A DNA stretch of 37,453 nucleotides from Ruminococcus sp. GTDB taxonomy: Bacteria > Bacillota > Clostridia > Oscillospirales > Ruminococcaceae. The stretch lies in assembly GCA_017620025.1 (NCBI GenBank), contig JAFZRF010000005.1, positions 1 to 37,453 of the forward strand, read 5' to 3'. Shown here piece after piece: positions 1-37,453 of the stretch. A program made the translations under genes and the position numbers. Below the pieces are notes generated by a model that had not been told where the DNA came from, did no database searches, and worked only from the letters and a program-made list of their open reading frames with translations. Every line of letters begins with the position of its first letter. Within the stretch, counting starts at the first letter, position 1.

Positions 1-192
1 GGCAGCGCCTCTGGCAGGGTGACTCCCCACAGTGTGGGGAGATGTCAGCGAAGCTGACAGAGGGGACGGACCGGTTAGGTTGGGACAGAGTCCCGCATTC
101 TCCGCAGGGCGCTTCGCAAGGGGTGAATTCCAAAACAGTCCGGAGGACTGTTTTGGAAGAGGGGACGCCTTGCAAGTGAAGGCGTCCCCTGA
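1..192 (-). repeat. Multi-hairpin dispersed repeat, copy 1 (cut by window start, with insert)
   Basis: This copy is read on the minus strand from the hairpin GGGGACGCCTT/AAGGCGTCCCC (about 160-190) through CCAAAACAGTC/GACTGTTTTGG and the GCGAAGCGC block to the CCAGAGGC/GCCTCTGG hairpin at the window edge. The last hairpin of the element lies outside the window. Unlike the other copies it carries about 70 extra bases near 21-90 that contain two further perfect hairpins, at 23-41 and 43-59. It lies just beyond the terminator of the small minus-strand gene at 252-638. Confidence 0.85.
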
Positions 193-210
193 CAGAAGTA
201 TGGATTATTG

Positions 211-242
211 ACAAACAAAGCCCCTTCCGCATGGAAGGGGCT
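211..242 (-). terminator. Rho-independent terminator of the 252-1586 unit
   Basis: A 10-bp stem (219-228 with 233-242, 4-base loop) contains GCCCCTTCC and its complement. On the minus strand it is followed by TTTGTTTGT. It lies about 10 bases after the stop codon of the small acidic protein gene. Confidence 0.75.
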
Positions 243-251
243 CTTGATATG

Positions 252-638
252 TCAGATATTAACATTGAAGCAGAGCAGAAGGTCGTCGCCTTCTTCTGTC
301 AGCTCCAGCTCAAACCAGAAGTCGAGTGGTTCTCCGTTGCTTGTGGGTGTGTACTCGCTTAATGAACGCCCGTCTGAGAGGGGATCAAGTGACAGGTGTT
401 CCTCGTCGAACGGATCAACGACAAATTCCGTGCCGTAGTCCTCGCTCCAGAGTTCAAGCTGCTTTGTCAGCCACTCGCCGAAATCCTGTATGCCTTCCTC
501 CTGTGTCTGTCCTTCAGAACACCATGAAGGATCGATCTGAGCAACAGAGGAGATGCTTTCAAAATCTCCGCCTGAAATGCAGCTGATAAGCGAACAGACC
601 TTCGCTCTGGCTTTCTCTTCAAATAACTCCTGAGTCAT
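252..638 (-). CDS. Small acidic hypothetical protein, 128 aa
   Basis: I do not recognise this protein with confidence. It is short and very acidic, with no signal peptide or membrane segment. The N-terminal third is helical-looking (EEKARAKVCSLISCISGGD) and the C-terminus ends in alternating hydrophobic residues (FWFELELT, LLLCFNVNI), suggesting a small alpha/beta immunity- or DUF-like fold. A resemblance to the DUF7668 type is possible but unverified. Its start lies 3 bases after the stop of the upstream flavoprotein gene, and no good ribosome binding site is visible, so translation is probably coupled to that gene. A clear terminator follows. That the reading frame is real is supported by this tight spacing and by the terminator. 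Confidence 0.7.
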   Translation of the reverse strand: MTQELFEEKARAKVCSLISCISGGDFESISSVAQIDPSWCSEGQTQEEGIQDFGEWLTKQLELWSEDYGTEFVVDPFDEEHLSLDPLSDGRSLSEYTPTSNGEPLDFWFELELTEEGDDLLLCFNVNI

Positions 639-641
639 GTC

Positions 642-1586
642 TTATATACCGGGGAACTGTATCTTCTTGTACTTCTCGATCTTTGAAGCAACAGTCTCAC
701 GCTTTGTGGGATCCATGAAGAAGCCGCCCTGTGTATCAGCGATCTCGTCACAGTGTACTCCGCGTCCCTCCTCTGAGGTACGATCACGCTCAAGGCCGTT
801 TGCAGCTATAACAAACTTCCACTTGCCGTCGTCAGTCTTTACAAGGTCACCGCCTGCACCGCATACTGCGCACTCGATCGGATACTGCAGACCTCTCCAC
901 TGAGGCTCACCGAGACAGAGACAGTTGCTGTGGCAGTTCGGGCACCAGCCTGCATCGGGTTCGCCGAGCCAGCCGCGCTCCTCAACGGGAGTGTTGAGTG
1001 ACTTCATTATGTTCTCACCGATCTCTCTTGCACGTGCGAGCTTCTCGTCGTGGAGGAGGACCTGTGCCGGAGCGGGAACCATGGTTGCTGTGAACATATC
1101 AACTATCTGGAAGCTGTTTGAGAAGGTGGAAGCCTGCATACACTCAAGTGTCATGGACTGCCATGAACGTGAAGAACCGCCTACAGCAATGAGAGCGCCT
1201 ACACGGTCACGGTGCTGGATAGCGCCTATCTTGGTGAGGAATGCTGTCTCGTAAGCGAGATTGCGGTGCATGAACTTGAGATAGAGAGATGAAGGCATCA
1301 GAGCGAATGTAGGAGCTGCAAAGATAACAGCGTCCTGATCGAGGAGAACCTCCATGATCTTCTTCTTGTCGTCTTTGTTGTCAAGAGCGCAGCCTGTGTG
1401 CTTGCCCATTGACATACCCATTGTACATGATGTGCAGCCTGTGCAGTCAAGAAGCTCATAGTCGTGAAGGTTTATCATAGATACCTCTGCTCCGAGCTCC
1501 TGGCATCTGAGCAGAGCCTCCTTGAGGAGAATATCACAGTTGCTGTCTTTTCTTCCGGCTGAAACGCCCATTACTTTAAATCCCAT
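642..1586 (-). CDS. Flavodoxin-fold NAD(P)H-dependent oxidoreductase, iron-sulfur flavoprotein-like
   Basis: This 314-aa protein starts with a flavodoxin-like/NADPH-dependent FMN reductase fold: beta strand and phosphate loop GVSAGRKDSNCDILL (residues 7-21), then VIFAAPTFALMPSS (88-100), the usual FMN-contact loop. A cysteine cluster C48-x2-C51-x2-C54-x11-C66 sits where iron-sulfur flavoproteins (Isf family) bind a 4Fe-4S cluster. The C-terminal third adds further cysteines (C215, C218, C222, C224, then C239 and C242), which look like a zinc ribbon or second metal site and are not part of the basic Isf fold. The likely role is cytoplasmic electron transfer; the substrate is unknown. An AAAGGAG site precedes the ATG, and the promoter lies at 1668-1696. 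It is co-transcribed with the small gene downstream. Confidence 0.8.
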   Translation of the reverse strand: MGFKVMGVSAGRKDSNCDILLKEALLRCQELGAEVSMINLHDYELLDCTGCTSCTMGMSMGKHTGCALDNKDDKKKIMEVLLDQDAVIFAAPTFALMPSSLYLKFMHRNLAYETAFLTKIGAIQHRDRVGALIAVGGSSRSWQSMTLECMQASTFSNSFQIVDMFTATMVPAPAQVLLHDEKLARAREIGENIMKSLNTPVEERGWLGEPDAGWCPNCHSNCLCLGEPQWRGLQYPIECAVCGAGGDLVKTDDGKWKFVIAANGLERDRTSEEGRGVHCDEIADTQGGFFMDPTKRETVASKIEKYKKIQFPGI

Positions 1587-1667
1587 AAACTACTCCTTTT
1601 GTCATTTTTATTATTTTTCCCGGGTATCCCCGTTTCTGTAATACCGCATAAAACCGGTACATCTATT

Positions 1668-1696
1668 ATTATACAGCATAGAGGATAAAAAAACAA
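1668..1696 (-). promoter_or_regulatory. Sigma-70-type promoter of the flavoprotein gene
   Basis: On the minus strand, TTGTTT (1691-1696) and TATAAT (1668-1673) are separated by 17 bases. Directly downstream of the -10 is ATGTACCGGTTTTA (1649-1662), which recurs at the same place behind the promoter of the membrane-protein gene at 35481. Confidence 0.65.
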
Positions 1697-1792
1697 GCCT
1701 AATATTGCGGAAATTATACAATTTGCCGGATGTCAAACTGCATAAAATATCCCTGTATGATTTGTGCAGTCCGATAAATTTATCAGAATCTA

Positions 1793-1823
1793 TTGACTTC
1801 ACCTCGCCCCTGTAGTGTATAAT
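1793..1823 (+). promoter_or_regulatory. Probable promoter of the DXS-like gene
   Basis: TTGACT (1793-1798) and TATAAT (1818-1823) are 19 bases apart, slightly long. The predicted leader is about 125 nt and contains a 7-bp stem GGGTCTG/CAGACCC (1873-1879 with 1903-1909). I recognise no riboswitch class in it. Confidence 0.5.
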
Positions 1824-1956
1824 AAATGATAGGAGTTATCACTTCCTGCTGTAGAAATATACAACAGAACAAGGGTCTGCAAATCAGCGCAGTATAACGA
1901 AACAGACCCGAAATATAAAGGATAACGACTGCACCATCAATAACAAGGAGAGTATT

Positions 1957-3705
1957 ATGTATATCGAAAAGATCAATTCACCGGAAGATATAAAGAAGCT
2001 CGGGATACACCAGCTGAATGTACTTGCCGCAGAGATAAGAGAGGGCCTTATGAACCGTCTTTCCAAGCGAGGCGGACACTTCGGTCCGAATTTCGGATTT
2101 GTTGAAGCGACTATCGCCCTGCACTATGTGTTCGATTCGCCGAAGGACAAGTTCGTCTTCGATGTATCGCATCAGTGCTACACCCACAAGATACTTACCG
2201 GCCGCAAGGAGGCCTTCTGGAACGATGAGCATTTCGGCGATATCTCCGGCTATACCAATCCGGAGGAGAGCGAGCACGATCAGTTCAACGTAGGCCACAC
2301 CTCCACCTCCGTCAGCCTTGCCTGCGGTCTTGCCAAAGCGAGAGACGTAAAGGGAGAGGACGGAAATGTCATTGCTGTGATAGGCGACGGCTCACTCAGC
2401 GGCGGCGAGGCTCTTGAGGGTATCGACTACGCTGCAGAGCTCGGCAGCAATTTCATAATAGTAGTAAACGACAATGATATGTCCATAGCAGAGAACCACG
2501 GCGGCCTGTACAGGAATCTTAAGACGCTCCGTGAATCCGGCGGAAAATGCGAATGCAACCTCTTCCGTGCCTTCGGTCTTGATTATATCTATGTACCCGG
2601 CGGAAATGATGTCGGCGAGCTTATCGAAGCCTTTCAGAGCGTAAAGGACTGCACCCGCCCGACAGTAGTCCATATCAACACCGTCAAGGGCAAGGGATAT
2701 GAGCCTGCCGAGACGCATAAGGAGGAATGGCACTGGCATATGCCCTTTGATCCGGCAACAGGGGAGAGCCCTTCCGGCGGAAACTGTGAGGATTACGGCA
2801 GCCTTACCTGTGATTTCCTTATGAAGAAGATGAAGGAGGACAGGAGCGTTGTGACTATCGCTGCTGCTGTCCCCACGAATATCGGCTTTACCGAGGCTAA
2901 AAGAAAGGAAGCCGGAGCGCAGTTCATAGATGTGGGCATAGCGGAGGAGCACGGTGTGGCTATGGCTTCCGGTATTGCAAGGAACGGCGGAAAGCCTGTG
3001 TTTGCCACCCATTCGAGCTTCTTCCAGAGGACGTATGACCAGATATCACAGGATCTCTGCATCAACCGCAATCCGGCAACTCTGCTTGTCAATACCGCAT
3101 CGGTATACGGTATGCACGATATCACACACCTCGGTATCTTTGATATCCCCATGATGTCGAATATCCCGGAGCTTGTCTACCTTGCACCCACGAACTGCGA
3201 GGAGTACTTCGCAATGCTCGACTGGAGCATCGAGCAGAACAAGTACCCGGTTGCTATAAGGATACCCTGCAACGGTGTTATACATACCGACAAGCCTGTT
3301 GATACCGATTACAGCGATATCAACACTTATAAGGTAACTCAGCAGGGAAGCGGCACAGCCATCATTGCTCTCGGTGACTTCTATCAGATCGGCGAGGCTC
3401 TTGCTGCTCTTATCACAGAGAAGACCGGCACAGCCCCGACTCTTGTGAACCCGAGATACATCACCGGCATCGATGAAGCTCTCCTTGAAGATTTGAAAAA
3501 GGAGCACAGCATAGTAGTCACCCTCGAGGACGGTATCCTTGACGGCGGATTCGGTGAGAAGATAACACGCTTCTACGGACACAGCGATATGAAGGTGTAC
3601 AACTACGGCCTCCGAAAGGAATTCATCGACCGCTATGCAGTTGATGACGTCCTCAGAGCGAACAGACTTACACCAGAGCAGATATTCAGTGATATCTCAG
3701 AATAG
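1957..3705 (+). CDS. DXS-like thiamine-diphosphate transketolase-family enzyme
   Basis: This 582-aa protein has the whole 1-deoxy-D-xylulose-5-phosphate synthase layout in one chain. The ThDP/Mg half carries DVSHQCYTHK (H72), the VIGDG motif (D144) and NDNDMS (N171). The pyrimidine half carries DVGIAEEH (catalytic Glu E330) and FFQRTYDQ (Y360). However, residues that hold the phosphate of glyceraldehyde-3-phosphate in true DXS are changed. The DRAG arginine (E. coli R420) is T380, the Asp of GADG (D427) aligns with H387, and the RYPRG arginine (R478) is C438. H431 is kept as H391. It therefore probably makes a ThDP-dependent ketol transfer or decarboxylation on a different acceptor; a second, canonical dxs elsewhere in the genome is predicted. 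The start is set by AAGGAG 7 bases before ATG. It is monocistronic, with a terminator at 3712. Confidence 0.85.
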   Translation: MYIEKINSPEDIKKLGIHQLNVLAAEIREGLMNRLSKRGGHFGPNFGFVEATIALHYVFDSPKDKFVFDVSHQCYTHKILTGRKEAFWNDEHFGDISGYTNPEESEHDQFNVGHTSTSVSLACGLAKARDVKGEDGNVIAVIGDGSLSGGEALEGIDYAAELGSNFIIVVNDNDMSIAENHGGLYRNLKTLRESGGKCECNLFRAFGLDYIYVPGGNDVGELIEAFQSVKDCTRPTVVHINTVKGKGYEPAETHKEEWHWHMPFDPATGESPSGGNCEDYGSLTCDFLMKKMKEDRSVVTIAAAVPTNIGFTEAKRKEAGAQFIDVGIAEEHGVAMASGIARNGGKPVFATHSSFFQRTYDQISQDLCINRNPATLLVNTASVYGMHDITHLGIFDIPMMSNIPELVYLAPTNCEEYFAMLDWSIEQNKYPVAIRIPCNGVIHTDKPVDTDYSDINTYKVTQQGSGTAIIALGDFYQIGEALAALITEKTGTAPTLVNPRYITGIDEALLEDLKKEHSIVVTLEDGILDGGFGEKITRFYGHSDMKVYNYGLRKEFIDRYAVDDVLRANRLTPEQIFSDISE

Positions 3706-3711
3706 AATAAC

Positions 3712-3753
3712 AGCCCGGAAGCCGCCGTCTATGGCAGCCTCCGGGCTTTGTCT
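3712..3753 (+). terminator. Terminator between convergent genes
   Basis: AGCCCGGA (3712-3719) pairs with TCCGGGCT (3740-3747), with an inner partial stem, and is followed by TTGTCTT. It ends the DXS-like gene and overlaps the end of the oppositely oriented membrane-protein gene. Confidence 0.75.
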
Positions 3754-4469
3754 TACATTTTTTTCATAAGGAAGAATAACAGGAGCATTACCGCTTCATA
3801 GATAAGCCAGAATTTCCAGCTTCTGATGATGCGATCCTTTACACGCTTATTGTCCCATATCTCCGTGCTGTTATCAGGTCTCACCCTGATATCTGCGGAC
3901 TCGCCGACGGAGTAAGCTGCCCGGCTGTACCATTCATCACATACATACATTTCTTTCCCGTCGTTGTCGTGTATTCGGAATACCGGACATTTCATGCCTG
4001 CGAGCATACTTTTGGGATCAACTACGGAGCATTCGAGCGAATCAACGACCTCCGCCTGACGCTTTCTGCCAAGCCGCAGCTTCATGAGCCACAGCTCAAG
4101 TGTTGTGAGCAGGGGATAGATGATACCGAGCGTGCAGAGAAAGACTGCCATTGCGATATCATCGAGCCAGCCGACGTCCTTGATATGCACGTCCATGAAT
4201 GAGATACGGAAAAGCGCAAGCCCCGCTGCAATGAGGTAAAGATCTGTCAGTCTCCAGTGCCAGCCGTGCCGGAACCGGAACAGGAAAAGATCGAGACCCT
4301 TCAGCGTTATGCCTGCCCCTACGAAAAGCCACGGGAGATCGATGATCATACCGGCTATAATGGCAACACCGAAGAAAATGATGTAGAATACCAGCCTGTG
4401 CCGCTGAAATATCGGCTTTGTCGGCAAATAGTACGGCGAAGCTTCTTTGGATTCGTCAGGTCGGTTCAT
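3753..4469 (-). CDS. Multi-pass membrane protein with a DUF3592-like soluble domain
   Basis: This 238-aa protein has a short polar N-terminus, then hydrophobic segments at about 26-45, 47-64, 72-90 and 101-127. A soluble stretch follows at about 140-205, and a last membrane helix at about 218-236 ends in KKM. The soluble part (MKCPVFRIHDNDGKEMYVCDEW, then GESADIRVRPDNSTEIW) resembles the small beta domain of DUF3592 proteins; this is by eye. No catalytic motif is visible and the function is unknown. AAGGAG stands 6 bases before ATG. The gene begins 18 bases after the HAD phosphatase stop, at the end of the queuosine gene run. Confidence 0.7.
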   Translation of the reverse strand: MNRPDESKEASPYYLPTKPIFQRHRLVFYIIFFGVAIIAGMIIDLPWLFVGAGITLKGLDLFLFRFRHGWHWRLTDLYLIAAGLALFRISFMDVHIKDVGWLDDIAMAVFLCTLGIIYPLLTTLELWLMKLRLGRKRQAEVVDSLECSVVDPKSMLAGMKCPVFRIHDNDGKEMYVCDEWYSRAAYSVGESADIRVRPDNSTEIWDNKRVKDRIIRSWKFWLIYEAVMLLLFFLMKKM

Positions 4470-4487
4470 GTCTGTCTCCTTGATTCG

Positions 4488-5135
4488 TTAATGATTTCTT
4501 AGTATGATATCGGCTATATCACCGGGAGCTTCGGCGATGTGATCAGCACCCTCTGCAATAAGCTCCTCACGGGTGCGGAAGCCCCACTGACAGCCGATTG
4601 AAATGCACCCGGCGTTCCTGGCCGTCTGTATGTCAACATTGCTGTCACCGATCATATACACCTTATCACATTCCGGTGCTGCGGCAAGTATCTCCTTTAT
4701 TACTGCCGGATCCGGCTTTCTCGGACGTTCGGCACATCCGCCGAGTACCCTGATGAACGGCGCCTCCGGGAGCAGTTCTCCGATCAGCTGACGGGCAGCG
4801 GCCTGCGGCTTATTTGTAGCCACAGCGATAATGACGCCGTTACTGCTGAGAGCGTCAAGCACTTCTTTGATACCGTCATAGATAACGGTATTGTCAAGCA
4901 GATGACCGGTATAGTATCCGCCGAACAGCTCATGCAGCTTTGCAGCATCGTCTTTTCTTCCGTCGGGGAGCGCCCTCTCACAGAGCTTCATGGCGCCGTT
5001 GCCGACGAAATAGCGGTAGCTGTCATTGTCGTGTTCCGGGCAGCCAAGCACCCTGAGTCCGTAGTTCACGGAAGCCGCAAGATCGGCAAGGGTATCGGCA
5101 AGAGTTCCGTCAAGATCGAATATAGCTAATGTCAT
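4488..5135 (-). CDS. HAD-family hydrolase, phosphoglycolate phosphatase-like
   Basis: This 215-aa protein has all four haloacid dehalogenase motifs: DLDGT with nucleophile D7 and acid D9, the VATNK threonine (T107), K140 in the RKPDP block, and the metal-binding GDSNVD pair (D164, D168). A helical cap lies between motifs I and II (about 17-85), as in the Gph/PGP subfamily. It probably dephosphorylates a small phosphorylated metabolite in the cytoplasm; the exact substrate cannot be told from sequence, and pyrophosphatase PpaX-like activity is an alternative. AAGGAG stands 5 bases before ATG. A weak hairpin terminator separates it from tgt upstream, so it may be only partly co-transcribed. Confidence 0.85.
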   Translation of the reverse strand: MTLAIFDLDGTLADTLADLAASVNYGLRVLGCPEHDNDSYRYFVGNGAMKLCERALPDGRKDDAAKLHELFGGYYTGHLLDNTVIYDGIKEVLDALSSNGVIIAVATNKPQAAARQLIGELLPEAPFIRVLGGCAERPRKPDPAVIKEILAAAPECDKVYMIGDSNVDIQTARNAGCISIGCQWGFRTREELIAEGADHIAEAPGDIADIILRNH

Positions 5136-5146
5136 AATGTCTCCTT

Positions 5147-5175
5147 AAAACTATGGAGCTGAACAAGTCAGCTCC
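5147..5175 (-). terminator. Hairpin between tgt and the HAD gene, possible terminator
   Basis: GGAGCTGA (5155-5162) and TCAGCTCC (5168-5175) form a perfect 8-bp stem with a 5-base loop directly after the tgt stop. On the minus strand it is followed by ATAGTTTT. The short T run suggests partial termination or an mRNA end. Confidence 0.5.
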
Positions 5176-5181
5176 CTGTGA

Positions 5182-6321
<1,140 letters not shown>

Positions 6322-6330
6322 TTACGGTGA

Positions 6331-6702
6331 TCAGTCGAGATCGTAGGTCTCGCCGCAGTCGGGATCTCTTTCCTCGAAGATGTCGGTGAAACCGATGAGC
6401 TCGCCGTCTTCATCACGGATAGCGATGATGTATATATCTGTATTGGTGTCAGTATGCTGGCTGAAGACCTTGTTGTTTGCCTTGCTTTCCTTGAACCACT
6501 CAACGACCATATCGATCTTGGTGAGTGTCTCAACGTCAACAAAAGAATGAAGGCTTTTTCCGACAAGGCTCTCGCCGTTTGCCAGCTTTCTTCGCTGCTT
6601 TGCGCAGGAATTCATGAATACGATCCTGTAATCAAGATCACATATCACGACAGGTGTGGGTTTGGTGTCAATCAGTCTTTCAACATAGTACGATGCTTCC
6701 AT
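6331..6702 (-). CDS. Stand-alone PAS-domain protein
   Basis: This 123-aa protein is essentially one PAS domain: PTPVVICDLDYRIVFMN (residues 16-32) is the PAS core entry, GESLVGKSLHSF is the typical following helix, and the end IIAIRDEDGELIGFTDIFEE is the beta hairpin before a normal output helix. No kinase, GGDEF, HTH or membrane segment is attached, so it would act as a ligand- or redox-sensing partner, or as a structural adaptor. The sensed signal is unknown. AAAGGAG precedes the ATG. It sits between queA and tgt, 18 bases before tgt, inside the queuosine gene run. The 175-base gap to queA has two small hairpins but no clear terminator. Confidence 0.8.
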   Translation of the reverse strand: MEASYYVERLIDTKPTPVVICDLDYRIVFMNSCAKQRRKLANGESLVGKSLHSFVDVETLTKIDMVVEWFKESKANNKVFSQHTDTNTDIYIIAIRDEDGELIGFTDIFEERDPDCGETYDLD

Positions 6703-6877
6703 TTAAACAATACTCCTTTATCAGATTTGCTCTCTCCTATGAGAGATCACGTCTTGACTCGGTTGTTTCTGTACGGCAGTTCGCGGGACTGCCTGTTATC
6801 CCACGGACTTCCGTTTATGTCTTCTTTTCTCTCTGTCTCTCCGATTATGTAAAGTCCTCTGAGATTTTCCTGTATCA

Positions 6878-7909
6878 TCAGAGGATGCACATACAGTCGC
6901 CGAAGCTGAAGAAGCGGTAGCGTTCCTGTACGGCTGTATGGTAAGCGTTCATGGTGTTGTCATATCCCATGAATGCGGATACCAGCATGATAAGTGTGCT
7001 TTCCGGAAGATGGAAATTGGTTATAAGTCCGTCGATGCACTTGAACTCGTACCCGGGGTATATGAAGATATCTGTATAGCCCTCCCGTGCTGAGATATCC
7101 CCGTAGAACGAAGCCACGCTCTCAAGCGTGCGGCAGGTCGTGGTGCCGACAGCGATTACCCTTCCTCCGGCAGCCTTTGTCTCGTTGATAAGACGTGCTG
7201 TCTCTTCCGGCAGGAAATAATGCTCGCTGTGCATTTTGTGATCAAGGACATTTTCCTCCTTGACCGGCCTGAATGTGCCGAGACCGACATGGAGCGTCAC
7301 GAATGCGGTCTTTATGCCCTGTGCCCTCAGCTCATCAAGCATTTCTTCAGTGAAGTGGAGACCGGCAGTAGGGGCTGCCGCTGATCCAAGCTCATGGGAG
7401 TATACCGTCTGATATCTTTCCTTGTCCTCAAGCTTTTTGGTTATGTACGGCGGCAGGGGCATCTGTCCGACATCCTCAAGGGCTGTATAGAAATTACCCT
7501 CGCATTCGAACTGAACGACACGATTTCCGTCATCCTTTACCTCAACGACTTCGGCTCTGAGCCTTCCGCCGCCGAAGGAGAATCTTGTGCCGGTCTTTGC
7601 CTTTTTGCCCGGTCTGCATATTATCTCCCAGAGCTTGTCGCCCTTCTGCTCAAGCAGAAGAAACTCTATGAATGAACCGGTGCCTTCCTTCTCGCCGTAA
7701 AGACGGGCGGGAATGACACGGGAATCGTTCATTACAAGCAGGTCACCCTTTTTCAGATGCCTGCATAGATTATAGAAATGATCGTGTGTTACCTCGCCGG
7801 TATTCCTGTCCACGCACATCATGCGTGAAGCGTTTCTCGGCTCGACCGGAGTCTGAGCGATCAGTTCCTCCGGAAGATCATAGTAAAAATCTGACTTTAA
7901 AAGTTCCAA
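6878..7909 (-). CDS. queA: S-adenosylmethionine:tRNA ribosyltransferase-isomerase
   Basis: QueA transfers and isomerises the ribosyl part of SAM onto preQ1-modified tRNA to give epoxyqueuosine. The 343-aa sequence shows the family signature stretches: [15 protein letters not shown] near the N-terminus, [12 protein letters not shown] (about 59-70), PGKKAKTG (about 100), [14 protein letters not shown] (about 178-191), [10 protein letters not shown] (about 207-216), and [18 protein letters not shown] near the end. Translation starts at TTG: AAGGAG lies 8 bases upstream, in-frame stops precede it, and no in-frame ATG is near. The stop codon lies within a CCTCTGA/TCAGAGG hairpin (6856-6884). The alkD-like gene ends 12 bases upstream, so the two are one transcript. 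Confidence 0.95.
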
Positions 7910-7921
7910 TTATTACGCTCC

Positions 7922-8608
7922 TTATACCTTTAGGCTGCGGAGATGCTGCTTCTGTGCATCTGTGATGCGGAAGCTCTCTGCGGCCTTCTGTATCGTCCTG
8001 TTGTGTGTCCACTTGTCAAGACGTTTCTGTTCGATGTACGGCAGGACTTCATCATAGTTTTTTGCAAGGGCAGTAGCGAAGTACCATGCACGCATCATAT
8101 TTATGTAGTACTCATCCGATGTGACGGCAGCGACCCTGTCGGCGTACTCTGTCCGGAAATGATCACCGAGGAAATGCTTCATCAGGACGCCTGTACCGAA
8201 CCTGACCGTATAGGTCATTCCGCTTGCGAGCCATTTGTCGATATACGGCAGAAGCTCGTCCCTGTGCCTTGCGAATGCTTTCGGGCTGAACTGGTCACAG
8301 GTCGCCCAGTTGTCGATATAGGGCAGGAAGGCTTCCGTCATGGCGATGCAGCGGGAGAAATCCTTTTCCTCTGACAGGATGAATGCGTGGAGCTGGTCTT
8401 CCTCAAAGTAACTGTGGGGGAGAACACTGAGAAATTCCCTTGCGTCACTGCGCCTGGCAAGGACTCTTGCAAGCTTCTTCAGCTCCGGTGTGCGTACACC
8501 GATGAAATGCTCCCTTCCGAGTGTCGGAGTGAGCTTCTGCTGGAATTCGGCATATTTATCATCACGGAGCCTGAAAAGCTCGGCTTCGATATCGGCGGAA
8601 ATACTCAT
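7922..8608 (-). CDS. DNA alkylation repair protein, AlkD family
   Basis: This 228-aa all-helical HEAT-like repeat protein belongs to the AlkD-type DNA glycosylases, which release N3- and N7-alkyl purines. Residues corresponding to the AlkD active-site set are all present: W101 and D105 in NWATCDQF, R136 in YTVRFGTG, and W175 in MRAWYFATALAKN. That pattern favours a functional glycosylase rather than a structural homologue. A GGAAAGG site precedes ATG. It is the first gene of the alkD-queA-PAS-tgt run. Its upstream region contains a 20-bp perfect palindrome (8630-8649) and is shared with the divergent lysine operon. Confidence 0.88.
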   Translation of the reverse strand: MSISADIEAELFRLRDDKYAEFQQKLTPTLGREHFIGVRTPELKKLARVLARRSDAREFLSVLPHSYFEEDQLHAFILSEEKDFSRCIAMTEAFLPYIDNWATCDQFSPKAFARHRDELLPYIDKWLASGMTYTVRFGTGVLMKHFLGDHFRTEYADRVAAVTSDEYYINMMRAWYFATALAKNYDEVLPYIEQKRLDKWTHNRTIQKAAESFRITDAQKQHLRSLKV

Positions 8609-8629
8609 TGTGTCCGTCCTTTCCGATTA

Positions 8630-8649
8630 TTTTCGTAAAATTACGAAAA
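8630..8649. promoter_or_regulatory. 20-bp perfect palindrome, candidate operator
   Basis: TTTTCGTAA-AA-TTACGAAAA is perfectly symmetric. It lies 5 bases upstream of the -35 of the lysine operon promoter and 22 bases upstream of the alkD start on the other strand, so a bound dimer could affect both transcripts. Confidence 0.45.
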
Positions 8650-8653
8650 ACAG

Positions 8654-8682
8654 TTGACAACACCAGATGAAAGTGCTATTAT
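8654..8682 (+). promoter_or_regulatory. Promoter of the lysine operon
   Basis: TTGACA (8654-8659), a 17-base spacer and TATTAT (8677-8682). Transcription would begin just before the riboswitch. Confidence 0.75.
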
Positions 8683-8689
8683 TATTACT

Positions 8690-8855
8690 AAGGTAGAGGT
8701 GCGGCTGAAAAGAGTACCTGTGCAGAGGACCACCTGTCCGGTGAAGCACAGTGAAAGGTGATGCTGCCGAGGGGCTGTTTCCGGTAAACTCAGCTCCGGC
8801 TCGGGACTTAACAGGTCTCCGGCTGTCATCATTTGTTATGATGGAGAGCTATCGC
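8690..8855 (+). promoter_or_regulatory. Lysine riboswitch (L box)
   Basis: The conserved blocks of the lysine aptamer are present in order. AGGTAGAGGTGCGG (8691-8704) is followed by AAGAGTA, then GTGAAAGGTGATGCTGCCGA (compare the B. subtilis lysC GGCTGAAAGG and GTCGCCGAAG blocks), and finally GGCTGTCA plus TGGAGAGCTATC (to about 8853). The closing P1 helix pairs GGTAG (8692-8696) with CTATC (8849-8853). A P4-like stem GGGCTG/CAGCTCC is visible. With the terminator at 8899-8929 it should switch off the lysine operon by transcription termination when lysine is bound. Confidence 0.92.
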
Positions 8856-8898
8856 ATAATACATTTATGCCATGTATTTCTATTATAACTCATGATGG

Positions 8899-8929
8899 AC
8901 CGGTTTGCAACCGGTTTTCTTTATTTTTC
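8899..8929 (+). terminator. Riboswitch-controlled intrinsic terminator
   Basis: ACCGGTT (8899-8905) pairs with AACCGGT (8909-8915) around a 3-base loop, followed by TTTTCTTTATTTTT. It lies 45 bases after the lysine aptamer and 30 bases before the asd start, the expected expression platform. Confidence 0.85.
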
Positions 8930-8960
8930 AGTAATTTAATAATAAAAAGGAGAGTTAAGT

Positions 8961-10043
8961 ATGAAAAAGCAGTACAATGTCGGCATAATCGGCGCTACGG
9001 GTATGGTAGGTCAGAGATTTGCAACACTTCTTGAGAACCACCCGTGGTTCAACGTAAAGGTGCTCGCTGCATCGCCCAGATCAGCAGGCCAGACTTATGA
9101 GGAGGCAGCAGGCAGCAGATGGAAGATGACAACTCCCATGCCTGAGTCCATGAAGAATATGGTGCTCCTCGATGCAACAAGTGATATTGAGAAGATCGCA
9201 GAGCAGGTTGATTTCTGCTTCTGTGCAGTAGATATGAAGAAGGACGAGATCAAGGTCCTTGAGGAGAAATACGCAAAGGCTGAGTGCCCGATCGTATCCA
9301 ACAACTCCGCACACCGTTTCACACCCGATGTACCTATGGTAGTACCGGAGATCAACCCTGAGCATATCGAGATCATCAAGGCTCAGAGAGAGCGTCTCGG
9401 CACAAAGAGAGGCTTCATCGCAGTCAAGTCCAACTGCTCAATCCAGAGCTATGTTCCCGCACTTCACCCGCTGAGAAAGTTCGGCCTTACAAAGGTCCTC
9501 GCCTGCACATACCAGGCTATCTCCGGCGCAGGCAAGAACTTCGAGACATGGCCTGAGATGCTGGATAATCTTATCCCGTATATCGGCGGCGAAGAGGAGA
9601 AATCCGAGCAGGAGCCGCTGAAGGTATGGGGCGAGATCAAAGGCAACGAGATCGTGAAGGCAGAGACTCCTCTGATCACGACACAGTGCCTGAGAGTTCC
9701 CGTATCAGACGGACACACAGCAGCAGTATTCGTATCCTTTGAGAACAAGCCCTCCAAGGAAGAGATCCTCCAGCTCTGGAAGGACTTCAAGGGCGTACCG
9801 CAGGAGCTCGAGCTTCCCAGCGCACCCAAGCAGTTCATCCACTACTTTGAGGAGAACGACCGTCCGCAGGCAAAGCTCGACAGAAACCTCGAGGGCGGTA
9901 TGGCAGTATCAACAGGACGTCTCCGTGAGGATACACAGTACGATTACAAGTTCGTATGCCTTTCACACAATACACTCAGAGGCGCAGCCGGCGGCGGAGT
10001 ACTTCTCGCAGAGCTGCTTGCAGCCAAAGGATACTTTGATTAA
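8961..10043 (+). CDS. asd: Aspartate-semialdehyde dehydrogenase
   Basis: Asd reduces aspartyl phosphate to aspartate semialdehyde, the branch point to lysine, threonine and methionine. The 360-aa protein begins with the NADP-binding GIIGATGMVGQRF (8-20). The catalytic cysteine is C159 in VKSNCSIQS, and the active-site histidine is H252 in VPVSDGHTAAV. The SNCS rather than GNCT context and the overall length fit the archaeal/fungal-like branch of the family. It is the first gene after the lysine riboswitch, with AAAGGAG 9 bases before ATG. A four-helix-bundle cassette separates it from dapA. Confidence 0.95.
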   Translation: MKKQYNVGIIGATGMVGQRFATLLENHPWFNVKVLAASPRSAGQTYEEAAGSRWKMTTPMPESMKNMVLLDATSDIEKIAEQVDFCFCAVDMKKDEIKVLEEKYAKAECPIVSNNSAHRFTPDVPMVVPEINPEHIEIIKAQRERLGTKRGFIAVKSNCSIQSYVPALHPLRKFGLTKVLACTYQAISGAGKNFETWPEMLDNLIPYIGGEEEKSEQEPLKVWGEIKGNEIVKAETPLITTQCLRVPVSDGHTAAVFVSFENKPSKEEILQLWKDFKGVPQELELPSAPKQFIHYFEENDRPQAKLDRNLEGGMAVSTGRLREDTQYDYKFVCLSHNTLRGAAGGGVLLAELLAAKGYFD

Positions 10044-10055
10044 TTCATAATTAAG

Positions 10056-10073
10056 AATTCATAATTCATAATT
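10056..10073 (+). repeat. Left arm of an 18-bp inverted repeat flanking the four-helix-bundle gene
   Basis: AATTCATAATTCATAATT is the exact reverse complement of the right arm at 10467-10484. It lies 13 bases after the asd stop, within a longer AT-rich run of TAATTCATAATTAAG type. Confidence 0.85.
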
Positions 10074-10092
10074 ATGGATGCCGGAATGACAG

Positions 10093-10437
10093 ATGAAAGA
10101 TAATATTATCGTTTCAAAAAGCAAGCATTTTGCTTTAAGAATAATTAGACTGCGGAAGTATCTTGTTTCTGAAAAACATGAATACGTTATGTCGAAGCAG
10201 ATACTACGCTGCGGTACAAGTATCGGTGCTAACGTCAAAGAGGCAATAAGAGGGCAGAGCAAGCCTGACTTCTATTCAAAGCTCAATATTGCTTTAAAAG
10301 AAGCAAGCGAGACAGAATACTGGCTTGAACTGCTGCATGAGAGCGGCTATATCGAGGAAAAGTATTTTTCTGGTATCTACAATGATTGTCAGGAGATAAT
10401 CAGGATACTGATTTCAATCTGTAAGACAAATCAATAG
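10093..10437 (+). CDS. Four-helix-bundle protein (23S rRNA intervening-sequence type)
   Basis: This 114-aa protein matches the small 'four helix bundle' family first known from 23S rRNA intervening sequences (IVP-like). The hallmarks are a helix with SKQILRCGTSIGANVKEAIRGQSKPDF (about 34-60), then LNIALKEASETEYWLELL (about 64-81), and a final helix IIRILISICK. Homologues form pentameric rings in crystal structures; the cellular role is unknown. Base composition is more AT-rich than its neighbours, its ribosome binding site is weak, and it is flanked by an 18-bp inverted repeat. It looks like a mobile passenger inserted between asd and dapA. An in-frame upstream ATG at 10078 is blocked by a stop, so the start is fixed at 10093. 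Confidence 0.88.
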   Translation: MKDNIIVSKSKHFALRIIRLRKYLVSEKHEYVMSKQILRCGTSIGANVKEAIRGQSKPDFYSKLNIALKEASETEYWLELLHESGYIEEKYFSGIYNDCQEIIRILISICKTNQ

Positions 10438-10466
10438 AGTTTTCTTAATATCAATTATGAATTAAG

Positions 10467-10484
10467 AATTATGAATTATGAATT
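10467..10484 (-). repeat. Right arm of the 18-bp inverted repeat
   Basis: AATTATGAATTATGAATT is the perfect complement of the left arm at 10056-10073. It lies 11 bases before the GGAGGT ribosome binding site of dapA. Confidence 0.85.
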
Positions 10485-10505
10485 GAATAACGGAGGTAAA
10501 GCGTT

Positions 10506-11396
10506 ATGAAAAACACCATCTTCACCGGAGCGGCTATCGCTATCATCACCCCGATGAATGCTGACGGCTCCATAAACTATGATGAGCTCGGAAAGCTCAT
10601 TGACTATCAGATAAACAACTCTACCGATGCTATCGTTATATGCGGTACCACCGGTGAGGCTTCCACTATGACAGATGACGAGCACATCGAGTGCATCAGG
10701 TACACCGTTGAGCGTGCAGCCGGCAGAGTACCCGTTATCGCAGGCACAGGCAGCAACGATACAGCATACGCAGTAAAGCTCTCAAAGGAGGCTGAGGCTG
10801 TAGGCGCTGACGGACTGCTCCTCGTAACACCCTACTACAACAAGACAACACAGAAGGGTCTTATCGGACACTTCACCGCTGTTGCTGACGCAGTGAATAT
10901 CCCGATAATCCTCTACAACATCCCCGGCCGTACAGGTATGTCCATCGAGGTTGCAACTGTGAAGAAGCTTGCTGAGCACAGAAACATCGTTGCTATCAAG
11001 GAAGCAAGCGGAAACATCAGCTATACCGCAAAGCTCATTGCTGAGTGCGGCGATATGATCGATGTATACAGCGGCAATGATGATATGATCGTCCCGATCA
11101 TGTCTCTCGGCGGAAAGGGCGTTATTTCAGTCCTTTCACACGTTATCCCGAAGCAGACACACGATATGGTTCAGTACTGCCTCGATAACAACTACGCTGA
11201 GGCTACAAAGCTCCAGATAGAGTACCTTGACCTTATCAACAACCTCTTCATCGAGGTAAATCCCATTCCCGCAAAGGAAGCAATGAATATGCTGGGCTGG
11301 AGCGCAGGTCCCTGCCGTATGCCTCTCTGCGAGATGTCAGACGAGCATAAGGAAATTCTCCGTGCATCACTTGCAAAGCACGGCCTGCTGAAGTAA
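10506..11396 (+). CDS. dapA: 4-hydroxy-tetrahydrodipicolinate synthase
   Basis: DapA condenses pyruvate with aspartate semialdehyde, the first committed step to diaminopimelate and lysine. The 296-aa TIM-barrel protein has the family signatures: GTTGEAST (47-54, T48 and T49 of the proton relay), LLVTPYYNK (Y111), LYNIPGRTG (Y137, R142) and the Schiff-base lysine K165 in VAIKEASGN. GGAGGT precedes ATG. It is the second biosynthetic gene of the riboswitch operon. A GCCGTCC/GGACGGC hairpin without a T run (11405-11431) lies between it and dapB. Confidence 0.96.
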   Translation: MKNTIFTGAAIAIITPMNADGSINYDELGKLIDYQINNSTDAIVICGTTGEASTMTDDEHIECIRYTVERAAGRVPVIAGTGSNDTAYAVKLSKEAEAVGADGLLLVTPYYNKTTQKGLIGHFTAVADAVNIPIILYNIPGRTGMSIEVATVKKLAEHRNIVAIKEASGNISYTAKLIAECGDMIDVYSGNDDMIVPIMSLGGKGVISVLSHVIPKQTHDMVQYCLDNNYAEATKLQIEYLDLINNLFIEVNPIPAKEAMNMLGWSAGPCRMPLCEMSDEHKEILRASLAKHGLLK

Positions 11397-11458
11397 GATA
11401 TACCGCCGTCCTTCCGTTATGGCGGGACGGCATGACGAATACAAAGGAAGTGAGAACC

Positions 11459-12214
11459 ATGACCAATATAGCTATTTGCGGTGCTAACGGCAAGATGGGA
11501 AAGAATATCTATAACTGCATCAAAGAGCGTGAGGACTGCAAGGCAGTCGCAGGCGTTGATATCTATACCGAGCAGTATGCAGATTTCCCGATAGTTGAGA
11601 CTCCGGCACAGCTTCCCGTTAAGCCCGATGTTATTATCGATTTCTCCAATCCCGCACTGCTTGACGGACTTCTTGACTACTGCCTCTCAACAGGCACACC
11701 TCTCGTTATAGGCTCTACAGGCTACTCCGACGAGCAGATAGCACAGATAAAAAAGGCTGCCGGACAGATACCGGTATTCTTCACCTTCAATATGTCTATC
11801 GGCATCAATCTGCTGGTGAACCTTGCCAAGAAGGCAGCAGCAGTCCTTGGTGACCAGTTCGATATCGAGATAGTTGAAAAGCACCACAACCAGAAAATCG
11901 ATGCTCCGAGCGGCACAGCCATAATGCTGGCAAACGCCATAAACGAGACACTCGACAACTCCAAGCACTATGTATACGACAGACACTCACGCCGTCAGAA
12001 GCGTGAGAAGTCAGAGATAGGTATGCACGCAATCCGCGGCGGCACTATCGTAGGCGAGCATGATGTTATCTTTGCCGGACAGGACGAGGTCATCACTCTT
12101 TCACACAGCGCAGCATCCAAGATGGTATTTGCCGAGGGTGCAGTAAATGCCGCTGTATACCTCAAGGACAGAGCTCCCGGCCTCTACGATATGCAGATGC
12201 TGGTAGGGGAGTAA
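11459..12214 (+). CDS. dapB: 4-hydroxy-tetrahydrodipicolinate reductase
   Basis: DapB reduces hydroxy-tetrahydrodipicolinate to tetrahydrodipicolinate. The 251-aa protein starts with the NAD(P)-binding ICGANGKMGKNI. It contains GSTGY, and the catalytic/substrate motif EKHHNQKIDAPSGTA (His-His and Lys as in the E. coli enzyme). An ATG 27 bases upstream (11432) is in frame, but AAAGGAAGTG stands properly before the ATG at 11459 and family proteins begin right at the Rossmann strand, so the later start is preferred. Confidence 0.93.
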   Translation: MTNIAICGANGKMGKNIYNCIKEREDCKAVAGVDIYTEQYADFPIVETPAQLPVKPDVIIDFSNPALLDGLLDYCLSTGTPLVIGSTGYSDEQIAQIKKAAGQIPVFFTFNMSIGINLLVNLAKKAAAVLGDQFDIEIVEKHHNQKIDAPSGTAIMLANAINETLDNSKHYVYDRHSRRQKREKSEIGMHAIRGGTIVGEHDVIFAGQDEVITLSHSAASKMVFAEGAVNAAVYLKDRAPGLYDMQMLVGE

Positions 12215-12293
12215 TAAGTCACAAACTATGTTCAATGCTTCTCCGTCAAAGGCGACAGGGAAGTAAATATAAATCCAGAAGGAGATATTTCCA

Positions 12294-13283
12294 ATGAGCA
12301 AGGTAAGAATAGGAATCGCAGGCTACGGCAACCTTGGTAAGGGCGTAGAGCTTGCTATCAGACAGAATGACGATATGGAGCTGGCAGGTATCTTTACCCG
12401 CCGTGATCCTTCAACACTGAAGCCCCTCACAGCAGGCGCTCCCGTGTACAGCATTGATTCGATCCAGGACAAGAAGGATGATATCGATGTACTTATAATC
12501 TGCGGAGGCAGTGCTACAGACCTTCCGAAGCAGACTCCCGAGCTTGCAAAGTACTTCAACGTTATCGACAGCTTCGATACCCATGCACGTATTCCCGAGC
12601 ACTTCGCAAACGTAGACAAGGCCGCAAAGGAGTCCGGTCACCTCGCATTCATCTCACTCGGCTGGGATCCCGGCCTGTTCTCACTGAACAGACTCTATGC
12701 TGAGTCAATACTCCCCAACGGCAAGAGCTATACATTCTGGGGCAAGGGCGTAAGCCAAGGTCACTCAGATGCTATCCGCCGTGTAGAGGGCGTAAAGAGA
12801 GGCATTCAGTACACTATCCCTGTTGAGTCCGCTATGGAGCAGGTACGTTCCGGAAGCCAGCCTGAGCTCACAACACGCCAGAAGCACACAAGAGAGTGCT
12901 GGATAGTACCCGAGGAGGGCGCAGATCTCGCAAAGATCGAGGAGTCCATCAAGACAATGAAGAACTACTTCGATCAGTATGATACAACAGTAAACTTCAT
13001 CACTGAGGAAGAGTTCGATGCTGTTCACAACAAGATGCCTCACGGCGGCTTTGTTATGAGAAGCGGTCTCACCGGCGACGGCGAGAAGACTCATCAGATG
13101 ATAGAGTATTCACTCAAGCTCGAGTCCAACCCTGAGTTCACAGCAAGCGTTCTTATCTGCTTTGCAAGAGCTATGGCAAGACTCAAGGCAGAGGGTGCTA
13201 CAGGCTGCAAGACAGCTTTCGATATCGCTCCCGCTTACCTTTCACCTCTCTCCGCAGAGGAGCTCAGAGCTACAATGCTCTGA
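12294..13283 (+). CDS. ddh: meso-Diaminopimelate D-dehydrogenase
   Basis: Ddh makes meso-diaminopimelate from tetrahydrodipicolinate in one NADPH-dependent amination, replacing the four-step succinylase/acetylase routes. The 329-aa sequence has the GIAGYGNLGKGVE nucleotide loop (7-19), IFTRRDP (34-40), SFDTHARIPEH (substrate region), LGWDPGLFSLNR, and FWGKGVSQGHSDAIRRVEGV (about 147-166), all characteristic of Ddh. AAGGAG stands before ATG. It is the last gene of the lysine operon, closed by the terminator at 13301-13331. Its presence explains why no dapD/E/F genes are needed here. Confidence 0.95.
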   Translation: MSKVRIGIAGYGNLGKGVELAIRQNDDMELAGIFTRRDPSTLKPLTAGAPVYSIDSIQDKKDDIDVLIICGGSATDLPKQTPELAKYFNVIDSFDTHARIPEHFANVDKAAKESGHLAFISLGWDPGLFSLNRLYAESILPNGKSYTFWGKGVSQGHSDAIRRVEGVKRGIQYTIPVESAMEQVRSGSQPELTTRQKHTRECWIVPEEGADLAKIEESIKTMKNYFDQYDTTVNFITEEEFDAVHNKMPHGGFVMRSGLTGDGEKTHQMIEYSLKLESNPEFTASVLICFARAMARLKAEGATGCKTAFDIAPAYLSPLSAEELRATML

Positions 13284-13300
13284 TCCCGGAATAAAGATAA

Positions 13301-13331
13301 AGCCGCAGCCCGGAAGGACTGCGGTTTTTTG
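13301..13331 (+). terminator. Terminator of the lysine operon
   Basis: CCGCAG (13303-13308) pairs with CTGCGG (13319-13324), followed by TTTTTTG. Confidence 0.88.
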
Positions 13332-13347
13332 TCAACAGAATATGATT

Positions 13348-13376
13348 TCGTAAATCAGCTCTATTTTGATTTACGA
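13348..13376. other. 10-bp inverted repeat between the lysine operon and the lipoprotein genes
   Basis: TCGTAAATCA (13348-13357) and TGATTTACGA (13367-13376) are perfectly complementary with a 9-base loop. CTTTTG follows, so it may be a backup terminator. Alternatively it is an operator upstream of the promoter at 13408. Confidence 0.45.
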
Positions 13377-13407
13377 CTTTTGCGGAGTACATAGCCCTCT
13401 TTTATAG

Positions 13408-13436
13408 TTGCAATCTTCTGTGAAAAGTGATATAAT
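13408..13436 (+). promoter_or_regulatory. Promoter of the tandem lipoprotein genes
   Basis: TTGCAA (13408-13413), a 17-base spacer and TATAAT (13431-13436), with an extended TGA just before the -10. Confidence 0.75.
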
Positions 13437-13474
13437 TAAACAAATATCATTCTGAAAGGAGCAATAGACTTACC

Positions 13475-14800
13475 ATGAGACTGAATAGAATGATCCTTCC
13501 GATGCTGTGCTGCACCATGCTTTCAGGCTGCGCTTCTGCGGTTATCGGAAGCGAGGTTTCCTCTGAGCCTGAGACTGCGACGCAGGAAGAAACACAGTCA
13601 GCAACAGAACAAACGGAAGAACCAGCTACAGAACCTGAACAGCCTGACGATCCTAAAACAGAGATACGTAAGCTCCGTGCCGGGGAGCCTGATGTTCCCA
13701 TACGCTTCAACTTCAAAAAGGAAGGCGAGGTCATCGGGGTATATTATAAGCAGGAAAGAATGTGTGAGATAAAGCCCGACCGAATACCGGACGACGATAC
13801 CGTCATCACCGGAATGGACTGCGATTTTGACGGTATAGAGGACGTATACATAAGCGGTGAACCGAGGCCTGTGCTGATGACCACCGGTGATTACTGGGTC
13901 TGCGATCCGGAGACTCTTGAATTCCATATATCGGATAAGCATGGCTTCTATTTCGGAAAAGGTCTTGAAGCGACAGCGTTTACAAAAAAGCTTGAAACAA
14001 AGTACAGCGAGTCCCCAAAAACTGAATGTACCCTTACACTCGAATGGAAAGAAGGAGAGCTCGTTCCGGTCGCTCTGAAAAAGAAGACTATGAGGTCTTT
14101 TAATATAGATAATAACATTGCGATAATGCATTATGAGGATAACTATGATTTTGACGAGAACGGAGATCCTATGCTTGTAAGCCGTACTCTGCTGTCCGAT
14201 GATACAGACGACGAGTATGTTAAGAACGAGCTCTATGTACGTGTTACCGATGATGCGGTAGAGTGTATGCGCGGACGTGATGTGATACAGACCATACCGG
14301 TTGAAGGCATAAGCAAGATCGCTGCCGCACTGAACGGTATGCCTGAGGTCGGCACAGGCCCGAAGCCGCTCATCTATGCCCCGATCGCCCGCATGGAGGA
14401 TTATGACTTTGACGGCTATGACGATCTTCGCATAGTTACAGGCACAGATAAAACAGGCGCTGCCGGCAGCTTTTCTTTCTACCGCTATGATCCGTCCTCT
14501 GGTCAGTATAAGGAATGGCCGGAGCTCAATGCCCTTCCTGCTGCACCGGAAACAGACCCTCATGACGAGTACCTGTATTACGAAACTTCAGTTTTTGAAG
14601 ATAACACTCTTATCAGCAGTATCTATTATCTCTCATGGGAGAACGGCAGGCTGGTGCCGGTGATGCACAATGACAATATAACAGTGTTCTCAGAAAACGG
14701 AGAAGTTTATTTCACAGACAATGCCGGATACAGATATGACGAAAACGGCAACGAGTACAAGTGCACAGCATTTGAGTACCCGAAGACAGTCAGCGGCTGA
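13475..14800 (+). CDS. Secreted lipoprotein with Asp-rich FDG repeats, paralogue A
   Basis: This 441-aa protein has a lipoprotein signal peptide with the lipobox LSGC (cysteine at 19), then an acidic Thr/Glu/Pro-rich spacer (about 28-62) that probably spans the cell wall. The body holds two copies of an Asp-rich turn: CDFDGIEDVYI (about 113-123) and YDFDGYDDLRI (about 309-319). Each is followed by a strand-rich segment (TGDYWVCDPETLEF; GSFSFYRYDPSSGQY). This resembles the calcium-binding FG-GAP/XAC2610-type repeat, so a cell-surface beta-propeller-like binding protein is plausible. The function is unknown. AAAGGAG is about 13 bases before the ATG, rather far. The next gene is a paralogue with the same layout. 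Confidence 0.8.
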   Translation: MRLNRMILPMLCCTMLSGCASAVIGSEVSSEPETATQEETQSATEQTEEPATEPEQPDDPKTEIRKLRAGEPDVPIRFNFKKEGEVIGVYYKQERMCEIKPDRIPDDDTVITGMDCDFDGIEDVYISGEPRPVLMTTGDYWVCDPETLEFHISDKHGFYFGKGLEATAFTKKLETKYSESPKTECTLTLEWKEGELVPVALKKKTMRSFNIDNNIAIMHYEDNYDFDENGDPMLVSRTLLSDDTDDEYVKNELYVRVTDDAVECMRGRDVIQTIPVEGISKIAAALNGMPEVGTGPKPLIYAPIARMEDYDFDGYDDLRIVTGTDKTGAAGSFSFYRYDPSSGQYKEWPELNALPAAPETDPHDEYLYYETSVFEDNTLISSIYYLSWENGRLVPVMHNDNITVFSENGEVYFTDNAGYRYDENGNEYKCTAFEYPKTVSG

Positions 14801-14818
14801 CGGAAAGGAGTGATCTGA

Positions 14819-16066
14819 ATGAAGTATTCTATAATACCTGCTGCTCTGCTGATGTGCAGCATTCTCACAGGCTGCTCTGCTTCCGTTACAGAGAAGCCGG
14901 CAGTGAAAACAAATCAGGTGATCTCTGCCGAAGCTGCTGAGGAGAGTGTAACTGAAGCAGCTGCCGCCGGTAAATATGACAAAGACGAGGAGCCTGAGAT
15001 AGTGGCCTATGACGACAGGATAAAGGTCACTTATCTCGGTAAAGCGCAGGAGATACCCGTTAAGGAAAAACTCGATGACTACAAGGTCAGAAAGTGGTAT
15101 GACTATAATTTCGACGGATATACTGATCTGTATATCCCGCATCCGTACGAAAAGGATTATACAGGTGAATACTGGCTTTGGGACAATGAAAAGGGAGAAT
15201 TCGTGAAAACTGATGCCTTTTCTGTGAACGGGGTATCCCATGAGATGAAGCCGGATATATCGGCGAGACTTCTGAAGAGCGTACACGACAGACGCACAGT
15301 GTCATTCAGATGGCAGGGTGATAAGGTGGTTCCTGTGGAGATGATACAGTCATTTGTGAAGGACAATGTTGTATTTGATACCGTCTTCGGATACGATGAA
15401 GATTATAATATCGTGATGAAGGAGCGCAGATACTACTCAGAGGCCACACAGGAGGTATACAGGACTGAGCCGGTCAGTGATTATCTGCGTGTAACCGGTG
15501 GAGCACTTGAGCATATGAACGGCAGCAGAGTCGTTCAGAGCATCGGACTTGATGAGATATATGCGCCCGATAAAGTACCTGAGGCGGAGGAATGTATCCC
15601 GGGAACAGAGGACGTTATGTACGGAATAAACTACACAAGACTCGACCTTGACAGCGACGGTGACGATGATCTATGTATCACAGTCAAGTCAGAGGAGGGA
15701 AAAGGCGCAAAGAGATATATCTATTACCGTTACGACGAGGATTCGGATATGTTCAGCAGATGGGAGGAGCTTACCGATTCAGGAAAGAGAATAACGGTAA
15801 GCCCTGATGAGCCGTATCCCTACTATTACGAATACAAATCTGACGAGGAAGGCAGAGCTGTGCGTTATTACTACAGATTCGGGGATAACGGTCCTGTGCT
15901 TTTCAAAAAGGAAGATAAGAAGCAGAGTACTGTCCCGTATGACCCGGAACTTCCGGAAAGTGTCATAAGAGAAGATAAAGAACGGAAAAGAAATGATCCT
16001 GAAGAATACGGAATGACTGTATACAGGTACGACGAAGAGGGAAACGAGACGGTAGTTCTGAAATGA
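14819..16066 (+). CDS. Secreted lipoprotein with Asp-rich FDG repeats, paralogue B
   Basis: This 415-aa protein is a divergent tandem duplicate of the preceding gene. It has a signal peptide with lipobox LTGC (cysteine at 19), an acidic Ala/Glu spacer, then YNFDGYTDLYI (about 99-109) followed by TGEYWLWDNEKGEF. The second Asp-rich turn is LDSDGDDDLCI (about 279-289), followed by KRYIYYRYDEDSDMFSRW. The paired blocks line up with those of its neighbour, but most other sequence has drifted. AAAGGAG precedes ATG by 8 bases and it starts 18 bases after the first gene's stop, so the two form one operon. It probably binds a ligand or calcium at the outer face of the membrane; no enzymatic motif is seen. 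Confidence 0.8.
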   Translation: MKYSIIPAALLMCSILTGCSASVTEKPAVKTNQVISAEAAEESVTEAAAAGKYDKDEEPEIVAYDDRIKVTYLGKAQEIPVKEKLDDYKVRKWYDYNFDGYTDLYIPHPYEKDYTGEYWLWDNEKGEFVKTDAFSVNGVSHEMKPDISARLLKSVHDRRTVSFRWQGDKVVPVEMIQSFVKDNVVFDTVFGYDEDYNIVMKERRYYSEATQEVYRTEPVSDYLRVTGGALEHMNGSRVVQSIGLDEIYAPDKVPEAEECIPGTEDVMYGINYTRLDLDSDGDDDLCITVKSEEGKGAKRYIYYRYDEDSDMFSRWEELTDSGKRITVSPDEPYPYYYEYKSDEEGRAVRYYYRFGDNGPVLFKKEDKKQSTVPYDPELPESVIREDKERKRNDPEEYGMTVYRYDEEGNETVVLK

Positions 16067-16094
16067 CGCTGTCGGGAAAAGGATATCTAAAGAA

Positions 16095-16120
16095 ACAGCC
16101 GCAGAAAACTCTGCGGCTGT
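16095..16120 (+). terminator. Hairpin after the lipoprotein operon
   Basis: ACAGCCGCAGA pairs perfectly with TCTGCGGCTGT around AAAC. There is no strong T tract. The stem is nearly identical to the hairpin at 16351-16382 on the other side of repeat copy 2. Confidence 0.6.
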
Positions 16121-16142
16121 CAATATGTAAAAACTTAGTTCT

Positions 16143-16320
16143 ATCAGGGGACGCCTTCACTTGCAAGGCGTCCCCTCTTTCCAAACAGTCCCCCGGACTG
16201 TTTGGAAATTCACCCCTTGCGAAGCGCCCTGCGGAAAAATGCGGGACTCTGTCCCACACCCTGCCAGAGGCGCTGCCTCTGGACTCCGCTAAAGGGGCGC
16301 AGCCCCTTTAGCATCCCAGA
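16143..16320 (+). repeat. Multi-hairpin dispersed repeat, copy 2
   Basis: This complete copy runs from ATCAGGGGACGCC to CCCCTTTAGCATCCCAGAC. Hairpins in order are GGGGACGCCTT/AAGGCGTCCCC, CCAAACAGTC/GACTGTTTGG, GGGAC/GTCCC, CCAGAGGC/GCCTCTGG and CTAAAGGGG/CCCCTTTAG. It lies between the converging lipoprotein operon and metY-like gene, bracketed by two similar terminator hairpins. Confidence 0.92.
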
Positions 16321-16350
16321 CTGATTGAAAAAGAACTATTCTGACAAGTA

Positions 16351-16382
16351 AACAGCCGCAGAGTTTATGCTCTGCGGCTGTT
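16351..16382 (-). terminator. Terminator hairpin of the sulfhydrylase gene
   Basis: AACAGCCGCAGAG (16351-16363) and CTCTGCGGCTGTT (16370-16382) form a perfect 13-bp stem, about 30 bases after the sulfhydrylase stop on the minus strand. On that strand it is followed by TACTTGT, a weak T tract. Confidence 0.65.
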
Positions 16383-16411
16383 CTATAACAGGAGTATTTC
16401 AGTCAGTTATT

Positions 16412-17677
16412 TCAGATAGCAGCAAAGCCCTGCTTGAGGTCGTCGAGTATATCATCGATATTCTCAAGGCCTACGGAAAGTCTGATGAGTCCGCCGTTGA
16501 TGCCTGCTGCAACAAGCTGCTCGTCAGTGAGCTGACGGTGTGTAGCGCTTGCAGGGTGGAGTACGCAGGTACGGATATCAGCAACGTGTACCTCGTTGGA
16601 AGCGAGCTTGAGAGCATCCATGAACTTTACAGCAGTGCTTCTGCCGCCCTTGATAACGAAGGAGATAACGCCGCTTGTACCGTCGGGGAGGTACTTCTTT
16701 GCGAGCTCATTGTACTTGTTTCCGGGAAGTCCGGGATAGTTTACAGACTCAACCTTGTCGTTGCTCTCGAGGTACTTTGCAACTGTAAGAGCGTTCTCGC
16801 AGTACTGCTTCATACGGATATGGAGTGTCTCGAGACCGAGGTTAAGATAGAATGCGGACTGAGCGGAGGGATAGCATCCGAAGTCACGCATCAGCTGCAT
16901 TCTTGCCTTGATGATGTATGCAGCCTTGCCGTAAGTCTTTGTATAGATGGTGCCGTGGTAGCTCTCATCGGGCTCTGTGAACTCAGGGAAGTTGCCGTTT
17001 GTCCAGTCGAAGTTACCGGAATCTACAATAACACCGCCGCCCTGAACAGCATGGCCGTCCATGTACTTTGTTGTGGAGTGTACGATGATATCAGCGCCGT
17101 ACTCAAAAGGACGGCAGAGGATAGGAGTCGGGAAGGTGTTGTCGATGATGAGCGGAACACCATGAGCGTGTGCGATCTTAGCAAACTTCTCGATATCGAA
17201 TACGGTAAGAGCCGGATTAGCAAGAGTCTCACCGAATACAGCCTTGGTATTGGGCTTGAATGCAGCGTTGATCTCGTCCTCGGAAGCATCAGCATCAACG
17301 AAGATGCACTCGATGCCGAGCTTCTTGAGTGTGTAAGCAAAGAGGTTGACAGTGCCGCCGTAGATAGTAGCAGCAGAGATGAAGCTGTCGCCTGCCTTGA
17401 GGATGTTGAGCAGGGAGAGGAGTGAAGCAGCCTGTCCGCTTGAGGTGCACATTGCACCGATACCGCCCTCAAGAGCGTTGATCTTCTCCTCGACAGCCAT
17501 TACTGTGGGATTCTCAAAACGGGAATAGATAAGGCTCTTGGTGGGATCATCGAATACAGCAGCAACATCGTCTGTTGAATCATATACGTATGTAGTGCTC
17601 TGTACTATCGGTACAACTCTTGGCTCTGTGTTCTTGGGCGTGTAGCCTGCGTGCAGACATTTTGTTTCGATCTTCAT
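16412..17677 (-). CDS. metY: O-acetylhomoserine sulfhydrylase (aminocarboxypropyltransferase)
   Basis: This PLP enzyme makes homocysteine from O-acetylhomoserine and sulfide, linking sulfur assimilation to methionine. The 421 aa match the Cys/Met metabolism PLP family: TTYVYDS near residue 28, YSRFENPT (51-58), the phosphate-cup SSGQAA (79-84), the DNTF Asp (D179), and the Schiff-base lysine K204 in HSTTKYMDGHAVQGG. The length (over 410) and the TKYMDGHAVQGGG context favour the MetY branch over cystathionine gamma-synthase/lyase (about 380-400). GGAGGT precedes ATG. A consensus promoter at 17745-17773 drives it, with a palindrome at the predicted transcription start. Confidence 0.92.
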   Translation of the reverse strand: MKIETKCLHAGYTPKNTEPRVVPIVQSTTYVYDSTDDVAAVFDDPTKSLIYSRFENPTVMAVEEKINALEGGIGAMCTSSGQAASLLSLLNILKAGDSFISAATIYGGTVNLFAYTLKKLGIECIFVDADASEDEINAAFKPNTKAVFGETLANPALTVFDIEKFAKIAHAHGVPLIIDNTFPTPILCRPFEYGADIIVHSTTKYMDGHAVQGGGVIVDSGNFDWTNGNFPEFTEPDESYHGTIYTKTYGKAAYIIKARMQLMRDFGCYPSAQSAFYLNLGLETLHIRMKQYCENALTVAKYLESNDKVESVNYPGLPGNKYNELAKKYLPDGTSGVISFVIKGGRSTAVKFMDALKLASNEVHVADIRTCVLHPASATHRQLTDEQLVAAGINGGLIRLSVGLENIDDILDDLKQGFAAI

Positions 17678-17712
17678 ATTATGACCTCCGTTGATAGTAG
17701 TGAATTATAGAT

Positions 17713-17735
17713 AGGTATAATCAAATTCTATACCT
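17713..17735. promoter_or_regulatory. Inverted repeat at the transcription start of metY, candidate operator
   Basis: AGGTATA (17713-17719) and TATACCT (17729-17735) are perfect complements separated by 9 bases, about 10 bases beyond the -10. The position suits a repressor operator or an early mRNA hairpin. No known regulator can be assigned with confidence. Confidence 0.45.
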
Positions 17736-17744
17736 GATGATATT

Positions 17745-17773
17745 ATTATATCACGGAGTTTAGAACAAGTCAA
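17745..17773 (-). promoter_or_regulatory. Promoter of metY
   Basis: On the minus strand, TTGACT (17768-17773), 17 bases, TATAAT (17745-17750), with TGA before the -10. It is close to the full consensus. Confidence 0.85.
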
Positions 17774-17834
17774 TGAATATAGCTTGATTTGATAATAGCA
17801 ATTATGCAGAACGGGTTATAGAATGAAACTATAG

Positions 17835-17866
17835 CATAAAGGCTGCCGTCCCTTTGGACAGCAGCC
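17835..17866 (-). terminator. Terminator of the GH97 gene
   Basis: GGCTGCCGTCC (17841-17851) pairs with GGACAGCAGCC (17856-17866) with one wobble and a 4-base loop. On the minus strand it is followed by TTTATGC. It lies 8 bases after the stop. Confidence 0.8.
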
Positions 17867-17874
17867 CTTTGAAG

Positions 17875-20800
17875 TTATGCAGTCAGGAGCTTTCTTAAAG
17901 CGATAAGGTCGAATGTATCGACATTTCCGTCGCCGTTGAGTTCGGCCGCATTGTACTGCTGCTTGCTGAAGCTCTGTGCTCCGAGGAGATAGCGCTCCAT
18001 GCAGACGAGGTCTGATACGTTCACCTCACCGTCAAGATTGATATCGCCCTTTATCTGCTCATTCGGTATTGCTATTGCGATACGGTCAACTGACGGAGCA
18101 TCTCCGTTGTCATTATAAAGACGGATGGAGTTCTTTCCGGCCTTCAGATTCACTGTGACATTGACAGCATTGATGCCCTTCCAGTCATTGCGGTTTGCAT
18201 ACAGACCGTCGAGCTTAGCGGCCTCCTTGTCGTTGACAGCAACATACAGAGTTCTCGGAGTGCCTGAGATGTAATAGATGCGGAGGGTGTACTCGCCGTC
18301 CTTGTCCACTTCCACATTTTCAAAGGTTACATGATTGTCCCATCCTCCTATATATCCGACATATGCGCTGCCGGAGGAGTACTTTCCGTCGGCCTCGCTG
18401 CTGAGCTTTGCCTTGCCGGAGAGCTTGGCATTCTCAGCCTCATAGAACTTGTAATTGGAGTAGGGCGTGGTCAGGTTCATAGTACCTCTTGTAAGCTTGA
18501 TGACAAAACCGCCGTTCGGAAGAACATCACGGGTTATCTCGTCATCAGCCGTCAGTCCGTTCAGTACTGTGGTCACAAGCTTGCTTCCGTCCTCGTTATC
18601 AGCGAAGATATAAGCGTTATATGTACCGGAGGAGATAAGGTCAGAGAGCTTTATCTTCACTGTACGCTTGTCTATTGTCGAGCAGCCGATATACCAGTCG
18701 CTGCCGCTTCTTCTTGCTGTCACGTTGAATGACATCGGTCTTCCGTCGAGTACCTTCATATCGTCCCATACAACAGGAACGTCATTCAGCAGAGGGAGCG
18801 CCGGATTGCCTTCGTATGTGAATACGGAGTGGGCGAAGTGCTGAACACCTGATTCGATGTTGACAACGTCCGCCAGTGCAAAGCCTGCTGTAGCCTTAAT
18901 GCCTGCTATCGGGATACCTGTGGGAGTGAAATCCGCTGAGCCGACAACATTACGTGTGAAGGTATACGTTACACGGTTCTGTAAGGAAGGACTTCCGAAC
19001 CACTTGTAGAATTCTGTTCCGTTTATCGCTTCATAGGATACGACATTCGGATAGGTGCGGCTCTCGCCTCTCGGGAGGGTACAGCCGTGGAAGAGCACCA
19101 TAAGCTTGTTCTTTGCGGCGATATCCATACAGAGATACATCTGCTTCATGGTCTGCTGAGTATCGCTCTCATAGTAATCTACCTTTACGCCGCTGACGCC
19201 GAGCCCCTTGATACGCTCGAACTCACGCACTATAGTTTCCTCATCAAGGAGGGAGTAGTAGGGGGAGGCGGGATGTCCGGCGCTGTCCTTGTAGCCGGAA
19301 TGACCGCTGTTGTTTACACCGTACCAGAGGAAGATTCCTATGCCCTTTGCTGCTGCGTAATCACACAGCTCCTTTACCTTGGCGGCACTGTTGTCCCAGA
19401 GTGCCCAGCCGAAATCAAGACAAACATGATCCCAGCCGTTCTCGGCTGCGAAATCGATATAGGCCTTCTGTGTATGGTACTCGATAGGCGAATCGCCGCC
19501 GCTGCTCCACCATGACCATGCGACCTTTCCGGGCTTTATCCAGCTCGTATCCTCGAGCACAGACGGAGGATTGAGGTTGAGTATCAGGTCGCTTGAAGCC
19601 ATGCCGTTCAGTGTATCGGAGATAACTGCTGCTCTCCAGGGAGTATGGAAGGCGGAATTCATGGATACGGATTCCGTCTTCATGCCGAAGCGCCAGTTGA
19701 GCGCACGTGACCCGCCTGTGGTCTTGAGATATCCTGCACAGTAGGGATCAGGCTCATTGAAAACATTGGCCTCCGAGAGAGTTACCCAGTATTTGTTGTT
19801 GAAGTATCCTGTAAGCGGTACGGAATAATCAACCCAGCTGTCAGTCATCTTCTGTACGGAGAATTCGGTGAAATCCCATTCGTAGGTAGCATTCGGCATA
19901 TTTCCCCAGAGAGTGCCGTTTGAGGGGAATACTACCTCGCTTGCCTCACTCTTTATTGAAGCGCCTTTATCGAGAGCATACCGGAATGCCATACCGTCAT
20001 CGTATACGCGGAATATTACAGTCATGACGGTATTGCCCTTTTTCAGCGGGAAGGACATTTCATTGTAATGGTCACGCAGTTTAGTATGCTTTCCGAAAGG
20101 CATGGTATAGTTTTCGTCATGCTCAGTTCTTGTAGCAGAGGGAGTATCCGTTGAGAATCCGTTTGAAAGATCCTGATCGCCTGTTACAAGACCGAGCTTT
20201 GAAGGCTCTATGACAGTACCTGTGCTGCCGCCGCTCGTCTTGTGCACAGAGTAGTAGTAAGAGCCTTTTTCGTCAGTCCATAGCTTTGTGACAAGAGTCC
20301 CGTCCGGTGATGCTGTTTCAAGCTCCGGTACACTTGTAAGCACCGCTCCGCCGAGTGAGCGTGTCGTCTCGTCCTCAGGTATCTCCGGGCCGGCTTCGAG
20401 AGTATCCTCCTCGAAGGTGTAGAGATATATCGGATCATCAGGCAGAGCTGCAGCCTGTGAAGCGCTGAGAGCATAGTCAAAGAATGCAACGTCATCGACT
20501 CTTGCGTTTATGTCATTATCCGAGTAGAGCGAATGGCCAATCGAATTATAGACATACGAGGAGAGAGTATTGCCCTTGAAAAGTGCGGCAAGTGCCTGAT
20601 CTACGGTATCGGCCTCATAGGAAAGAGCCTTGCCGTCAAGATAGAATGCAGCACCCGAAGGGCTGTATGAAGCGGTGTATGTATGCCATTCATCAGCAGC
20701 CGGAACTGCAGAGAGCTCAAAGATAGCTCTTCCGTCAGATTCAGAGGCTGTACCTGTTCCGGCAAATATCGTTGTGCGGAAATGATCCTTCTTGTTCAGG

Positions 20801-21219
20801 TCAAGTGATATGTCAGGTGAATTGTAGCTTGGTGCGTTGCCTGTACCGAACGGGAGAGGGGAGAACTGGAAGAGTCTTGCATAGTCTTCGTTGGATCCGA
20901 GGGAAAACTTAAGGGAGAATGTGAAGCCGCTGCTTCCGGCTGAAGAGAACATTTCCGGCAATTGCAGCCAGCCTGCACCGAAACCGCCGCCTTTGAGATC
21001 GAGCACATTCGATTTCAGCGTGCTGTCATAAACGACCTCAGCGGACGATCCTCTTATAGTTGCAGCCTGATCGCCGCTTCCCTTGTTCCCGACTCTGGTG
21101 CCTGCGCCGAAAGCCGCAGAGGCACTTCCCGGGACTGCCGGCAGGACGGAGAAGGAGAGAAGAACGGCTGTTACGGCTGAGAGGGCAGCACGTAAGGGCC
21201 TTGTTTTGTATGAACTCAT
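17875..21219 (-). CDS. Dockerin-bearing GH97 glycosidase (retaining type) with LamG-like and CBM6/35-like domains
   Basis: This 1,114-aa secreted enzyme uses the ATG at 21219 because AAGAAGG precedes it; an ATG 18 bases upstream has no such site. Order: signal peptide (1-35), concanavalin-like LamG domain (about 55-275), GH97 N-terminal beta domain (about 295-555), catalytic barrel (about 560-830), beta C-domain (to about 915), CBM6/35-like module starting YEAENAKLSGKA (925-1052), and a C-terminal type I dockerin with repeats GDINLDGEVNVSDL and AELNGDGNVDTFDL. VKVDYY supplies an Asp (D681) at the position of the nucleophile in retaining GH97 alpha-galactosidases. VSYEAINGTE supplies the candidate acid/base Glu. 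SusB-type inverting alpha-glucosidases lack that Asp, so alpha-galactosidase is the better guess. It would be cellulosome-attached. Confidence 0.9.
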   Translation of the reverse strand: MSSYKTRPLRAALSAVTAVLLSFSVLPAVPGSASAAFGAGTRVGNKGSGDQAATIRGSSAEVVYDSTLKSNVLDLKGGGFGAGWLQLPEMFSSAGSSGFTFSLKFSLGSNEDYARLFQFSPLPFGTGNAPSYNSPDISLDLNKKDHFRTTIFAGTGTASESDGRAIFELSAVPAADEWHTYTASYSPSGAAFYLDGKALSYEADTVDQALAALFKGNTLSSYVYNSIGHSLYSDNDINARVDDVAFFDYALSASQAAALPDDPIYLYTFEEDTLEAGPEIPEDETTRSLGGAVLTSVPELETASPDGTLVTKLWTDEKGSYYYSVHKTSGGSTGTVIEPSKLGLVTGDQDLSNGFSTDTPSATRTEHDENYTMPFGKHTKLRDHYNEMSFPLKKGNTVMTVIFRVYDDGMAFRYALDKGASIKSEASEVVFPSNGTLWGNMPNATYEWDFTEFSVQKMTDSWVDYSVPLTGYFNNKYWVTLSEANVFNEPDPYCAGYLKTTGGSRALNWRFGMKTESVSMNSAFHTPWRAAVISDTLNGMASSDLILNLNPPSVLEDTSWIKPGKVAWSWWSSGGDSPIEYHTQKAYIDFAAENGWDHVCLDFGWALWDNSAAKVKELCDYAAAKGIGIFLWYGVNNSGHSGYKDSAGHPASPYYSLLDEETIVREFERIKGLGVSGVKVDYYESDTQQTMKQMYLCMDIAAKNKLMVLFHGCTLPRGESRTYPNVVSYEAINGTEFYKWFGSPSLQNRVTYTFTRNVVGSADFTPTGIPIAGIKATAGFALADVVNIESGVQHFAHSVFTYEGNPALPLLNDVPVVWDDMKVLDGRPMSFNVTARRSGSDWYIGCSTIDKRTVKIKLSDLISSGTYNAYIFADNEDGSKLVTTVLNGLTADDEITRDVLPNGGFVIKLTRGTMNLTTPYSNYKFYEAENAKLSGKAKLSSEADGKYSSGSAYVGYIGGWDNHVTFENVEVDKDGEYTLRIYYISGTPRTLYVAVNDKEAAKLDGLYANRNDWKGINAVNVTVNLKAGKNSIRLYNDNGDAPSVDRIAIAIPNEQIKGDINLDGEVNVSDLVCMERYLLGAQSFSKQQYNAAELNGDGNVDTFDLIALRKLLTA

Positions 21220-21257
21220 TTTAATACCTTCTTTCATATTATAATGTGCCTGTGATG

Positions 21258-21287
21258 ATAATAGTTAGCACAATAATTGTATATCAA
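21258..21287 (-). promoter_or_regulatory. Possible promoter of the GH97 gene
   Basis: On the minus strand, TTGATA (21282-21287), 18 bases, TATTAT (21258-21263), about 40 bases before the start codon at 21219. The match is moderate. Confidence 0.45.
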
Positions 21288-21327
21288 AATGAACAAAAAA
21301 GCAACTGATATAATGCAGAAACGGTGG

Positions 21328-21366
21328 ACAAAATAAATAAACGCTTCCCATGTTTACGGGAAGCGT
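21328..21366 (-). terminator. Terminator of the double-GH43 gene
   Basis: ACGCTTCCC (21341-21349) pairs with GGGAAGCGT (21358-21366). On the minus strand it is followed by TTATTTATTTTG, 5 bases after the stop. Confidence 0.88.
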
Positions 21367-21370
21367 ATTT

Positions 21371-24283
21371 TCAGCCTATAGTTACGGTCGCAGTAACTGT
21401 TTTATGTGCGGAGCTTATCTCTGCTTCGGGCAGAAGATTTATCACCGGGTCATTGTTTCCGTCCCAGAGTACACGCTTGATGCGTGTGTGACGGCAGGGA
21501 TCGTAAAGCGGATCGGCGTTGTATGTACCGCAGGCCTTTGATGAATGTGAATCCGGACGAGCGTGATAAACCAGCAGCAGATCGCCTTTTTCACTTCTTA
21601 CAAATGAATTGTGACCGGGGCCTGATTCGCCGTGAAGGTCCGATGTCGAGAGAACAGGATAGGAGAGCTTCTTCCAGCTCTTCGTATTCATCAGGTCAGC
21701 ATCTGCGTCTGCTTCAAGTCTTCCGACACAGTATTCAGAGCCTGTTCCTGACGCTGAGAAGAAAACGTAGATCTTGTTTGATGTCTTGAGAACAGCTGCT
21801 CCCTCATTTACCCTGTGGTTGACGAGCTCCCAGTCGTACTCGGGCTGTGTCAGCATAATAGGATAAGAGAGCAGCTTCCAGGGTTCGGCGGGATCTATCT
21901 CTGCCATGAATAGGGAGGAATCTCCCTTTATCTCAGCCCATATAACATAGTGCCTGCCGTTGTTCTCGAAGTATGTCATGTCAAGCGAAAAGCTCCTGAA
22001 CGATTCCGTATCTCCGGCAGCCGCCTGCATCTGTCCGCATTCCGTCCAGCTGCCGTTATACGGATCACCGCTGCATTTGAGGACGTAGGGACGTATCGCC
22101 CATACATCCTCGCTTGAGCCGGCTGCAAAGAACATATACCAGGCGTTCCCGATATAATGCATCTCAGGTGCCCAGATATGCTTGGCAAGTATTCCGCTTG
22201 AATGAGCCTTCCAGATAGTCTTTTCCTCAGCGTTTGCAAGACCTGCAACGGTGTTGCTCCGCCGGAGGATTATCCTGTCATATCCCTTGTCAGCACTGCC
22301 GTATGCCGGATAGGAGGCGGTGAAGTAGAAATATCCGTCACCGCCGTCAACTATGTAGGGATCGGCACGTTCCTCAATGAAAGGATTACTGAACATTTCC
22401 GCCGAGGATCTTGCAGTTCCTCTGACAGTATATGTACCGGGCTTTGAAGTATTAATGGCAGCGACATCGGCCTGATTCCATTCAACGCTGACTTCAGCTC
22501 TTCCGCCGTTGCTGTAGAGCGCTACAGCAGTGTCCGGCAGCGAAGCCTCACAGTTCGTGAGCACATTCACATTGATCGGTTCATAGCCGGTATGTATTGC
22601 CGAAAGTCCGTCAGACGGATAAGCATTTACAAGAGCCGTGTACTGATCAGCGTTTATCGGTATTACATAGCCGTGACGCGGAGTGAAGTCAAAGCTGTAG
22701 CTGCTGCGGTCAACTGTAGTGAGGTTTTCCATATCGGTAGTTTCCTGCATTACATAGTAACCGTCGCCGTAGGCATCTGACATCATTATCCACTTGTCCG
22801 TTCCGATAAGGTTGTATACATTCGGGCCTTCAACACCTATATTGCCTTCGGATACCTGCTTGATCTCCCTGTAAGGGCCGCTTGCATGATCGGCGATACC
22901 GAGCTTTATCCTCTTGGTAGTCTCATCCTTGTAGTACATATAGTACTTGTTGTTAGTGTATATGATATCCGAGTCAATAGCGTCATGTCCGTCAGCCGGT
23001 GCAAAGAGGAGAGCCGGAGCGGTATCAAGAGTCTTCAGATCCTTGCTGTAGGCGTAGTACATGACAGTTCTGTCGTCGATGCCGGGAACACGGGCTGCAT
23101 AGTAGATCATATAAGAACCCTTTTCCGGATCGTAGATGGCCTGAGGCGCCCATGCACGGTCAGCACCCATCATGGAGGGATACTTGTTTGCTATCTCTAT
23201 GATAGTATCATCGAACCAGTGTACAAGGTCGGTGGATTTGGCGCTTATAAGATTTCGGTTGCTGCTCCAGCCGAGTGAGGATTTCATATCTGTAGCAAGA
23301 AGGTGATAGAGCCCGTCCTCGCCCTTGAATATGAACGGGTCACGGATGCATTCCGTTCCTGCATTAGACTTCCACACAGCCCTGCCGCCGTTCAGCGCCT
23401 TGAAGTTGTAGCCGTCAAGACTAACAGCATAGGATAGACGTTCCTGCTCGGGAGCATTGCCGAGGAAGTAAGCAAAGAGATAGGCGACATCCGGTTTCTC
23501 AGCTGAAATATCCACAGTTCCCGGGATATCAGGAGACTTTCCGAGAAGAAAATCAGTGAGGAGAGAATAATCTGCGGCGGAGAGCATACCGTCACCGTTG
23601 AGATCACCGGCTTTTGTCATAATGCTGTCTGCACCGTATTTTATAGCTTTCTCTATGAAGATACGGTCGTAGGAGTCAACAACTCCGTCGGTGTTCATAT
23701 CACCGGCTATCAGGGTATACTTGTTGTCAGTCGGCCTGATATAGAACTTCTGTCCCTCGCCCTTCCAGTAATCCCACTGGTCTATATTTGCACCGTTGTC
23801 GTAGCTGATGTCGTATACATCAAGTGCAGCATTGCCGGAGCACTCGGCGGTGATATAGTAAGCGTCATCTGTACGGTGCAGTATGAAATGCTGAGCGGGG
23901 GAGTCCTTGTATTCCGAGAGCATGATGTTGCTGCCGTCCGTCGAGTCACCGCTTTCGACAGTCAGTGCAAGTGAAGGATTTCCGGCCGGAGAGATGCGGC
24001 ATAGGTTCTTTCCTGCGCTGGTGATCCTCCAGGTCTGCGAATCGTTGCCGAGTTTCTCCCACTGCTGCACATTGCCGTTGTCTGCAGCGGTTATGTATTT
24101 GCCGCTTAGTCTGACCATGATAGTATAATCAAGACCGCTTATGACTTCGCCGTACTCGTCAGCATAAGACGCACAAACAGCAGGGCTTGCCGCTTCCGCA
24201 TCTGGCGACGGCATGAACGGCGCAGCCTGAGCCGCAATCAGCAGAGCAGTAAAGATGCCCGCTGATCTTTTTATCAGTTTCAT
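21371..24283 (-). CDS. Secreted protein with CBM13-like lectin, internal dockerin and two GH43 domains
   Basis: This 970-aa protein is ordered as follows. A signal peptide (1-31) is followed by a ricin-type beta-trefoil/CBM13-like domain (about 45-185, with QxW-like turns TWRI, QHFIL, QKFYI). An internal type I dockerin (about 190-250) has GDMNTDGVVDSYD and GDLNGDGMLSAAD. The first GH43 five-blade propeller (about 262-560) has candidate acids D315 in IRDPFIF, D439 or D437 in AIDSDII and E485 in VEGPNVY. A short Big-like strand domain (about 570-622) precedes the second GH43 (about 632-930), with D641 in RADPYIV, D768 in SLDMTYF and E827 in NEGAAVL. GH43 enzymes are mostly beta-xylosidases or alpha-L-arabinofuranosidases, so arabinoxylan or arabinan debranching is likely. 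GAGGT stands 9 bases before ATG. Confidence 0.9.
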   Translation of the reverse strand: MKLIKRSAGIFTALLIAAQAAPFMPSPDAEAASPAVCASYADEYGEVISGLDYTIMVRLSGKYITAADNGNVQQWEKLGNDSQTWRITSAGKNLCRISPAGNPSLALTVESGDSTDGSNIMLSEYKDSPAQHFILHRTDDAYYITAECSGNAALDVYDISYDNGANIDQWDYWKGEGQKFYIRPTDNKYTLIAGDMNTDGVVDSYDRIFIEKAIKYGADSIMTKAGDLNGDGMLSAADYSLLTDFLLGKSPDIPGTVDISAEKPDVAYLFAYFLGNAPEQERLSYAVSLDGYNFKALNGGRAVWKSNAGTECIRDPFIFKGEDGLYHLLATDMKSSLGWSSNRNLISAKSTDLVHWFDDTIIEIANKYPSMMGADRAWAPQAIYDPEKGSYMIYYAARVPGIDDRTVMYYAYSKDLKTLDTAPALLFAPADGHDAIDSDIIYTNNKYYMYYKDETTKRIKLGIADHASGPYREIKQVSEGNIGVEGPNVYNLIGTDKWIMMSDAYGDGYYVMQETTDMENLTTVDRSSYSFDFTPRHGYVIPINADQYTALVNAYPSDGLSAIHTGYEPINVNVLTNCEASLPDTAVALYSNGGRAEVSVEWNQADVAAINTSKPGTYTVRGTARSSAEMFSNPFIEERADPYIVDGGDGYFYFTASYPAYGSADKGYDRIILRRSNTVAGLANAEEKTIWKAHSSGILAKHIWAPEMHYIGNAWYMFFAAGSSEDVWAIRPYVLKCSGDPYNGSWTECGQMQAAAGDTESFRSFSLDMTYFENNGRHYVIWAEIKGDSSLFMAEIDPAEPWKLLSYPIMLTQPEYDWELVNHRVNEGAAVLKTSNKIYVFFSASGTGSEYCVGRLEADADADLMNTKSWKKLSYPVLSTSDLHGESGPGHNSFVRSEKGDLLLVYHARPDSHSSKACGTYNADPLYDPCRHTRIKRVLWDGNNDPVINLLPEAEISSAHKTVTATVTIG

Positions 24284-24333
24284 ATAAACATGACCTCGCT
24301 TTCGTAATATGATACACGATATCTGTTAGTTTT

Positions 24334-24362
24334 ATTATACAGGTTGTATGAACAAATGTCAA
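24334..24362 (-). promoter_or_regulatory. Consensus promoter of the double-GH43 gene
   Basis: On the minus strand, TTGACA (24357-24362), exactly 17 bases, TATAAT (24334-24339): a full consensus match, leaving a leader of about 45 nt. Confidence 0.88.
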
Positions 24363-24373
24363 TACATATCTAT

Positions 24374-24388
24374 ATTTGTCGTACAAAT
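24374..24388. promoter_or_regulatory. Palindrome upstream of the double-GH43 promoter
   Basis: ATTTGT-CGT-ACAAAT, a 6-bp inverted repeat with a 3-base centre, 11 bases upstream of the -35 hexamer. It is a candidate regulator site; no family can be named. Confidence 0.35.
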
Positions 24389-24430
24389 TGAATAGTTCTG
24401 ACGATAAAACAAACACGAAACGCAAGATAT

Positions 24431-24455
24431 AAAAAGGAGCAGATCTCTCTGCTCC
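24431..24455 (-). terminator. Terminator beyond repeat copy 3
   Basis: GGAGCAGA (24436-24443) pairs with TCTGCTCC (24448-24455) around TCTC. On the minus strand it is followed by TTTTTATA. It stops leftward transcripts from the SPFH gene side before the double-GH43 promoter. Confidence 0.75.
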
Positions 24456-24482
24456 CTCATTATGTCCATGAACATTGGTTAT

Positions 24483-24660
24483 ATCAGGGGACGCCTTCAC
24501 TTGCAAGGCGTCCCCTCTTCCAAAACAGTCCCCCGGACTGTTTTGGAATTCACCCCTTGCGAAGCGCCCTGCGGATAAATGCGGGGCTTTGCCCCACACC
24601 CCACCAGAGGCGCTGCCTCTGGACTCCGCTAAAGGGGCGCAGCCCCTTTAGAATCCCAAA
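24483..24660 (+). repeat. Multi-hairpin dispersed repeat, copy 3
   Basis: A complete copy from ATCAGGGGACGCC to CCCCTTTAGAATCCCAAAC. It differs from copy 2 by paired changes: the third hairpin reads GGGGC/GCCCC instead of GGGAC/GTCCC, and the second stem has one extra A:T pair. It lies between two leftward terminators (24431-24455 and 24681-24715). Confidence 0.92.
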
Positions 24661-24680
24661 CCGATGAAGAATATACATAT

Positions 24681-24715
24681 ATAAAAACAAGGGGACAGAT
24701 CAATTCCGCCCCCTT
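24681..24715 (-). terminator. Terminator of the SPFH gene
   Basis: AAGGGG (24689-24694) pairs with CCCCTT (24710-24715). On the minus strand it is followed by GTTTTTAT. It lies 9 bases after the SPFH stop. Confidence 0.72.
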
Positions 24716-24723
24716 AAAGAGTC

Positions 24724-26067
24724 TTACTTGACTATATCGTAATCGTTGAAGGGATCTCCGCATTCAGCGCAGAATTTGGGAGGATTGAAGGGATCCTCAG
24801 GCTCCCAGCCGCATTTGTCACACTTGTAAAGAGGTGCACCTGCGGGCTTTGCCTTGCCGCACTCTGAGCAGAACTTACCCTTATTCACAGCACCGCACTC
24901 ACAGGTCCAGCCGTCAGCTGTAGCCTTCGGCTTTCCGCAGTTCTCACAGAACTTACCTGTATTTACAGCACCGCAGGAACAGGTCCAGCCGCCTGCGGGA
25001 GCAGCAGCACCGGGAGCTGCGCCTGCACCTGCAGCAGCAGCCTTCTGATTTGCAGCCATCTCAAAGAGACTGTTAGCATTGAGACCGCCTGCCTGCTGAG
25101 CCATACCCATGCCGTAGAAGCCCATAGCAGCGCCGTTTGCATTGCTTGCAGCGTTTGTCATAGCCTCAGCCTGAGCAGTTACCATAGTTGCAGCAGCGTT
25201 AGCAGCGTCACGGTTCCATGAAAGATCCTCGTACTTCTTGATCTTTGCCTCGTCCTCGGGATTGATAGTAACGGAGTCGATATTTACGAGATCAACATCG
25301 ATACCTCTTCTGTTTCTCCAGATATCAGCGAGAGCCTTCTGCATTGCCTGAGTGAGCTCATCAACCTTGACAGTAAGCTCGTCATATCTTATTGTATTTG
25401 AAAGATTGCCGAAGCCGGGCTGGAGCTTGCTGAGGAACTCACTTCTGAGCTGCTCGTCAAGACCGTCATCTGTGCGCTTGAAGAACTGTCCCTCGAAGTT
25501 TCCGCAGACATTTGCGAAGAAGAGTGAAGGATCGTAGATCTTGTAAGTATATGTACCGAAGCATCTTACACCGATGGTGAAAGGTCTTCCGATATCACCG
25601 GGATCATTGTAAGCAACTCTGAAGGGAACGGGGTTCTTTGTTCCGAACTTGTTTTCACGGATCTCCTTGGTATTGAAGTAGTAGATCCTCTGATCCTTGG
25701 CAACGACTCCGCCGTACTTCATTCTCTCCCATGTCTCCTTGAAGGTATTCTTGATACCTGCACCGAAGCTGCTTGAGAAGAAGCTGGGTGAAGCAGCGCT
25801 GTCGTAGGTGTAAACACCGGGGGTAGTAGCTATCTCAGTAACGATACCGTTATCGACCATGATCATAGCCTGTCCTTCGTTTACAACGATCTTGCTTCCG
25901 TTGGAAATAACGTTATCGCTGCCTTTGTTTGAACCGCCCTTGTTGTTTTTCTTCTGTCCCTTTGCTGCCAGAACCTCTGACGGAAGAGCGTCACAGATAA
26001 AGTACTCAAGGTACTGATCGCTCAGTGTTGTGGAAAAAGAAGAAAGAGCTGCGTAAATAAGTCCCAT
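24724..26067 (-). CDS. SPFH-domain protein with three zinc ribbons (YdjI-like)
   Basis: This 447-aa cytoplasmic protein belongs to the SPFH/'virion core protein' group that includes B. subtilis YdjI. It has DNVISNGSKIVVNEGQAMIMV (about 51-71), VAYNDPGDIGRPFTIGVRCFGTYTYKI (about 151-177), and a helical stretch ending at about 285. An Ala/Gly/Met-rich linker follows (about 287-359). The C-terminus carries three ribbons: C363/C365...C374/C377, C389/C391...C400/C403, and C416/C419...C433/C436. The role is probably membrane-stress or membrane-domain scaffolding; there is no membrane helix, so it would be recruited by partners. The start is at 26067, where GAAAGGAG precedes ATG; an in-frame ATG 54 bases upstream lacks a site. 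It is unrelated to the surrounding sugar genes. Confidence 0.85.
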   Translation of the reverse strand: MGLIYAALSSFSTTLSDQYLEYFICDALPSEVLAAKGQKKNNKGGSNKGSDNVISNGSKIVVNEGQAMIMVDNGIVTEIATTPGVYTYDSAASPSFFSSSFGAGIKNTFKETWERMKYGGVVAKDQRIYYFNTKEIRENKFGTKNPVPFRVAYNDPGDIGRPFTIGVRCFGTYTYKIYDPSLFFANVCGNFEGQFFKRTDDGLDEQLRSEFLSKLQPGFGNLSNTIRYDELTVKVDELTQAMQKALADIWRNRRGIDVDLVNIDSVTINPEDEAKIKKYEDLSWNRDAANAAATMVTAQAEAMTNAASNANGAAMGFYGMGMAQQAGGLNANSLFEMAANQKAAAAGAGAAPGAAAPAGGWTCSCGAVNTGKFCENCGKPKATADGWTCECGAVNKGKFCSECGKAKPAGAPLYKCDKCGWEPEDPFNPPKFCAECGDPFNDYDIVK

Positions 26068-26129
26068 AGTTATTAACTCCTTTCGGGAAATAATATACAG
26101 AAAATAATTATTGGTATACAACCAAAAAT

Positions 26130-26157
26130 ATTATAACATATTTGTACAGAGAATGCA
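26130..26157 (-). promoter_or_regulatory. Probable promoter of the SPFH gene
   Basis: On the minus strand, extended -10 TGTTATAAT with TATAAT at 26130-26135. The -35 is weak (TGCATT, 26152-26157, 16-base spacer). About 60 bases of leader precede the start. Confidence 0.5.
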
Positions 26158-26261
26158 CTACCTTTTTCTTCTCTTTTATATATTTTTATATTTTAACATA
26201 AACACGCTGCGAATAAAGTCTGTATATTCCTTCGATTTGTCAAAAATCACTTTTCCAAAAA

Positions 26262-26442
26262 AGTCTGGGATTCTAAAGGGGCTGCGCTCCTTTAGCGGAG
26301 TCCAGAGGCAGCGCCTCTGGCAGGGTGCGGGACGGAGTCCCACGAACAGTCGTAAAGCGCTTCGCAAGGGGTGAATTCCCAAACAGTCCGGGGGACTGTT
26401 TGGGAAGAGGGGACGCCTTGCAAGTGAAGGCGTCCCCTGATA
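26262..26442 (-). repeat. Multi-hairpin dispersed repeat, copy 4
   Basis: A complete copy in minus orientation, from TATCAGGGGACGCC (26442 leftward) to AATCCCAGACTT. The second stem reads CCCAAACAGTC/GACTGTTTGGG, a compensatory change against the other copies. The third loop region differs (GGGAC-TCC-GTCCC), and the block next to GCGAAGCGC has diverged. It fills most of the 515-base gap between the GH5 terminator and the SPFH gene. Confidence 0.9.
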
Positions 26443-26484
26443 AAACTAAGGTTTTTGAAATACTGAGGAAACGTAATACCTTTT

Positions 26485-26540
26485 ATAATAAAAAATGACC
26501 GCAGGATCTCCGGTCGGGATCCGGGGATCTTGCAGTCATT
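26485..26540 (-). terminator. Terminator of the GH5 gene
   Basis: An 18-base stem with few mismatches (26494-26511 with 26523-26540) is followed on the minus strand by TTTTTTATTA. It lies about 40 bases after the GH5 stop. Confidence 0.82.
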
Positions 26541-26582
26541 TGCGGTGAGATGTCCTGTTTCAAAGAGGGGTGAAACAGGGCA

Positions 26583-27536
26583 TCACAGATATCTGAGCAG
26601 ATCGGAGCGTACACGGTCAAGGTGACGGTCGGTGAGTCCGAAATCCATTTCCTTGTAGCTCCAGGCGCATCTTCCGATGCCGTGCTTTTCAAATACGGAG
26701 TTGATATCTCTGTACCATGCGATAGTGTCCTCAGGACTTACCTTATCTATGATACCGAATTCTCCGCAGTAAAGCTGTGCTCCGTGTGCCTTTGCCTTTG
26801 CTATGGCAGAGGCGAAGAAGTCCTCAAAGAACTTGGGAGAGCATCCGCTCTCGGCGTAGGACATCCTTGCACCGGGATCGATGCGGTCAGTCCAGTAAGC
26901 GCCCTGATGTGTGAATCTGAGAGGATCGTAGCAGTGGAAGTTGTATACAACCTTATCGTCATAGGGGGCATCGAGGAACTGTACTGTCTCGGCGCTGTTG
27001 TTTTCATAGCTGCCGACGAGTATCAGTGTATCAGGTGCGTACTTCCTTATCCTCGGGATAACTTCCTTAACTACTCTGTTCCATACGGTTATGTAGCTCT
27101 CCTCAGTGATCTCGTTGAGAAGCTCAAAGGCGACTGAGTCATGATACTGACCGAAGCGCTTTGCTATCTCCTCCCAGAGCCTGCAGAAGCGCTCCTGATA
27201 TTCAGGACTGTCGAAGAAGCCTGATTCGCTCTCGCCGTAGGAATCAAAGGAGAAGCCTGCTGTTTTATGGAGGTCAAGAACTGTATTCAGATCGTATTTG
27301 CGGCATACCTTTACAGCGTTATCGAGTCTTGCAAAGCCTGTCTCGTTATAGCTGCCGTCCTCATTCTCAAGGATGTTGTAGTCGAAGGGGATCCGTACAT
27401 GATCTGCGCCCCATGATGCAATGACCTCAATATCCTTTTCTGTGATGAAGCCGTTCAGTCTCTCGTCACTGTAATCGCACTGTGAGAGCCATCCGCCGAG
27501 GTTCACGCCTTTGTAGAAGCCTAATTCCTTAAGCAT
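26583..27536 (-). CDS. GH5 family beta-glycosidase without signal peptide
   Basis: This 317-aa TIM-barrel enzyme of clan GH-A has the GVNLGGWLSQ entry (10-19) and WGADHVRIPFDY (42-53). The DLHK motif is at 88-91, the acid/base Glu is E142 in ELLNEIT, and the nucleophile Glu is E259 in YCGEFG. It consists of the catalytic domain only: no signal peptide, binding module or dockerin, unlike its neighbours. It should therefore work in the cytoplasm on imported beta-glucan oligosaccharides (cellodextrins or mixed-linkage products) or a glycoside. The subfamily and exact substrate are not determined. GAGGTG stands before ATG. It lies 115 bases behind the triple-GH16 gene in the same direction and may share its transcript. 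Confidence 0.88.
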   Translation of the reverse strand: MLKELGFYKGVNLGGWLSQCDYSDERLNGFITEKDIEVIASWGADHVRIPFDYNILENEDGSYNETGFARLDNAVKVCRKYDLNTVLDLHKTAGFSFDSYGESESGFFDSPEYQERFCRLWEEIAKRFGQYHDSVAFELLNEITEESYITVWNRVVKEVIPRIRKYAPDTLILVGSYENNSAETVQFLDAPYDDKVVYNFHCYDPLRFTHQGAYWTDRIDPGARMSYAESGCSPKFFEDFFASAIAKAKAHGAQLYCGEFGIIDKVSPEDTIAWYRDINSVFEKHGIGRCAWSYKEMDFGLTDRHLDRVRSDLLRYL

Positions 27537-27571
27537 ATTATCACCTCAATATAGATCTTTCTTTTCAGAGT

Positions 27572-27606
27572 TTCAGGCGCATAGGGTAGGGACCTGTGCG
27601 CCTGAA
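27572..27606 (-). other. Intercistronic hairpin between GH16 and GH5 genes
   Basis: TTCAGGCGCA (27572-27581) and TGCGCCTGAA (27597-27606) form a perfect 10-bp stem with a 15-base loop that can pair further. No T tract follows on either strand, so it looks like an mRNA-stabilising or processing hairpin rather than a strong terminator. Confidence 0.55.
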
Positions 27607-27651
27607 TGCTCGGGGGGTAAATATCGATTGTAAAGAAGATAACTTAACTGA

Positions 27652-30444
27652 TTACTGCTTGTTGAATGTTACCCACTGGTAGTGCGCCTCGAGAGGTGTT
27701 CTGCCGTCATAGTGCTGGAGCCACTCGTCAACGCCTGTGCCGGGCCATGTGTTCATCATGATACGGCCGGGAGTCTGGGGGATATTCTGATTTGCAGTGT
27801 ATACAGCCTTGCCGTCAACATACCATGTGATGTGGTCACGCTGCCAGTCGAAGCCGTATGTGTGGAAGCCCTGTGAAGCATCGAATCCAAGATCATACAT
27901 GAACTCGTGATTGCCCTGGCCGTTGGTGTAGTAGTTGAACTGAACCTTTGTGGTATCCTTACCGAGAACCTCGATATCTATCTCGTCCCAGGGATTGTCC
28001 TCAGAAGGACCTGTGTAGGTAAAGAAGGAAGAAACAACGCCGGGGTTCTTGATAGCCTGCATTGATGTCTCGTAGTAACCGAAACCGTAGTGATCAGTAG
28101 TTCTGTACTCAGCGCCGGTGTAATTGTACTTGCCTGTATAATCCTTGTCGATCTTCAGAGTGAGCATTCCGTTGCTGAGTGAGGTGTTACCCTCTACCCA
28201 TCCGCAGTCGAAGCAATCACCGTTTGTCCATCCGTCTGAAGCGAAGAACAGAGGAGTTGAGCCCTTGCGGAAGTCTGCTACAGCTGTAGCACTTGAGTTC
28301 ATTGCTGTGCCGTAGTCAGTGATGCCGTTGTTGGAGGAGGGCTGCTGCTGACCGCCCTGCTGGGGGTTCTGCTGCTGGCCGCCCTGCTGCTCCCAGGGAT
28401 TCTGCTGCTGGCCGCCCCAGGGGTTCTGCTGCTGACCGCCCTGCTGGCTGCTGTTGGAGGAGGGATTGAATGTTACCCACTGGTAGTGAGCCTCGAGAGG
28501 AGTCTTGCCATCGTAGTGCTGGAGCCACTCGTCAACGCCTGTGCCGGGCCATGTGTTCATCATGATACGGCCGGGAGTTGTGGGAATATTGGATGTAGCC
28601 TTGTAAGCTTCCTTGCCGTCAACATACCATGTGATATGATCGGGCTGCCAGTCGAAGCCGTATGTGTGGAAGCCTTCGGAAGCGTCGAAGCCGAGATCAT
28701 ACATATACTCGTGCTTGCCAACACCGTTGGTGTAGTAGTTGAACTGTACCTTGGTTGTATCCTTACCGAGTACCTCGATATCGATCTCATCCCACGGATT
28801 GTCCTCAGAAGGACCTGTGTAGGTAAAGAAGGAAGATACAACGCCGGGATTCTTGATAGCCTGGAATGAGCACTCGTAGTAACCGTAGCTGTAGTGATCG
28901 GTTGTTCTGTACTCAGCGCCGGTGTAGTTGTACTTGCCTGTATAATCCTTGTCGATCTTCAGGGTAAGCATATTGTTGTTGAGTGAGGTGTTGCCCTCTA
29001 CCCATCCGCAGTCGAAGCAATCGCCGTTGGTCCATCCGTCTGAAGCAAAGAACAGAGGAGTAGCGCCCTTGCGGAAGTCTGCGATAGTAGCAGCGCTGGA
29101 GTTCATGGCAGTGCCGTAATCCTTGATGCTGCCGCTCTGCTGACCGCCCTGCTGCTCCCAGGGATTCTGCTGCTGGGGCTGTGTAGGAGCCTGTGTCGGG
29201 GGCTCAGTAGGAGCTACATACGGAGGCTGTGTGGGCTGCTGCTGTTCCCAGGGGTTCTGCTGCTGACCGCCCTGCTGTCCGTTGTTGCCCTTGGAGTCAT
29301 AAGTTACCCACTGGTAGTGAGCCTCGAGCGGAGTCTTGCCGTCATAGTGCTGGAGCCACTCGTCAACGCCTGTACCGGGCCATGTGTTCATCATGATACG
29401 GCCTGCAGTTGTGGGAATATTGGATGTAGCTTTGTAAGCTTCCTTGCCGTCAACATACCATGTGATATGATCGGGCTGCCAGTCAAAGCCGTATGTGTGG
29501 AAGCCTTCGGAAGCGTCGAAGCCGAGATCATACATATACTCGTGCTTGCCAACACCGTTGGTGTAGTAGTTGAACTGTACCTTGGTTGTATCCTTACCGA
29601 GTACCTCGATATCGATCTCGTCCCACGGATTGTCCTCAGAAGGACCTGTGTAGGTAAAGAAGGAAGATACAACGCCGGGGTTCTTGATAGCCTGGAATGA
29701 GCACTCGTAGTAACCGTAGCTGTAGTGATCGGTTGTTCTGTACTCAGCGCCGGTGTAGTTGTACTTGCCTGAATAATCCTTGTCGATCTTCAGAGTAAGC
29801 ATACCGTTGTCGAGTGAAGTATTGCCCTTTACCCATCCGCAGTCGAAGCAATCGCCGTTTGTCCATCCGTCAGAAGCGAAGAACAGAGGAGTTGAGCCCT
29901 TGCGGAAATCAGCTACCATAGTAGCATTGGAATTCATTGCTGTGCCGTAATCCTTTATGTTGTTGGAAGGAGTTACGGGCTCAGTCGGAGCCTGTGTAGG
30001 CGGCTGTGTCGGAGGCTGCGTTGGCGGCTGTGTGGGCGGCTGTGTAGGCGGCTGAGTTACCGGCTGCTGCCCCTGTGAGTATGACTCAGGAAGAGTAGTG
30101 ATAACGCCTGCATCGAACTTCTGGATCGAGATAGCGTCTGAACCGGTGATGCCGTCGCCGTTCATGTAAACATCAGCGTTTCTGCGTCCGTCCTCACTGA
30201 GAGCGTACTTTGTCTGATTTGCCACGAACTGAAGGATAGCAACTGCGTCCGCAACGTTTACACGGTTGTCACAGTTTGCGTCGCCCCACACATCGCTTGC
30301 CTTTACGGCAGAAACGATACCGTCAGCTCCTGAAACAGAGATGTTTGCAGCTGATGCTGTAGGTGATGCGACGGAACCAAATGCTGTCATCACTGAAAAA
30401 GCAGCTGCTGCCGCAGTGATGCGCCTGAACTTATTGTTTTTCAT
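27652..30444 (-). CDS. Dockerin protein with three tandem GH16 lichenase domains
   Basis: This 930-aa secreted protein has a signal peptide (1-33) and an N-terminal type I dockerin (about 52-118: [15 protein letters not shown] and [12 protein letters not shown]). A linker with repeated PPTQ follows (about 129-155). Three near-identical GH16 domains occupy about 162-382, 439-659 and 707-929, separated by Gln/Gly/Asn-Pro-Trp-rich linkers. Each domain carries the full retaining lichenase motif [10 protein letters not shown], with Glu pairs E276/E280, E553/E557 and E821/E825. The PWDEIDIE form and overall sequence fit beta-1,3-1,4-glucanase rather than laminarinase or agarase. All three copies therefore look catalytic and would hydrolyse mixed-linkage beta-glucan on a cellulosome. 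GAAAGGGG precedes ATG. Confidence 0.93.
27655..29961 (-). repeat. Three tandem near-identical GH16-encoding units
   Basis: Units of about 665 bases lie at 29299-29961, 28468-29130 and 27655-28326. The first two are nearly identical at DNA level over long stretches, including synonymous positions. The third is slightly more diverged (for example [10 protein letters not shown] for [10 protein letters not shown]). This points to recent duplication or continuing gene conversion. Confidence 0.9.
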
Positions 30445-30542
30445 ATGATCGGCCCCTTTCGGTGGAATTGGTTTTTACAGTACGTATGTCAATAGCGTGC
30501 ACCATACGTTATCTTGTATACTCATTGTAGTCCATTTTTTGT

Positions 30543-30554
30543 TAAAAATCTACA
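30543..30554 (-). promoter_or_regulatory. Candidate activator site upstream of the GH16 gene
   Basis: TAAAAATCTACA (plus strand) lies about 100 bases upstream of the GH16 start. The same 12-mer occurs at 31582-31593 upstream of the GH43-CE1 gene. It overlaps the -35 position of a weak TACAAT promoter. The AraC-type regulator gene lies between the two sites. Confidence 0.35.
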
Positions 30555-30590
30555 AACAAAATGATAATATTATCAGAATCATGATGTATG

Positions 30591-30623
30591 AGAAAAGCCC
30601 TCTGACACTGGGTCAGGGGGCTT
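30591..30623 (-). terminator. Terminator of the AraC-type regulator gene
   Basis: A 12-bp stem (30595-30606 with 30612-30623) includes the stop codon (30613-30615). On the minus strand it is followed by TTTTCT. Confidence 0.78.
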
Positions 30624-31371
30624 CTTCTTCGCTTTTAAGACCATGGAGCTTATATCTCTTCTTATATTCTTTAGGAGTCACTCCGATGTATTTTTTAAAA
30701 ACGGTGATAAAATGACTTTGTGAGCTGAAGCAGAAAAGGTTACTGATCTCAAGATCGGTGTACTCTGAGAACAGGAGGAGCTTTGCTGCCTCTTCAGCCT
30801 TTGCCTTGCTGATGTAGGAGCTGAACGGTATGCCTGTCTCGGCTTTGAATATGCGTGAAAGATGAGCGGGGCTGATCTGGAGATACTCAGCTGCATCGTT
30901 GATCATGATCCTGCTGTGGAGATGATCGCTGATGTAGTCCAGGGCTTTGACTACCTGTTTTGAATAGATGCCGCTGTTGAGGACACGGCGCATATTTCTC
31001 GTGTAGCTTTCGATCATTTCAGTATGTGTAGCGTGTACCTCAGCTTCGGTCTTGCACTTATCCGCCTTCATTATATAAATGTCACTCAGATTGTACGCTT
31101 CCTCAGGAGTCATACCGCTGTTGACACAAAAGCGTGCTATCAGCGCAGTCGATATAACGTAGTGGTATTTAAGGTTCCTGAGCGGATCCTCGCTGAGTAT
31201 GCCGTATCCCTCACCGCAAAGAGGAGTGGAGAATACACGCACAAGCTCAATGTTTCCGGAACAGATGCTGTCGTAGAAGGCGATCTCTCTGTCGAACGAG
31301 GCGTGCTCGAAGTCTTCCTCACGCTGTGAGAACAGATGATCTGCCACATATTTTTCGGAATGATCGTTCAT
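30613..31371 (-). CDS. AraC-family transcriptional regulator
   Basis: This 252-aa protein ends in an AraC-type double helix-turn-helix domain (about 148-245). The first HTH is INDAAEYLQISPAHLSRIFKAETGIPFSSYI and the second is LEISNLFCFSSQSHFITVFKKYIGVTPKEYKKRY. The N-terminal part has no sugar-binding cupin motif. It contains NLKYHYVISTALIARFCVNSGMTPEEAYNLSDIYI (about 66-100), a helical segment shared by a group of Firmicute AraC regulators, so the ligand is not predictable. CAGGTGG precedes ATG, and a consensus promoter is at 31408-31436. It stands between the GH16 and GH43-CE1 genes, transcribed towards the first, and is the obvious candidate local activator of both. Confidence 0.9.
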   Translation of the reverse strand: MNDHSEKYVADHLFSQREEDFEHASFDREIAFYDSICSGNIELVRVFSTPLCGEGYGILSEDPLRNLKYHYVISTALIARFCVNSGMTPEEAYNLSDIYIMKADKCKTEAEVHATHTEMIESYTRNMRRVLNSGIYSKQVVKALDYISDHLHSRIMINDAAEYLQISPAHLSRIFKAETGIPFSSYISKAKAEEAAKLLLFSEYTDLEISNLFCFSSQSHFITVFKKYIGVTPKEYKKRYKLHGLKSEEEAP

Positions 31372-31407
31372 ATTCTGCCACCTGCTTTCGTAGCTGTATT
31401 TTACTAC

Positions 31408-31436
31408 ATTGTAACATTAATGTATATGAAAGTCAA
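31408..31436 (-). promoter_or_regulatory. Promoter of the AraC-type regulator gene
   Basis: On the minus strand, TTGACT (31431-31436), 17 bases, TACAAT (31408-31413), with TGT before the -10. Confidence 0.75.
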
Positions 31437-31581
31437 GATTAAAATTTGTTAATTTTCGGAATGCAGGACATAGCAACTTTTGACATAAAACAGACAAGAT
31501 GTACGTACCAATCAAAAATGATAGATTACATATTTGTCTGTCAAAAAGTGCTTTGGCAGTCAATAGTTGCTGCATTTTAGG

Positions 31582-31593
31582 TAAAAATCTACA
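31582..31593 (+). promoter_or_regulatory. Candidate activator site upstream of the GH43-CE1 gene
   Basis: TAAAAATCTACA, identical to 30543-30554, ends 29 bases upstream of the -35 hexamer at 31623. That is a usual distance for a class I activator. The rest of 31437-31622 is AT-rich with no other clear signal. Confidence 0.35.
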
Positions 31594-31622
31594 TATTTTG
31601 TACCAAATCTTCAGAATGTGGG

Positions 31623-31651
31623 TTGTTTATGACGGACGCATTTGTTAATAT
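31623..31651 (+). promoter_or_regulatory. Promoter of the GH43-CE1 gene
   Basis: TTGTTT (31623-31628), 17 bases, TAATAT (31646-31651). The -35 is poor, consistent with activator dependence. Confidence 0.6.
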
Positions 31652-31697
31652 AAAGTTAACAGGAATTGGTTGCAAAAATATAGAAGGAGGAATTGTA

Positions 31698-34691
31698 ATG
31701 ACAAAGAAAAATATTATAATTACCGCCTTGACTGCTCTGCTTTCGTGTACGGCAATGACATTTGCCGTTCCGCAGACTGCTAAGGCGGACAACCCTGCGA
31801 TCCAGACGATCTATTCAACGGATCCGGCGCCTATGGTATACGGCGATACTGTCTATCTTTATACGGGACGTGATAAAGACGGTTCGACCAACTACTATAT
31901 GCCCGACTGGCACTGCTTCTCCTCACAGGATATGCAGAACTGGACAGACCACGGCACCATCCTCTCATGGGACAGCTTCACATGGGGCGTTGAGGATTCA
32001 GCCTGGGCTGCACAGTGTATCGAGAGAAACGGCAAGTTCTACTACTATGTTACTCTGAACTGTAATGACGGCAGGGGCAGAGGCATAGGCGTAGCGGTTT
32101 CCGATTCACCGACAGGCCCCTTCAAGGATGCTCTCGGCAAGCCTCTCTGCGGTCCGAACTGGGAGTACATCGATCCTACGGTATTCATCGATGATGACGG
32201 ACAGGCCTGGCTGATGTTCGGAAATCCCTCATGCTACTATGTAAAGCTCAACGAGGATATGATCTCCCTTAACGGCCAGATCGGCAAGAATGAGATGAAC
32301 GCACAGACCTTCGGACCGAGCAGCAAGGCTTCATCCTACGGCGAAGGCCCCTGGTTCTACAAGAGAAACGATCTCTACTATCTCGTATTTGCTGCATTCT
32401 ACGGCAGCGACGGCGGTGAGAGTCTCGGATACTCCACAGCTTCTTCACCGACAGGCCCCTGGAAATACGGCGGACAGGTTATGAAGACTCACAACTGCTT
32501 CACCAACCACCCCGGCGTTATCGACTTCAAGGGCAAGTCCTATCTCTTCTATCATGACGCAAGTCTTCCCGGCGGCGGAAGCTTTACAAGAAGTGTCTGC
32601 ATCGATGAATTCCAGTACGGCGCAGATGGCTCTATCCCGACCATTTCTCCCACTAAGTCCGGTCCTGCTCAGGTACAGGCATTCAACCCCTTCCGCAAGG
32701 TAGAGGCTGAGACAATGTGCTGGAGCTCCGGCGTAAAGACCGAGAAGTGCAGCGAGGGCGGAATGAACCTCAGTATGATCGAAGACGGAGATTATGTAAA
32801 GATCAAGGGCGTTGACTTTGGTTCCGGTGCAAACAAGTTCACAGCAAGCGTAGCATCCGCTGAGAACGGCGGTATGATAGAGCTGCATACAGGCAGCGAA
32901 AAGGGCCCGATGGTCGGTACCTGCAAGGTATCCGGCACAGGCGGCTGGCAGAACTGGGAAGAAGTTTCCGGTACTGTAAACGTAAGCGGCACTGAGGATC
33001 TCTACATTGTATTCAAGGGTGACAGCGGTTACCTTATGAACGTTGACTGGTGGCAGTTCTCCGGCGACGGCGCTGCTGATATCAAGACGGAGGATCCCAC
33101 ACAGGCAGTTACAAAGGCTCCGACAACAGCAGCTCCCACAAGCGCTCCTGTTGAGGGGGAGATTTTCCACCACACATTCGAGAGCGGCGTAAACGGCTGG
33201 ACCAACAGATTCGGCGCAGAGGTAGCTTCAAGCTCCGGTGCTGCATACAAGGGTTCAAAGTCACTTGCAGTAACTGACAGAACTGATGCTTATACAGGCG
33301 CTGCTTTTGAGCTCGGTTCACAGTTCAAGGCAGGTCAGGAATACAGCTTCAGCGCAAATGTTATGTATCCCACAGGCAATGACACGGTTACATTCCACTT
33401 CACACTTTCCTATGACGGCACTGATGACGAGACACATTATGAAAAGATCGCTACAGGCACTCTTATGAAGGGCAAGTGGACACAGCTGGCAAACACTAAC
33501 TTCAAGCTCCCTGCCGGCGCTTCAAATATGCAGATCTATGTTGAGACCGACAAGGGCACCTGCGATTTCTATGTTGATGAGGTAGTTGCAGCTTCTGCCG
33601 GAACAGTCATCGAAGGCGCAGGCAAGGCTCTCCACATGAGCCCCGGCGATGTAAACTGCGATGGTGCTATCGACGCATTCGACGTTGTATTCGCACGTCA
33701 GGGTATGCTCAAGGGCTTCAGCAACAAGCTCTTTGAAAAAGGCGCAGATGCCGACAGAAGCGGTCAGGTAGAGGTAAACGATATCGTTCTCATTCAGGAG
33801 TACGCACTCGGCAAGATCAAGGAGTTCCCGAACAATGCACCCGAGCCTCCGAAGTCCGACTTCAATTATAATGCAAACCTCCAGTACTACGAGAACGGCG
33901 ATTATCTCAAACCGGCAGCACAGCAGGGCAAGATAATCAAGGAGAACTACTCCGGTATCAACGGCAACAAGTCCATGAACGTTTACCTTCCCTACGGCTA
34001 TGACGAGTCCAAGAAGTACAACATCTTCTATCTCATGCACGGCGGAAGCGAGAACGAGAATACAATCTTCTCAGATGATGTCAAGATGAACATCATCCTC
34101 GACAACATGATCCAGAACGGCGACCTTGAGCCTATGATCGTTGTAACTCCTACATTCAACGGCTGTCCTGACGGCGCAGGTGATGTATGGAACGAGATGC
34201 GTCAGACCATCATCCCCTATATCGAGAAGAAGTACTCCACATACGCTGAGGGCGACGTTTCACTGGATAACCTCAAGGCTACAAGATATCACCGTGCATA
34301 CGGCGGATTCTCAATGGGCGGCGGTTCCACATGGAATATGCTAATCAACAACCTTGACATCTGCGCATACTATATGCCTCTGTCAGGTCACTGCTGGGGC
34401 GGCTTATCCGCTATCCAGAGCGCTATCGACAAGTCAGGCTTCAGCCCGAGAGAGTACTTTATCCTTGCAGCGACCGGTGATCAGGATCTCGCATACGAGA
34501 ATATGCTCGGCCTTATCAATCCGATGAAGCAGGATACAAAGCACTTCACATACACATCAGACTTCTCTGAGGGCAACTTCTACTTCCTTGTTGCAAGATC
34601 TGAGGGCAACAGCAAGAAGACACACTGGTGGGGCTTCGTAAGGTGGTACATCATGGACGCACTTCCTTACTTCTTCCACGAGGGTCAGTAA
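31698..34691 (+). CDS. Cellulosomal GH43-CBM6-CBM22-like-dockerin-CE1 esterase protein
   Basis: This 997-aa secreted enzyme uses the ATG at 31698, preceded by GAAGGAGG. The frame is open 75 bases further up to a TTG, but that overlaps the promoter. Order: signal peptide (1-30), GH43 propeller (about 36-325) with D42 in STDPAPMV, D159 in YIDPTVF and E216 in GEGPWF, then CBM6 (about 333-455, VEAETM...NVDWWQF). A Thr/Pro linker leads to a CBM22/CBM4-like module (about 488-633). A type I dockerin follows (about 648-709: GDVNCDGAIDAFD and ADRSGQVEVND). Last is a CE1 esterase (about 722-993) with nucleophile S872 in GFSMGGG and His H976 in KTHWWG. The likely substrate is arabinoxylan: GH43 removes xylosyl or arabinosyl units, and CE1 removes feruloyl or acetyl esters. 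Confidence 0.93.
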   Translation: MTKKNIIITALTALLSCTAMTFAVPQTAKADNPAIQTIYSTDPAPMVYGDTVYLYTGRDKDGSTNYYMPDWHCFSSQDMQNWTDHGTILSWDSFTWGVEDSAWAAQCIERNGKFYYYVTLNCNDGRGRGIGVAVSDSPTGPFKDALGKPLCGPNWEYIDPTVFIDDDGQAWLMFGNPSCYYVKLNEDMISLNGQIGKNEMNAQTFGPSSKASSYGEGPWFYKRNDLYYLVFAAFYGSDGGESLGYSTASSPTGPWKYGGQVMKTHNCFTNHPGVIDFKGKSYLFYHDASLPGGGSFTRSVCIDEFQYGADGSIPTISPTKSGPAQVQAFNPFRKVEAETMCWSSGVKTEKCSEGGMNLSMIEDGDYVKIKGVDFGSGANKFTASVASAENGGMIELHTGSEKGPMVGTCKVSGTGGWQNWEEVSGTVNVSGTEDLYIVFKGDSGYLMNVDWWQFSGDGAADIKTEDPTQAVTKAPTTAAPTSAPVEGEIFHHTFESGVNGWTNRFGAEVASSSGAAYKGSKSLAVTDRTDAYTGAAFELGSQFKAGQEYSFSANVMYPTGNDTVTFHFTLSYDGTDDETHYEKIATGTLMKGKWTQLANTNFKLPAGASNMQIYVETDKGTCDFYVDEVVAASAGTVIEGAGKALHMSPGDVNCDGAIDAFDVVFARQGMLKGFSNKLFEKGADADRSGQVEVNDIVLIQEYALGKIKEFPNNAPEPPKSDFNYNANLQYYENGDYLKPAAQQGKIIKENYSGINGNKSMNVYLPYGYDESKKYNIFYLMHGGSENENTIFSDDVKMNIILDNMIQNGDLEPMIVVTPTFNGCPDGAGDVWNEMRQTIIPYIEKKYSTYAEGDVSLDNLKATRYHRAYGGFSMGGGSTWNMLINNLDICAYYMPLSGHCWGGLSAIQSAIDKSGFSPREYFILAATGDQDLAYENMLGLINPMKQDTKHFTYTSDFSEGNFYFLVARSEGNSKKTHWWGFVRWYIMDALPYFFHEGQ

Positions 34692-34724
34692 TCAGGCAGA
34701 CATCGCAAATGACATGATATAGAA

Positions 34725-34758
34725 AAAGGCACTTCCGATCCAGTCCGGAAGTGCCTTT
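34725..34758. terminator. Bidirectional terminator
   Basis: AAAGGCACTTCCG (34725-34737) pairs with CGGAAGTGCCTTT (34746-34758), followed by CTTTATT on plus and TCTATAT on minus. It lies between the converging GH43-CE1 and membrane-protein genes. Confidence 0.88.
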
Positions 34759-34764
34759 CTTTAT

Positions 34765-35481
34765 TCAGTGATTTGTTTTCTTGAATATGCCGATACCGCC
34801 TAAGATTCCGAAGAGATAGCTCTCAAGGAGCCTGAAATTGAAGCTGCCGCCAAGGCCGAGTGCGTTTTTGACCTTGCTGAAGTTAAAGAAGAAGTTGCTG
34901 AATTTTCCTTCGATAAATCCGAACTTTTCAAGGAACAGGTCATCTACGGATTTTTCGATTTCCTGCGGAGTCTGATCTGTGAGCTCTGAGAAGGCGTTGT
35001 AGGTCTCTATCATAGTCTGCCGGAACAGCGAGAAGTTATCCGAAAGTACCCAGCAGAAGACTATTCTCTGTGCGAGGTAGATAGCCACGATACATACGCC
35101 GATACAGACGAAAGCACAATACTTTTCCTCAAGGAAACCGTCTCTTGTCATGAATATGTATCCCCCTACTGCGCCGCCTGCAAGAAGCGCACCGCATATG
35201 GCAGCCAGTACGCCGAGCCTTCCGACGAGAATCCACAGTATGAATCCGGGTATGCATCCGACTATTGCTCCGAGAATACCCTTCATCAGTTCCATGAATT
35301 GTGAGTCATTCGATTCAAGCCCGCTCATACTCATAGTCGAGCTGTCATAGACCGGCGGTGTTGTGCCGGGATAGCGTGGAGCATCGTCAAAGCTGGTGAA
35401 GGGCTCTTCAAGAAGCTTCTTCTTTGCAGCGATATCATCGCTTGCGTTATAGTTGTTGTTGTTGTTGTTGAAGTCATCCAT
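34765..35481 (-). CDS. Hypothetical membrane protein with Asn-rich N-terminus
   Basis: I do not recognise this 238-aa protein. It begins MDDFNNNNNNYN, has a polar Pro/Ser stretch to about 62, then two or three membrane segments within about 66-112 (glycine-rich, LAAICGALLAGGAVGGYIF), another at about 122-145 (AFVCIGVCIVAIYLAQRIVF), and an amphipathic C-terminal region. The N-terminal repeats are encoded by a GTT trinucleotide run (on plus), prone to slippage. An ATG at 35487 is 3 bases from AAGGAG, too close. The ATG at 35481 has a 9-base spacing and is preferred, though either is possible. It is monocistronic, with its own promoter and terminator. Confidence 0.7.
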   Translation of the reverse strand: MDDFNNNNNNYNASDDIAAKKKLLEEPFTSFDDAPRYPGTTPPVYDSSTMSMSGLESNDSQFMELMKGILGAIVGCIPGFILWILVGRLGVLAAICGALLAGGAVGGYIFMTRDGFLEEKYCAFVCIGVCIVAIYLAQRIVFCWVLSDNFSLFRQTMIETYNAFSELTDQTPQEIEKSVDDLFLEKFGFIEGKFSNFFFNFSKVKNALGLGGSFNFRLLESYLFGILGGIGIFKKTNH

Positions 35482-35510
35482 AGTCATAATCTCCTTTATA
35501 TCATGTCCGG

Positions 35511-35524
35511 TAAAACCGGTACAT
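35511..35524 (-). promoter_or_regulatory. 14-bp motif behind the -10, shared with the flavoprotein promoter
   Basis: ATGTACCGGTTTTA on the minus strand, directly downstream of the -10 at 35527-35532. The same 14 bases lie directly downstream of the -10 at 1668-1673. A CCGGTAAAACCGG inverted repeat overlaps it here. Confidence 0.4.
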
Positions 35525-35526
35525 TT

Positions 35527-35555
35527 ATTATAACATACTTCCGAAAAAATTTCAA
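35527..35555 (-). promoter_or_regulatory. Promoter of the Asn-rich membrane protein gene
   Basis: On the minus strand, TTGAAA (35550-35555), 17 bases, TATAAT (35527-35532). Confidence 0.72.
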
Positions 35556-35562
35556 CTATAAT

Positions 35563-35591
35563 TTGACAGAAATTGTATTTTGTGATAGAAT
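35563..35591 (+). promoter_or_regulatory. Promoter of the hydrolase-methyltransferase operon
   Basis: TTGACA (35563-35568), 17 bases, TAGAAT (35586-35591). Its -35 is only 7 bases from the -35 of the divergent promoter at 35550-35555. Confidence 0.75.
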
Positions 35592-35622
35592 TATATCATA
35601 AAAGAAAGAAGAGGACAATGAA

Positions 35623-36429
35623 ATGATTTTTAATATGTATAACGGCTCGGTCACGATAGGCAATTCGGAGATGTATTATGCGTCATTCGGTACGGGCAGC
35701 AGAACAGTCGTAGTGATCCCGGGATTATCTGACGGACTCACAACAGTAGAAGGCAAGGCTTTGCTTCTTATAAAGCCGTATCTCAGATATCTGAGCAAGT
35801 ATACCGTATATATGTTCAGCCGCAAGGATCCTCTGCCGGCAGGTACGGATATCCGTCAGATGGCGGAGGATCAGGCAGAAGCGATGCGTATACTCGGTAT
35901 AGGCAAGGCGTATGTCACAGGCGTATCACAGGGCGGCATGATAGCACAGTACCTTGCCGCCGATCATCCGGAGCTCGTTGAGAAGCTTGCTCTTGTTGTA
36001 ACTGCGCCGTGTGTGAATGATACTATCCGTGATAATATAGAGAGATGGAAGGATTTCGCCATGAAGGGCGACCATGCCTCTCTTATGAAGGATACAGCCG
36101 AGAAGACCTATTCAGACGGCTACCTCAGGAGAAACAGGCTTTTCCTGCCGTTTCTGCGCTTTGTAGGTAAGCAGAAGGACTACAGCCGGTTTCTTGTCAA
36201 TGCCCACGCTATACTCGGCTTTGATGCGACAGAGGACGACAGCCGCATTTCCTGCCCGACACTGATAATCTCAGGCGATTCGGACAAGACTGTCGGAACT
36301 TCAGCAGGTGAGGAGCTCCACAGGCTTATCACCGGCAGTGAGTTCTATACATATAAAGGTCTCGGCCACGGCTTGTACGAAGAGTCGAGGGATTTCTACA
36401 GAAGAGTATTCGATTTTTTCAGCAGATGA
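35623..36429 (+). CDS. Alpha/beta-fold hydrolase
   Basis: This 268-aa protein has the standard alpha/beta hydrolase set: VVVIPGLSDGL after strand 3 (oxyanion region), nucleophile elbow GVSQGG with S102, acid D219 or D221 in ISGDSDKTVG, and H249 in GLGHGLYEE. The length and cap (about 125-205) fit small esterases or lactonases such as the haloperoxidase- and 3-oxoadipate lactonase-like group. The substrate is unknown. No signal peptide is present, so it is cytoplasmic. GAGG lies 8 bases before ATG; a two-codon ATG-AAA-TGA frame overlaps just upstream (35618). The methyltransferase gene starts 19 bases after its stop. Confidence 0.88.
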   Translation: MIFNMYNGSVTIGNSEMYYASFGTGSRTVVVIPGLSDGLTTVEGKALLLIKPYLRYLSKYTVYMFSRKDPLPAGTDIRQMAEDQAEAMRILGIGKAYVTGVSQGGMIAQYLAADHPELVEKLALVVTAPCVNDTIRDNIERWKDFAMKGDHASLMKDTAEKTYSDGYLRRNRLFLPFLRFVGKQKDYSRFLVNAHAILGFDATEDDSRISCPTLIISGDSDKTVGTSAGEELHRLITGSEFYTYKGLGHGLYEESRDFYRRVFDFFSR

Positions 36430-36448
36430 CAGAAAGGAAGCAACTGTT

Positions 36449-37234
36449 ATGGAGATAAAGGACAACAGGATAGACGGAGGCAAGGCCTTTGACTGGGGAC
36501 GCACCTCCGCTGACTATGCAAAATTCCGTGATATCTATCCGCCGGAATTCTATGCAAAGATAACCGGCAGAGGGCTCTGTCTCAAGGGGCAGAAGGTGCT
36601 TGACCTTGCAACGGGCACAGGCGTCCTCCCGAGAAACCTCTACAGCTATGGTGCCGAGTGGACAGGTATCGATATCGCCGAGAATCAGATAGCCTCCGCC
36701 AAAGAGCTTGCAGCAGGCATGGATATAACTTTCCTCACATCTGCCGCCGAGGATCTTGAATTTCCCGACGGGACTTTCGATACGGCAACAGCCTGTCAGT
36801 GCTACTGGTATTTCAACTATGAGACGCTCATGCCGAAAATGGCACGTCTTCTGAAGCCGGGCGGACGTTTTGCGATACTCTGCATGAACTGGCTGCCGTT
36901 TGAGGACGATATCGTCAGAGCGAGCGAAGAGCTTGTCCTGAAGTATAATCCCGGCTGGACAGGCTGCGGAGAGACAAGGCATCCAATTGCTGTACCGGAT
37001 ATCGCATTCGATTATTTTGACCTGACAGACAGCGAGGTGTTCGACCTGCACGTACCTTTTACCCGTGCCACATGGAACGGAAGAATGAAGGCCTGCCGCG
37101 GAGTAGGCGCATCGCTCACTCCCGAGCAGATAGCAGCATGGGAGAAGGAGCATACAGAAATGCTCGAAAGGATCGCTCCTGAGGAGTTTACGACACTTCA
37201 TTACGGAGCAATTGCAGTGCTTACGAAGAAGTGA
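36449..37234 (+). CDS. Class I SAM-dependent methyltransferase
   Basis: This 261-aa protein has motif I VLDLATGTGVLPRNL (about 50-64), motif II acidic residue in WTGIDIAENQI (about 71-81), FPDGTFDTATACQCYWYF (about 105-122) as motif IV/post-motif region, and LLKPGGRFAILCMNW (about 133-147). It is a Methyltransf_11-type small-molecule methyltransferase; the acceptor is unknown. The frame is open further upstream (to 36308), but AGAAAGGAAG followed by ATG at 36449, after the hydrolase stop, sets the start. It is co-transcribed with the hydrolase. Its terminator and repeat copy 5 follow. Confidence 0.88.
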   Translation: MEIKDNRIDGGKAFDWGRTSADYAKFRDIYPPEFYAKITGRGLCLKGQKVLDLATGTGVLPRNLYSYGAEWTGIDIAENQIASAKELAAGMDITFLTSAAEDLEFPDGTFDTATACQCYWYFNYETLMPKMARLLKPGGRFAILCMNWLPFEDDIVRASEELVLKYNPGWTGCGETRHPIAVPDIAFDYFDLTDSEVFDLHVPFTRATWNGRMKACRGVGASLTPEQIAAWEKEHTEMLERIAPEEFTTLHYGAIAVLTKK

Positions 37235-37238
37235 TAAA

Positions 37239-37273
37239 AGGCTGCATGATCCTTTCATGCAGCCTGAGTTTTT
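37239..37273 (+). terminator. Terminator of the hydrolase-methyltransferase operon
   Basis: AGGCTGCATGA (37239-37249) pairs with TCATGCAGCCT (37255-37265), followed by GAGTTTTT. Confidence 0.9.
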
Positions 37274-37288
37274 CAATAAACCATAATT

Positions 37289-37453
37289 TGTCAGGGGACG
37301 CCTTCACTTGCAAGGCGTCCCCTCTTCCAAAACAGTCCCCCGGACTGTTTTGGAATTCACCCCTTGCGAAGCGCCCTGCGGAAAAATGCGGGACTCTGTC
37401 CCACACCCTGCCAGAGGCGCTGCCTCTGGACTCCGCTAAAGGGGCGCAGCCCC
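37289..37453 (+). repeat. Multi-hairpin dispersed repeat, copy 5 (cut by window end)
   Basis: It runs from GTCAGGGGACGCC through the same hairpin series to GGGGCGCAGCCCC at the last base, missing only the final TTTAG-ATCCCA end. Its third hairpin is the GGGAC/GTCCC form, as in copy 2. It begins 16 bases after the methyltransferase terminator. Confidence 0.9.

Follow-up and report, generated by a model that had tools for sequence, protein, structure and literature searches.

The window analysed here, 37,453 nt of a Ruminococcus sp. contig, contains five copies of an intergenic repeat. These repeats appear to be members of a family of small, gene-less mobile DNA with about 100 copies in the genome of this gut or rumen Ruminococcus. 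Most probably each is an old copy of a non-autonomous, MITE-like element, about 230-245 bp long, which was moved in trans by a transposase of the IS1182 family with duplication of a terminator hairpin. What would be novel is a MITE of the IS1182 family that duplicates terminator hairpins when it inserts and carries a conserved payload; in the part of the literature that was surveyed there is no description of the five-hairpin repeat, nor of IS1182 MITEs that duplicate hairpins.

A recheck of the whole window found the five copies, and within them the hairpins H1 to H5, where the first-pass annotation had placed them. The core of the repeat, as read from the sequence, comprises 171 bp with five hairpins and runs from GGGGACGCC to GAATCCC. 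Three cores in the window are intact: copy 2 (16147-16317, + strand), copy 3, the copy under study (24487-24657, +), and copy 4 (26267-26437, -). The ends of the contig truncate copy 1 (1-192, -, with its core at 1-189) and copy 5 (37289-37453, +, with its core from 37294). In this metagenome-assembled genome (MAG), several further contigs start inside a copy as well. In copy 3 the hairpins lie on the + strand at 24487-24515 (H1), 24520-24546 (H2, with the inner palindrome AAACAGTCC-N3-GGACTGTTT), 24583-24595 (H3), 24604-24622 (H4) and 24629-24651 (H5). H3 reads GGGGC/GCCCC only in copy 3 and GGGAC/GTCCC in copies 1, 2, 4 and 5. The variants of the H2 arms, re-read in the five copies, likewise have the matching changes on the partner arm: copies 1, 3 and 5 have CCAAAACAGTCC/GGACTGTTTTGG, copy 2 has TCCAAACAGTCC/GGACTGTTTGGA and copy 4 has CCCAAACAGTCC/GGACTGTTTGGG.

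The number of five copies holds for the window, but the family in the genome is far larger. In the MAG (G000; 2.7 Mb in 70 contigs, 75.9% complete) the H1 pattern had 107 matches with up to three mismatches, whereas the reversed control had none. The abundance of the repeat is thus far above chance. A pattern of H1 plus the following linker had 102 matches, 54 on one strand and 48 on the other, so that the MAG holds at least 102 copies; 92 distinct copies were gathered. The inner H2 palindrome and the linker ATTCACCCCTTGC hardly vary in the family, partly by choice, since the gathering pattern spans the palindrome and most of the linker. Copy 1 of the window carries a hairpin repeat of about 59 bp (..GTCCCCTCTGTCAGCTTCGCTGACATCTCCCCACACTGTGGGGAGTC..) between H3 and H4. 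The same repeat lies inside the core in all ten loci of this genome with a 228-230-bp copy (L080, L083, L086, L099, L103, L104, L108, L112, L113, L114), and a similar one is placed in H4 at a locus of a R. flavefaciens MAG (L195). It is a second small repeat that enters hairpin regions.

All copies had been described as lying just beyond gene 3' ends, and this is borne out for the genome: among the 67 of the 92 copies with enough flank and with neighbours callable by a simple ORF rule, 66 are faced by at least one gene 3' end. The neighbours are convergent in 39 cases, tandem in 27 and divergent in one (binomial p about 1e-8 for the convergent and about 1e-7 for the divergent class). The median distance from the 3' end of the left gene to the copy is 71.5 nt. 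In 13 of the 67 copies a mechanically called ORF of 90 aa or more overlapped the core. In the tandem pairs the core points one way in 13 cases and the other way in 14, i. e. no preference linked to transcription is seen.

Around the core the element ends in imperfect terminal inverted repeats (TIRs) of the form 5' CAGnnTGTC[A/G]A. The left flanks of this genome have the consensus TGTCAATAAACCATAGTTTTATCA with the motif TGTCAATAAACC, and the right flank, reversed, reads TGTCAAAAAG..., approximately TGTCAAAAAGTACTGTTTCAATCAG. Outward of each flank stretch there is often a terminator-like hairpin, named T1 on the left and T2 on the right. When the left motif, the only one scanned genome-wide, was searched with up to three mismatches, all 11 matches adjoined a core. 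By a looser test the T1 and T2 flanking one core were similar at 16 of 65 loci, compared with 1.4% of cross-locus pairs. This looked like inverted ends and a target duplication spanning a whole hairpin. T1 and T2 are alike in inverted orientation about as often as in direct orientation, which would not be expected of a simple duplication; flipping of the palindrome loop might account for the inverted cases.

Young copies in relatives have the same organisation in exact form. Here, units of 234-246 bp are bordered on both sides by an identical hairpin of 23-24 bp (L135, L035, L347). At L135 the 24-bp sequence AAAAGTCCGATCATTCGGACTTTT lies on each side and adjoins the ends CAGCCTGTTGAAAAAG and CAGAGTGTCGAAAAAC. 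The exact duplication measures 23 bp at L035 and 24 bp at L347 of the relative G128, and near-exact 24-bp duplications are found at L338 (one mismatch) and L145 (two mismatches). Altogether 5 of 15 five-hairpin loci in which both TIRs were recognised under strict rules have a duplication of 23-24 bp, compared with none of 2769 mismatched pairs. The TIRs of young copies, e. g. CAGTCTGTCAAAAAACC at L347 and L338, resemble by eye the insertion sequence ends CAGTCTGTCGAAAAAG and CAGTCTGTCCAAAAACC discussed below.

In the genome of the window itself, both strict TIRs are present at 6 of 89 core loci. None of these six copies has the hairpin duplication, which suggests that the copies of this genome are old or altered. 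Their units measure 228-286 bp (median 231.5 bp) and are thus too short for a transposase gene. The quality of the TIRs was equal in copies with and without T1/T2 similarity. In other lineages, where the core has different flanks in most cases, both TIRs were found at 4 of 119 core loci, 86 of which had enough flank. The ends of the copies in the window are decayed, and a recognisable T1/T2 pair is present only at copy 2 (T1 at 16095-16120; T2 at 16351-16382, T1-like and matching best when inverted). At copy 3 the decayed left TIR, which resembles IS1182 ends, occupies 24463-24486 (+) and the decayed right TIR region 24658-24691 (+). They are accompanied by T1 at 24436-24455 and by a weak right hairpin, T2, at 24689-24715, which is no clear copy of T1. 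T1 was also located at copy 5 (37239-37265) and copy 1 (219-242), and the hairpins adjacent to copy 4 are weak only.

For a comparison of occupied and empty sites, 20 stretches were read from G128, the closest relative in a genus search by core sequence (96%). At the sites L079 and L080, two terminators surround the element in the genome of the window; by eye, G128 has no element and one terminator there. Among the eight sites that aligned on both sides to one G128 stretch, these were the two clean empty sites; one was occupied and five were rearranged or held other sequence. At the L118 site two terminator copies surround the element in the genome of the window and three terminators are present in G128. 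Between the second and the third of these, whose 20-bp hairpins are identical, G128 carries a second MITE with similar ends and other contents. This second MITE-like family, with the interior GTCAGTTATGGCAGAAGTCAAGCGGGCGGATG.., was also seen at L333, L342 (two copies) and L344 in G128 and at L146. It too is accompanied by duplicated terminator hairpins (27 bp, exact, at L333). Since it lacks the five-hairpin core and yet duplicates hairpins, the core is not needed for movement. Orthologues of one neighbour gene of copy 2 were found in nine relatives; by eye, six of these have just one terminator-like hairpin there. As the second neighbour gene was not found in the nine, no clean empty site is available for copy 2.

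The ends point to the IS1182 family as the source of the transposase. P0001, a protein of the genus genome G057, is an IS1182 transposase (NF033551, 384 bits at a cut-off of 270, with DUF772 and DDE_Tnp_1_6). The ends beside its gene and beside those of its homologues include CAGTCTGTCGAAAAAG and CAGTCTGTCCAAAAACC and read CAGTCTGTCGAAAAAGTCC and CAGTCTGTCCAAAAACCCC, and the remnant ends at L296 and L309 (CAGCTTGTCAATAAACC, CAGCTTGTCAATAAACCCC) have TGTCAATAAACC in common with the consensus of the window family. At 17 of 20 ends of such insertion sequences (15 loci), which were picked by their TIR, a hairpin with a score of at least 8 ends 0-1 nt from the TIR; 2.7% of random 40-mers reach this score. 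In three of the five copies with two ends an exact hairpin duplication adjoins both ends (28 bp at L285, 23 bp at L286, 38 bp at L287). In the other two, the hairpins are unlike each other (L283) or there is an 8-bp repeat (L289). P0001's own copy has one end only, with a short hairpin of score 6. Judged by their sequences, the IS1182 elements and the MITEs thus have the kind of ends, the target and the duplication in common.

An IS1182-family match was found in 22 and 23 of 125 genus genomes with two queries, some of them fragments only, and no IS1182 transposase match was found in the 76%-complete MAG of the window. The core shows no enrichment in genomes with a transposase of the close group (5 of 8, compared with 73 of 125). 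That an IS1182 transposase moved the copies of the window is an inference. The proposal that the repeat is moved by a distant transposase is upheld in kind. However, the evidence points to a DDE transposase from the IS1182 family and not to the Y1/TnpA-REP-like one that the first-pass annotation had in mind.

DDE transposases join element ends to two target points, and some IS1182 elements have direct repeats of up to about 60 bp. The probable mechanism is that an IS1182-family transposase, supplied in trans, joins the ends of the element to the feet of a terminator hairpin. As to the chemistry, the stem-loop is presumably extruded as a cruciform, with its 5' feet as the points of joining. Repair and fill-in would then leave a complete hairpin on either side of the element. 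By this, a bidirectional terminator between convergent genes would become two terminators, and both genes would stay insulated. The data fit pathway b of the model figure in PMC5678879.

In that source, as far as it was seen, stem-loop duplication is drawn as pathway b without examples, and replacement of the stem-loop is treated as the actual mode of IS1272. According to the portions consulted of PMC5678879 and PMC4923244, the IS1182-family elements IS1272 and TnSha1 of staphylococci target stem-loops, several of them confirmed terminators, without a sequence consensus; they replace the stem-loop or delete part of it, and target duplications were not found. The elements described here resemble them in the family of the transposase and in the stem-loop or terminator target, but differ in that the whole hairpin is duplicated. 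Small elements with IS1182-like ends are known from other organisms. MITEPye1 of Paracoccus yeei is likewise small, non-autonomous, mostly intergenic and strongly folding, with IS1182-like TIRs; it differs in that its direct repeats measure 4 bp and each chromosome carries 1-3 copies, and the excerpts seen of PMC11578231 mention no hairpin duplication. Similarly, the ISMac2 MITEs of Methanosarcina acetivorans belong to the IS1182 family and are comparable in size (160 and 169 bp), with 14 and 7 copies, whereas their direct repeats are given as 4 or 0 and no terminator targeting is stated in the table passage of PMC3852290 that was seen. By description, not by sequence, the repeat can also be likened to the abundant short intergenic BOX, RUP and SPRITE repeats of pneumococci, of which SPRITE is terminator-like (PMC10969869, seen in part).

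High copy number, hairpins and a location beyond gene 3' ends are also what one would see in REP/BIME-like palindromes if a RAYT-type Y1 (HUH) transposase mobilised them, and Y1_Tnp is present in 23 of 60 Ruminococcus genomes (E <= 0.001), in 20 of them above the cut-off. However, Y1_Tnp had no match in the MAG of the window. This genome and G018, the two richest in first-look core candidates, are both without it, as are G015, G008, G007 and G011; G010, G012 and G019 have both core and Y1_Tnp. The H2/linker part of the core was absent from the flanks (up to 1.5 kb on each side) of all 30 Y1 loci fetched. Finally, the hairpin duplication observed here is unlike HUH insertion, which is not known to duplicate hairpins. 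A RAYT-type origin is therefore very improbable. Four Y1 proteins from other Ruminococcus (L236, L237, L241, L242; frames of 174-214 aa), which we take to be RAYT-like, have no core in their fetched flanks.

The matching changes in the hairpin arms had been read as a sign that the folded form is selected or is copied as a folded unit. Across species the covariation is clear. In a set with one sequence per genome (30 sequences; 24 pairs of H1 and H2), pairing is kept at 95.7%, and 8 of the 24 pairs show changes on both sides. Cells with both-side changes number 53, compared with 15.7 (sd 3.0) in shuffled sets and a maximum of 13 in controls with a slid partner, these nulls being shuffles and slides, not tree-based. 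The number of further pair types in the same set, 17, is no higher than in shuffles (16.3), and in 11 of the 30 sequences the outermost H1 bases do not pair. Within the genome of the window (60 cores of 165-175 bp from the 92 copies fetched) the covariation is thinner, with about three pairs carrying it. In H2 a change from A-T to C-G was compensated in seven cases and not compensated in five, six compensated changes were seen in H5, and H3 changed from A-T to G-C in 21 of the 60 cores (read at columns 99 and 105). The paired changes are thus real and exceed the shuffled and slid controls, but they are no proof of selection for an RNA fold. Conversion between the arms of a palindrome, at the DNA level, could also produce them.

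This bears on the alternative that the repeats form a structured RNA family with a role in 3' untranslated regions. Besides the H1/H2 covariation across species, it could draw on the conserved linker, the conservation of which is partly due to the gathering pattern. A mismatch count in H1 and H2 of 210 copies (179 stems scored from this genome and 221 from others) gave no pointer to an RNA read from the + strand: G.T was no commoner than A.C, with 6 versus 9 in this genome and 10 versus 40 in the others, where the A.C mismatches are mostly at the ends of the H1 stem. The excess of A.C over G.T would suit a transcript from the - strand. An automated pass over H3 to H5 counted 350 A.C and 96 G.T in this genome and 233 and 195 in the others; with many non-pairs due to misplaced stems, these counts were left aside. 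Rfam gave no match for the repeat at gathering scores in the window, and among eight related loci there were only two chance-like matches (E <= 0.5), neither convincing. Together with the unbiased orientation in tandem pairs and the missing G.T excess, this speaks against structured RNAs at mRNA ends. Moreover, an element between two terminator-like hairpins would probably be transcribed at a low level. Hence an RNA function of this kind is improbable, and the preferred reading remains that of a MITE moved by an IS1182-family transposase.

The core is far more uniform than its flanks. The cores of the 65 copies compared in this genome differ by a mean of 1.7 of 88 nt, and 28 are identical to the consensus. 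Their left flanks differ by a mean of 9.7 of 25 nt, and this difference is uncorrelated with that of the core. The uniformity is due either to conversion among old copies or to a function or mobility of the core itself. A possible interpretation is that the core is an independently spreading or self-homogenising module, for which IS1182-type flanks are one of several vehicles. It is consistent with this that in several other lineages, by eye, the boundaries of the core (GGGGACG...GAATCCC or similar) are kept next to unrelated flanks. The core L030, furthermore, is identical to a non-orthologous copy in G128 and 97.6% identical to its orthologue there, and the aligned DNA nearby is 82-95% identical between the two genomes. 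However, gene conversion among old copies leads to the same pattern, and several young copies of G128 keep their flanks too and look like one unit of about 245 bp. We consider an independent core rather unlikely. Insertion of the core alone into pre-existing palindromes was considered too; the G128 units with conserved flanks speak against it as the main mode, but it stays among the alternatives.

Sequence changes aside, the core is widespread in the genus. It was found in 73 of 125 genus genomes including the present one (E <= 1e-8). Of 39 relatives sampled, 23 belong to the same genus, and 16 of these have the core; among the 16 from the same order, one had a single short core match (E 9e-4). 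A pattern scan found it, among the matches listed, in named Ruminococcus flavefaciens genomes and in many rumen and gut MAGs. Four cores (L140, L163, L185, L201) lie on a 1.49-Mb contig labelled Alistipes, i. e. another phylum (JAMPAJ010000001.1), which means horizontal transfer or a wrong label. One partial core match, covering 26% of the query, came from a phage collection, and the core pattern was present on one IMG/VR contig. The H2 palindrome occurs in 14 IMG/VR stretches, 13 of which have no core by eye. In these viral contigs (L320-L332) the outer arms of AAACAGTCC-N3-GGACTGTTT are often matched; perhaps they belong to a wider family of palindromes.

As a broader and tentative interpretation, somewhat short of probable, these elements might be natural evidence of stem-loop-duplicating IS1182 transposition, in which a terminator is recognised by its shape, with a core that is a separately homogenised passenger of several unrelated vehicles across Ruminococcus. 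If so, each insertion would leave a complete terminator to both neighbours and would thus be nearly harmless, which would let the family reach about 100 copies, mainly between convergent genes. The sequence evidence, including the two empty sites, supports an insertion outcome that is only drawn as a possibility for IS1182 elements in the papers seen. It suggests a route by which mobile elements could multiply in a compact genome and yet spare its genes, namely by choosing and copying terminators. For other hairpin repeats between the genes of gut Clostridia, a comparison of the hairpins that flank each repeat could likewise be a way to find the mover.

Besides the repeats, the window contains a lysine riboswitch (RF00168, 105.8 bits) at 8686-8859, close upstream of a gene for a semialdehyde dehydrogenase (8961-10043). 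Genes for the degradation of plant fibre lie at 21371-30444 and encode a dockerin-bearing GH43 protein, a GH5 cellulase and a protein whose three GH16 stretches correspond to DNA repeats of about 300 bp; the set is as in cellulosome-bearing Ruminococcus.
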